NCBI GenBank assembly: GCA_028710685.1
Contig: JAQTTQ010000005.1
Location: 1-44,036, forward strand
From: Candidatus Omnitrophota bacterium
GTDB taxonomy: Bacteria > Omnitrophota > Gorgyraeia > Gygaellales > Profunditerraquicolaceae
Direction of reading: 5' to 3'
Length of the DNA stretch: 44,036 nucleotides
The first letter of the stretch is position 1; each line of letters starts with the position of its first letter. A model generated the notes under the pieces. The model did no database searches and was not told where the DNA came from. It saw nothing but the letters and a program-made list of their open reading frames with translations. This document shows positions 1-44,036 of the stretch, one piece after another. A program made the position numbers and the translations under genes.

Positions 1-451
1 TTTTAGTAACAAAATTTACCGTCCCTCCTATTGCATCAGGGCCAAACCCTGAAGGAGACACTCCGGATAATATATCGATACTGGAGATGTCCTCTTTAGT
101 AAGCGGGATATCGGCATTATAATGCCCAGTCTGAGGATCATTAATCCTTCTGCCGTTGAGCAAAACTCGCACCCCCTGGAAATTAGACCCGCGTAATGAA
201 AAATCCGCATGTATAGAGTTATTGGGTGAACGCGCCTGAAGGTTGAGAAAGGTTACCGATAAAGCCTCTACAGGGGAATCAAAGAGAAGGCTTTGCAGGA
301 TATCGCTGTCTAAAGAAGAGAGCCCCTCAAATGCCCCCTTGCTTTTTGCTACAGTAATCTTATCAAGAAGGATATTATTATCCTGGGCAAGAGAAACGCA
401 GCAATGAGTTATAAAGAAAACAAAAAAAATGCCTCCCCTTATCTTAAGCAT
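1..451 (-). CDS. TonB-dependent outer-membrane receptor, N-terminal part (3' end beyond window)
   Basis: The 150 residues readable from the ATG at 451 begin with a Sec signal peptide (MLKIRGG, a hydrophobic stretch, then SLAQ). A TonB-dependent receptor plug domain follows: SLRGSNFQGVRVLLNGRRIN, NADIPL, then IDILSGVSPSGFGPDAIGGTVNFVTK-type residues near 125-150. The plug closes the barrel pore and is moved by TonB energy. The ligand cannot be told because the beta-barrel lies off the left edge. A consensus promoter ends 6 nt before the ATG and there is no Shine-Dalgarno sequence, so the mRNA may be leaderless. The signal peptide starts right at this ATG, which supports the start. No cobalamin riboswitch fits in the 66-nt upstream gap. 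Confidence 0.88.
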   Translation of the reverse strand, partial: MLKIRGGIFFVFFITHCCVSLAQDNNILLDKITVAKSKGAFEGLSSLDSDILQSLLFDSPVEALSVTFLNLQARSPNNSIHADFSLRGSNFQGVRVLLNGRRINDPQTGHYNADIPLTKEDISSIDILSGVSPSGFGPDAIGGTVNFVTK

Positions 452-457
452 ATGCTT

Positions 458-485
458 ATTATAAGGTTTGGCGCTTAATTGTCAA
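458..485 (-). promoter_or_regulatory. Sigma-70-type promoter of the TonB receptor gene
   Basis: Minus-strand -35 TTGACA (485-480), 16-nt spacer, -10 TATAAT (463-458); both hexamers are perfect consensus. Six bases separate the -10 box from the ATG at 451, so a start site 7 nt downstream of the -10 would fall on the A of the start codon. Confidence 0.75.
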
Positions 486-517
486 CTAATTTAAGAATAG
501 AGGTTTACATTTAACCC

Positions 518-1474
518 TTAACGGCAGTGCATTACATCTCCGGCAATGACTTTCTGGGTTAACCCCGAATCAAGCCTGATTAACAGCCCTCCGTCAGAAT
601 CAACATCTACAGCCTCGCCCTCAATATGCTCTCTGTGAGAATAGACTTTGACCCTTTTGCCCAGAGTAAGCGAAAGCTGGCGCCATTTATCGATAACTGC
701 AAGCGGGCCTTTATTTTTAAAAAGAGAGTAATTTACCTCCAACTTATATAATATGTTCTGCAATATGCCTAACCGGCTCAGCTCTCCCCCCTTTTCCTGC
801 TTAAGGCTTGTTGCTTGCGATATTAACGATCTCTTATCATTATTTATATTGAGGCCTACTCCGATTACCATAAAATTTACCTCATCAACTTCAGCCTTAA
901 TTTCAGTAAGGATACCACCCAGCTTCTTATTATGGATCATAATATCATTCGGCCATTTTATCTGTACGTCTAAAGCGCAAAACTCTTTTATTGCCTCGCA
1001 AATTCCCACTGCGGCAAGCAAGGTAATTATAGAGGCCTTATCTAAGGCTATCTTTGGCCTTAAGATCATAGAGAAATATAGCCCTTTATATTTAGGAGAA
1101 TACCAGATCCTGCCCAGCCTCCCCCTGCCCTTAGCCTGCGTTTCCGCCAAGACTACCGTACCCTCGGTTGCCTCTTTCAAGGCAAGCTGGGTAGCCATAT
1201 CCATAGTAGAACTTAGGGAATTAAAATAAAGTATTCTCTTGCCAAAATCCTTTGTCTTAAGCCCTTGGTAAACTTGAAAGTCATATAATCTATCCGGGAT
1301 AGAAATAAGGCGGTATCCTAGGTGGGGGACAGCGGTAATATCAAAACCGAGCTCTTTTAAAGATTGTATGTGTTTCCATAATGCCTGGCGGCTTACCCCC
1401 AGGGTTTTACTTAATTCCTCTCCGGAGAGATACCCCTGCTCTTTTTTAAGCAGATAAATTATCCTATCTTCCAT
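518..1474 (-). CDS. birA: Bifunctional biotin-protein ligase / biotin operon repressor BirA
   Basis: 318 aa, the normal length for a class II BirA. Residues 1-60 form a winged helix-turn-helix (SGEELSKTLGVSRQALWKHI at 17-36). The central ligase domain carries the biotinyl-AMP loop GRGRLGRIWYSP (116-127), KWPND (173-177) and the KKLGGIL strand near 183. A C-terminal SH3-like domain spans about 260-318. It activates biotin with ATP and transfers it to a lysine on carboxylase carrier domains; with the HTH it can also repress biotin genes. It is the last gene of the sulfur operon, 2 nt after the cysteine desulfurase. The biotin transporter gene bioY lies about 28 kb away, but I see no classical BirA operator there. 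Confidence 0.95.
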   Translation of the reverse strand: MEDRIIYLLKKEQGYLSGEELSKTLGVSRQALWKHIQSLKELGFDITAVPHLGYRLISIPDRLYDFQVYQGLKTKDFGKRILYFNSLSSTMDMATQLALKEATEGTVVLAETQAKGRGRLGRIWYSPKYKGLYFSMILRPKIALDKASIITLLAAVGICEAIKEFCALDVQIKWPNDIMIHNKKLGGILTEIKAEVDEVNFMVIGVGLNINNDKRSLISQATSLKQEKGGELSRLGILQNILYKLEVNYSLFKNKGPLAVIDKWRQLSLTLGKRVKVYSHREHIEGEAVDVDSDGGLLIRLDSGLTQKVIAGDVMHCR

Positions 1475-1476
1475 GA

Positions 1477-2640
1477 TTATTTCTTCTCATAAAGAGGGGA
1501 CATAGCGCGTAACTTTTCTATAACCTTAGGCAAGTGTTTTAAGAAGTAATCTATATCGCTTTCTTCCGTCCATCTTCCTAGGGTTATCCTTAATGAACCA
1601 TGCGCAGTAGCATGGTCTAAACCTATCCCTAAGAGTACATGTGAAGGCTCAAGAGAGCTGGAGGTACAGGCTGAACCAGTAGAAACAGCGATATTAAGCA
1701 TATCTAAACTAAGCAGCATTGATTCGCCTTCAATGTATTTTACGGAAAAATTAACATTATTAGGGAGCCTTAAATCAGGATGGCCATTCAACTTAACCTC
1801 GGGTATGCTTTTAGGTATCTCCTCTATCATTCTATCCCGTAAGGCTGTTTGAGCCCTTATTTCACTATCCATGTTCTTGCGGCATAATTCTACGGCCTTT
1901 CCTAAGCCTACAATTCCCGGGGTATTATAAGTAGATGCCCTTCTGCCCTTTTCCTGGTCCCCTCCATAAAGCAGCCTTTCTATCCGGCTTCCTTTCCTTA
2001 TATATAAAGCCCCGACCCCCTTAGGCCCATAAAACTTATGGGCAGAAAGAGAGAGAAAATCTACATTAAGATCAACAACGTTAACCGGAATATGGCCTAC
2101 GGTCTGCACCGCATCAGTATGAAAATAAACCCCCTTTGTTCTGGCAATCTTACCGATCTCTTTAATCGGCTGTATTGTTCCGATCTCATTATTGGCGTGC
2201 ATTATACTTATAAGTATAGTCTTATCAGTAATCGCCTTATTCAGGTCTTCAGGGTAAACCAGGCCATCCTTATCTACCTTTAAATAGGTAACCTTAAAAC
2301 CTTTCTTCTCAAGGTAATCGCAAGGCTCGCTTACGGCATGATGCTCAATAGCAGAAGTAATAATATGGTTACCCTTACCTGATAGGGCAGCGGCAACCCC
2401 TAAAATAACATTATTATTTGACTCTGTTCCTCCCGATGTAAAAACTATTTCATCAGGAAGCGCCCCTATAAATGAGGCAAGCCCCTCCCGGCTATCCTCC
2501 ACACCCTTCTTAGCCTCCTGGCCAAAAGAATGCATGCTGGAGGCATTCCCCGGCTTATCAAAAAAGAATGGCTCCATGGCCTTTAAAACTTCGGGGTCAC
2601 ATGGAGCAGTTGCCGCGTAATCTAAATAAACTCTTTTCAT
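1477..2640 (-). CDS. Cysteine desulfurase, NifS/IscS family
   Basis: 387 aa class V aminotransferase-fold enzyme that removes sulfur from cysteine as a persulfide and supplies Fe-S assembly and thiolation. The PLP lysine is K202 in SAHKFYGPKGVG, the PLP-stacking histidine region is at 100-101 (IEHHAV), and the catalytic cysteine is C325 in TGSACTSSSLEPSHV, the short-loop group I pattern. It sits 14 nt after the NIL-ferredoxin gene, in an operon headed by an Nfu scaffold. The operon therefore joins sulfur mobilisation, an Fe-S carrier and homocysteine formation. NifS and IscS cannot be separated safely from sequence alone, so no symbol is given. Confidence 0.95.
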   Translation of the reverse strand: MKRVYLDYAATAPCDPEVLKAMEPFFFDKPGNASSMHSFGQEAKKGVEDSREGLASFIGALPDEIVFTSGGTESNNNVILGVAAALSGKGNHIITSAIEHHAVSEPCDYLEKKGFKVTYLKVDKDGLVYPEDLNKAITDKTILISIMHANNEIGTIQPIKEIGKIARTKGVYFHTDAVQTVGHIPVNVVDLNVDFLSLSAHKFYGPKGVGALYIRKGSRIERLLYGGDQEKGRRASTYNTPGIVGLGKAVELCRKNMDSEIRAQTALRDRMIEEIPKSIPEVKLNGHPDLRLPNNVNFSVKYIEGESMLLSLDMLNIAVSTGSACTSSSLEPSHVLLGIGLDHATAHGSLRITLGRWTEESDIDYFLKHLPKVIEKLRAMSPLYEKK

Positions 2641-2654
2641 ATTATTGGCTGTTA

Positions 2655-3062
2655 TTAAAAGTGGACTTCCATCGCACGCGGAGGGCAGATTTTAACGCAA
2701 AGCTCACAGGCGATACATTTTTTATTATCAAATTTTACCTTACGCGTCTGCTTATCTACCGTAAGCGCCTCCGTCGGACAGATCGGTACGCATACCCCGC
2801 AGTTAGTGCACTTAACCTCATTCCTCACCACATCCTGGCTTAACGGCTGCATCCTGACCCCGCAGCCCTTAAGGTATTCTATCCCCTTATCAAAATTATC
2901 CCTTTTGCCGATTAATTCTAAAACCATAAGCCCTTCTTCTTCGGGAGTAACAAAGGCCTTAAGAATATTAAACTGCAAATCATATTCCTTAACCAGCTTA
3001 TAAACAAGCGGTTGATTAACCAGGCGATGCGGAAAATGTAAAACTATCCTCTTTGAGACCAT
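2655..3062 (-). CDS. NIL domain / 2x[4Fe-4S] ferredoxin, homocysteine-synthesis partner
   Basis: 135 aa. Residues 1-75 are a NIL domain (ACT-like fold; RIVLHFPHRLVNQPLVYKL). Two [4Fe-4S] motifs follow, with cysteines at 85, 88, 91, 95 and 116, 119, 122, 126. The gene lies 2 nt after the DUF39 gene. The same pairing in Methanosarcina acetivorans (MA1821/MA1822) is established as a route from aspartate semialdehyde to homocysteine, where this protein is thought to deliver electrons or sulfur. The assignment here rests on domain order plus that neighbour. An alternative is a general ferredoxin attached to a methionine-transport-like sensor domain, but no transporter is nearby. Confidence 0.9.
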   Translation of the reverse strand: MVSKRIVLHFPHRLVNQPLVYKLVKEYDLQFNILKAFVTPEEEGLMVLELIGKRDNFDKGIEYLKGCGVRMQPLSQDVVRNEVKCTNCGVCVPICPTEALTVDKQTRKVKFDNKKCIACELCVKICPPRAMEVHF

Positions 3063-3064
3063 CC

Positions 3065-4279
3065 TTAATCCTCTTTCTTTAAGACCGGCCTTTCTTTGAG
3101 CATTTTAAAACCGTAACCCGAATCTGCCTGAGGCAGAGGGGATACCGGCTCACTCAAAAGAAAATCCCCCTTCTTAATCCAATCCTTAAGTTCTTCGCAG
3201 ATTTCGCGTGCCTTGGAATAGCTAGAAAGATTACCGGTTAAGACCTCTTTGCCCTGAACAACAATCTTTCCGCTCTTCAGTTCATCATAATTTACCTCGC
3301 CCAAAGAACTAGGCAGGCAGTTGGGATAATTTACGCTATAGTCCACAACCTGAGCGTATATATCTTTATCCGAGGCTGCCGCATAACTTAAAACCTCTTC
3401 ATCTAATACCGGGATAGGAAGGCCTATACCGACAATAAGCGTAGAACCATAACCAAGCATACTGGTACCTACCAACCAACTCTTATTCATCTGTTTTAAA
3501 TCGCCTATAACCGCAAGAGTACCCGCAGGCACCTGAGGTATCCCGTTGTCTTTACGCAATACAGAAGGATTATGCTGAGTGCCGTGCCAAGCAATATAGC
3601 CTACCCCTCCCCCTAAAAATATCTTCGTACCTATGCCAAATGTTCGGTAATACGGATCTTTCAATAAAGGGGATAATTGGCCGGCTGAGCAGTAATTAGC
3701 ATTGCCTAAATTGGGCTTAAGCATCCCCATATAGGTATATATCGGCTTATCGGATAAATTAACTGCCACATTATAATTCTGGTAGCAATTACGGATATTA
3801 AAAAGCACCGCCTCATTCATATCCTTAATATTTATCAAGGTCTCTATTTTCCTGCGCGGGTAGCAATCTGTGCCGTAGGCAGTTGCCTCCAATCGGACAT
3901 CCTCTCCGGCAACCAACTCCTGAATGACATGCGCACCTCCGTATTTAAACTCACCCGGATAAACCTTATTGCGCGGGTCATCATCGGGCAGGGCTGTTGC
4001 ACCTAAATAAATATCTACTGCCGCAAAACCTGTATAACAGGGGACATCATTAAGTTTACAGGTCCCCCCTCCTACTTTTATACGCGGTTTAGAGTGACCG
4101 ATATTAAAATAGGCGCCCGATGAACACATCGGCCCAAAAGTCCCGCAGGTAACTACATCTACCTCTTGGGCGACCTTCTTTACCCCTTTTTTCTGGACAA
4201 GGTCAATCACCTCTTCGGCGGTAACTACGACAACCTCGCCCTTTTTAATCTTCTCATTTATCTCTTTTATGGTCTTCAT
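3065..4279 (-). CDS. DUF39 homocysteine biosynthesis protein
   Basis: 404 aa, DUF39 (HcyBio) family over nearly the full length. The family is implicated in forming homocysteine from aspartate semialdehyde and a sulfide or persulfide donor, without O-acyl-homoserine. Cysteines lie at 45 (VTCGTFGP), 52 (MCSSGAYF), 74 (GGTCKLND), 81 (VPCYTGFA) and 139 (GTDCYPRRKIET), with glycine-rich stretches typical of the family. Some homologues continue into a CBS pair; this one ends without it. It follows nfu by 12 nt and precedes the NIL-ferredoxin by 2 nt. The adjacent desulfurase could supply sulfur, which is inference. Confidence 0.9.
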   Translation of the reverse strand: MKTIKEINEKIKKGEVVVVTAEEVIDLVQKKGVKKVAQEVDVVTCGTFGPMCSSGAYFNIGHSKPRIKVGGGTCKLNDVPCYTGFAAVDIYLGATALPDDDPRNKVYPGEFKYGGAHVIQELVAGEDVRLEATAYGTDCYPRRKIETLINIKDMNEAVLFNIRNCYQNYNVAVNLSDKPIYTYMGMLKPNLGNANYCSAGQLSPLLKDPYYRTFGIGTKIFLGGGVGYIAWHGTQHNPSVLRKDNGIPQVPAGTLAVIGDLKQMNKSWLVGTSMLGYGSTLIVGIGLPIPVLDEEVLSYAAASDKDIYAQVVDYSVNYPNCLPSSLGEVNYDELKSGKIVVQGKEVLTGNLSSYSKAREICEELKDWIKKGDFLLSEPVSPLPQADSGYGFKMLKERPVLKKED

Positions 4280-4291
4280 TAAATTAATCCC

Positions 4292-4513
4292 TTATATCGC
4301 GATAACTTCCTTTATTTCCGGTACATCCTCTTTTATAATCCTCTCAATGCCCATCTTCAAAGTCATTGAACTCATCGGGCAGCAGCCGCAGCTTCCCTTT
4401 AACCTAAGCTTAACTATACCATCAGCGGTTACTTCAACTAACTCAACATTACCCCCGTCAGCCTGCAGCATGGGCCTAACCTTTTCAAGCGCCTTCTCAA
4501 CTCTTTCTTTCAT
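4292..4513 (-). CDS. Nfu-type Fe-S scaffold (NifU C-terminal domain)
   Basis: 73 aa consisting only of the NifU C-terminal domain. It opens MKERVEKALEKVRPMLQADG and carries the CxxC cluster site in GSCGCCPMSS near residues 40-49. Such stand-alone Nfu proteins bind a [4Fe-4S] cluster across a dimer and pass it to apoproteins. It is the first gene of the five-gene operon ending in birA and has a good ribosome site (AAGGAGA). Its neighbours, a cysteine desulfurase and a dicluster ferredoxin, fit cluster delivery to the homocysteine system. Confidence 0.93.
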   Translation of the reverse strand: MKERVEKALEKVRPMLQADGGNVELVEVTADGIVKLRLKGSCGCCPMSSMTLKMGIERIIKEDVPEIKEVIAI

Positions 4514-4560
4514 AATATTCTCCTTTTATCTGGTGCCTTCTTAAGAATTTACTTATTTTG

Positions 4561-4590
4561 ATTATAACATGGCTCAAGATGCTAAGCCAA
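4561..4590 (-). promoter_or_regulatory. Possible promoter of the nfu-DUF39-birA operon
   Basis: Minus-strand -35-like TTGGCT (4590-4585), 18-nt spacer, -10 TATAAT (4566-4561) at the 3' end of thiE. The -10 box is perfect and the -35 box is weak. Read-through from the thiE operon is equally possible because the gap is only 60 nt and shows no terminator. Confidence 0.4.
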
Positions 4591-5194
4591 GGTTTATTTC
4601 CTTAAGGAATCTGGATATCTCTGCCTTGATATTACTTTTACCCACCACAGCAGAAATAGCGCAAAGTGAATCTGCCCCTGCCCTTATAACATCCTGGGCA
4701 TTAACAAGATTGATTCCTCCAATAGCAACAATAGGTATCTTATATTTCTTTCTTATTTTAGTAATCAAAGTTAACCCCACGGGCCTGCCTGCATCTGCCT
4801 TAGTATTAGTTGTAAAAACAGGGGCAACGCCCAGATAATCTACGCCACAGCTAACCGCCTCTTCTGCTTGGGCCATGGAATGGATAGTTAAGCCGATTAT
4901 CTTATCCTTTCCTAATATTTTACGCGCTAAACTAACCGGCATATCAGATTGCCCCAAATGCATTCCGTCTGCCTTTACCGCCTGGGCAACATCAATACGG
5001 TCATTAATTACAAAAAGCTCCCTCCTGCAAATCTTGCGCAGCTTCATAGCCTCTTTAATCATCAATTTGGTGCTAATATATTTATTCCTATACTGCACCG
5101 CGCAGACACCTGCTCGGCAAGCCTCTTTTACATCGCTAATAATCCCTGCCTTGCTTAAAGAGGCATCAGTTATGAAATAAAATCCTCTTAACAT
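4574..5194 (-). CDS. thiE: Thiamine-phosphate synthase
   Basis: 206 aa TIM barrel that joins HMP pyrophosphate and thiazole phosphate to give thiamine phosphate. Family motifs are in order: QYRNK near 35, FVINDRIDVA near 61-70, MHLGQSD near 77-83, the pyrophosphate loop PVFTTNTKADAG near 125-136, and the phosphate-binding AIGGI near 157. It overlaps the end of thiM by 7 nt, so the two are translationally coupled. No thiC, thiG or thiD lies in the window, which fits salvage of exogenous or recycled moieties or genes elsewhere. Confidence 0.95.
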   Translation of the reverse strand: MLRGFYFITDASLSKAGIISDVKEACRAGVCAVQYRNKYISTKLMIKEAMKLRKICRRELFVINDRIDVAQAVKADGMHLGQSDMPVSLARKILGKDKIIGLTIHSMAQAEEAVSCGVDYLGVAPVFTTNTKADAGRPVGLTLITKIRKKYKIPIVAIGGINLVNAQDVIRAGADSLCAISAVVGKSNIKAEISRFLKEINLGLAS

Positions 5195-6018
5195 TTTATT
5201 CTCTGCATGCGCGAAACCGTTACCCTTTTAAGATTATATAAGGAATCAAAAAGGTGAACCTTGAAGCCCCCCGGTCCGTTGGATTTCTTAGCAGCAAGCT
5301 CTCCAGCTACTTCAAAACAGACCAAACCCGAGACAGCCGCCTTAACTAAATCTTTTTCTACTGCTGCAAATGCACCTATTACTGAAGCCGCCATACAACC
5401 TGTCCCTACCAAACTGGCCATTAATTTATCCCCGTTAGAAATAAAATAGGCCGTCTTGCCGCTAGTAACTATATCCTCTTGCCCGGTAACAACCACCACG
5501 CATTTCTTTGCAAAGGCCAGGCCTGATGCCAATCTTTTAATATTCATGGCAATACTTGAGCTATCTACTCCTTTAGTCTTGACATTTTCACCGCAGACAC
5601 GAGCTATCTCCGAGTAATTACCTTTAATTATATCTATCTTCGTCTCAATAAGCAACTCTTTGCATTTCTGGTCACGTAAAGAAGTAGACCCGGCCCCACA
5701 GACATCAAGAATGACCGGAATTTTCTTTTTATTCGCAGCAGTTGCTGCCCTCTTCATTGCTTCCACAAAATCAATGGTAAGCGTCCCTATATTTAAGACT
5801 AAGCTTGAGGAAATGGCAGCCATATCACAAACCTCCTCCATGGCATGGGCCATTACAGGAGATGCGCCTATCGCCTTAACCGCCTGCGCACAATCATAAA
5901 TAGTAACCCAATTGGTAAGATGATGGATAAGAGGAGATTCCGCCCTAATCCTATCTAATAAAATGCCTGGGTTTATCTCCTGCAAACTCCGGTTGCTCTC
6001 AGTGCGCATATTCTTCAT
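5188..6018 (-). CDS. thiM: Hydroxyethylthiazole kinase
   Basis: 276 aa ribokinase-like enzyme that phosphorylates 4-methyl-5-hydroxyethylthiazole for thiamine salvage. Recognised by [14 protein letters not shown] near 31, [12 protein letters not shown] near 120, KGNYSEIA near 152 and the anion hole [14 protein letters not shown] near 226. The usual DPVG is DVCG here. The ATG at 6018 overlaps cysK by 20 nt; an in-frame ATG at 6009 would shorten it by 3 residues and neither has a strong ribosome site. It pairs with thiE, and no TPP riboswitch is seen upstream because the unit begins inside an operon. Confidence 0.93.
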
Positions 6019-6931
6019 AAAGCCAAGTAGAAAGATATCTCTCTCCGGTGCTAGGCAAGACAGTAACTATTATTTTACCTTTTGATTCCTTCCTGCGAGC
6101 GACCTCAAGAGATGCCCATACTGCTGCGCCGCTGGAGATCCCGGCAAAAATCCCCTCTTCTTTAGCCAACCTCCTAGCTATCTCTCCGGCATCCTCATGA
6201 CGGACTTGCATAATCTCATCTATTATACTTAAATTTAATACCTTCGGGATAAACCCTGCGCCTATGCCTTGGATCTTGTGCTGTCCGGACTTTCCCTGCG
6301 ATAGGATAGGAGAATCTTTCGGTTCAAGGCCTATAATTTTAACAGAAGGCCTGCGCTCTTTTAAAACCTCTCCCACTCCGGTAATTGTGCCTCCGGTGCC
6401 TATCCCTGCTATAAATATATCCACATTACCTTCGCTGTCGCGCCAGATCTCCTCGGCGGTAGTTTCACGATGAACCCTTGGGTTAGCAGGATTATTAAAC
6501 TGCTGCGGGATATAGCTATCCGGTATTATCCTCATCAGATCTTCAGCCTTCTCTATTGCCCCCTTCATCCCTTTTGACCCCTCGGTCAAGACCACCTCAG
6601 CCCCAAGGGCGCGCAAAAGCTGTCTTCTTTCAACGCTCATTGTTTCAGGCATAGTCAGAATCAACCGGTAACCTTTTTCTGCCGCTACAAAAGCCAAGGC
6701 GATACCTGTATTACCGCTGGTAGGCTCAATAATTACCGAGCCATTTTTCAGTAAACCTTTTTTTTCCGCATCCTCAATCATTGCCACACCGATTCTATCT
6801 TTAACGCTAGATAAGGGGTTAAAAAACTCCAATTTTGCGTATATAGTAGCTTCTAATCCGCTGGAAAGCTTATTAAGCCTGACAAGAGGAGTATTACCAA
6901 TAGTCTTGGATATACTGGATTTTATGTTCAT
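5999..6931 (-). CDS. cysK: Cysteine synthase (O-acetylserine sulfhydrylase)
   Basis: 310 aa fold-type II PLP enzyme making cysteine from O-acetylserine and sulfide. PLP lysine K44 in [11 protein letters not shown], substrate loop TSGNTG (71-76) and phosphate-binding GTGGTITG (178-185) are all intact, and the C-terminal SGAAVWASL is typical. The size matches CysK; there is no CBS or other extension pointing to cystathionine beta-synthase. It lies 3 nt after an Rrf2 regulator. An Rrf2 protein (CymR) working with CysK controls cysteine metabolism in Firmicutes, which makes a similar feedback here plausible but unproven. Confidence 0.95.
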
Positions 6932-6934
6932 ATT

Positions 6935-7375
6935 TTATATTTGATAAACCAGATTCTCGCTGGGGCCAAGAGCCTTCTTTGCTAATTCTTCGAAATTAAT
7001 CCTATCGATAATTCTAGTAGTTGCCTCATTAACCTGAAACCATATATCCCTAAAAACACAAGTTGACGACTCTTTACAGCCGCTATATGTTTTGCTAATA
7101 CATGCTATAGGTTCGGTAGATCCTACGATAAACCTTACAACTTCTCCCAAGGTTATCTGAGAAGGATCCTTAGACAAAAGGTAGCCTCCTACATTACCCC
7201 TGCGGCTTTCTACAAATCCCCCCTTTTTAAGTTCAGACAATATTTGCTCTAAAAACTTTATCGGAATATCCAAACGCCTAGCCAGCCCCGGTACTGAAAC
7301 AGGATCAGGACCATAATTAATAGCTAAGTTTAACATTGTTTTTAAAGCATAGTCAGCTTTATAAGTAATACGCAT
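6935..7375 (-). CDS. Rrf2-family regulator heading the cysK-thiM-thiE operon
   Basis: 146 aa. The N-terminal winged HTH begins MRITYKADYALKTMLNLA, has DIPIKFLEQILSELKKGGFVES as recognition region (36-57) and the RRGNVGGYLL wing. Three cysteines, C92, C100 and C106, lie in the loop where IscR-type proteins bind a [2Fe-2S] cluster, so an Fe-S sensing role is likely. CymR-type Rrf2 proteins lack such a set. It is first in its operon with a clear promoter and an AGAGGA ribosome site, and AT-rich repeated sequence around the -10 suggests autoregulation. It may sense Fe-S or cysteine status; the effector is not decided by sequence. Confidence 0.92.
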   Translation of the reverse strand: MRITYKADYALKTMLNLAINYGPDPVSVPGLARRLDIPIKFLEQILSELKKGGFVESRRGNVGGYLLSKDPSQITLGEVVRFIVGSTEPIACISKTYSGCKESSTCVFRDIWFQVNEATTRIIDRINFEELAKKALGPSENLVYQI

Positions 7376-7400
7376 AATTATCCTCTATCTATATTATCCC

Positions 7401-7442
7401 TATAATTATAGTATAGTATAACCTAAAATTTACTCATGTCAA
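7401..7442 (-). promoter_or_regulatory. Promoter and possible operator of the Rrf2-cysK operon
   Basis: Minus-strand -35 TTGACA (7442-7437), 18-nt spacer, -10 TACTAT (7418-7413). Overlapping and following the -10 are tandem TATAC/TATAG units and the 10-bp palindrome TATAATTATA at 7401-7410, a plausible binding region for the Rrf2 protein encoded just downstream. Confidence 0.55.
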
Positions 7443-7459
7443 GTTTTTTTATAAATATC

Positions 7460-8365
7460 TTAGTTTCTGCTTAAATAATTAAATGCGCCTAAGGAAGCTT
7501 TTGAACCCTCGCCTGCGGCAATAATGATCTGCTTTTGCGGAACATCAGTAACATCCCCTGCGGCGAATATGCCGGGAATGCTGGTTTCATTATAAGAATT
7601 AATCTTAATTTCCCCATGTGAATTCTTTTCCACATCTTTTATGAATCCGGAATTAGGTATAAGCCCAACCTCCACAAAGATTCCCTGGACAGATATTTCT
7701 TCTTCCCTTCCCTGAGAGACAACCCTTATCTTCTCTACCAATTTATCCCCTAACACCGCGCTAACTTGAGAGTTATTCTTTATCACCGTATTCTCGGCAG
7801 ATTCCACTTTCTGCCTCATAATTAAGTCTCCGCCCAAATTTAAGGTATTGTTAATTATATAAACTTTACGGGCGATTTTTATTAATTGCAGCGCTGCATC
7901 TAACGCGGAATTTCCTCCTCCAATTATTGCCACATCCTTTCCTGCGAAAAGCGGACCGTCACAGGTTGCGCAATAAGTAAGCCCCTTATTCTTAAATTCT
8001 TTTTCTCCCGGTACCCCCAGCTCTTTTGACCGTTTTCCAGAAGCAATAATTACAGTTTTAGATTGATATTCACCCCTAAGCGTCTTAACTAAAATATCCT
8101 TTTCTAACTTCCTGATTTCTATGACTTCTTCCTTCTCCTTTACCGGAACATCGTATTTACGCATATGCTCTTCAAACTTTTGCGCAAGCTCAGGCCCTGA
8201 GATAAACTGGTAACCGGTATAATTTTCAATATCCCCGCTCCAAGCAGCCTGTCCTCCGATATCGCCGGTTAAAACCAGGAAATCCATCTTCTTACGCGCA
8301 GCATAGACTGCCGCAGTAATCCCGGCCGGGCCGGCACCTATTATAATGAGGTCGTATAGCTTCAT
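7460..8365 (-). CDS. AhpF-like thioredoxin-reductase-family flavoprotein (no N-terminal domain)
   Basis: 301 aa FAD/NAD(P) enzyme: FAD GAGPAG (10-15), redox disulfide C132/C135 in CATCDG, second nucleotide motif GGGNSALDA (149-157) and C-terminal FAD motif FAAGDVTDVPQKQI. The stretch after the second nucleotide fold (about 166-190, IINNTLNLGGDLIMRQKV) lacks the HRRxxxR signature that grips the NADPH 2'-phosphate in classical TrxB. The C-terminal part resembles AhpF (FVEVGLIPN, KQIIIAAGEGSKASLGAFNYL). An NADH-preferring, AhpF-type reductase is therefore likely. It is the last gene of the redox operon, 62 nt after a glutaredoxin that may act as its detached N-terminal disulfide carrier, as in the Clostridium pasteurianum Cp34/Cp9 pair. 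Confidence 0.88.
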   Translation of the reverse strand: MKLYDLIIIGAGPAGITAAVYAARKKMDFLVLTGDIGGQAAWSGDIENYTGYQFISGPELAQKFEEHMRKYDVPVKEKEEVIEIRKLEKDILVKTLRGEYQSKTVIIASGKRSKELGVPGEKEFKNKGLTYCATCDGPLFAGKDVAIIGGGNSALDAALQLIKIARKVYIINNTLNLGGDLIMRQKVESAENTVIKNNSQVSAVLGDKLVEKIRVVSQGREEEISVQGIFVEVGLIPNSGFIKDVEKNSHGEIKINSYNETSIPGIFAAGDVTDVPQKQIIIAAGEGSKASLGAFNYLSRN

Positions 8366-8375
8366 ATCTTATTAT

Positions 8376-8406
8376 AGGGGACACCCTGCGAATCAGAGTG
8401 CCCCCT
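8376..8406 (-). other. Strong intercistronic hairpin between glutaredoxin and AhpF-like genes
   Basis: Two 13-nt arms (AGGGGGCACTCTG and CAGGGTGTCCCCT, minus strand) with a 5-nt loop form a near-perfect stem with two G-U pairs. No T-run follows on the minus strand, so it does not look like an intrinsic terminator. It may stabilise or process the mRNA or set the relative expression of the two genes. Confidence 0.7.
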
Positions 8407-8427
8407 ACTTATACCACTCGCTGAAGT

Positions 8428-8664
8428 TTATAAACCTAAGGACTGTTTTATCCTATCCTTATCAAATCCTACAATAATTTCCCCTTCAATATCAAGTACC
8501 GGGACACCCATTTGCCCCGAAACCTTAACCATTTCATCAGCTTTTTCAGGGTTAGCGCCAACATCAAAATCCTCGAAAACAATATTATTATCTTTGAGGA
8601 ATTGCTTAACCCTTATACACCAAGGACAAGTCGAAGTGCTGTATACCTTAACGTTTTTTGCCAT
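8428..8664 (-). CDS. Glutaredoxin-like disulfide carrier
   Basis: 78 aa thioredoxin-fold protein with active site CPWC (C13, C16) and the cis-proline loop MGVPVLDI near 52-59. Its short length and sequence (VKVYSTSTCPWCIRVKQFL) place it with the NrdH/YruB-like glutaredoxins rather than glutathione-linked ones. It lies directly before the AhpF-like reductase and 12 nt after the erythrin gene. I infer that the reductase recycles it and that it passes electrons to a peroxiredoxin or another target not in the window. Confidence 0.92.
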   Translation of the reverse strand: MAKNVKVYSTSTCPWCIRVKQFLKDNNIVFEDFDVGANPEKADEMVKVSGQMGVPVLDIEGEIIVGFDKDRIKQSLGL

Positions 8665-8676
8665 TTATCTTCCTTT

Positions 8677-9153
8677 CTAAAGCAGTTCCCTTATTTCCGT
8701 TAACGCTTTAAGGTGACCCTTCTCCTGCTCAATTAAATAATCTATTACCCTCTTGCCAGCATCAGGAACAACTTTCTTTATCCCTTCATAAAAAATAATG
8801 GATTCTTTCTCGAAAACCATAGCCTTTGCCAACGCTTCCTTATCGGTTTTTAAGGCACTAGCTATCACCCTTCCCGTATTTTCTTTAGTAAAAACGTGCT
8901 CGCTGGCTAGGGCATTCATATAGGCAAAATAATCATCCGAAACTAGGACCCCTTCCTTTGGGTTATCGGTTTTCTCCAAAATCTCTTGGAAAGACTTGAT
9001 ATGTTTTTCTTCCTCTCCTGCCAGGAACTTAAAAACTTCCTGTACCCTGATATCACTCGATAGGCTTACAAGGGTTGCATAAAAGTCTCTTCCGTTCTTC
9101 TCAATCTGTATTCCGATCTCTACTATTTCGCTTCCCGAAAAAACATCTCCCAT
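8677..9153 (-). CDS. Erythrin / ferritin-like diiron protein (rubrerythrin without rubredoxin domain)
   Basis: 158 aa four-helix ferritin-like protein. Iron-ligand motifs are visible: E18 (IQIEKNGRDFY), E47-E48 and H51 (GEEEKH), then EKESIIFYEGI around 113-123 and EQEKGHLKAL near the C-terminus. There is no CxxC rubredoxin module, so electrons would have to come from the separate rubredoxin encoded in the same operon. Such proteins reduce hydrogen peroxide or store iron in anaerobes. Peroxidase function is inferred from the family and from the neighbours (superoxide reductase, FprA). Confidence 0.88.
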   Translation of the reverse strand: MGDVFSGSEIVEIGIQIEKNGRDFYATLVSLSSDIRVQEVFKFLAGEEEKHIKSFQEILEKTDNPKEGVLVSDDYFAYMNALASEHVFTKENTGRVIASALKTDKEALAKAMVFEKESIIFYEGIKKVVPDAGKRVIDYLIEQEKGHLKALTEIRELL

Positions 9154-9172
9154 TACCTTCTCCTCTTATTAT

Positions 9173-9634
9173 CTATTTTAGATGCGCCGGGGTAAGATCA
9201 ACGGCCTCTTCAACTTCCAAAACAATCATATATTTGGGCTTAGGCAAAGATGCCTCCGGATGCCCTTTATGCCCTTTTTCTTCGCGGATATTCTTAAGCA
9301 GCCGCTGCGTAAGCCTGCCGGTAATCCTCTCTTCCCAGCTTTTTACAATATTTTCCGTCAACTCCTCCTCGTGAATTAACCTTGCCCTTCCCTTAAGGCA
9401 AAAACCCTTAAACCTATGCTCATCAAAAGCAGTTGCGCTGGCAGATGGATTTGACTTTAAATTCTTAAAAGTCTGCCCGTGGTAGGCATCAAGAAAATAA
9501 GCACGCCCGGACTCTTCAATCTTAATCATCCCCTTGCAAGAGGTATGGGGGAAACCTCTGCTGTCAATTGTAGTTATAACTACACAACCCTGGCTTTCAA
9601 AGAAATTTATTATTTCACTGGCTAGTTTCACCAT
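9173..9634 (-). CDS. Pyridoxamine 5'-phosphate oxidase-like FMN-binding protein
   Basis: 153 aa split beta-barrel of the PNPOx-like superfamily. It begins VKLASEIINFFESQGCVVITTIDSRGFPHTS, the typical substrate/FMN entry strand, and continues KSNPSASATAFDEHRFKGFCLKGRARL. Proteins of this kind bind FMN or another flavin and often act as small-molecule reductases or in stress responses; true PdxH function is unlikely from context. It is 9 nt after fprA and 19 nt before erythrin, so it is an integral operon member. The substrate is unknown. Confidence 0.85.
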   Translation of the reverse strand: MVKLASEIINFFESQGCVVITTIDSRGFPHTSCKGMIKIEESGRAYFLDAYHGQTFKNLKSNPSASATAFDEHRFKGFCLKGRARLIHEEELTENIVKSWEERITGRLTQRLLKNIREEKGHKGHPEASLPKPKYMIVLEVEEAVDLTPAHLK

Positions 9635-9643
9635 TAATATTGG

Positions 9644-10837
9644 TTAATTTACCTTATCCGCTTTAACAATATTCTTTCCAAATTCTAAACAGGCCGCTAG
9701 CTCATTTTCATCAGGCCGATATTTAATACCCAACCCCAAAAGAGACAGAGGGATACCGCTTGCATTAATAATCTTTTCTATATCTTTCACTGCTCCCCCT
9801 GCCCAGCCAAATGAACCAAAGGCGCAAGCAAACCTGTTTTTAGGAGCAAGGCCGCGCATAAATTCAAGAAAACCTGCCATTGAAGGAAGCATCCCGTTAT
9901 CGTGTGTTGAAGAGCCAAAGATAAAAAACCTGGAATCCAGCATCTCCTTAATTACTTCAGTCCGATCTGCATTATTAATATCAAAAAGCTTTACCTCTAT
10001 GCCGGAATCAATAATGCCCTGCGCAATCTTGCGCGCCATCTTTTCCGTTGAGCCCCACATTGTTTCATAGACTATCACGGCTTTAGGCTTTACCTCATTA
10101 TTAGCCCAAGACAGATACTTAGCAACTATTTCCATTGGGTTCTTACGCCAAATAAGGCCGTGGCTAGGGGCTATCACCTTAATAGGTATGCCCAGTTTCT
10201 GGATTTCTGCAATTTTCTTGGAAATTATAGCCCCCAGGGGCCAAAGAATATTTGCGTAATATTTCGCTGCTTCATCCCACAATACACAGGGGTCTACCTC
10301 ATCCGTAAATATAAAACTTGAGGCTAGGTGCTGGCCAAAGGCATCATTAGGCATAAGCAGGGATTCCTGCGGACAATAGGTAAACATGCTATCCGGCCAA
10401 TGAATCATAGGCGCTTCTATAAAAGAGAGAGTTTTCTTTCCCAAAGAAACCGAATCACCGGTTTTAACTTCTTTAAAATTCCAATCGCAATAGTAATTTT
10501 TATACAGCCCTTCCCGGCACTTTGCTGTACCCAATACCTGGGCATTAGGGCATAACTTCATAAGCGCAGGCAGGGCTCCGGAATGGTCTGTTTCGACATG
10601 ATTGGCTATTACATATGAAATCTTCTCCAGCGGGATAATCTTTTGTATATTCTGGATTAACTCTTCGGTAAACGGGCCGTAGACAGTATCAATAAGGGCA
10701 ATCTTATCATCAACTATAAGGTAAGAATTATAACTGGTGCCTCTTTTAGTAGTATAGGTATGGCCGTGGAAACTGCGCATATTCCAGTCTACTACGCCTA
10801 CCGCATAAATACCCGGCAGTATCTCAAGACTAGGCAT
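9644..10837 (-). CDS. fprA: FprA-type flavodiiron protein (NO/O2 reductase)
   Basis: 397 aa with a metallo-beta-lactamase-like diiron domain (1-250) fused to a flavodoxin domain (about 253-397). Iron ligands are complete: H80, E82, D84, H85 in HVETDHSGALP, the histidine of MIHWPDSMFTY, the aspartate of MPNDAFGQH and the histidine of APSHGLIWR. The FMN loop YETMWGSTEKMA starts the flavodoxin part. It has the simple class A architecture, so it needs an external electron donor; the rubredoxin and reductase genes directly upstream supply it. It reduces O2 to water or NO to N2O, protecting anaerobes. Confidence 0.95.
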   Translation of the reverse strand: MPSLEILPGIYAVGVVDWNMRSFHGHTYTTKRGTSYNSYLIVDDKIALIDTVYGPFTEELIQNIQKIIPLEKISYVIANHVETDHSGALPALMKLCPNAQVLGTAKCREGLYKNYYCDWNFKEVKTGDSVSLGKKTLSFIEAPMIHWPDSMFTYCPQESLLMPNDAFGQHLASSFIFTDEVDPCVLWDEAAKYYANILWPLGAIISKKIAEIQKLGIPIKVIAPSHGLIWRKNPMEIVAKYLSWANNEVKPKAVIVYETMWGSTEKMARKIAQGIIDSGIEVKLFDINNADRTEVIKEMLDSRFFIFGSSTHDNGMLPSMAGFLEFMRGLAPKNRFACAFGSFGWAGGAVKDIEKIINASGIPLSLLGLGIKYRPDENELAACLEFGKNIVKADKVN

Positions 10838-10864
10838 TTGGACACCTCCTAAAATGCTAATTTT

Positions 10865-11572
10865 CTACTGATACCCCTGGAAATTCTCCGTAATGATATT
10901 GCCTAAAGGCACTCCCAATTCCTTTGCCAAAAGCCCTTTCATCGCCTCCACCATAGAAGGCGGCCCGCAAAGAAAAAAGAAACGCTCTAAATAATCCGGT
11001 ACTTCTTTCTTAATTATATCGGGATTTATCCTTCCTACAATACAGCTAAATTCCGTATCCTTCTCGCATAAGACATGAATGACGCGTAAATTGCTGTATT
11101 CTCTTTGCATGGCCTCAAAGTCTTCGCGAAAGGCAATATCCCTCACAGAGTTATTCGCATAAAGCAGGGCGATATCTAAATTCAAATTTTTATCTGCGGC
11201 AAACTTGCACATGCTCCTTATAGGAGTAATTCCGATCCCGCCCGAAATAAAGGCGATCCTTTCTGCTGCGCGCTCAAGCGTAAAAGCTCCGTAGGGATAT
11301 TCGATTGAAACCATATCCCCGGGTTTAAGAATTGAGAAGGCCGCAGAAAAATCGCTGTCGGTTATCTTCTTGGTGAATTCAAGATAACCTTTTTCAGTAG
11401 GAGAGTTTGAAATTGAAAGATAGCGCTGCAAATTTTTGTCATTATTAAGCTTAATCCGCAAAAACTGCCCCGCCTTAAATTCCATCGGCCCATCCACAGC
11501 CGCTCTAATGCTTTTGACATTATAGGTGCGCGGGATAACCTTAATTATTCGTGCACAAACTGGATTAACCAT
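10865..11572 (-). CDS. FAD/NAD(P)H oxidoreductase of the ferredoxin reductase family
   Basis: 235 aa. The FAD-binding barrel carries RYLSISNSP near 50-58 and the nucleotide domain has FISGGIGITPIRSM near 108-121 and FLCGPPSMVEAMKG near 200-213. There is no [2Fe-2S] domain at either end. It lies 3 nt after rubredoxin and 27 nt before fprA, so it is most likely the NAD(P)H:rubredoxin reductase of this module. A role as flavin or ferredoxin reductase cannot be excluded. Confidence 0.88.
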   Translation of the reverse strand: MVNPVCARIIKVIPRTYNVKSIRAAVDGPMEFKAGQFLRIKLNNDKNLQRYLSISNSPTEKGYLEFTKKITDSDFSAAFSILKPGDMVSIEYPYGAFTLERAAERIAFISGGIGITPIRSMCKFAADKNLNLDIALLYANNSVRDIAFREDFEAMQREYSNLRVIHVLCEKDTEFSCIVGRINPDIIKKEVPDYLERFFFLCGPPSMVEAMKGLLAKELGVPLGNIITENFQGYQ

Positions 11573-11575
11573 AGT

Positions 11576-11734
11576 TTAAACCTTTTCAAACATATCCTTG
11601 CCTACCCCGCATTCAGGGCAAACCCAGGAATCAGGAAGCTTACCAAAAGGGGTATTGGCAGGAATATTCTGGGTAGCATCCCCTATTGCCGGATCATAGA
11701 TGTAACCGCATACTGTACACTTATATTTATCCAT
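11576..11734 (-). CDS. Rubredoxin
   Basis: 52 aa, full length for the family, starting [15 protein letters not shown]. The two knuckles CTVCGY (C6, C9) and CPECGV (C39, C42) hold one Fe(Cys)4 centre; the central [13 protein letters not shown] and LPDSWVCP are standard. The start has a strong ribosome site (AAAGGAGG). It lies between superoxide reductase and the flavin reductase, so it is the likely electron carrier to superoxide reductase, FprA and the erythrin. Confidence 0.97.
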
Positions 11735-11746
11735 ACCAAACCTCCT

Positions 11747-12136
11747 TTACCCAATTTTTAAATCTTTGGTATTTTTCCATACCCCATGTATATTACAATA
11801 GGCAGTAGCTAAAATAGTCCCGGATTTACCTGCCTTAAAATAGGCCGTGGCCTTTGGCTGAGAATATACAGTACTTGTATTAGGCCCCTGTACAGATTCT
11901 CCGTGGGTATTAAATTCAAAGCGCGCAACCTGCAGGGGAAATTTTTCCTCCGGGATAAGATAATAAACTTCAATAGATTTTATATGATGCTCCACAGTAT
12001 TTGGATGCGCTATCTCTTTGCCCACTTCAACTGTTACTTTTACAATTTCATCCTTGCCGATTGTATCCGGCGCGTCAATTACCGGCACATGTTTCTCAGC
12101 TTTCCAGTCTGCTGTCTGCAGCGTCAATTCAGCCAT
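11747..12136 (-). CDS. Superoxide reductase (neelaredoxin type)
   Basis: 129 aa with a single Fe(His)4(Cys) centre: E14, K15 and H16 (AEKHVPVI), H44 and H50 (AHPNTVEHHI), C114 and H117 (AYCNIHGVW). No N-terminal desulforedoxin domain is present, so it belongs with the one-iron neelaredoxins. It reduces superoxide to peroxide without making oxygen, using electrons from rubredoxin, which is encoded 12 nt downstream. The peroxide produced could be handled by the erythrin in the same operon. Confidence 0.96.
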   Translation of the reverse strand: MAELTLQTADWKAEKHVPVIDAPDTIGKDEIVKVTVEVGKEIAHPNTVEHHIKSIEVYYLIPEEKFPLQVARFEFNTHGESVQGPNTSTVYSQPKATAYFKAGKSGTILATAYCNIHGVWKNTKDLKIG

Positions 12137-12145
12137 TTTAGCCTC

Positions 12146-13438
12146 CTATTCCTTTAATATTTTCTTTAAATCTTCTTCCGGCGTACCTATAAGCCTTAGG
12201 TCAAACTTCTCCTGAAGCAGCCCAAATACATTCTTAGAAATAAAGGCAGGAGGGGTCGGGCCTATGTATATTCCTTTAATATTAAGATATAACAAACTAA
12301 GCAATATGGCAACTGCTTTTTGCTCAAACCAAGACAGAACTAATGTAAGCGGCAAATCATTTACGCCGCAATTAAATGCCTTGGATAAGGCAAGCGCCAC
12401 CTGTACTGCCGAATAAGCATTATTACACTGGCCTACATCAATAAGGCGAGGTATGCCGTCTATCTCGCCGAAATCAATTTTGTTAAAACGGTATTTACCG
12501 CAGGCAAGGGTCAAGATTACACAGTCTTTGGGGACTCTTTCTGCGAATTCAGTATAATAGTTTCTACCCGGCTTGGCTCCATCGCACCCTCCTATTAAAA
12601 AGAAATGTTTAATCTTTCCGGATTTAACCGCGGCAATGATCTTATCCGCAAGGCCCAAGATAGCCGTATGGTGGAAACCTGTCATAATCTTCTTTCCCGG
12701 TACTTCTGACAGAGGAGGAAGCTGCTTGGCTTTTTCGATTATAGCCGAGAAATTCCTTCCCTCTAAATGGTTTGCCCCGGTGACCCCGGTAATCCCTATT
12801 GTAAATAACCTGTCCAGGTAAGTATTCTCCGGAGGAATTAAAACACAGTTAGTTGTAGCAAGTAAGGCACCGCTAAAAACATTAAACTCTTTTTTCTGCT
12901 CCTGCCATGCGCCTCCGTAATTACCTGCCAAATGCTTGAATTTCTTTAGTTCAGGATAACCATGCGCAGGAAGCATCTCGCTATGCGTATAAATATTTAT
13001 TCCGCTGCCTTCTGTCTGTTTTAGTAATTCGTAGAGATCCAAAAGATCATGTCCGGTTATAAGAATCCCCGGCCCTTTTCTGGTACCCGTATCAACCTCA
13101 ACAGGGACCGGATTGCCGAACCTCTCGGTATGGGCTTTATCCAGAGTTTCCATAATCCTTAAGTTCATAGCCCCGCATTTAAGAACAGCCTGTAAGTGGT
13201 CATTAAGGTCAAAACTCACATTGGTTACTGTCTTAAAGAGTGCCTCGTGCATAAAAGCATCCACCTCTTCATCCCGTGCGCCTAATTCCCTTGCATGATA
13301 AGCGTAAGCTGCGATACCTTTAAGGCCATACAAAAGTATCTCCTGAAGGCTCTGGATATCCTCATTTTTACCGCAAACCCCCACCTTTACCGCGCAACCT
13401 GTCCCTGACATTGTTTGCTCGCATTGGTTACAAAACAT
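12146..13438 (-). CDS. hcp: Hybrid cluster protein (class III Hcp)
   Basis: 430 aa. N-terminal cysteines C3, C6, C15 and C21 bind the cubane cluster. Ligands for the hybrid 4Fe-2O-2S cluster are visible in GHDLLDLYELL, HSEMLPAHGYP, FSGALLATTNCVLIPP, GGCDGAKPG, TLACGKYRFN, VGQCNN and the EQKAVAILL helix. The three-helix bundle that follows the N-terminal cysteines in 540-550-residue Hcp is missing, as in class III enzymes of thermophiles and methanogens. Hcp reduces NO to N2O or hydroxylamine to ammonia. It is 9 nt before superoxide reductase and 39 nt after a dicluster ferredoxin that may be its donor. Confidence 0.95.
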   Translation of the reverse strand: MFCNQCEQTMSGTGCAVKVGVCGKNEDIQSLQEILLYGLKGIAAYAYHARELGARDEEVDAFMHEALFKTVTNVSFDLNDHLQAVLKCGAMNLRIMETLDKAHTERFGNPVPVEVDTGTRKGPGILITGHDLLDLYELLKQTEGSGINIYTHSEMLPAHGYPELKKFKHLAGNYGGAWQEQKKEFNVFSGALLATTNCVLIPPENTYLDRLFTIGITGVTGANHLEGRNFSAIIEKAKQLPPLSEVPGKKIMTGFHHTAILGLADKIIAAVKSGKIKHFFLIGGCDGAKPGRNYYTEFAERVPKDCVILTLACGKYRFNKIDFGEIDGIPRLIDVGQCNNAYSAVQVALALSKAFNCGVNDLPLTLVLSWFEQKAVAILLSLLYLNIKGIYIGPTPPAFISKNVFGLLQEKFDLRLIGTPEEDLKKILKE

Positions 13439-13477
13439 TATCCCCTCCTTTTCCGCTATAGCTGCTTTATTTATAAT

Positions 13478-14314
13478 TTACTTAAGCCTCTCACCCTTAA
13501 TACCTATAACCACCTCTTCAAACCTACTGCCGCTTTTTGATTCTTCAATAGCTTTTTTTATTATATCAACTAACCCGAAACAGCATGGTACTTCCATATG
13601 CGCATAGGTTATAGACTTAACATCGTTATTCTTTAATATTTCGACTATCTTCTCAGTATAAACCGAGGCATCGTCAAGCTTAGGGCAGCCTACCAAAAGT
13701 ATCTTTCCTTTAAGCAGTTTATCATGAAAAGAAGGATATGCAAAAGGGACACAATCCGCGGCAATCAGAACATCCGCATTATTAAGGTAAGGCGCAAACG
13801 CAGGCACAAGCATTAATTGTACGGGCCAATTACCGAGTTGGGAATCCGACTCTTTGGCATTACCAAGACCATTCTCAGACTGTTGCTTTCTCGAAAACTC
13901 CATAAGCCTTGAACCAGGGCAGCCCTGATGGTATGTGTCTGTTAAAACAGGCTCTTCATTAAGAGGGCTTTCTATCTTCTTCTCTTTTAGGTAATCCAAT
14001 GCCTCCTTTAGAAACTTCTCCTCATGGTGCTCTTTTAAATGCACAAGGTGGGCTTTGATTACGTTATCACCCTGCTTTATGACATTATCCATTACCTTCT
14101 TTTCGTTGTAAGGCTTTGCCTCCCTCTCGGTAAAAGTAATGGCGCCCTGAGGGCAATGCCCGATACAAGCCCCAAGCCCATCGCAAAACAAATCGCTGAT
14201 CAGCCTTGCCTTTCCGTCAATTATCTGAATCGCGCCTTCAGGGCAATTAGGTATGCATAATCCGCAACCATTACATTTATTTTCATCTATTTCAATTATC
14301 TTTCTTTTTGGCAT
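13478..14314 (-). CDS. Dicluster ferredoxin with cysteine-containing C-terminal domain, Hcp-associated
   Basis: 278 aa. Residues 1-65 carry two Fe-S motifs: C14, C17, C20, C24 and a less regular second set with C44, C50, C54 (CDGLGACIGHCPQGAI). The remaining 200 residues hold more cysteines: HQGCPGSR near 142, AADCVPFAYPS near 189, LVGCPKLDD near 209 and VPCCFGLVD near 239. The C-terminal domain has no name I can assign. This type of protein is often encoded beside hcp in anaerobes, so electron supply to Hcp is the natural inference. It follows the Rrf2 gene by 12 nt. Confidence 0.85.
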   Translation of the reverse strand: MPKRKIIEIDENKCNGCGLCIPNCPEGAIQIIDGKARLISDLFCDGLGACIGHCPQGAITFTEREAKPYNEKKVMDNVIKQGDNVIKAHLVHLKEHHEEKFLKEALDYLKEKKIESPLNEEPVLTDTYHQGCPGSRLMEFSRKQQSENGLGNAKESDSQLGNWPVQLMLVPAFAPYLNNADVLIAADCVPFAYPSFHDKLLKGKILLVGCPKLDDASVYTEKIVEILKNNDVKSITYAHMEVPCCFGLVDIIKKAIEESKSGSRFEEVVIGIKGERLK

Positions 14315-14326
14315 TGATATTCAACC

Positions 14327-14725
14327 TCACTTTATTAAAGAAGCAACGGCCACCGAAGATAACTCTTTTCTTACGTACTTTTCAATTCTTAAGATCCTTT
14401 CCCGTAAAGGACAATCCTTGGTATGCGGGCAAATTCCTTTCCCCAGAGAACATTCATTCAGACAAAATTCTCCTTGGAAAATATGCATAATATCGGTAAG
14501 AAATATGTCTTCGGGGGGCTTTGCAAGCGAGAAACCTCCGCCCTTTCCCTTAAAAGAATTCAAAATCCCTTTGTTATGCAATACCTGCAGCAGTTTTCTT
14601 AAAAAAGGACCCGGGATTCTTAAATTCTTAACAAGCGAAGATACGGGATAAAGCCTTTCTTTGTTCTTAGCTATAAAACAAACTGCCCTTAGGGCGTAAT
14701 CTGTATCGCGCGTAATTAATTTCAT
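14327..14725 (-). CDS. Fe-S Rrf2-family regulator of the redox operon
   Basis: 132 aa with the Rrf2 winged HTH (MKLITRDTDYALRAVCFIAK, then LRIPGPFLRKLLQVLHNKGI at about 35-54) and cysteines C88, C92, C99 and C105 in the cluster loop, suiting an NsrR/IscR-type Fe-S sensor of NO, superoxide or oxygen. It is the first full gene of the redox operon and a dyad overlaps the promoter 125 nt upstream, fitting autoregulation. Its ATG has no Shine-Dalgarno sequence; a 25-codon ORF with a strong one ends 27 nt upstream, so its translation may depend on re-initiation. Confidence 0.93.
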   Translation of the reverse strand: MKLITRDTDYALRAVCFIAKNKERLYPVSSLVKNLRIPGPFLRKLLQVLHNKGILNSFKGKGGGFSLAKPPEDIFLTDIMHIFQGEFCLNECSLGKGICPHTKDCPLRERILRIEKYVRKELSSVAVASLIK

Positions 14726-14752
14726 ATTTAATTTAGGTTAGGCAGTTTATCG

Positions 14753-14830
14753 TCATGCCCAGGACACTTTACTGCAGCCCTCTTTACAGTGGGCAACGGG
14801 GCGCAACATATATCTAACAGTAATATCCAT
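14753..14830 (-). CDS. Candidate 25-aa Cys-containing leader peptide
   Basis: ATG at 14830 with a strong ribosome site (AAAGGAGG, 5 nt spacing) opens a 25-codon frame ending in TGA. It begins MDITVRYMLR and holds H14, C15 and C19 (AHCKEGCSKVSW). It lies between a consensus promoter and the SD-less Rrf2 start. No family is recognised. It could be a regulatory leader whose translation feeds the Rrf2 gene, a real small thiol peptide, or a chance frame. Confidence 0.5.
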   Translation of the reverse strand: MDITVRYMLRPVAHCKEGCSKVSWA

Positions 14831-14850
14831 ACACCCCTCCTTTCCAGTTA

Positions 14851-14878
14851 ATGATACCATAATAGTATCATATGTCAA
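14851..14878 (-). promoter_or_regulatory. Redox-operon promoter with overlapping dyad operator
   Basis: Minus-strand -35 TTGACA (14878-14873), 16-nt spacer, -10 TATCAT (14856-14851). A perfect inverted repeat with 7-bp arms ATGATAC and GTATCAT (14851-14857 and 14865-14871, 7-nt centre) covers the spacer and the -10 box, placing a dimeric repressor directly over the RNA polymerase site. The adjacent Rrf2 protein is the obvious candidate ligand. Confidence 0.75.
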
Positions 14879-14890
14879 GAAAAAAATTAC

Positions 14891-15922
14891 CTATTTTATA
14901 AAGACATTCATCAAATACCCTAAGATAATTACCTGCGGCAGGGTAACCAAAGGAAGCCACAAGGCTACTCTCCTGCCTACGTTTACCCAGAGAAGCCCGA
15001 TCTCGGTATAATCGGTTACTACACCTGCCATAAGAAATGTAAAACTATTACCCAGCGCCCCTGTCTGCCGGTATATCTCAAAGGCCAAGGGACTTGAGCC
15101 CTCAGAGCATACCTCAATTATAGTGGCTAGTCCTAATGTAACTACCAGCCCGAATAAGGTTGGGCCCATAAACTTATGGAAAAAATGAGTCGGTATGTAT
15201 GCCCCTGCTAACGAAGCGATAAATACCCCGAGTATTATCCACCACAATACCATACGAGAGAGGCTTAAAGCCCCAATGACTACTCCTTTAAAATCATTGA
15301 CCAAATTCCCTAAGGTAAACTTGTAACTTTTAAACCTGGCATACAAATCTCTTCTAATTGAAAAATCATCTCCCACCTCAATGATATTATTATTTTTCTC
15401 AATTAAACCCTTTTTCTCAAGAAAGATAAAAATAAATCCCGTGCTTATGGCGATAATTACTGCCGAGGCTATAATTAATACCCCTTTAAGACCAAAGAAA
15501 CCCACCAGCATAACAGTCAGGGTAAAATTTGCCCAGGGGCTGGCCAGAAGAAAACTGACTACCGCAGGATTGGATGCCCCCTTCTTATGCAACTGTATAG
15601 ACAAGGCTAATATTCCATGGCTGCAGGCACTCATTAAGAAGCCTAAGAATACGGCATTAAATATCGTGGCGGGCTTATTGCGGGAGAGGATTTTAGATAT
15701 ATACTCCCTAGGTACATAATAATCTATAGCCCCGCCCAAAAACAGCCCTAAGGCAACCGCCCACCAGATACTCTTTACATAATTTATAAAATTCTCCTGA
15801 AATGGCTTCAAAGGCGGAAAGAATACGGACAAAAAAAGCAGCAGCCCGGCTAAAGCACTAACAACTAAGAGCTTATTGCTGAGAATTCTTGGCCTTGCCT
15901 TATTTGAACAGCATTCCTGCAT
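14891..15922 (-). CDS. YraQ/ArsP-type membrane permease (DUF318)
   Basis: 343 aa from the ATG at 15922, which overlaps the previous stop as TAATG; a TTG start 7 codons earlier is possible but less likely. The protein has two repeated membrane halves with cysteine-containing signatures: SACSHGILALSIQLHKKGAS near 100-120 and IIEVCSEGSSPLAFEIYRQ near 270-290, the second in a domain-swapped arrangement typical of this family. The N-terminus has a CC pair (MQECCSNK). Relatives include ArsP organoarsenical exporters and uncharacterised permeases. Coupling to an ArsB/NhaD-like transporter suggests a joint ion or metalloid function; the substrate is unknown. Confidence 0.85.
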   Translation of the reverse strand: MQECCSNKARPRILSNKLLVVSALAGLLLFLSVFFPPLKPFQENFINYVKSIWWAVALGLFLGGAIDYYVPREYISKILSRNKPATIFNAVFLGFLMSACSHGILALSIQLHKKGASNPAVVSFLLASPWANFTLTVMLVGFFGLKGVLIIASAVIIAISTGFIFIFLEKKGLIEKNNNIIEVGDDFSIRRDLYARFKSYKFTLGNLVNDFKGVVIGALSLSRMVLWWIILGVFIASLAGAYIPTHFFHKFMGPTLFGLVVTLGLATIIEVCSEGSSPLAFEIYRQTGALGNSFTFLMAGVVTDYTEIGLLWVNVGRRVALWLPLVTLPQVIILGYLMNVFIK

Positions 15923-17190
15923 TAACGCCCCCAGATAAACCAAACAAATAAATAGGCAGCAAAAACTGCGGCAAAAGTAAAAGGAACCCCTATCTTCATA
16001 AAATCCTTAAAACTTACCCTATAACCTTCTTTTTTAAGCAAACCACAGGCAACAATATTTGCGGAGGCGCCAATAGGGGTAATATTACCTCCTAGGCTTG
16101 CCCCAATAAGTAGGCCGAAAAGAAAAAGCGTAGGGTCTATATTCAATTTCGCGGACATAGATATGGCAACCGGAAGCATAGCTGCCAAGAAAGGGACATT
16201 ATCTACAAAAGCAGAGATGGCTACGGACATAACAACTATGATGGTATAGCCTAAAAATATATTCTGTCCGATTAAACCCGAAAGAAAACCGGAGAAAAGT
16301 TCAATCCAGCCGGTAATGGATATAGCGCCGATAATAATAAATATCCCGATTAAGAAAAAAGTCGTCTCCCAGTCAAGCCCCCCCAGCCCCTTAAGAATTG
16401 ACCCCTTCTTAGCGAGGCGCTGCCAGATGAGTGAAAGAGCCCCGAAAATGACGCACAAAACCCCTGCCGTATAAGAAAAACTGGTTTCAATAAATGAAGC
16501 TGCCGCTAAAGCAAATATCAGAATAACCAAAATAAGCGCAGGGACCCACGAATTCACCTTTTCAACAGGGACAAGTTTAACCTTCTCCTTGTTCCCTTTA
16601 AATATAAAATATAAAACCATAAAAGATGCGATTGCCCCGGTTTGTACCGCAAAAAATATGCTGGGCCTCCCCTTGTAAAAGAAGAAATCCGAGAAATTCA
16701 TATCGGCAAAGCCTCCTAAAAGCATACTTGGAGGATCCCCGATTAAAGTAGCTGCACCCTGCAAATTACTGCATATTGCAATAGCAATCATCATATTCAA
16801 GGGGTTAATTTTGAGCTTTTTTGCCAAGGATATGGCTATAGGAGCAATAATGAGGACTGTAGCGACATTTTCAACAAAGGCTGAGATAAAACTTGTCAGC
16901 ACGCAGATGAATAAGACCGACCACGCAGTATTCTTAGCGCGATTAACAATAATTTCCGCTAGATATGCCGGTACACGGCTTAACATAAAGACATCCGCCA
17001 CAGCCAGCATACCCACAAATATCCCCATGACATTCCAATTTACGGAAATAAATGCCTGATGCGGGGTAATGACCTTTAAAACGACAATAAAAAAAGCCCC
17101 TAAAAGTGCCAAGTGGGCCCTCTTATTCGGGAATAATATAAAGGAAATATACGCCAAAATAAAAACCGCTAAAGCTAATACATTATTCAT
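15922..17190 (-). CDS. ArsB/NhaD-type ion transporter (CitMHS superfamily)
   Basis: 422 aa, about 11 hydrophobic segments. Two related halves each carry the IT-superfamily hairpin: SAFVENVATVLIIAPIAISL near 100 and SAFVDNVPFLAAMLPVAISM near 335, and the loops NLQGAATLIGDPPSM and GGNITPIGASANIV. These mark Na+/H+ antiporter or arsenite-type permeases. It has its own promoter and a good ribosome site (AAGGAGA), and its stop overlaps the permease start. Substrate could be Na+/H+, arsenite or a dicarboxylate; no arsR or arsC gene is nearby. Confidence 0.87.
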   Translation of the reverse strand: MNNVLALAVFILAYISFILFPNKRAHLALLGAFFIVVLKVITPHQAFISVNWNVMGIFVGMLAVADVFMLSRVPAYLAEIIVNRAKNTAWSVLFICVLTSFISAFVENVATVLIIAPIAISLAKKLKINPLNMMIAIAICSNLQGAATLIGDPPSMLLGGFADMNFSDFFFYKGRPSIFFAVQTGAIASFMVLYFIFKGNKEKVKLVPVEKVNSWVPALILVILIFALAAASFIETSFSYTAGVLCVIFGALSLIWQRLAKKGSILKGLGGLDWETTFFLIGIFIIIGAISITGWIELFSGFLSGLIGQNIFLGYTIIVVMSVAISAFVDNVPFLAAMLPVAISMSAKLNIDPTLFLFGLLIGASLGGNITPIGASANIVACGLLKKEGYRVSFKDFMKIGVPFTFAAVFAAYLFVWFIWGR

Positions 17191-17212
17191 ATTTTATCTC
17201 CTTAACATTATT

Positions 17213-17240
17213 ATTTTATTACTTACTAACTACTTGTCAA
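17213..17240 (-). promoter_or_regulatory. Promoter of the ArsB/NhaD-YraQ pair
   Basis: Minus-strand -35 TTGACA (17240-17235), 16-nt spacer, -10 TAAAAT (17218-17213), followed by an AAGGAGA ribosome site before the ATG at 17190. The rest of the 215-nt gap up to 17405 is AT-rich; I see no gene or terminator there. Confidence 0.7.
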
Positions 17241-17405
17241 TTACAATTAGGACCGAATAAGGAATTTACTTTAAAATTGTTTTAATATTTAATTCTAAAA
17301 ACAGAATAAACCAAATAACAAAATCTGCAAGGCATTGAAGTACTTACCGGTATTTACTATAAATTTTAAGCGCTATTATCACAACAAAATGGCAGGATTT
17401 ACTGA

Positions 17406-17786
17406 TCAGGTAAAACTGATTATCGTGATGCCGATTATGATAAAAACTATGCCCAGCCAGCGCCTGAAACTTACGCGCTCTTTCAAGACAAATCTCGAGG
17501 CAACAGCAATAAATACATAATGCATACTATCCGCGGAAAAAGCAAAACTTAGATCTGCCCTGGATAAAACAAATAACCATATACAAAGCGAAATAATACT
17601 GAATAAGAAACTAATCCATACCCGGGGTATTAAAATCAATTTAAAGATAAATTTCGCTATCTTCAAGATGTTTCCTGAAGGAGCAGTCAAAGAATTTATA
17701 GCGGACTTCAAAAAAAGCTGGTTTATGGTATCGCAGGCACTGGTTAAGGCTATAAGAAAGAGAGTAAAAACTACGCCTTCTTTCAT
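17406..17786 (-). CDS. Half-size EamA/SMR-like transporter subunit
   Basis: 126 aa with four predicted membrane helices, ending in the EamA-type pattern FVLKERVSFRRWLGIVFIIIGI. Proteins of this size (EmrE, ArnE/ArnF type) work as dimers. The gene overlaps the preceding 138-aa homologue by 4 nt (ATGA), so a heterodimer is likely. Neighbouring genes suggest a lipid-linked or amine-bearing substrate moved across the inner membrane, but the sequence does not say which. Confidence 0.82.
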   Translation of the reverse strand: MKEGVVFTLFLIALTSACDTINQLFLKSAINSLTAPSGNILKIAKFIFKLILIPRVWISFLFSIISLCIWLFVLSRADLSFAFSADSMHYVFIAVASRFVLKERVSFRRWLGIVFIIIGITIISFT

Positions 17787-18199
17787 CGCAAAGAAACCTC
17801 GCTCTCTTTAGTGCTTAATGAAACAAAGAAAACTCCCACTAATATAAAAATTACCCCTATCCAGCGGAATAGGCTGACACTCTCACCTAAGAATAAGGCT
17901 GAAGATAAAGGGATAAGTATGTAGCTGAAACTGGCTATCGGCACGGCAACACTTAAATCAATCTTGGAGAGAATAGCAGACCAGATAATAAATGTGCATA
18001 AAACAGAGACCAGGCCAAGCCAGAGAAAAGGTGAAGAAAACACTCCTCCGAGAAAAGTTAAACCGGCAGAGACAGTATTGATATCAAGATGATCCTGGGT
18101 TAATGCACCTTTCTTGAATAATAGGTGGGTGAGTGTCTCCAGAATATCCGAGAAAATAAGAAAAATGAGTATCTTTAAGGTTAATCTTTTTTTAATCAT
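17783..18199 (-). CDS. Half-size EamA/SMR-like transporter subunit (partner)
   Basis: 138 aa, four hydrophobic helices and the C-terminal signature LFLGESVSLFRWIGVIFILV, homologous to the next gene. Adjacent, overlapping small transporter genes such as arnE/arnF encode two-subunit flippases. It overlaps the end of the FemAB-like gene by 8 nt, tying transport to that protein. A drug-efflux pair (EbrAB-like) is an alternative. Confidence 0.82.
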   Translation of the reverse strand: MIKKRLTLKILIFLIFSDILETLTHLLFKKGALTQDHLDINTVSAGLTFLGGVFSSPFLWLGLVSVLCTFIIWSAILSKIDLSVAVPIASFSYILIPLSSALFLGESVSLFRWIGVIFILVGVFFVSLSTKESEVSLR

Positions 18200-19325
18200 T
18201 ACGGGTATCCCTGAGATCAGTATCGAAATTATCCGGCTTCAGGATAAGCGAGAGAAGCTTCAATATAATATTAACCAACCGGTTATCATGCCTTAAGTAT
18301 ACATAAAGCGGCAGGAGCCTGCTGCCCAGCCTTAATTTAGCGCAATAATCCGTCTGGCCCGTTTTATAAAAACGCACTCCGTTATTTATACACCACTCTA
18401 TATTATGGCACCAGCTTACAAAATACAAATGATGGCGACTGGAGATATCATAATCGAATCCGATAAACTTATCAATGAATAAATCATTATATAAAAAACA
18501 AAGGTTGAAGGCCCCCAGCCTGCCGTTTACATAATAAAAGAAAATCTTAATATTGGGCTGCATATTTCTGCTTGCGCTTATAAAGAATTCTTTGGTAAGC
18601 CGTTCAAATTTAGTCCCGCCCTGGTGATGCGTATCAAGATAAAGCCTATACACATCTTCCATAGCGCTATCCGCCTCCCCCATCAACCTTACCTCGATCT
18701 TTGCCTGGCTATAAGCGCTTCTTATCTTGCGCCTGAGACTCTTCCTACTCGAAGCGCCTAGGCTTTGCAGGTAATCCTCAAAAGAATGAAAATTTAGTTC
18801 GTTAACCGCGGAAGGAAAACTATTCAGCCTGAAAAAACCTTTTCCCGTAAGGATCCTTAACCTTTCTGCCTGCTCCTGCGGAAAATCTTTAAAAATAGTA
18901 AGCCTTGCCTTTTTACTTTTAGCAAACCCCTTTAAGCCGGCAATAAGAGTACCTAAGGCATCGGGCTCATCTTCCTTATCTAAATCCAAGCCAATAACCC
19001 CACTCTCTCCAAACGGTGAGCCGCAAAACAATGTCTTTATAATCAAAAATCGCGGGTAAACCTTTCTTATCAATGCAATTGCAGCCTTTAACCAACCTTC
19101 GACAGCAATATCTAAATTGAAATCAGCGGTAAAAATAGGAGCGATAAGGCTCAGGCGGCCATTTTTATACAAAAGGGCGTAAAAGAAACTAAACTCCTCA
19201 AGACCGGACTCTTCAAGGGTTTTATAGAAAGCATAGCCCTCCGGAACATCTCTAAAAACCCTGTCCCAATCAAGCCTTGAAATGCTATTAACGGAATCGC
19301 AGACCTTAAACTCTTTTTTATCCAT
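18192..19325 (-). CDS. FemAB/GNAT-like protein (peptidogalycan biosynthesis, DUF482-like)
   Basis: 377 aa with the double-GNAT look of COG3146/FemAB-like proteins: DYLQSLGASSRKSLRRKIRS near 185-204, DVYRLYLDTHHQGGTKFERL near 224-243 and the C-terminal INNGVRFYKTGQTDYCAKLRLG near 326-347. Family members are thought to transfer acyl or aminoacyl groups to envelope polymers, but no activity is established for this subgroup. It heads the minus-strand unit that continues into the two half-size transporters and is divergent from a DegT aminotransferase 72 nt away. Confidence 0.75.
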   Translation of the reverse strand: MDKKEFKVCDSVNSISRLDWDRVFRDVPEGYAFYKTLEESGLEEFSFFYALLYKNGRLSLIAPIFTADFNLDIAVEGWLKAAIALIRKVYPRFLIIKTLFCGSPFGESGVIGLDLDKEDEPDALGTLIAGLKGFAKSKKARLTIFKDFPQEQAERLRILTGKGFFRLNSFPSAVNELNFHSFEDYLQSLGASSRKSLRRKIRSAYSQAKIEVRLMGEADSAMEDVYRLYLDTHHQGGTKFERLTKEFFISASRNMQPNIKIFFYYVNGRLGAFNLCFLYNDLFIDKFIGFDYDISSRHHLYFVSWCHNIEWCINNGVRFYKTGQTDYCAKLRLGSRLLPLYVYLRHDNRLVNIILKLLSLILKPDNFDTDLRDTRND

Positions 19326-19347
19326 TTTATCCAGAAAAATAAGTATC

Positions 19348-19376
19348 TTGAATTAACGAGTATTTTAACATAGAAT
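19348..19376 (+). promoter_or_regulatory. Promoter of the DegT aminotransferase-hydrolase pair
   Basis: -35 TTGAAT (19348-19353), 17-nt spacer, -10 TAGAAT (19371-19376). Transcription would start near 19383, leaving about 15 nt before the ATG at 19398 with no Shine-Dalgarno sequence. The divergent minus-strand promoter in the same 72-nt gap is not clear. Confidence 0.5.
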
Positions 19377-19397
19377 AGATGAAAACATTCAATAAAA

Positions 19398-20612
19398 ATG
19401 AGCATCTTTAACGAAATACCACCTACAGCCGGCTTGCCTCTTTCAATAAAAGAGATCCTGCCTATTTTTTATAATAAAGCCTCCGGCAGGCTTGAAGATG
19501 ATTTTAGAAAATTTCTGGAAGTTGATTATGCCTATATTACTTATTCCGGAACAGCGGCATTTTATATCATACTTACAGCGCTAAAGGAGATTTCTCCCAA
19601 GAAAACAGTTATTATACCATCTTTTATCTGTCCGCTCGTACCTTTGGCCATAGAAAGAGCCGGTTTAAATACGCTGGTATGCGACATATCAGAAGATGGT
19701 TTCGATTTTGAAATTAAGGCGCTAAAGGATACCTGCCTTAAAAATAATGACATACTGGCCATACTTCCCACGCATCTTGCCGGGATTGCCCTTAACCTTG
19801 ATCCTCTGGCGAATATAGCTAAAGAAAAAAACATCTTTATTATCGAGGATTGCGCACAAAGTTTAGGGGCAATGTACAAAGGCAAGAAACTTGGAACCAT
19901 AGGAGATTTTGGCTTCTACAGCCTCTGCCGCGGTAAAGGCATTACTATTTATGAAGGCGGGGTTATAACCGCTAAGCCTGAATATTCTAAATTAATTAAC
20001 GAGACTGCAAAAAAAATAGAAAGAAACAGCTATCTTTCCGAAAGCTTAAAATTACTTGAAATATTCCTTTATTGGATTTTCTACAGGCCGCAGTTATTCT
20101 GGTTTGCCTTCAGGATGCCGCAGATATTCTGGGAGATGCAAAATAAACCCGAGAAGGCATTTATCGAGTATTTTACCTCTGATTTCCCTGTACATAATAT
20201 ATCCAAAAGGAGAAAGGCTGTAGGCCATATGCAATGGAGACGGTTAGAAAAAGAGATCTCAAGCCAAAGGGAAAAGGCGCAGTATTATATAGATAATTTA
20301 GGTAAAATTAATGGCCTAAAAGTTATCTTTGAACCAGCGGGGACTTTCTCAAATTATCCATACCTTACCCTGTTATTTGATAAAGAAGAGGTTGCTGGTA
20401 AGACATTTAACCTATTCAAAGATTCCGGACTTGGCATATCTAGAATATATCTTTATGCTATTACATACTATAAATACCTGAAGAATATTTATTCCCCCGG
20501 TTCCTTTCCAAATGCCCAATATATTGCAAAAAGGCATCTTACCTTAACTACGAGTACCTTTTTAAAGAAAAGCCAGCAGGACTATATAATCAGCAAAATA
20601 AAAGGTTTATAA
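19398..20612 (+). CDS. DegT/DnrJ/EryC1/StrS-family PLP aminotransferase
   Basis: 404 aa fold-type I PLP enzyme. The start IPPTAGLPLS is characteristic of the family. YSGTAAFYIIL near 49-59 binds phosphate, D151 in IIEDCAQSLGA contacts the PLP nitrogen and K180 in CRGKGITIYEGG is the likely Schiff-base lysine. Family members aminate keto-sugars or related carbonyls for polysaccharides and antibiotics. Its stop overlaps the next start (TAATG). It stands divergent from the FemAB/transporter genes, and I infer shared pathway use. There is no sugar epimerase or glycosyltransferase next to it, so a non-sugar substrate is possible. Confidence 0.87.
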   Translation: MSIFNEIPPTAGLPLSIKEILPIFYNKASGRLEDDFRKFLEVDYAYITYSGTAAFYIILTALKEISPKKTVIIPSFICPLVPLAIERAGLNTLVCDISEDGFDFEIKALKDTCLKNNDILAILPTHLAGIALNLDPLANIAKEKNIFIIEDCAQSLGAMYKGKKLGTIGDFGFYSLCRGKGITIYEGGVITAKPEYSKLINETAKKIERNSYLSESLKLLEIFLYWIFYRPQLFWFAFRMPQIFWEMQNKPEKAFIEYFTSDFPVHNISKRRKAVGHMQWRRLEKEISSQREKAQYYIDNLGKINGLKVIFEPAGTFSNYPYLTLLFDKEEVAGKTFNLFKDSGLGISRIYLYAITYYKYLKNIYSPGSFPNAQYIAKRHLTLTTSTFLKKSQQDYIISKIKGL

Positions 20613-21472
20613 TGATAATTTTCTCATTAAAAGAAGACCGGCGCGAAACAAAGGAAATCCCTGATTCCAGTTTTTTTCTCGAGGGGGATAAGAACCTTTG
20701 TTTCCTGATACACGGGTTAACCGGTACTGCCAAAGAGATGAGCTCCATAGGAGTGCGGCTAAACAGAGAAGGCTTCTCCGTGGCAAGCCCAATGATGCTT
20801 GGGCACAACCAGTCTTTATCTGTGCTGAAGAGAATGCGCTGGCAGGAACTTTACGCAGGGATAAAAAAAGAATTTCTCAAATACGAATCGCGTTATGAAA
20901 ATATATTTGTGGGGGGCTTGTCATTCGGCGCGCTCATCGCAATACTATTGGCCTATGAATTCCCTGATAAAGTGCGCGCGATTAACTGCTTTTCCCCTAC
21001 CCTCTTCTTTGACGGATGGAATACCCCTAAAACAAAAATCCTTCTCCCTATAATATTTAAAACTCCACTTAAATATTATTTATATCTCAGGGAAGAATAC
21101 CCCTACGGGATAAAGAACCAGGAGCTGAGGTCAAAGGTAGAAAGTTTTTATAAGGCATCCGGGCTTTTCAACTACAGCAAGGTACACCTTTATGGATACC
21201 CGGTTATCCCGGTATCTAGTATGCATCAAAACCGCTTATTGGCAAAATATATCGGGAAGATACTCCCTTTGATCAAAACGCCAATACAAATCCTGCAGGC
21301 AAAGGAGGACGATATAACCAGCCCGAAGAATTCTTATTTTATATATGAACGTATCGGATCAAAAGACAAAAAGGTTATATTGCTGGAGGACTCCTATCAT
21401 ATAATCATTGCCGACCAAGAAAGGAAAAAGGTTGCTCAAGAAACTATTTCTTTCTTCAAGAAATACCGGTGA
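20612..21472 (+). CDS. Alpha/beta hydrolase (carboxylesterase/thioesterase-like)
   Basis: 286 aa serine hydrolase: oxyanion-loop FLIHGLTGTAKEM near 31-43, nucleophile S104 in GGLSFGA, an acidic residue in AKEDDITSP near 230 and the histidine of DSYHIIIAD near 266, in the order of Est30-type carboxylesterases. No signal peptide, so cytoplasmic. It is translationally coupled to the DegT aminotransferase. Release or trimming of an acyl intermediate is a guess from context. It ends 3 nt from the convergent arginase-like gene, with no visible terminator between. Confidence 0.87.
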   Translation: MIIFSLKEDRRETKEIPDSSFFLEGDKNLCFLIHGLTGTAKEMSSIGVRLNREGFSVASPMMLGHNQSLSVLKRMRWQELYAGIKKEFLKYESRYENIFVGGLSFGALIAILLAYEFPDKVRAINCFSPTLFFDGWNTPKTKILLPIIFKTPLKYYLYLREEYPYGIKNQELRSKVESFYKASGLFNYSKVHLYGYPVIPVSSMHQNRLLAKYIGKILPLIKTPIQILQAKEDDITSPKNSYFIYERIGSKDKKVILLEDSYHIIIADQERKKVAQETISFFKKYR

Positions 21473-21475
21473 TTG

Positions 21476-22393
21476 CTATGAGAATAGGGCAGAAATTATT
21501 TTAAGGTTGGTCAGCTCATTTACTGCAGAGATTTTCTCATTACTAAAGATATCTGCCTTAATATCCTTAGGATGGTCCAGTCTAGAGATAAAACTCTTCA
21601 ATCTTTTGGAAAAGAAAGGCTTGGAATAGTCTCCGGTAATATCTACCCCTAAAATATCCAGATTATTCCTTATGGATTTCAGCATCATTAGCAAATCCTC
21701 CAAAGAAAGATACCCTTCTTCCCAGTTAGTCAGGGCATACTCGCTTTTAAGGCAGTCTTTATCTATGGAGAGGTATACCTTTTTTGTAGGGAGCCTGGAA
21801 ATTACAGTAAGTAAAAAATCATTTAAATTTTTTCCTTTAAGCTCATCCCAATAAATCTTAGTTCTCAAAAACCCCTTCTCCAGCCTCATTGAACTATTGG
21901 AAGGAACCCTTCTTAGAAAAACCGTGGAAGGAATATGGGCATAAGGATAAATCTCTAGCCGGTTATTCTCTAATAATTTAAGGTTTCCGGTCTGTATATA
22001 AGGAAAGGCGATATCCTGCGAAGAAGGACCGATTAAAAAACACTTGAGAATACTTTTATTTCTCAGGGAACGGGTTACCCAGGAGCCGCAGCCAAGAAAC
22101 GGAGGCAGGATATCCCAATCGGGATGGAGATCAAAAACAATAAGTATAAACGGCTCGCTTATCTTTTCTGTAGTCAGGGAGCTTATATGGTGAAAATCTC
22201 CTGAGCCCAAGAAATTAATCCCTCCGGATATATCCTCTAGGCGCAGGCTAATAAGCCCTGCTGTCTTCCTGCTCATCCATAACCGAGCGGAAGAAGAGAA
22301 ATCTTTAAAATCAATTATTCTTGGATTATATGCTGAAAGTAACCTTTTTTGGCTTGTTAGGCTTCCGTCAAAATCTAATATACGGATATCCAT
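21476..22393 (-). CDS. Arginase-fold (ureohydrolase-like) metal-dependent protein
   Basis: 305 aa. Arginase/agmatinase/formiminoglutamase-type metal ligands are all visible: GSGDFHHI (D66, H68/H69), FDLHPDWD (D88, H90, D92) and LSIDKDCL (D211, D213), followed by the typical LGVDITGDYS near 254. This supports a two-metal hydrolase acting on a guanidine, amidine or similar C-N bond. The sequence is otherwise far from true arginase, so the substrate is open. It follows a class III aminotransferase by 27 nt; hydrolysis of a guanidine to an amine used by that enzyme would be chemically sensible. Confidence 0.78.
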   Translation of the reverse strand: MDIRILDFDGSLTSQKRLLSAYNPRIIDFKDFSSSARLWMSRKTAGLISLRLEDISGGINFLGSGDFHHISSLTTEKISEPFILIVFDLHPDWDILPPFLGCGSWVTRSLRNKSILKCFLIGPSSQDIAFPYIQTGNLKLLENNRLEIYPYAHIPSTVFLRRVPSNSSMRLEKGFLRTKIYWDELKGKNLNDFLLTVISRLPTKKVYLSIDKDCLKSEYALTNWEEGYLSLEDLLMMLKSIRNNLDILGVDITGDYSKPFFSKRLKSFISRLDHPKDIKADIFSNEKISAVNELTNLKIISALFS

Positions 22394-22420
22394 GGGGAAT
22401 CCCTTTACGGGCGGCAGAGG

Positions 22421-23836
22421 TTAAGCCTTTTTTATGGCCTTAATAAGTGCCTCTTCAAAAAGGTCACAGCCTAAATCCATCTCTTTCTGAGTGATATAGA
22501 AAGACGGGGCTATAGTAAAGACATTCTTATAGTAACCCCCTACATCCAGTATCAAGCCGCGCCTCTTTCCTCCGGAAGTTAATCTACCGCTTAAGCCTAA
22601 GTTTGCAATCCTATCAGTTAACTCTTTGTCAGGGGAATACCCGTCCTTCCCGCACATTTCAACACGTATAGCCAGACCTAAGCCATTAACATCGCCTATC
22701 TGCGGATATTTCTTTTGTAGGTCCTTAAAACGGCTTACCAGATACCTGCCTTTTCTGGGTACCTCCGTGGAAAAGTTAGATTCTTCGATAAGCTTCATGA
22801 CCTCCAGACCGACTGCAGTCCCAAGAGGATTGGAGGAAAAAGTGGAGTGGGTTGAGCCCGGCGGGAAAACCTTAGGCGAAATCAAGCTCTCCTTAGCCCA
22901 AACCCCTGATATCGGGTTTAATCCGTTGGTTAAGGCCTTGCCGAACACAATTATATCCGGAGTAACATTAAAATGCTCTATGGCCCAAAGCCTGCCGGTC
23001 CTGAAGAAACCCATCTGTATTTCATCATCCACAAAAAGTATGCCGTATCTATCCAGTATTTCTTTTAACCCCGAGAAATAATTCTGCGGAGGTATAATAT
23101 AGCCCCCTGTCCCCTGCACTGCCTCAACGTAAAAAGCGGCAAATTCGCACTTATTGGTTTTCTTATTTACCACCGAATGGTACTCGGTTTCAAAAAGGCG
23201 TTCGAATTGTTTCAGGCAATAAAAGTCGCAGAAATCTTTTTTCTTATCGTAAGGGCACCTGAAACAATACGGAAAGGGAATAAATAATGCCCGGTCTCCG
23301 AAATGTCCGAAACGTTCACGGTATCGAAAACTGGAGGTAATTGCCGAGGCCGCCAGAGTTCTGCCGTGATATCCTCCCATAAAAGCAAAACACAGGCTCC
23401 TACCGGAATGATTCCTCACCAGTTTTAGGGAATCTTCGAGGGCAGAAGAACCCCCGACATTAAAATGCACCCTGCCCTTCTCTTCAAAGGCAAGTTCGTT
23501 TCTCCGGGAAATTTTTGCGGCCAGCCTTATCTTTTCTTCATGCAGGTACTGACAGGCAAGCTGAGGGAGGGTATCGATTTGTTTCTTAAGCGCAGTGTTC
23601 AACCGTTTATTTCTGTAGCCGAAGTTAGCTGCCGAATACCACATCTGCAAATCAAGGTATTCAACTCCTTCGCTATCGTAAAGAAAACTCCCCTTCGCCG
23701 ACTTAAATATATTCAATGTATCCGCATAATGAACCGTATCCCCCCAAGAGCAATACTTAGCTTCCAATTCAAGCAAGTTTTCCTGACGGTTTATCTTGTC
23801 AGTCTTTGTCTCTCTTACTGCTAATTTATCACTCAT
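22421..23836 (-). CDS. Class III (omega) PLP aminotransferase
   Basis: 471 aa. VHFNVGGSSALEDSLKL near 123-139 binds phosphate, HGRTLAASA near 157-165 is the aromatic/Arg segment, D270 and E272 lie in FVDDEIQMGFFRTG and K300 in FGKALTNG is the PLP lysine. A four-cysteine insert (C191, C194, C203, C207) occurs in several class III subfamilies. The likely reaction is transfer of a terminal amino group of a diamine or omega-amino acid. The gene overlaps the phosphatase gene by 4 nt. Acetylornithine or lysine aminotransferase is possible, but no arginine-pathway genes accompany it. Confidence 0.88.
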   Translation of the reverse strand: MSDKLAVRETKTDKINRQENLLELEAKYCSWGDTVHYADTLNIFKSAKGSFLYDSEGVEYLDLQMWYSAANFGYRNKRLNTALKKQIDTLPQLACQYLHEEKIRLAAKISRRNELAFEEKGRVHFNVGGSSALEDSLKLVRNHSGRSLCFAFMGGYHGRTLAASAITSSFRYRERFGHFGDRALFIPFPYCFRCPYDKKKDFCDFYCLKQFERLFETEYHSVVNKKTNKCEFAAFYVEAVQGTGGYIIPPQNYFSGLKEILDRYGILFVDDEIQMGFFRTGRLWAIEHFNVTPDIIVFGKALTNGLNPISGVWAKESLISPKVFPPGSTHSTFSSNPLGTAVGLEVMKLIEESNFSTEVPRKGRYLVSRFKDLQKKYPQIGDVNGLGLAIRVEMCGKDGYSPDKELTDRIANLGLSGRLTSGGKRRGLILDVGGYYKNVFTIAPSFYITQKEMDLGCDLFEEALIKAIKKA

Positions 23837-24495
23837 ACAAGGCTCCTTTTAAAATAATCATAGACGTCTTCAAGCGATTTGTAGGAAAAACAGGTAAGCC
23901 TTTTGGACTTAAAGTGCTTTAAGAGGCTATCCTTGGCAAATACTATATCGGCATACTTTGACGGGCATATATCAGAACGGCCGTCACCTATATATATTAT
24001 TATAGAATCGCGCGAGACGTTTGCCAAGAGGTTTTTTGTCTTACAATGGGCGCAAATATTGCAATTCTTATTCCGGTGGGGGAAAACCGGGACTAAGGCC
24101 TGGCTCTTGAAATTGAGCTTGTTGGAATAAACCTTCAAGTTACTAATTCCATGGTTACGTAGGATCCGCCTTAATATGTAATCAAAGTTATCGCTCAATA
24201 CTATAGTTTTAATCTTTTTAGCGGATAGAGTCCTGACCAGCCTGTTAAAGTAGGGGTCAAGCTTAATGCCGGACAGGTAATGATCCAGCTCAGGCTTAGT
24301 AATAGACATCCCCCTTACCTGATCCTTAAGGCATTTATGCGAGCCTATTTTACCCGTTTCCCATTCTTTCTCCAGTTTAACCCAAAGGTTATCGCGGGAA
24401 AAAACCGGCAGCATACTGTCAAAGACATCACAGGTAGCAATAGTGTTGTCAAAGTCAAAGAAAACTATGCACTTTTGAGGGTTCACTACTTTCAT
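23833..24495 (-). CDS. HAD phosphatase, PHOSPHO/MtnX-like
   Basis: 220 aa from the ATG at 24495; an ATG at 24549 would add 18 residues and overlap the upstream gene by 46 nt. HAD motif I FFDFDNT lies near the N-terminus, motif II is IVLSDN, and motif IV is IYIGDGRSD. A cysteine cluster (NCNICAHCK) before motif IV resembles PHOSPHO1/PHOSPHO2 and MtnX relatives, which act on phosphoethanolamine/phosphocholine, PLP or a methionine-salvage intermediate. The substrate cannot be chosen from sequence. It lies between the radical SAM and aminotransferase genes in a coupled run. Confidence 0.82.
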   Translation of the reverse strand: MKVVNPQKCIVFFDFDNTIATCDVFDSMLPVFSRDNLWVKLEKEWETGKIGSHKCLKDQVRGMSITKPELDHYLSGIKLDPYFNRLVRTLSAKKIKTIVLSDNFDYILRRILRNHGISNLKVYSNKLNFKSQALVPVFPHRNKNCNICAHCKTKNLLANVSRDSIIIYIGDGRSDICPSKYADIVFAKDSLLKHFKSKRLTCFSYKSLEDVYDYFKRSLV

Positions 24496-24503
24496 AATAT
24501 TTT

Positions 24504-25517
24504 CTAATAAGGGAAGGCTCCCGGTATAACACTTTGGCAATAAGGACATTTACCAACCTTCACATTATACTCCTTAATTTTAAAACCGTCGCGCTTAATT
24601 AATGGTTTTGCGCAAGAAGGGCAAAGGGTATCACTACCCCATCCGTAGACGTTTCCCGCGTAAACAAAATTAAGCCCGGCCTCTGTACCAATCCCCCGCG
24701 CTTCTCTAAGTATCTCCTCTGGCGTAGAGGGATACTCATTCAGCTTATAAGCCGGATGGAAACGGGAGACATGCCAGGGTATATTCCTATCGAGCCCAGA
24801 GATAAAACCCGCTAATGCCTTCAGCTCATCCTTAGAATCATTGACCCCGGGTATAACCAGGGTAGTAATTTCAACCCAGACACCCAATTCTTTCATCAGC
24901 TTTATAGTCTCCAGCACAGGAGAGAGCGAGGCAGAGCAATATTTCTCATAAGAAGAATCCTGGAAGAATTTTAAATCGACATTTGCGGCGTCCAAATAAG
25001 GAGAGATCTCCTTAAGACAATCTTGGGACATATATCCGTTAGTGACAAAAACATTGTGCAATGAACGGGATTTAGCTAATCTTGCCGTATCATAAGCATA
25101 CTCAAAGAAAACAGTCGGCTCGGTATAGGTGTAGGATATGCTCTGGCAATCATTTCTTAACGCCTCCTCAACTATATCCTCGGGGGCAAACTCATCTTCG
25201 GCCAAGGAAGCGCTACCTTGAGATTGCCTTTGTGAAATTTCCCAATTCTGGCAGAAACTGCATTTAAAATTGCAGCCAGCCGAGGCTACGGAGAAACTCT
25301 TTGAACCTGGAAGAAAATGGTAGAGAGGTTTCTTCTCTATGGGGTCAACGTTGGCCGCTACGACATTACCGTAAGAATAGGTAAAAAGGGTTCCTTTGAA
25401 ATTTACCCTTACCCCGCATATTCCAGATTTATTATCCTTGATCATGCATTCATGGGCGCACAAATGGCAATGTACAGTTTTATCGGACAACTTTTCGTAA
25501 AAAAGTGCTTCTCTCAT
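24504..25517 (-). CDS. AmrS-type radical SAM enzyme (AmmeMemoRadiSam family)
   Basis: 337 aa. An N-terminal cysteine motif CHLCAHECMI..GICGVR (17-36) precedes the radical SAM triad C82, C86, C89 in GCNFKCSFCQNWEISQ. A C-terminal zinc-ribbon-like pair, CPSCAKPL and CPYCQSV, lies near 299-329. This is the pyruvate-formate-lyase-activase-like protein usually grouped with MEMO1 and AMMECR1 homologues; neither partner is in the window. Its true substrate is not known in general. It sits at the head of the phosphatase, aminotransferase and arginase-like genes. Confidence 0.9.
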   Translation of the reverse strand: MREALFYEKLSDKTVHCHLCAHECMIKDNKSGICGVRVNFKGTLFTYSYGNVVAANVDPIEKKPLYHFLPGSKSFSVASAGCNFKCSFCQNWEISQRQSQGSASLAEDEFAPEDIVEEALRNDCQSISYTYTEPTVFFEYAYDTARLAKSRSLHNVFVTNGYMSQDCLKEISPYLDAANVDLKFFQDSSYEKYCSASLSPVLETIKLMKELGVWVEITTLVIPGVNDSKDELKALAGFISGLDRNIPWHVSRFHPAYKLNEYPSTPEEILREARGIGTEAGLNFVYAGNVYGWGSDTLCPSCAKPLIKRDGFKIKEYNVKVGKCPYCQSVIPGAFPY

Positions 25518-25541
25518 ATTATTTAACTTATATTAATAAAA

Positions 25542-26540
25542 TTACAGCCGTAAGCCCGCAAGGTCACCCTCTCCAAGAGGGTTAACGCTTAAGGATAGGC
25601 CCTTTTTATCGGGGACATGCCTGCAGGATATCTTAACCGCATCTTCGCGTAAATCATAATAACGGCAGGCTATTCTCCCGGAAAGCATTATCTGCTCTTC
25701 GCTAAAATCACCTACGCCTAAACAAACCGGACCGGCTGCATTCTCCTCGGTTAGAAACAAATAATCGCCCGCCGCAGCCCTCTCTTCTAAATATTTATTC
25801 TCTTTTTCGTTACGGCCGACAATAAACTTTGTGTTCTCTCCGATCCTAAAATGCCTGCCTATCTTCAATAGCTCTATATTCCGCAAGCTTAACTCTTCGT
25901 GCCGGATAAGATCCTTAAGCCTTACGGAAAACTGCCGGTCAGTCAATAAACACCCTCCGGAAGCATTAGGATAACCCGAAATACCAAATCTTTTAGCAAG
26001 ATCAATCTGCATCCTGCGGGAACGCCCAGAGATATTAAACAATTTATCCCGGTCCACCCAACCCTCTGCCTCAGGTATGGTAGGAATTAAGTTCTTGGCG
26101 GAAAGCGGGCGAAGCAATAAACCTTTAAGCCCGGCATCTGCCTCTATTCTACTAAGCGCCTGTTTATGCTGCGACATTGGCCTTTGGCCTAAAACCTCTC
26201 CGGTGACGATAAACTTAGCGCAGAACTCTTGCATTAGCTCTTTCGACTTCAAAAGCATAAGTATCTTGCAATCGATGCAAGGATTCATATGAGTGCCAAA
26301 CCCATATCTGGGATTTAATAACATTTCAATAAAATCCTTATTCACATCCGCCACCCTTAGCTCTTCCCCCAGGGTATTCTTGGTGAATTCAACCAGGCCC
26401 ATGCCGTTATAAGAATGCGGATTAACATGAGAAAAGGGGACCCTGAAATTTAAAGGAATGATACCTATGCCCTGATCTTTAATTATCTTTGCGGCAAGAA
26501 TACTATCTAAACCACCAGAAATCAAAACAATGGCTTTCAT
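25542..26540 (-). CDS. PP-loop tRNA-thiolation-like protein (ThiI/MnmA-related)
   Basis: 332 aa. The ATP pyrophosphatase loop SGGLDS is at 8-13, followed by conserved cysteines C88 and C91 (NPCIDCK) and C197 (SGGCLLT), matching the cysteine pair that thiolases use to activate and transfer sulfur. TGEVLGQRPMSQH near 113-125 is also typical. The C-terminal about 120 residues resemble an NFACT-R-type RNA-binding domain. There is no THUMP or rhodanese domain, so it is not a full ThiI. Likely role: 2- or 4-thiouridine formation in tRNA, with sulfur from a desulfurase such as the one at 1477-2640. Confidence 0.82.
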   Translation of the reverse strand: MKAIVLISGGLDSILAAKIIKDQGIGIIPLNFRVPFSHVNPHSYNGMGLVEFTKNTLGEELRVADVNKDFIEMLLNPRYGFGTHMNPCIDCKILMLLKSKELMQEFCAKFIVTGEVLGQRPMSQHKQALSRIEADAGLKGLLLRPLSAKNLIPTIPEAEGWVDRDKLFNISGRSRRMQIDLAKRFGISGYPNASGGCLLTDRQFSVRLKDLIRHEELSLRNIELLKIGRHFRIGENTKFIVGRNEKENKYLEERAAAGDYLFLTEENAAGPVCLGVGDFSEEQIMLSGRIACRYYDLREDAVKISCRHVPDKKGLSLSVNPLGEGDLAGLRL

Positions 26541-26588
26541 CTATTCAAGTTGCGGCGGATAAATGCAGTAAATTAATAAAACCCTTTC

Positions 26589-26669
26589 TCAACCGAGGTT
26601 TGGCCTTCTCCCCTTATTCGCTTTCTTGGAACGCCAATTAAGTTTTCCCCTGCGCTTACGTTTTCCCAT
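26589..26669 (-). CDS. 26-aa highly basic small protein
   Basis: ATG at 26669, 8 nt after a perfect AGGAGG, opens a 26-codon frame starting MGKRKRRGKLNWRSKKANKG; 12 residues are Lys or Arg and it ends RRPNLG. An in-frame ATG lies 2 codons earlier. The ribosome site sits inside the end of the lipoprotein gene, which it overlaps by 14 nt. The composition and MGK..RRGK start recall small ribosomal proteins such as bTHX, but I cannot confirm that. A binding role on rRNA or another nucleic acid is likely if it is expressed. Confidence 0.65.
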   Translation of the reverse strand: MGKRKRRGKLNWRSKKANKGRRPNLG

Positions 26670-27351
26670 CCTCATTACCTCCTTTATAATACTGCGCTGG
26701 AACTTTCTGAATAATATATTTAACTGCCTCCAGCATGCATTGATTAATTGCCTCTTCCATAGATGTTCCTGTATATAAGGCCAGCCCCTGACCTATCTTC
26801 TTCTCTTCCCGGTGCCCTTCCGCAGGGCTATATCCTCCAGCTGCCTGCCCGCTGATACGCTCTGAGAACAGAACCTTAGAGGTAGCTGAATCTACGATAC
26901 GTATATCCAAGGTTATATAAGACCTATTGATACTTGGGCCCAGAAGGCTGTATAACGAACCGCTAGCTGCACTTCCCGCGCCTCCCACCCCAGATTTCCC
27001 CCCGGATCCGTAAGGCTCAAAATCCAAAAGCCGGGTAGCAATAATCAAGCCTGAAGGTTTATCGCTAGCGTCCTTAGGCAAACTCACCAACTCAAAACGC
27101 TGGCTTTTTTCAAGACCGGCTAGCAAAAGGTCCCGCAAGTTTGAGCTGATATCCACCGTAGCCTTGGCCGTCATAACCTCAAAATCGGCAACTAGTACTT
27201 TTGCCTTAGGCCCGGAATACGGCGGAAAAAATGCACTGCTTATAAAATCATCTACAAACTCTATAGGCTTATTAATTAATGCGCATCCCGTCAGGGAAAA
27301 GAATGTAATCCCTAAAACAAAAAATGATAAATAAGGTTTACTCTTGGTCAT
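26656..27351 (-). CDS. CsgG-like outer-membrane lipoprotein
   Basis: 231 aa. A lipoprotein signal peptide with lipobox LTGC gives a lipidated C23. The body has a CsgG/HfaB/LpoB-like pattern: KVLVADFEVMTAKATVDISSN near 50-70, LRDLLLAGLEKSQRFELV near 71-88, LDIRIVDSATSKVLFSERISGQA near 148-170 and a C-terminal AINQCMLEAVKYIIQKVP helix. Family members form secretion channels or periplasmic assembly factors. No curli or holdfast genes are adjacent. It follows the ion transporter gene by 20 nt. Confidence 0.8.
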   Translation of the reverse strand: MTKSKPYLSFFVLGITFFSLTGCALINKPIEFVDDFISSAFFPPYSGPKAKVLVADFEVMTAKATVDISSNLRDLLLAGLEKSQRFELVSLPKDASDKPSGLIIATRLLDFEPYGSGGKSGVGGAGSAASGSLYSLLGPSINRSYITLDIRIVDSATSKVLFSERISGQAAGGYSPAEGHREEKKIGQGLALYTGTSMEEAINQCMLEAVKYIIQKVPAQYYKGGNEDGKT

Positions 27352-27371
27352 TTAAGGCTCAATTCTGGATC

Positions 27372-28763
27372 TTATCTGTAAAAAGGTATAAATGTAAGTG
27401 CTGCCCAAACAATACAGGTAGTAATCAGCCCGACGCTTAAACCAACCCAAAACCAACTAAAGAAAGTCATGCGGATATTTCTCTCTTTCTCTAGTATTCC
27501 CAAAGCTACAATATTAGCGGTTGAACCTATCAGGGTTATGTTTCCTCCGAGGCAGCCGCCAAAAAGCAGCGCCCACCAGAGCGATTGCGTGGTGATATTT
27601 ATTGCCTGAAAACCCTGCAAAACCGGTATAAAGGCAGCTACTAAGACTACATTATCGAGCATACTGGATCCCAGCGCGCTTATCCAAAGAATTACACTGG
27701 TCAGCACGCTTATATTATCTCCGGTTAATTGAACAAGTTTATCTGCGATAAAAACAGTTGTATTGGTATATTTCAGCGTTCCGGCCTGGACAAACAAAAG
27801 CAGAAAGAAAATCAAGGTCCACCATTCCACGTCTTTTTCAATATATTTTCTGGCCTTGTTTCTTTTCCAAACCATAATTAGCCCGCTGGAGATAAGCGGG
27901 ACCGCTACAAGTACGGTATTTGATGCCAAACCCAAGGCAACCTCTATACGGTGATGCAGGGATATAAAAATTAGGGTTAAAAAGAAAATAAGCATATTAA
28001 TCTTCAGCCTCTTATCCGCAGGTACAGAGATAAGTTTGGTGAGTATCTCGTTAGCCCCGAACTCTTTAATATTCTTATCCAGTAGGGCTATCGGTTTCCG
28101 ATACCAGAAAACAAGCATTGCCGAAGTGACCAAAAGACAAAGGGCAGCTATAGGCATAGCCTTAACGATAAAATCCTCAAAGGTGAGCCCTGACTTACTG
28201 GCGATAAGTATACCTATAGGGTTTCCTAAGACTGTTGCCGCCGAGCCGATGTTAGTGCTTAAAACAGAAATAATAATAAAGGGCGTTGGGTTAACTTCGA
28301 AATAATCGCACACCTCCAATACTGCCGCCACCATGAATATTATAGAGGTAACTTCATCAACTGCCCCGGCAAAGATCCCCGACAACACCGCAACGATAAA
28401 AACGAATCTTTTCCCTGTCAATCGAGGGATCCTCAAAATAACGCTGACTATCCAGGCGAAAACTCCGGAATCCTTAAGCCTGCCCATGATAACCATCATG
28501 CCGATAAGAAATAATATAACCTCTAGGGAGGAGAATATAAGCAAATGCTCTATGTCGATAGTTTTAGTGATAAGGAGCACCGCCGTACCTACAAAAGCAA
28601 AACTGAGGCGAAAATCCCAGAAGAACAAGGTGCCTAAAATCGACATGGAAAATATGGCTATTGACAAGGCCTGCTGGGCATTCATGCCTATCTTATTTGC
28701 GAATACCCACAAAGAAAATGATATTAATAAGAGTATCCCCAGCCTTAACGCTATGTTCTTCAT
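27372..28763 (-). CDS. CitMHS/NhaD/ArsB-superfamily ion transporter
   Basis: 463 aa, about 12 hydrophobic segments with two family hairpins: GAVDEVTSIIFMVAAVLEV near 132 and SSMLDNVVLVAAFIPVL near 367, and the loops SAATVLGNPIGI and GGNITLIGSTANIVALG. It belongs to the same superfamily as the transporter at 15922-17190 but is clearly a different paralogue. Ions or dicarboxylates are possible substrates. It lies 33 nt after bioY, probably in the same transcript. Confidence 0.87.
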   Translation of the reverse strand: MKNIALRLGILLLISFSLWVFANKIGMNAQQALSIAIFSMSILGTLFFWDFRLSFAFVGTAVLLITKTIDIEHLLIFSSLEVILFLIGMMVIMGRLKDSGVFAWIVSVILRIPRLTGKRFVFIVAVLSGIFAGAVDEVTSIIFMVAAVLEVCDYFEVNPTPFIIISVLSTNIGSAATVLGNPIGILIASKSGLTFEDFIVKAMPIAALCLLVTSAMLVFWYRKPIALLDKNIKEFGANEILTKLISVPADKRLKINMLIFFLTLIFISLHHRIEVALGLASNTVLVAVPLISSGLIMVWKRNKARKYIEKDVEWWTLIFFLLLFVQAGTLKYTNTTVFIADKLVQLTGDNISVLTSVILWISALGSSMLDNVVLVAAFIPVLQGFQAINITTQSLWWALLFGGCLGGNITLIGSTANIVALGILEKERNIRMTFFSWFWVGLSVGLITTCIVWAALTFIPFYR

Positions 28764-28796
28764 TTTTATTTTAATTTTATCTTATAGACCGGCTAT

Positions 28797-29363
28797 CTAT
28801 AGGATTGATTTTATCCGCGGCTTAAGCTTCCAGAATAAGAATGCAGCCAAAACTGACTTGGCTATATCACCGGGGAAAAAAGGGACAAAGCCCAGAAAAA
28901 GCGATTTTGTCCAGGAAAGATGCAACGATATCTTAAGCCAGGCAACACCGCATAATAAAAGCAGAATACTAGCTAAACAGAAAATACCTGCAATCATTAA
29001 GATATTCTCCTTGGCATGTTTAATAAATCTTGCGATAAAAATAGTGGCGGCAAGAAAACCGAAGAAATAACCAGCAGTAGGTCCGATAAGATAAACTGCC
29101 CCGGCATAAGTACCGGTAAATATGGGAAGCCCGATAAAGCCCAGGAATATATAAGCAAATTGAGTAAATAAGCCTAAACGTGCCCCTAAAAAAGCGGCCG
29201 AGAGCAGGACAAAGAAAGTTTGCATTGTTAAGGGGACAGGGGTAAAAGGAAGCTGGATACGGACAAAGGCCCCCAAGCTTATTGTAACTATAAAAAACAA
29301 CGACACTAACGCCCTGGAAATACTCCGGTTTAAAACGATTTCTTTACTTAATATAGACTCCAT
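28797..29363 (-). CDS. bioY: Biotin transporter substrate-binding protein BioY
   Basis: 188 aa, six hydrophobic helices, with the BioY signatures FVRIQLPFTPVPLTMQTFFV near 28-47, FLGARLGLFTQF near 59 and GPTAGYFFGFLAA near 90-102. BioY is the S-component of an ECF transporter and binds biotin; no energy-coupling genes are next to it, and some BioY proteins work with a shared module or alone. The gene has its own promoter with a perfect -10 box and an AAGGAGAGG ribosome site. Together with birA it indicates biotin uptake and attachment; no biosynthesis genes are in the window. Confidence 0.95.
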   Translation of the reverse strand: MESILSKEIVLNRSISRALVSLFFIVTISLGAFVRIQLPFTPVPLTMQTFFVLLSAAFLGARLGLFTQFAYIFLGFIGLPIFTGTYAGAVYLIGPTAGYFFGFLAATIFIARFIKHAKENILMIAGIFCLASILLLLCGVAWLKISLHLSWTKSLFLGFVPFFPGDIAKSVLAAFLFWKLKPRIKSIL

Positions 29364-29399
29364 ACCCTCTCCTTAATCTTAAAGATCCATAATGTTATA

Positions 29400-29427
29400 A
29401 TTATACCTTAAAATAATGAAATGTAAA
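29400..29427 (-). promoter_or_regulatory. bioY promoter
   Basis: Minus-strand -35 TTTACA (29427-29422), 16-nt spacer, -10 TATAAT (29405-29400), 37 nt before the bioY ATG. No classical BirA dyad is visible around it. Confidence 0.65.
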
Positions 29428-29462
29428 TAAAAAGGGGCAAGAATTATTTTCTCGCCCCTTTT
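29424..29462 (-). terminator. Intrinsic terminator of the PIG-L-acyltransferase operon
   Basis: On the minus strand AAAAGGGGC pairs with GCCCCTTTT (29462-29454 with 29438-29430), extended by three pairs that include a G-U, around a short loop, and is followed by a T-rich tail (TTTTATTT). It lies 25 nt after the last gene of the operon. The A-run on the other side means it could also act on plus-strand transcripts. Confidence 0.85.
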
Positions 29463-29486
29463 CTTGGTTTTAAAGCTATTTTTGTA

Positions 29487-29705
29487 TTATTCTTTAGCTA
29501 TTGCTAAAGTGATGATCCCGGCCAAAATTAAAAACAGGCCCACGGACCCTTTAATAATCATCAAAAGTGCAGGCCACCATCTTAAGATTGCAGCAGCTCC
29601 TAGCCCTAAGAAGACCAGCCCTAAGATAACCTTTAAGATCGTAGAAACAACTTTCTTGCCCTGTACACAACTGCATTTTTCTTCCTTCTTGATTTCCTCT
29701 GCCAT
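29487..29705 (-). CDS. 72-aa small membrane protein
   Basis: 72 aa with a charged N-terminus that includes CSC (MAEEIKKEEKCSCVQGKK) and two hydrophobic segments, about 20-42 and 48-68. No family is recognised. It is the last gene of an envelope operon, 12 nt after the acyltransferase, with the terminator directly downstream, and has a good GGAGG ribosome site. The cytoplasmic CSC could bind a metal, which is only a suggestion. Confidence 0.8.
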   Translation of the reverse strand: MAEEIKKEEKCSCVQGKKVVSTILKVILGLVFLGLGAAAILRWWPALLMIIKGSVGLFLILAGIITLAIAKE

Positions 29706-29717
29706 TTTACACCTCCC

Positions 29718-30629
29718 TTAACTTGGTTGACTCTTCCACCTGCGGTGGATCCAACCCCATTCCGCAGGATATTTGCGTATATAGGTTTCAATAATATCGG
29801 TCAATTTCTGTATATTAATAAGTACCGTTTCTTGTGAATCGCCTCCCTCCTGTAAATCCAAAGCAGGCTCAAAGACTATTTTATGCCGGTCATCTTTCTG
29901 CCTTAAAATGAAACAGGGGATAAGTGCCGCATCGGTGCGCTGCGCAAAGATCACCGGTCCGGTGGCCGTAGCTGCTTTCCTGCCGAAGAAATTGACAAAA
30001 ACTCCGGCAGTCCCAAAATTCTGGTCAATGGGAATAAAAACTAATTCGTTATTACGCAAGGAGAGTATTGTATTATTAACGCAGAGATTTCGCGGCTGGC
30101 TGTAGATAGTCTTAACCCCGAATTTTTCCCTTTTCTCTAGAAAAACTTTCTCTACCCTTGAGTCCCTCATCGGACGCATAATGCCTGCGGTCTTATACCC
30201 CTCTACCGCTAACCTGCCTAACAAAAGCGGGAAATTGCCGAAATGAGCGCTTACTAATATAACTCCCTTTTTTCTGGATAAGGCCTTATCCAGGTTATCC
30301 CTACCGATTATATCCACCCTATCCTTCAAAAGCTGAGGCTTGTCCATAAGAAACATGAGCTCAACTGCTGATTTAGCGATATAATCAAAACATAGCCTGA
30401 CTATCCCGTCCAGCTCTGCTTTGCTTTTTTCCTGCCCGAAGGCGGTCCTTAAGCTGTCGAAGGCAATATTCTTCTGCTTCTTGGCAAAAGAGTAGGCCAA
30501 CGAACTGATCATCTTGGCAAAGCGATAGAGAAACCTCGCCGGCGTAATTTTTATTATCAAAGAGCAGATATGTAGACCTAGCCACCCTATAAGACGACTA
30601 AAGCTTTTCTTAATTTTCTTTAAATCCAT
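29718..30629 (-). CDS. Lysophospholipid/lipid A acyltransferase, HtrB/LpxL family
   Basis: 303 aa with an N-terminal hydrophobic stretch and the LPLAT fold: VSAHFGNFPLL (H129) near 127-137, GIMRPMRDSRVEKVFLE, FIPIDQNFGTAGVFVNFFGR and C-terminal YPAEWGWIHRRWK, the classic HtrB ending. The usual H(X)4E motif reads HFGNFP, so the acidic partner at position 134 is proline. It would acylate lipid A or another glycolipid at the inner membrane. It lies in an operon with a PIG-L deacetylase, which fits envelope lipid or glycan modification. Confidence 0.88.
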   Translation of the reverse strand: MDLKKIKKSFSRLIGWLGLHICSLIIKITPARFLYRFAKMISSLAYSFAKKQKNIAFDSLRTAFGQEKSKAELDGIVRLCFDYIAKSAVELMFLMDKPQLLKDRVDIIGRDNLDKALSRKKGVILVSAHFGNFPLLLGRLAVEGYKTAGIMRPMRDSRVEKVFLEKREKFGVKTIYSQPRNLCVNNTILSLRNNELVFIPIDQNFGTAGVFVNFFGRKAATATGPVIFAQRTDAALIPCFILRQKDDRHKIVFEPALDLQEGGDSQETVLINIQKLTDIIETYIRKYPAEWGWIHRRWKSQPS

Positions 30630-30674
30630 TTATGTGAAAATTATACCAGAATTAATTTTAACTTACAATAAGAA

Positions 30675-31160
30675 TTATAACTTATAGCCTATTTTACGCA
30701 AGAAATTCTTTCTCCAAGAGATATCCGCCTCTCCTTCCTCCCCCTTAGGCGCAAAACCGTCAACCACGCCTAAAATAGCGCATCCTTCCTCGGTTTGGGC
30801 AACGACAACCTTAACCGGATTGGCAGTAGCACAATATATACTGCATACCTCAGGAACATTTTTGATCGCGTTTAAAACATTAATCGGGTAAGCATTTTTC
30901 AGTAAAATTATAAAACTATGCCCCGCCCTTATATTAAGGCAATTCTCTACGGCTAAATCCTTGAGCAACTTATCATTACCGTGGGACCTCACTTTACAGG
31001 CGCCGCTTGCCTCGGCAAAGGCGAGAGCGAATTCTATCCCTGGGACGCTATTAAATAAGGCCTCATAAAGGTCTTCCGCTGTCTTTATAAAGTGGCTCTG
31101 CCCTATGATAATGTTTACTTCTTCGGGCTTCTTAATTTCAACTAATTTTAATTCTAACAT
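30675..31160 (-). CDS. Adenosine-specific kinase-like protein (COG1839)
   Basis: 161 aa, full length for COG1839, known from archaea as an adenosine-specific kinase with a novel fold. Family stretches include EEVNIIIGQSHFIKTAEDLYEAL near 13-36, GIEFALAFAEASG near 41-53, NIRAGHSFIILL and the C-terminal ISWRKNFLRKIGYKL. It is coupled (13 nt) to the PIG-L gene and 45 nt before the acyltransferase, so an adenosine-only role is not obvious from context. The name comes from family similarity only. Confidence 0.85.
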   Translation of the reverse strand: MLELKLVEIKKPEEVNIIIGQSHFIKTAEDLYEALFNSVPGIEFALAFAEASGACKVRSHGNDKLLKDLAVENCLNIRAGHSFIILLKNAYPINVLNAIKNVPEVCSIYCATANPVKVVVAQTEEGCAILGVVDGFAPKGEEGEADISWRKNFLRKIGYKL

Positions 31161-31173
31161 ATCTCCTCCCTTG

Positions 31174-32595
31174 CTAATTTATATTAATTCTCCTGAAGCC
31201 GGTTGCATAGATAGGGGAATCACCGCCTTCATCACGCCCTATATAAGACCTTACGGAAGCTAAAATAAAATCGGGCGAACCTAATTCTTTCAGGGGAATC
31301 TTAAGGGTCAAGGCCTTAGGGACTAAGTTTAAATAAATGCCGCTAGCATTGATCAATCTCTTCCCATCTAGCACCCTGAAGTTTTTATGCTTAGTAATAA
31401 TCCGCATCTTGGGCATGTTAGCAAAGGGCACACTATAATTATAGCCGAATAAATACACTATCGTTGAGAACCTATATACAATATCCTCGGGTTTCTCTAT
31501 CATTATAATTAAATCATCCTCCAAGACGGCATAGCTAACCCTACCCTTACTGGCTAAAGAAATATTCTCTGCATAGTTGCCTTCAAGGTTAATATCCGGG
31601 AACATCTTGGAAGAGCCAAAAAAGGAAATTAGTTTTTCATTTAACTTAGCCTGATGGTTTAAATTTATAGCGGGATAATCCCCAAAAAGTTCATTCTTAC
31701 GCGCAAAGGCCAGAAGGTAAAAGGCGCTTGACTGAGTCTGGCTCCTATAACAAAGTATTGCCTTCTTTTTATTATCCAGCTGTTGGGCAGTAAGGTCAAA
31801 ACTTAACCACTTTATATCGGAATCTGAGAAACTTTTAGGGGGAGTTAACTTAAGATCGGGATGATAATGCCGCGGCAACGGCCAACCGCTATGGTGCACC
31901 AGATACGGATAAATCTTAGGGTAAGCTATCTCTTCTTTAAGTTGAGCCAGCGCTATTTGCAAAAACAAATAGAGGGATTTATGGTCGACGTTAACATCCG
32001 CAGAATGGGAGACAAATATTTTATCCGGACGATAAGCCAAGATAACCTTTTTCAAATCCTTAAGGATATTCTCCCCAAGGTAAGGGGCCTTAAAAGAAGG
32101 GCTATCAGCGTAGGGGACATGGGAGATCCTGGTTAAAAGAGAACGAAATGGTTTATCCGTATTCCAGAACCTGGTAAACATACTAAAGGTACCAAAATCA
32201 GGGTAGCCTAAGAATATAAGGTCATCCTCCTTAAGCCCCAATAGCTGCATCGCTTCAATTGACTCTTTACGTCGCAGTTGCCCTAAGGCTATAAACTCAT
32301 TTTTTTTAAGAACGATCCTCTTCTTATATACGATAAAGGCAAATTGATTATGTTCGCCGTTAGTTAAATAAACAATCTTAACCTTAGCCCCCTTAAGAAT
32401 AGCCTCCTGTATCACGCCTGCACAGGCTATCGCTTCGTCATCCGGATGCGGCGCAAGTATAAGCACCCGCTCTCCCTCCTTGAAGGAGCCTAGCTGCTGA
32501 AAATCCTGCGCAGATAAACGGACGGATAAAAACAGGCATAATACAAGGGAAAAAACAAAAATATTCGATATTCTTTGCCGGTGGAATGCCATCAT
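31174..32595 (-). CDS. Exported PIG-L-family deacetylase with C-terminal extension
   Basis: 473 aa. A Sec signal peptide (1-30, ending LSAQ) leads to a PIG-L/LmbE domain with zinc motif APHPDDEAIACAG (H50, D52, D53) and the later SHSADVNVDHKSL. These enzymes remove N-acetyl groups from sugars. The last 180 residues (from about 290) have no recognised domain and look beta-rich. The export signal means it acts outside the inner membrane, perhaps on a glycan or glycolipid. First gene of its operon, with a perfect promoter and AGAGG ribosome site. Confidence 0.88.
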   Translation of the reverse strand: MMAFHRQRISNIFVFSLVLCLFLSVRLSAQDFQQLGSFKEGERVLILAPHPDDEAIACAGVIQEAILKGAKVKIVYLTNGEHNQFAFIVYKKRIVLKKNEFIALGQLRRKESIEAMQLLGLKEDDLIFLGYPDFGTFSMFTRFWNTDKPFRSLLTRISHVPYADSPSFKAPYLGENILKDLKKVILAYRPDKIFVSHSADVNVDHKSLYLFLQIALAQLKEEIAYPKIYPYLVHHSGWPLPRHYHPDLKLTPPKSFSDSDIKWLSFDLTAQQLDNKKKAILCYRSQTQSSAFYLLAFARKNELFGDYPAINLNHQAKLNEKLISFFGSSKMFPDINLEGNYAENISLASKGRVSYAVLEDDLIIMIEKPEDIVYRFSTIVYLFGYNYSVPFANMPKMRIITKHKNFRVLDGKRLINASGIYLNLVPKALTLKIPLKELGSPDFILASVRSYIGRDEGGDSPIYATGFRRININ

Positions 32596-32613
32596 AAACC
32601 TCTTTTTGCCATC

Positions 32614-32641
32614 ATTATATTAGCCTCAATACAGCTGTCAA
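32614..32641 (-). promoter_or_regulatory. Promoter of the PIG-L operon
   Basis: Minus-strand -35 TTGACA (32641-32636), 16-nt spacer, -10 TATAAT (32619-32614), both perfect consensus; 18 nt separate the -10 box from the start, including an AGAGG ribosome site. Confidence 0.8.
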
Positions 32642-32664
32642 CATCTTTATTGGAGCAAAATAAC

Positions 32665-32693
32665 TTGCAATACTAAGAATATGTACTTAAAAT
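32665..32693 (+). promoter_or_regulatory. Promoter of the CDF transporter gene
   Basis: -35 TTGCAA (32665-32670), 17-nt spacer, -10 TAAAAT (32688-32693). The expected start site, 7 nt after the -10, is the A of the ATG at 32700, so the mRNA may be leaderless. Confidence 0.65.
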
Positions 32694-32699
32694 ATGTTT

Positions 32700-33572
32700 A
32701 TGCCCGAGCAAATAAAAGACTACAGCAAAATAAGGCTGGTACTCATAACCGTGCTGGCCCTTAACTGGCTGGTAGCTATAGCTAAAATTATCTTTGGCTT
32801 AAACAGCCGATCCGCAAGTATGACTGCTGACGGCTTCCACTCCCTCTCTGACGGCGCATCCAATATCATAGGGTTGATTGGAATACACTTTGCCTCTAAG
32901 GCAAAAGATTCCGACCATCCTTACGGCCACAAAAAATATGAAACCTTTTTCTCTCTGGGTATTGCCTTTCTGCTCTTCTTAGTAGCCATAGGAATCATAC
33001 ACGAAAGCCTAGGGCGTTTTAATAATGCCATCACCCTTAATATTACCCCTGTAAGCTTTATTATAATGGTAATTACTATAGTTGTGAATTTTATGGTTAT
33101 GCGCTATGAAAACAAAAAAGGCCGGGAACTTAAAAGCGACATATTGCTCTCCGATGCCCTGCATACACGTGCCGATATCTTTACCTCGCTTTCGGTTATC
33201 CTTGCCCTAATCGCAACAAAAATTGGCTTTCCCCTGCTAGACCCTATAACCTCAATTTTAATTTCCGTTTTTATCGCTTATTCCGGGTATAAAATAGTTT
33301 GCCAAAGCTCTGTGATACTCTGCGATAGCGCAGCTATAGTGGATTTAAAACAAATAGTTGATATTGTTTTAAATGTAGAGGGAGTAAAGGCATGCCACAA
33401 GATACGTACGCGCGGAAGGCCGGATGATATTTATATTGATTTACACGTACAGGTTGACAGTAGTATGCCCATCGGTTCTGCCCACAAAATAAGCTACGCT
33501 ATTGAAGATGCCATAAAGAAATCCCTGCCCCAGGTAGTTGATATTGTAGTGCATATGGAGCCGAAAGAATAG
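32700..33572 (+). CDS. Cation diffusion facilitator, zinc-type
   Basis: 290 aa from the ATG at 32700; the ATG at 32694 directly abuts the -10 box and would lie upstream of transcription start. Six hydrophobic helices and the CDF signature SASMTADGFHSLSDGASN. Transport-site ligands are H47, D51 in helix 2 and H155, D159 in helix 5 (HTRAD), the HD-HD arrangement of zinc exporters rather than the DD pattern of manganese types. The cytoplasmic C-terminal domain (about 205-290) contains VEGVKACHKIRTRGRPDDIYIDLHV-like dimerisation residues. It is one of only three plus-strand genes and is convergent with lnt. Confidence 0.93.
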   Translation: MPEQIKDYSKIRLVLITVLALNWLVAIAKIIFGLNSRSASMTADGFHSLSDGASNIIGLIGIHFASKAKDSDHPYGHKKYETFFSLGIAFLLFLVAIGIIHESLGRFNNAITLNITPVSFIIMVITIVVNFMVMRYENKKGRELKSDILLSDALHTRADIFTSLSVILALIATKIGFPLLDPITSILISVFIAYSGYKIVCQSSVILCDSAAIVDLKQIVDIVLNVEGVKACHKIRTRGRPDDIYIDLHVQVDSSMPIGSAHKISYAIEDAIKKSLPQVVDIVVHMEPKE

Positions 33573-33595
33573 CTTATTAACCTGAGAATATACAC

Positions 33596-35110
33596 TTAAG
33601 GCCTCTTCTTAGAAGCCCCCCTTATTATACCAAGCAAGAGAAGGAATGCAGAAAAAAAGGGAAGAAAATCGCCGTATTTGCCGTAAAAGGAGAGCCTGCC
33701 AGAATAAGGGTATATCGTTTCAGTTTTATACCCTTGCACAAATATATCTTCGCCCTTAGCATCTTTGACCGTTGAAACAATCTTACCTGAAGGAGATATG
33801 AATGCGGATACTCCCGTATTGGCGCAACGCACAAGATGAACCCTATTTTCAACAGCCCTAAAAACAGAGGCAGCCAAATGCTGATACGCCTCCGGAGTCT
33901 TGCCAAACCAAGCATCATTGGTAATATTCACTAAAAAACTTGCCCCTCTTTTTACGAAATTCCTTGCCAGTTCAGGAAATACGTCTTCAAAGCAAATTAA
34001 AACCCCGAAATTATCCGGGAAACGGAATATGGTATAATCATCGCCCCTGGCTATATCTCCTATAGGGGCAATAGTATCCAGAAATCTTAAAGAACCCCTG
34101 AAAGGGATATACTCTCCGAAGGGGACTAAATGCAATTTATCATATTGACTTAAGAGTTCTCCCCGGCCTGAAATCAACAAGGCGCTATTATAATAGAGGT
34201 TCCCCTTTGAGGTAACCGATCCAAAAAGCAAAGACCTCTGATTTCCTGCTATGTAATCGCGCAAACTCAAAAAATACTCAAATTCCTCTTCTAAAACAAC
34301 CGGAAGAGCGGCTTCCGGCCAAATAATTAAATCCGGATTATCTTTAACGGCCATATCGGTAAGCTCAAAATATCTTTGCATAATAAATAGCCTGGAATGC
34401 GTCTGCCATTTTAAATTCTGCGGTATATTAGGCTGAATCACCGCCAGCCTAACCGGCTTTGCAGAATTTCCAGGATTAATTCCCCACAAAAGATTTATCC
34501 GGCAGTATCCGTATCCAACAATGAAAAATAAGAAGAGAATAAGAAATAAAAATAACCTAGCTGTTTTCTTGGAAATAAGGGGAGGTGATATGAGGATTGA
34601 ATAAACAGCCGTATTAACCACAACGATTAAAAACGAAACTCCCCAAACTCCGGTAATATCCGACACCTGAATAATATGCAAATTAAGATACTGCGAATAT
34701 CCCAAAAGCGACCAGGGGAATCCGGTTAACAAATGGCTGCGCGCATATTCTAAAATAACCCAAAGGGAAGGAACGATAAGTAACAAGTACTTAGTATTTA
34801 TTAAACGGCGCAGGAGCAATCCGAATAAACCAAAATATAAAGCCAAATACAATACCAGAAGTATCAGGCCTAATAATGTAACATTGATGAGCCAGAATAT
34901 TGTTACGGCCCAGAAAATTATGCCGGTTAAATAAGAAAGGATAAAAGAGCGCAGGGTGCCTTTTCCCCTAAGCGCTAAGAAAAGAGGGACAAAGCCAAAC
35001 CAGGCAAATAATGAAAACCTTGGGGTTAAAAACGGCAGGGCCAACAATAACGCGGAGAATAAACAAAGCCAGAACTCAACAGCCTTTATTCCGGTTATTT
35101 TCCGCAGCAT
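33596..35110 (-). CDS. lnt: Apolipoprotein N-acyltransferase
   Basis: 504 aa from the ATG at 35110; a TTG 11 codons earlier would overlap secA by 49 nt instead of 16. An N-terminal membrane domain of about six to seven helices is followed by a periplasmic nitrilase domain with the Glu-Lys-Cys triad in [25 protein letters not shown] and [13 protein letters not shown]. It adds the third acyl chain to lipoproteins at the inner membrane, a hallmark of diderms. A C-terminal helix ([14 protein letters not shown]) anchors it again. It overlaps the 3' end of secA, implying coupled translation. Confidence 0.94.
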
Positions 35111-38025
35111 TTCTTGTATTTTCTCCCGGAGCCGCAAGGGCAAGGGTCATTGCGCCCGATTTTAGGATGTGATAATTTTACGGATGGGTTAAATTCTTTG
35201 GCGGGTTCATTAGATAAAAGGTCCTCTCCTCCAATACCCTCTCCTGCGCCAGTCAACTGAGCTGCCTGCGGATGCACGAGTTCTTTAGAGACTGAGCTAA
35301 AGGCACCCCTGAATCTTTCCCTGCCCTTGGCCTGCAATTTAAAAACCGATTCCACGGCATCGTTTTCAATGCTTGAAATCATCTCGCTAAACATACCAAA
35401 AGCCTCACGCTTATATTCTACCAGGGGATCTCGCTGCCCGTAAGCCCTTAAACCTATCCCCTCACGAAGGCTATCCATTGCATAAAGATGATCCTTCCAC
35501 TTGCTATCTATGATCTGCAAGAAAACCATCCGCTCAAGATGGCGCAATAGGTCGCTTCCGAGGGCCTTTTCCTTGTCTTCGTATAAATTCAATGCCCGAT
35601 CATATAAAAAATCCTCTATATCCTTGAGGTCTTTAGATTGTAAATCTTTTACCTGCAAATCTTCAAGTTCAATCCCGAATCTAAGTTTTATTTCAGTCAA
35701 TAACCCGCTTAAATTAAGCTCCTGTAGATGATTGGAGTTAGCAGAGACTGCGCTGTTTATGCAGCTTTTTAGAATACCGGCTATCTCTTCTTTCAAAGAA
35801 ATGCCCTCAAGGATCTCTTTGCGTTGGGAATAAATTATCTCCCTTTGTTTATTCATTACATTGTCATATTCCAAAAGCTGTTTTCTTATTTCAAAATTGT
35901 GCTGCTCAACGCGCCTTTGGGCTATTTCAATAGAACGGCTAACCCAGGGATGCTCAATAACCTGCCCTTCCTCAAGCCCTAATTTATCCATAATAGTAAC
36001 CAGCCGCTCCGAACCGAACAGGCGCATAAGTTCATCTGCCAAAGATACGTAAAAACGCGATGAACCAGGATCTCCTTGACGGCCGCTTCTTCCGCGCAGC
36101 TGGTTATCAATCCTACGCGCCTCATGGCGCTCCGTGCCAAGGACATGCAGCCCTCCCACTCCGACTACCTTTCGATGCTCCTCTTCAGTCTCTCTTTTAT
36201 AACCGTCTAGTATATTTTTATATTCTTCCTTATAATTACCGGACTGCGCATCCAGCTTCTGCCTGGCTAAATTCTTAGCCATAAATTCAGGATTACCGCC
36301 TAATAAAATATCCGTACCTCGCCCGGCCATATTAGTAGCGATAGTCACCCCTTTATACCTTCCTGCCTGAGCGACAATCTGAGCCTCCAACTCATGATAT
36401 TTAGCATTAAGGACCTGGTGGGCTATGCCCCGGCGTTTAAGAACCTCGGATAATTTTTCGGATTTATTTATGGAGATAGTCCCGACTAAAACCGGCCTCC
36501 CCTGCTCATAAAGCTGGGCAATCTCTTCAACCACGGCAGAAAATTTCTCTTTCTCAGTTTTGTAGATACGGTCGGGATAATTTTTCCGTATCAAAGGTTT
36601 ATTTGTGGGGATAACCACTACATCCAGCTGGTAAATATTCTTAAACTCATTGGCCTCGGTAAAAGCGGTTCCGGTCATTCCTGCCAGCTTCTCATACATG
36701 CGGAAATAATTCTGAAAGGTTATCGTCGCTAAAGTTTGGTTTTCCCTTTCAATCTTCATCCCCTCCTTAGCCTCTACTGCCTGATGCAGCCCGTCTGACC
36801 AGCGCCTGCCCGGCATCATTCTTCCGGTAAATTCATCAACTATAATGACCTCCCCGTCCTTCAAAACATAATCTACGTCTTTCTCATAGAATTCTTTTGC
36901 CCGGAGCGCTGCGATAGTATGGTGCCGGCATTCTATGGTTTCAATATTATGCAGGCTTTCCACCCCCCAAAGCCTTGCCGCCTTGATCTCGCCTTCTTCG
37001 GTAAGGGCAATAGTTTGCGCCTTTTCATCGGCCACATAATCAAACCCTTCCCCTAGATTTATCCCCTTATACTTGGCGTTTATCTCATCTTTCTCCGTAA
37101 CCCTTCTCCCGCTTAACTGCAGAGATATCTTCTGGGCAGTATAATATTTTTCCGTCGATTCTTCAGCAGGGCCTGAAATAATTAACGGGGTACGCGCTTC
37201 ATCTACCAATATCGAATCAACCTCATCGACAATAGCGTAATAAAAAGGCCTCTGCACCAAGTCATCCAGGGAGTATTTCATATTATCGCGTAAATAATCG
37301 AAACCGAATTCATTATTCGTTCCGTAGGTAATATCGCAGGAGTAAGCCAGCCTTCTCTCCTCATCCGACATTTCATGCTGGATCGCCCCCACGGTTAACC
37401 CCAGAAATTCAAATACCGGGCCCATCCATTCGCGGTCACGCCGCGCAAGATAATCATTTACCGTAACTATATGCACTCCCTTACCTAGTAAGGCATTCAG
37501 ATAAGCCGGCAATGTAGCTACCAGCGTCTTACCTTCACCCGTGGCCATTTCCGCTATTCTCCCCTCATGCAATATTATCCCTCCGGCAACCTGAGAATCA
37601 AAATGCCTTAAACCTATAGCCCTCACTGAGGCCTCCCTTACCACAGCAAAGGCCTCAGTGAGAATACCCTCAAATACTTTGTTACGGGTAATCTTTAACC
37701 TCTCCTTTATCTTCTCTTTTTCTTCAGGGATAGCAACAGATGCCATCATCTCCCGCAGTTCTTTTATCTCAGAGATAAAAAGGGCGGATCTCTTTGAAAT
37801 CTCCTCCTTAAACTGCAGGGTTTTGCCCTTAAGTTCGCTGTCGCTTAAGGACTTAATTGCAGGCTCCATAAGGTTAACCTTATGAATTAACGGCGCAATC
37901 TCGGCTATCTTGCTAATGGAGGGCTGAGGCATATCCGGGTGTAAAAAAATATTAACTCCCGGTGCGCGTCTCTTTATCACTGCCTGTTTGCTTCTTAAAA
38001 CTGTCTCTTTAATGAATCCGAACAT
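35095..38025 (-). CDS. secA: Preprotein translocase ATPase SecA
   Basis: 976 aa. Walker A MATGEGKT is at 161-168, the [13 protein letters not shown] box lies in NBD1, and NBD2 holds [11 protein letters not shown] and [10 protein letters not shown]. The C-terminus carries the zinc-binding [13 protein letters not shown], which binds SecB or ribosomes. Between [12 protein letters not shown] (about 65-76) and [11 protein letters not shown] (about 123-133) there is an added helical, charged stretch of roughly 35-40 residues compared with typical SecA. SecA drives export of signal-peptide proteins such as the receptor and lipoprotein in this window. It follows prfB by 16 nt and overlaps lnt. Confidence 0.97.
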
Positions 38026-38041
38026 TATTTTATCCTTAGGA

Positions 38042-39146
38042 TTAAGGTGTTGATTTATTATATCTCAGATAGGCCTCAATAAACTCATCAAGCCCACCGT
38101 TCATAACCTTGTCCACGTCCCCGGTTTCATAATCGCTACGGTGGTCTTTAACCATATTGTAGGGATGCATCACATAAGAACGTATCTGGCTGCCGAATTC
38201 AATTTTCTTCTTTGCCCCGGCATACCCTTTTAAAAGAGCCTCTTCTTTTTTCTGCCTCTCTAATTCATAGATACGCGCCTTCAAGATCTTAAATGCCGTC
38301 TCTTTATTTTGGTGCTGCGAACGCTCATTCTGGCACTGGGCAACTATACCTGTAGGTATATGGGTAATCCTGACCGCTGAATCAGTAGTATTGACGCTTT
38401 GCCCTCCGGCGCCTTTAGAGCGGTAGACATCAATACGCAAATCTTTATCTTCCAATTTTATATCAATATCCTCCTTGGCCTCGGGTATGACATCAACCGA
38501 AGCAAAAGAAGTATGTCTGCGCTTATTTGCGTCGAATGGCGATATGCGGACCAAACGGTGTACCCCCCGCTCCGACCTCAGATAACCATAAGCATAAGGG
38601 CCTTCTATTAAAAGCGTGGCACTTTTAACCCCTGCCTCTTCTCCGTAAAGTATATCTGTTACCTCAACGCTATACCCGCGCGCCTGCGCAAACCGGGTAT
38701 ACATCCTTAAAAGCATGCCTACCCAATCACAAGATTCTGTGCCTCCGGCTCCGGCATTAATGCTTAGGATTGCACCCGCGGAATCGGAATCTTCGCATAA
38801 AAGCGTCTTAAATTCTAATTTCTCTAGGTCCCGGGAAAGCTCATCAATATTGCTCGCTAAATCCCGCGACAGCTCCCCGTCCTGGGCATTAAGTATGGCG
38901 GCTAAATCGTTAAGCTCACGGTACTTCTTAACTGCCGACTCCCATGGCTCAACTATATTTCTTAGCCCCTTAAGCCTTCTGACTACTTTGGTTGAATTGT
39001 CGGTATCTTGCCAAAACCCGGGGGAAGACATTTGCGCGGACAAATCAGCGATGATTTTGTTCTTGCTATCAATGTCAAAGATAACCTCTTAGTTGACCCA
39101 GGGTTGCTTCAATATCAACAAGCTTTTCTTTAATTTCATCCAGCAT
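38042..39146 (-). CDS. prfB: Peptide chain release factor 2 with programmed +1 frameshift
   Basis: The first frame runs from the ATG at 39146 (AGGAG ribosome site) for 23 codons to an in-frame TGA at 39077-39075. Reading then slips +1 and continues from GAC at 39076 to 38042, giving about 367 aa. The slip site AGAGGTTATCTTTGAC has the internal Shine-Dalgarno-like AGAGG three bases before CTT and the universal CTT-TGA-C. RF2 features are the SPF tripeptide (RISPFDANK) for UAA/UGA recognition and the GGQ loop (GAGGQSVN) for peptidyl-tRNA hydrolysis. The frameshift is the usual RF2 autoregulation. Confidence 0.96.
39074..39089 (-). promoter_or_regulatory. prfB programmed +1 frameshift site
   Basis: AGAGGTTATCTTTGAC, minus strand: Shine-Dalgarno-like AGAGG, a short spacer, slippery CTT, in-frame TGA followed by C. 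When RF2 is scarce the ribosome slips from CTT to TTT and avoids the stop. Confidence 0.93.
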
Positions 39147-39167
39147 AATTCAGCTCCTAAAAAATAG

Positions 39168-40241
39168 CTACCCCTTCTTTATCCCTTTTAAAGAAAGCAT
39201 AAACTCATCCTTATTATCCGAGAAAAGCGCAGCCGTATCCTCGCTTACCTTCCCTTCCTTAACCAGCTTAACCAAAGATTGATTAAAGGACTGCATGCCA
39301 AAGATATTTCCGTCTTCAATGAATTGAGGGATCTCCCAAACCTTTCCCTCGCGGATCAAACGGCTGATGGTTGGCGTAAGAAGCATTGCTTCATACGCCG
39401 GGATGCGCCCCTTGCCGTCTTTTAACGGTAATAGCCTCAAGGATATCACTCCCTTTAATATTGCGGATAACTGGTTTCTTACCTCCTGATGCTGATAAGG
39501 AGGAAAAAAGTTGATAATCCTTTCCACGCTCTGCGCAGCATTAATAGTATGCAAAGTGCTTAAAACCAGAACCCCGGTCTCCGCAGCAGTTATGGCGCTT
39601 GACATTGTCTCTAAATCCCTAATATTACTTATAAAAAGAACATCGGGCGCCTGAAGCGTAAAAGCACGCAAGGCATTGCTATAAGATAAAACATCAAGGG
39701 AGACTTCGCGCTGGTTAATAAGCGCCTCCTTATCCTTAAAAACAAACTCTATCGGGTCTTCAATGGTTAAGATATGTTTTTTGCTGTTTAAATTAATATA
39801 TTCGATCATACTGGAGATAGTGGTAGACTTTCCGCTACCCATGCTTCCGGTAAGAAGCACCAACCCCCCTCTCTCCATAGAGAGTTTCTCTAATATCTCT
39901 GAAGGCAAATTTAAGTCGCTAAAAGTCTTGGTAACATTATTCACCCTTCTTATAACCAAGGATGGCCAATTGCGCTGCATAAATATGCTAGCCCGAAACC
40001 TATAATCTAGCTCCTTGATATAAATACTGAAGTCAATATCTAAATTGCTCTTAAAATACTCTCTCTGCTTAAGATTGGTCAAGTCTTCGGTAGCCTTTAC
40101 CACATCCTCAACGGTAAGCACCACCTCTTCTGCGGTTACCAGCCTACCGTCTATTCTCATACGAGGACTGCCTCCGGCGCGATAAAACAAATCCGAGGCG
40201 CCCCTTTCAATCATCTCTTTTAGCAGGTCTTTTATATCCAT
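39168..40241 (-). CDS. PilT/PilU-like type IV pilus ATPase with altered Walker B
   Basis: 357 aa from the ATG at 40241, which has GGAGG 5 nt upstream; an ATG 5 codons earlier lies before that site. A PAS-like N-terminal domain is followed by the motor: Walker A GSMGSGKST (132-140), Asp-box glutamate E161 in TIEDPIEF, AALR-type NQREVSLD, the AAETG segment and His-box STLHT (H231). At the Walker B region the usual GE before (M/I)RDLE is S205-N206 (FISNIRDLE), and GHLV is GVLV. Retraction motor activity may therefore be reduced or altered. No other pilus genes are in the window. Confidence 0.88.
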   Translation of the reverse strand: MDIKDLLKEMIERGASDLFYRAGGSPRMRIDGRLVTAEEVVLTVEDVVKATEDLTNLKQREYFKSNLDIDFSIYIKELDYRFRASIFMQRNWPSLVIRRVNNVTKTFSDLNLPSEILEKLSMERGGLVLLTGSMGSGKSTTISSMIEYINLNSKKHILTIEDPIEFVFKDKEALINQREVSLDVLSYSNALRAFTLQAPDVLFISNIRDLETMSSAITAAETGVLVLSTLHTINAAQSVERIINFFPPYQHQEVRNQLSAILKGVISLRLLPLKDGKGRIPAYEAMLLTPTISRLIREGKVWEIPQFIEDGNIFGMQSFNQSLVKLVKEGKVSEDTAALFSDNKDEFMLSLKGIKKG

Positions 40242-40262
40242 TTTTCCTCCGTTCATAAAATA

Positions 40263-41735
40263 TTATACCATTTTCTTGGATTTGGGAGTAGGATTAAATT
40301 CCATATACTTGCCCAGCGCTAAATGAGTTTGGGCATCTAAAGCAGGAGTAGATCCCAGAATCAATATTATAAAAGGCACCAAAAACCACTCCATAGTCAT
40401 TATGACATTCTTAAACCAGCTCACCTCCTTAGGCCGGGGAGGCAATATCAAACGGCTTAAAACTATCCAGACTAAACTGGTAAAAAGGGTAAAATTAAGA
40501 AGCAGCCCGGTTATCTTAGAAAGGTTATACCCTATCGCCATCTGGTTAAAAAATGCCCCGCCGAATATAACCGGTAGCGGACCGATAAACAATAGTATGA
40601 CAGCCCAAACCGCCCAGGTAACATGGGTCTCTAAAAGATGGAAGCCCCTCCTTACCTTCTTTACCAAAGGGATATCCCGGTCATTCAAAAATCCGTTCAT
40701 TAAAAACGGGAAGTTCTCCACCCCCCAGGCCCATCTTCGTTTCTGCTTATATTGCATTTTAATAGTTTTAATAAAGCTGCTGGAATAGGCTATATCCATA
40801 GAGACCGTAAGATAAAGGGGTATGACCCGGTAATCTCCTTTGTAGAAAAGAAACGCCTTCCAGTAAATAACCGAGTCATCGGAAACCATATCTACCGGCC
40901 AATAACCTATATCTACCAGGGTCTTAAAGCTCATGCTATGGCTGGAGAAAGTAACAAATTTCTCTAGGCGCATCCCCTCAATCATCTGGCAAAATGAAGA
41001 GCTGATCTCTACCAGGCGGGCAAAAGAAGGAGCCTGCCAGATATTATTATTATATACCGGCATCGGCTGATAACTAGACTGGTGAGGCTTAGGGGACTTG
41101 GCAAAATGATAGGTAAGGCATCCGAAATACTCCTTATTTACGCACGTATCCGCATCAAAACATGAGAGGATAATATCTTCATCCCTGATACCGGCTTTAT
41201 TCAAAACAACCTTTGCCTCTTTAGCTGCCCAAGTAGCATTTGCCCCCTTGGTAGGCTTTTCCCCTACTATGCCGGCAGGATGAAAAGTAGATAAATAGAT
41301 GTGAAAAGAATCTCTAAATTCAGACTCAAGCACCCTGGCGTTATTACGCGCATCAGGGTTACGCTCTTCAAAGGCAACTGCCACAATAATCTTATCTTTG
41401 GGATAATGGCATTTATTAATCGCCTCCAAAGAAGGCCTTAAAATATCCAGGCCTTCTTTGTAAACCGGAAAAATAATAAGATGGTAGAAATTATTCTTAG
41501 GACAGGCCTTAAGCCAATCCTTAGACCTCTCCCTGTAGAGCCTATGGTGTGCCATAACTAAAAGCGTGGTAAGGTAAACGGTGCGAATAATCCAATAAAA
41601 ATCAAAAACAAGGATTATAACCGCACAGGCCACCGGGTTAACAAAGGCCAAGAGGACTAATATCGAGATTATACTCCAAGATAGAAAGCCCGGGATTATC
41701 TCAAAAACTCTCTGCCTTAAACTATTCTCTTTCAT
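40263..41735 (-). CDS. Membrane glycosyltransferase, GT2 family, processive-synthase type
   Basis: 490 aa. Two N-terminal helices (about 15-60), a cytoplasmic GT2 domain and three to four C-terminal helices. Catalytic elements are D194/D196 in CFDADT, D286/D287 in VSDDSVIYW and QKRRW (331-335), the D,D,D,QxxRW set of cellulose, chitin and hyaluronan synthases. It probably makes and extrudes a beta-linked polysaccharide, but the sugar is unknown. It overlaps the PEGA gene by 14 nt, and the PilT-like gene follows after about 20 nt. Confidence 0.86.
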   Translation of the reverse strand: MKENSLRQRVFEIIPGFLSWSIISILVLLAFVNPVACAVIILVFDFYWIIRTVYLTTLLVMAHHRLYRERSKDWLKACPKNNFYHLIIFPVYKEGLDILRPSLEAINKCHYPKDKIIVAVAFEERNPDARNNARVLESEFRDSFHIYLSTFHPAGIVGEKPTKGANATWAAKEAKVVLNKAGIRDEDIILSCFDADTCVNKEYFGCLTYHFAKSPKPHQSSYQPMPVYNNNIWQAPSFARLVEISSSFCQMIEGMRLEKFVTFSSHSMSFKTLVDIGYWPVDMVSDDSVIYWKAFLFYKGDYRVIPLYLTVSMDIAYSSSFIKTIKMQYKQKRRWAWGVENFPFLMNGFLNDRDIPLVKKVRRGFHLLETHVTWAVWAVILLFIGPLPVIFGGAFFNQMAIGYNLSKITGLLLNFTLFTSLVWIVLSRLILPPRPKEVSWFKNVIMTMEWFLVPFIILILGSTPALDAQTHLALGKYMEFNPTPKSKKMV

Positions 41736-42669
41736 TCTGCCTTAATTTAACTACATTGTTGATAATAGATGCCTTTTCGCTAAATTCAAGTTTGTAGACG
41801 TTCTCATAAACTGCTCCGTCATCACCCATCTGATAATCTGAAAAATAAAGGCTATCCCTATCCACTTCATAAAATAACCCCGAGGGAAAACTGTTTAAGT
41901 TGACCAAACTTACCTCATTTGGCAAGGCATTTGTCTCCAGAACCGAGATATTCCTATCGGTAACCAAAATCAAATGATAACTATCCGAATGCCAAAATAC
42001 CTGAATAATCTGCTGCCTAGGGTAATCCAGAATAAGCGGGTTTTGGCCGTACAATAAGCTTCCTTTCGGGCTTAAATACAGGATGCAGATTTGATGGTTA
42101 TTAAAAAGCAGGATCTTCTCTTTATCTTCGGAAAGCTTCAGCCCCTTAGGCATGCCCTTAAAGGCCTTGGGTAAAATACTTAACTCTTTAAACTTTTCCC
42201 CTTCCAGGTCAGACTCATAGAGAATACTATCCTGCCGGTTAAAATAATAAATACTCTTTTTCCCCTGATCAATATAAAAATATGAAACGCTATCTTTATT
42301 CAGCTGTTTTATATTTAAACGCTTGGGAAAAAGTATCACCTTTTCAATACGCGTAATTCTACGCGGGTGGACATCTACCTGCATGCCCCAAGGATAATAG
42401 TTCTCCAATTCCAGCCTTATATTATAAGAACCGGGAAGAAGCTCACTAAGGGTCGAAGGGGACTTCTCATTAAGCAATCTAGAATCAAGATATATATGCG
42501 CTCCCTGGGGCTGGGTCTTAATACTAATCAGCCCGGTTTGGGTAAATTTCAGGGTGCGCGGATTAAACTTATAACCTAAGGCATGGGAAAGTATAAAGGG
42601 AATGCCCAGGAAAAATATGCTGACGCTTAAATAAAATAATATCCCCCTTATTCTTTGCTCGTTAAGCAT
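41722..42669 (-). CDS. Membrane-anchored PEGA-domain protein
   Basis: 315 aa with one N-terminal helix (about 10-30) and a PEGA domain at about 47-102 (ISIKTQPQGAHIYLDSRLL then the LLPGSYNIRLELENYYPW repeat pattern). The rest, about 110-315, has repeated beta-strand stretches reminiscent of WD40/beta-propeller (ILYLSPKGSLLYGQNP, YHLILVTDRNISVLE). PEGA proteins often act at cell surfaces. It overlaps the alkyltransferase gene by 22 nt and the glycosyltransferase by 14 nt. A role in polymer export or surface display is inferred from the neighbour only. Confidence 0.8.
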   Translation of the reverse strand: MLNEQRIRGILFYLSVSIFFLGIPFILSHALGYKFNPRTLKFTQTGLISIKTQPQGAHIYLDSRLLNEKSPSTLSELLPGSYNIRLELENYYPWGMQVDVHPRRITRIEKVILFPKRLNIKQLNKDSVSYFYIDQGKKSIYYFNRQDSILYESDLEGEKFKELSILPKAFKGMPKGLKLSEDKEKILLFNNHQICILYLSPKGSLLYGQNPLILDYPRQQIIQVFWHSDSYHLILVTDRNISVLETNALPNEVSLVNLNSFPSGLFYEVDRDSLYFSDYQMGDDGAVYENVYKLEFSEKASIINNVVKLRQNERE

Positions 42670-42926
42670 AGGGCGATTTCCTTTTCCAAATCAAGAAGGC
42701 GTTTTTTAAAATCTTTACCGAAAATATACCCACCCAAAACGTTATTACTCTTAACCACACGATGGCAGGGGATCACTAAAGGCAAAGGGTTCTTCTTTAG
42801 CGCAGTCCCTACCGCCCTGTAGGCAGAAGAAGAACCGGCTTTTCTTGCCACCCACTTATATGTACGCACCTGGCCTAAGGGTATGCTCATTACTGCCTTA
42901 TAAACCCTGCCCGCAAAAGAAGTCAT
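42648..42926 (-). CDS. Methylated-DNA-cysteine methyltransferase domain protein (MGMT-like)
   Basis: 92 aa made of only the DNA-binding/active-site domain. The active-site motif VIPCHRVV has the acceptor cysteine (C54), and SSAYRAVGTALKKNP holds the usual helix-turn-helix and arginine-finger region; GGYIFG follows. With the cysteine present it should still remove O6-alkyl groups, unlike ATL proteins with tryptophan there. Its ATG overlaps the uvrC stop as ATGA, suggesting linked repair functions. The N-terminal regulatory domain of Ogt/Ada is missing. Confidence 0.88.
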   Translation of the reverse strand: MTSFAGRVYKAVMSIPLGQVRTYKWVARKAGSSSAYRAVGTALKKNPLPLVIPCHRVVKSNNVLGGYIFGKDFKKRLLDLEKEIALCLTSKE

Positions 42927-44036
42927 CTGCCGATTACCTTCTTTCTCCTTAAAAGATGGTGGTATGCTAAAGCAAAGCGGTGCGCCTCATCGCGAATCCT
43001 GCGTATCAAATTTAAACCGAAATTATACTCGCTTAATCGAATAGGATTCTTCTTGCCCCTGATATATATATTCTCTTCTTTTTTAGCTATACTTATAAGC
43101 GGCACATCTATCTTCAAAATATCCAGCTCTCTTTCTGCAGATAATAAATGCCCCCTGCCTCCATCTATAATAATCAAATCCGGCAACATTAAATTATCTC
43201 CCAGCAGGCGGCAGTACCTTCTTTTTACTACTTCCCTTAACATGCCGTAATCATCAATCCCCTCTACAGACTTAATACGAAACCTGCGGTAATTATCCTT
43301 GTCCGGCTGGCCGTTATAGAAACTTACCATTGACCCGCAAGCCTCTTTTCCTGATATATCAGATATATCAAATGCCTCTATTCTACCGGGGGCCTTCTTC
43401 AATTTAAAGGCCTTTCTCAATTCCTCCAACCCTAAATTACAACCGGGGTTCAAAGAACCCTGGGCAAGCGCACCTAAAGAAATAATCTGATCGCGTATCT
43501 TGCCCGCCCCCTCGAAATCCATATGCCTTGATTTTACGGACATATCCTTAAGCAGCCTTTTTACCAAGCTGTCGCTCTTGCCTTCAAGAATCAATGATAT
43601 ATCCTTTATCCTCTTGGCATATGCCTTCTTGTCAAAATCTTTCTCTGGAGAAAGCCCGATAAACTGATCGATACGCGCCTCATTGAGCGGCTGCTTAATA
43701 ACCAGATACGGAAAATACCTGCGGATGGTCTTCATCGCTTTTTTTAACAGCCCGGCGTTTGTATAGGGGCCGAAATAACGCGCCCCATCTGCCTCCTTCT
43801 TCCTTGTAATGCAAACAGCGGGAAACTCCTCGTTGGTAATCTTTACCATCGGAAAACTTTTATCATCACGCAGGGAGACATTGTATTTTGGCTTATATTT
43901 ATGCACCAGGCTTGACTCCAGAATAAGCGCCATACTTTCATTGGGGCAAAGCCTGTAATCTATATCACAGGCGTTCAAAATAAGCGCCCGGGTCTTGGGG
44001 GAAAGGTCGTCATGAAAATAGCTCTTTAGACGTTTT
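42923..44036 (-). CDS. uvrC: UvrC-like excinuclease subunit (5' end beyond window; C-terminal HhH absent)
   Basis: About 371 residues to the right edge; the missing N-terminus should hold the GIY-YIG core. Present are LSPKTRALILNACDIDY, LILESSLVHKYKPKYNV, LRDDKSFPMVKI, the UVR motif (VKSRHMDFEGAGKIRDQI) for UvrB binding and the RNase H-like endonuclease domain with AFDISD, LIIIDGGRGHL and RRIRDEAHRFA. The protein ends at HHLLRRKKVIGR, just where the helix-hairpin-helix tail normally begins, so it would be about 400 aa instead of about 600. It is coupled to the MGMT-like gene. A naturally short UvrC or a Cho-like variant fits. Confidence 0.88.
   Translation of the reverse strand, partial: KRLKSYFHDDLSPKTRALILNACDIDYRLCPNESMALILESSLVHKYKPKYNVSLRDDKSFPMVKITNEEFPAVCITRKKEADGARYFGPYTNAGLLKKAMKTIRRYFPYLVIKQPLNEARIDQFIGLSPEKDFDKKAYAKRIKDISLILEGKSDSLVKRLLKDMSVKSRHMDFEGAGKIRDQIISLGALAQGSLNPGCNLGLEELRKAFKLKKAPGRIEAFDISDISGKEACGSMVSFYNGQPDKDNYRRFRIKSVEGIDDYGMLREVVKRRYCRLLGDNLMLPDLIIIDGGRGHLLSAERELDILKIDVPLISIAKKEENIYIRGKKNPIRLSEYNFGLNLIRRIRDEAHRFALAYHHLLRRKKVIGR

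Follow-up and report, generated by a model that had tools for sequence, protein, structure and literature searches.

NsrR is an Rrf2-fold regulator with three cysteines, which controls a small regulon of hcp-type nitric oxide (NO) and redox genes, counts nsrR among its own targets and recognizes a near-palindromic site of about two helical turns (PMC1274295, PMC9338935). The operator consensus given in PMC1274295 is gATGyAT-N5-ATrCATc; the same paper names HcpR as the regulator that, in anaerobes, controls hcp and the ferredoxin-like proteins associated with it. Two further systems involve a short upstream reading frame. The Bordetella copper leader CruR (DUF2946) is a small cysteine-bearing upstream ORF that acts on downstream genes through its nascent chain (PMC9426467), and the LEU element of Actinobacteria places a leader ORF and a conserved pseudoknot before an operon, its mode of action being given as unclear (PMC1262725).

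The locus described here lies in a window of 44,036 nucleotides (the whole stretch of DNA that was analysed) from a Candidatus Omnitrophota bacterium (Table 1). It has in common with the NsrR system the Rrf2 fold, the three cysteines, the kind of regulon, the near-palindromic site of similar length and the regulator gene among the predicted targets. However, the site reads ATGATACYAT-N-ATRGTATCAT and, over 60 sites, does not follow the NsrR consensus; the window protein also scores far below the NsrR equivalog cut-off (NCBIfam, 42.6 bits against 182), and no hmp gene was recognized in the operon by domain search. The targets resemble those of HcpR in comprising hcp and ferredoxin-like proteins, but HcpR is a CRP/FNR protein whereas the linked regulator here belongs to Rrf2.

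The leader that lies between the site and rrf2 is nearest in design to the LEU element and CruR. Like CruR, it is a small cysteine-bearing ORF upstream of genes, but it gives no DUF2946 match (Pfam, up to E 10), carries HC-x3-C, with CXXC and RAPP absent from the conserved peptide core, and is followed by a conserved pseudoknot. The combination of leader ORF and conserved pseudoknot before an operon is shared with the LEU element, which contains leucine codons and in which no unpaired base is conserved. In contrast, our leader contains no run of leucine codons, does not precede leuA, has a peptide that is itself conserved, and has mostly redox genes as its targets.

The operon amounts to an anaerobe's set of defences against NO, oxygen and peroxide. 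Its regulator exceeds the cut-offs of the Rrf2 family (PF02082, 100.9 bits against 30; TIGR00738, 96.8 against 73.3) and falls below the NCBIfam equivalog cut-offs for IscR, RirA, CymR and HypR as well as that for NsrR; therefore, it probably represents a separate branch of the family. The pattern C-x6-C-x5-C is shared by 62 of 66 orthologs, among them the window protein, and corresponds to the three cysteines of NsrR/IscR-type Fe-S regulators. An Fe-S cluster is likely, as predicted from the family, and the protein presumably represses its own operon. The original prediction counted four cysteines in the cluster loop. Four are present (88, 92, 99 and 105), but conservation is limited to 92, 99 and 105; C88 occurs in only 2 of the 66 orthologs. 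The prediction also named rrf2 as the next full gene; rrf2 does lie downstream, although a conserved 25-codon ORF stands between it and the promoter.

Table 1. Features of the redox operon and its upstream region in the window (S1, S2 and loop 3 are parts of the pseudoknot).
Feature	Position	Strand	Basis or detail
Predicted operator, 21-bp palindrome ATGATACCAT-A-ATAGTATCAT	14851–14871	.	sequence and conservation in relatives, upstream of rrf2
Sigma-70-type promoter	14851–14878	-	-35 TTGACA 14878–14873, 16-nt spacer, -10 TATCAT 14856–14851
Leader ORF, 25 codons, peptide MDITVRYMLRPVAHCKEGCSKVSWA	14753–14830	-	strong Shine-Dalgarno 14843–14836; pN/pS 0.126 in frame 0
H-type pseudoknot overlapping the leader ORF end	14740–14773	-	conserved RNA; covarying stems
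S1	14765–14763 with 14754–14752	-	pseudoknot stem
S2	14760–14756 with 14744–14740	-	pseudoknot stem
Loop 3	14751–14745	-	pseudoknot loop
Rrf2 regulator, C-x6-C-x5-C at 92/99/105	14327–14725	-	Pfam PF02082 8e-29; TIGR00738 above cut-off; cysteines
4Fe-4S ferredoxin-domain protein	13478–14314	-	domain match
Hybrid cluster protein Hcp	12146–13438	-	Prismane 7e-137; TIGR01703 above cut-off
Desulfoferrodoxin-family protein	11747–12136	-	domain match
FAD/NAD-binding oxidoreductase	10865–11572	-	domain match
Flavodiiron protein	9644–10837	-	ODP and flavodoxin domains; best NCBIfam match flavorubredoxin, below cut-off
PNPOx-fold flavoprotein	9173–9634	-	domain match
Rubrerythrin-family protein	8677–9153	-	domain match

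The dyad had been described as ATGATAC and GTATCAT with a 7-nt centre, and these letters occur exactly in the window (ATGATAC at 14851-14857, CATAATA at 14858-14864, GTATCAT at 14865-14871). The symmetry is longer than this and is better described as two arms of 10 nt around a single nucleotide, with 9 of the 10 pairs complementary. The span of 14851-14878 assigned to the dyad holds at its start, but the palindrome ends at 14871 and the remainder takes in the -35 hexamer. The claimed overlap with a near-consensus promoter is borne out, as 11 of 12 consensus positions match and TG precedes the -10 box; read on the minus strand, the dyad fills the promoter spacer and the -10 box, which thus lies inside the putative operator. 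The second Rrf2 gene in the window (6935-7375, minus strand) has a different promoter, with TTGACA and without the ATGATAC dyad, in agreement with the claim that the motif there differs.

Taken alone, the window dyad is no rarer than chance. Perfect 7-7-7 dyads number 5 in the window against a mean of 4.3 in dinucleotide shuffles, which is not beyond chance, and 10-1-10 dyads 5 against 2.1. The dyad is the sole exact copy in its own genome, where the next best have two mismatches; allowing up to three, the scan returns 41 places versus 28 for a reversed control, and these near matches look like background. A regulon of further dyads in the window's own genome was therefore rejected. We judge the dyad to be real because it is conserved in relatives, not because of single-sequence statistics.

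The comparison covered 98 genomes, that of the window among them; 63 carry the motif (up to two mismatches), whereas a reversed-pattern control occurs in 2. An Rrf2 ortholog (E<1e-20) is present in 62. Both occur in 60 genomes, the dyad only in 3, the ortholog only in 2 and neither in 33, so that the two are jointly present or jointly absent in 93 of 98; the Fisher p of 3e-20 should not be read as counting independent events, because the genomes are related. Absence of the dyad upstream of orthologous operons had been named as the observation that would speak against an operator, and it was looked for: 60 of the 62 genomes with an Rrf2 ortholog carry the dyad, versus 3 of the 36 without. In these three, a contig end cuts the locus (G004), rrf2 is broken into two matching pieces with dyad and leader intact (G034, L061), or the site falls within a coding gene that is ispG-like by eye (G089). 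The two genomes with an ortholog and no dyad at this threshold (G029, G093) count against the operator reading, as does G084, whose rrf2 has no dyad while one is present ahead of a ferredoxin gene at another place.

There are 70 sites with up to two mismatches. Of these, 58 lie ahead of rrf2, counting the broken gene of G034, and 7 ahead of other redox genes; 2 fall at contig ends, and 3 are within genes and look like chance. The seven redox-gene sites away from rrf2 precede genes for Hcp (G008), ferredoxin-domain proteins (G050, G084), peroxiredoxin-rubredoxin-desulfoferrodoxin (G095), a YHS protein (G092), a weakly rubrerythrin-like protein (G047; E 0.0012, below the cut-off), and a leader ORF followed by a DUF6132 protein (G067). 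All seven rrf2 loci from named genomes that are at least 50% identical, two of them from Auribacterota, carry the dyad with up to two mismatches; an eighth locus, 25% identical, is omitted from this count.

On the coding strand, the 60 sites upstream of rrf2 (up to three mismatches) have the consensus ATGATAC-TAATATG-GTATCAT, or ATGATAC(T/A)A(A/T)TATGGTATCAT. A TTGACW hexamer abuts the dyad in 55 of them, with a spacer to TATCAT of 16 (47 sites) or 17 nt (8 sites); the -10 sequence TATCAT itself is found in 57 and its TG extension in 46. Both arms are nearly invariant, and the upstream one coincides with no promoter element. The distance from dyad to rrf2 ranges from 6 to 294 nt in relatives. 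Seven genomes have the rrf2 start codon only 6-10 nt after the dyad (their loci include L067, L076, L085 and L087). We infer from the position of the -10 box that rrf2 mRNA from the operator-promoter would be leaderless at such loci.

We consider it very probable (about 0.86) that the dyad serves as operator for the Rrf2 protein whose gene follows downstream. Its fixed place in the promoter, its conservation, its coupling to rrf2 and the sites before other redox genes all support the original prediction of an operator for an Rrf2 repressor. An Rrf2 dimer on ATGATACYAT-N-ATRGTATCAT would cover the spacer and the -10 box and thereby exclude RNA polymerase. Damage to the presumed Fe-S cluster by NO, oxygen or oxidants would then make Rrf2 release the DNA, and the operon would be made, yielding Rrf2, ferredoxin, Hcp, desulfoferrodoxin, flavodiiron protein and rubrerythrin. 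It is improbable that a different regulator binds the dyad, with rrf2 as a mere member of its regulon. Operator and neighbouring gene need not match, and 7 of the 70 sites precede redox genes not adjoining rrf2; but the joint presence or absence of dyad and ortholog in 93 genomes argues against this, as does the behaviour of Rrf2 proteins, which usually control linked redox genes and often themselves (PMC1274295, PMC9338935). That the conserved sequence is a strong promoter only, and no operator, is scarcely credible: the 3' arm does coincide with the -10 box, and the -35 hexamer mostly abuts the dyad, yet the 5' arm lies in a spacer where no fixed sequence is needed and is almost invariant, and the window's other Rrf2 promoter has no such spacer.

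Between dyad and rrf2, the peptide YMLRPVAHCKEGC is conserved in relatives, and a gap longer than about 120 nt nearly always contains a short ORF preceded by a strong Shine-Dalgarno sequence. Several counts below come from an alignment of 105 of 114 rows (A3), kept if they form at least two S1 and three S2 pairs; because the rows were picked by pairing, its numbers for pN/pS, stop position, U-runs, S1 pairs and covariation lean towards structure. Across leader codons 6 to 19 of these 105 loci, synonymous positions vary freely and amino acids little, which gives the low pN/pS in Table 1; the other two frames give values above 2. These loci were collected with a peptide pattern, a choice that biases towards conserved amino acids but not towards synonymous change. 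The ORF is present in 50 of the 98 relatives (E≤0.1) and, by profile search, in 151 of 384 Omnitrophota genomes, in part of which the leaders were actually read, mostly as a single copy per genome. The peptide was also found in 9 of 44 Auribacterota genomes. It matches no family in Pfam or NCBIfam, and the openly accessible papers searched contain neither its core HCKEGC nor a description of this leader or operator.

Weak matches to the peptide in 5 of 299 Pseudomonadota genomes, which lack the pseudoknot, were set aside as chance, as were plasmid matches and a second match in G054; phages and viral contigs were searched and gave no match. A +1 frameshift joining the leader ORF to the CPGHDVKLP frame was also considered. 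Stops interrupt that frame in some genomes (such as G057 and G058), three genomes stop directly after HCKEGC, and the pseudoknot explains the nucleotide conservation in the CPGHDVKLP region; the idea was dropped on these grounds. A YHS-domain gene precedes the leader ORF at two loci (L129, L280), and in L129 the dyad promoter is found ahead of that gene; therefore, the leader is not always first in its transcript.

After the Cys19 codon, conservation shifts from codon-wise to nucleotide-wise, with the consensus nGUAnnnnGUCCYGGGYAHGACGUUAAACUGCCC. The GUC/GAC and GGGYA/UGCCC pairings in it cross and thus form an H-type pseudoknot. In alignment A1 (41 of 49 loci, not picked by pairing, with 8 left out by eye as having insertions or being of the terminator type), 97.3% of cells pair and 5 of 8 pairs change on both sides, which 0 of 500 shuffles reach. 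Over A3, the S1 pair 9-22 is GC in 93 rows, CG in 10 and GU in 2; an all-against-all covariation scan places 9-22, 16-32, 8-23 and 14-34 within the top seven pairs; and unpaired C12 and AAA 26-28 are invariant. A rival nested stem between the Cys19 codon and ACUGC appears in single-sequence folds with little covariation and might be an alternative fold. Folded alone, the window pseudoknot is not unusually stable, and an Rfam covariance-model search returned only matches at E 0.13 and 0.051, far below gathering scores.

The RNA model was found in 43 of the 98 genomes, every time at an ORF locus. The 7 of 50 ORF genomes without a match comprise one with a contig end (G004), three with insertions or changed structure (G029, G037, G039) and three that have a terminator-like stem instead (G069, G072, G073). 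Built from Omnitrophota, the model recovers 8 of the 9 Auribacterota peptide loci and none of the 5 weak Pseudomonadota matches; it also recovered L268-L270, which the regular expression had missed. Extra hairpins stand before or within the pseudoknot at four loci (L016, L033, L123 and L251, in G092, G037, G029 and G265, respectively), and G092 retains the UGCCC partner strand past its inserted hairpin.

The pseudoknot starts 8 nt past the Cys19 codon, and the leader stop codon lies inside it at 93 of 105 loci, at its edge at 9 and beyond it at 3. A co-directional gene comes next at 116 of 119 leader loci, at a median distance of 92 nt, downstream genes being called even where a Shine-Dalgarno sequence is absent. 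The Pfam tally, which covers 114 of the 116 downstream proteins, gives 51 Rrf2, 7 YHS, 4 desulfoferrodoxin, 4 redoxin and 3 ferritin, and 4 cellulases are among the rarer kinds; the leader is mostly ahead of redox or metal genes. Thymine rises to 0.59 about seven bases past the second stem, and runs of at least four T follow the pseudoknot at 36 of 105 loci versus 7 of 105 in a later stretch. Such runs are thus confined to 36 loci and do not occur in the window; this, the unremarkable stability of the window structure when folded alone, and the loci at which the leader comes after a YHS gene count against the leader mechanism proposed below. In G069, G073 and G072 (L183, L184 and L186), the ORF ends immediately behind HCKEGC, and next comes a strong terminator-like stem with a U-run, which in G072 and G073 directly precedes the Shine-Dalgarno sequence of the next gene.

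Judged from the sequences, this arrangement resembles that of an attenuator controlled by translation of its leader. We lean slightly towards a second layer of control in the transcript, in which leader translation would determine whether the RNA structure forms and, through it, the level of transcription or translation of the downstream operon. Judging by the His and Cys residues of the peptide and by the genes nearby, the signal may be redox state or a metal. A fuller proposal, which we put forward tentatively and at somewhat less than even odds, is that this is an undescribed cis-element of Omnitrophota and Auribacterota. In it, a nascent peptide ending in RPVAHCKEGC would sense redox state or metal through His/Cys, at a fixed 8 nt from a covarying pseudoknot (in some lineages, an intrinsic terminator). 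The element would prefer anaerobic oxidative-stress and metal operons, many of them with the Rrf2 operator as a first layer.

The leader attenuator has two main rivals, a micropeptide and a riboswitch. The 25-codon ORF might encode a trans-acting metal- or cluster-binding micropeptide, the pseudoknot merely tuning its own mRNA. Selection at the peptide level, the His-Cys-x3-Cys motif and the usually single copy ahead of varied genes, sometimes after a YHS gene, are consistent with this, but the stop codon within the pseudoknot, the close co-directional gene and the three genomes that swap the pseudoknot for a terminator-like stem right before the next gene point the other way, and we think it unlikely, though the stronger of the two rivals. 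The pseudoknot could instead be a ligand-binding riboswitch or a protein-binding site, with the ORF merely timing its folding. The invariant unpaired bases and the constant length at most loci would fit such a site; however, every match of the RNA model in the 98 genomes (43/43) is at an ORF locus, and selection on the peptide codons is strong, making this quite improbable.

The dyad thus appears to be a known kind of operator with a new sequence, predicted for Rrf2 proteins outside the named groups. It provides a concrete, phylum-wide predicted operator and a target list for a redox regulator in hardly cultured bacteria. A leader ORF with a pseudoknot also came to light, present in 151 of the 384 genomes sampled and without a match in Pfam, NCBIfam or Rfam. 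If its nascent chain does sense redox state or a metal, the leader would represent a new type of sensor.
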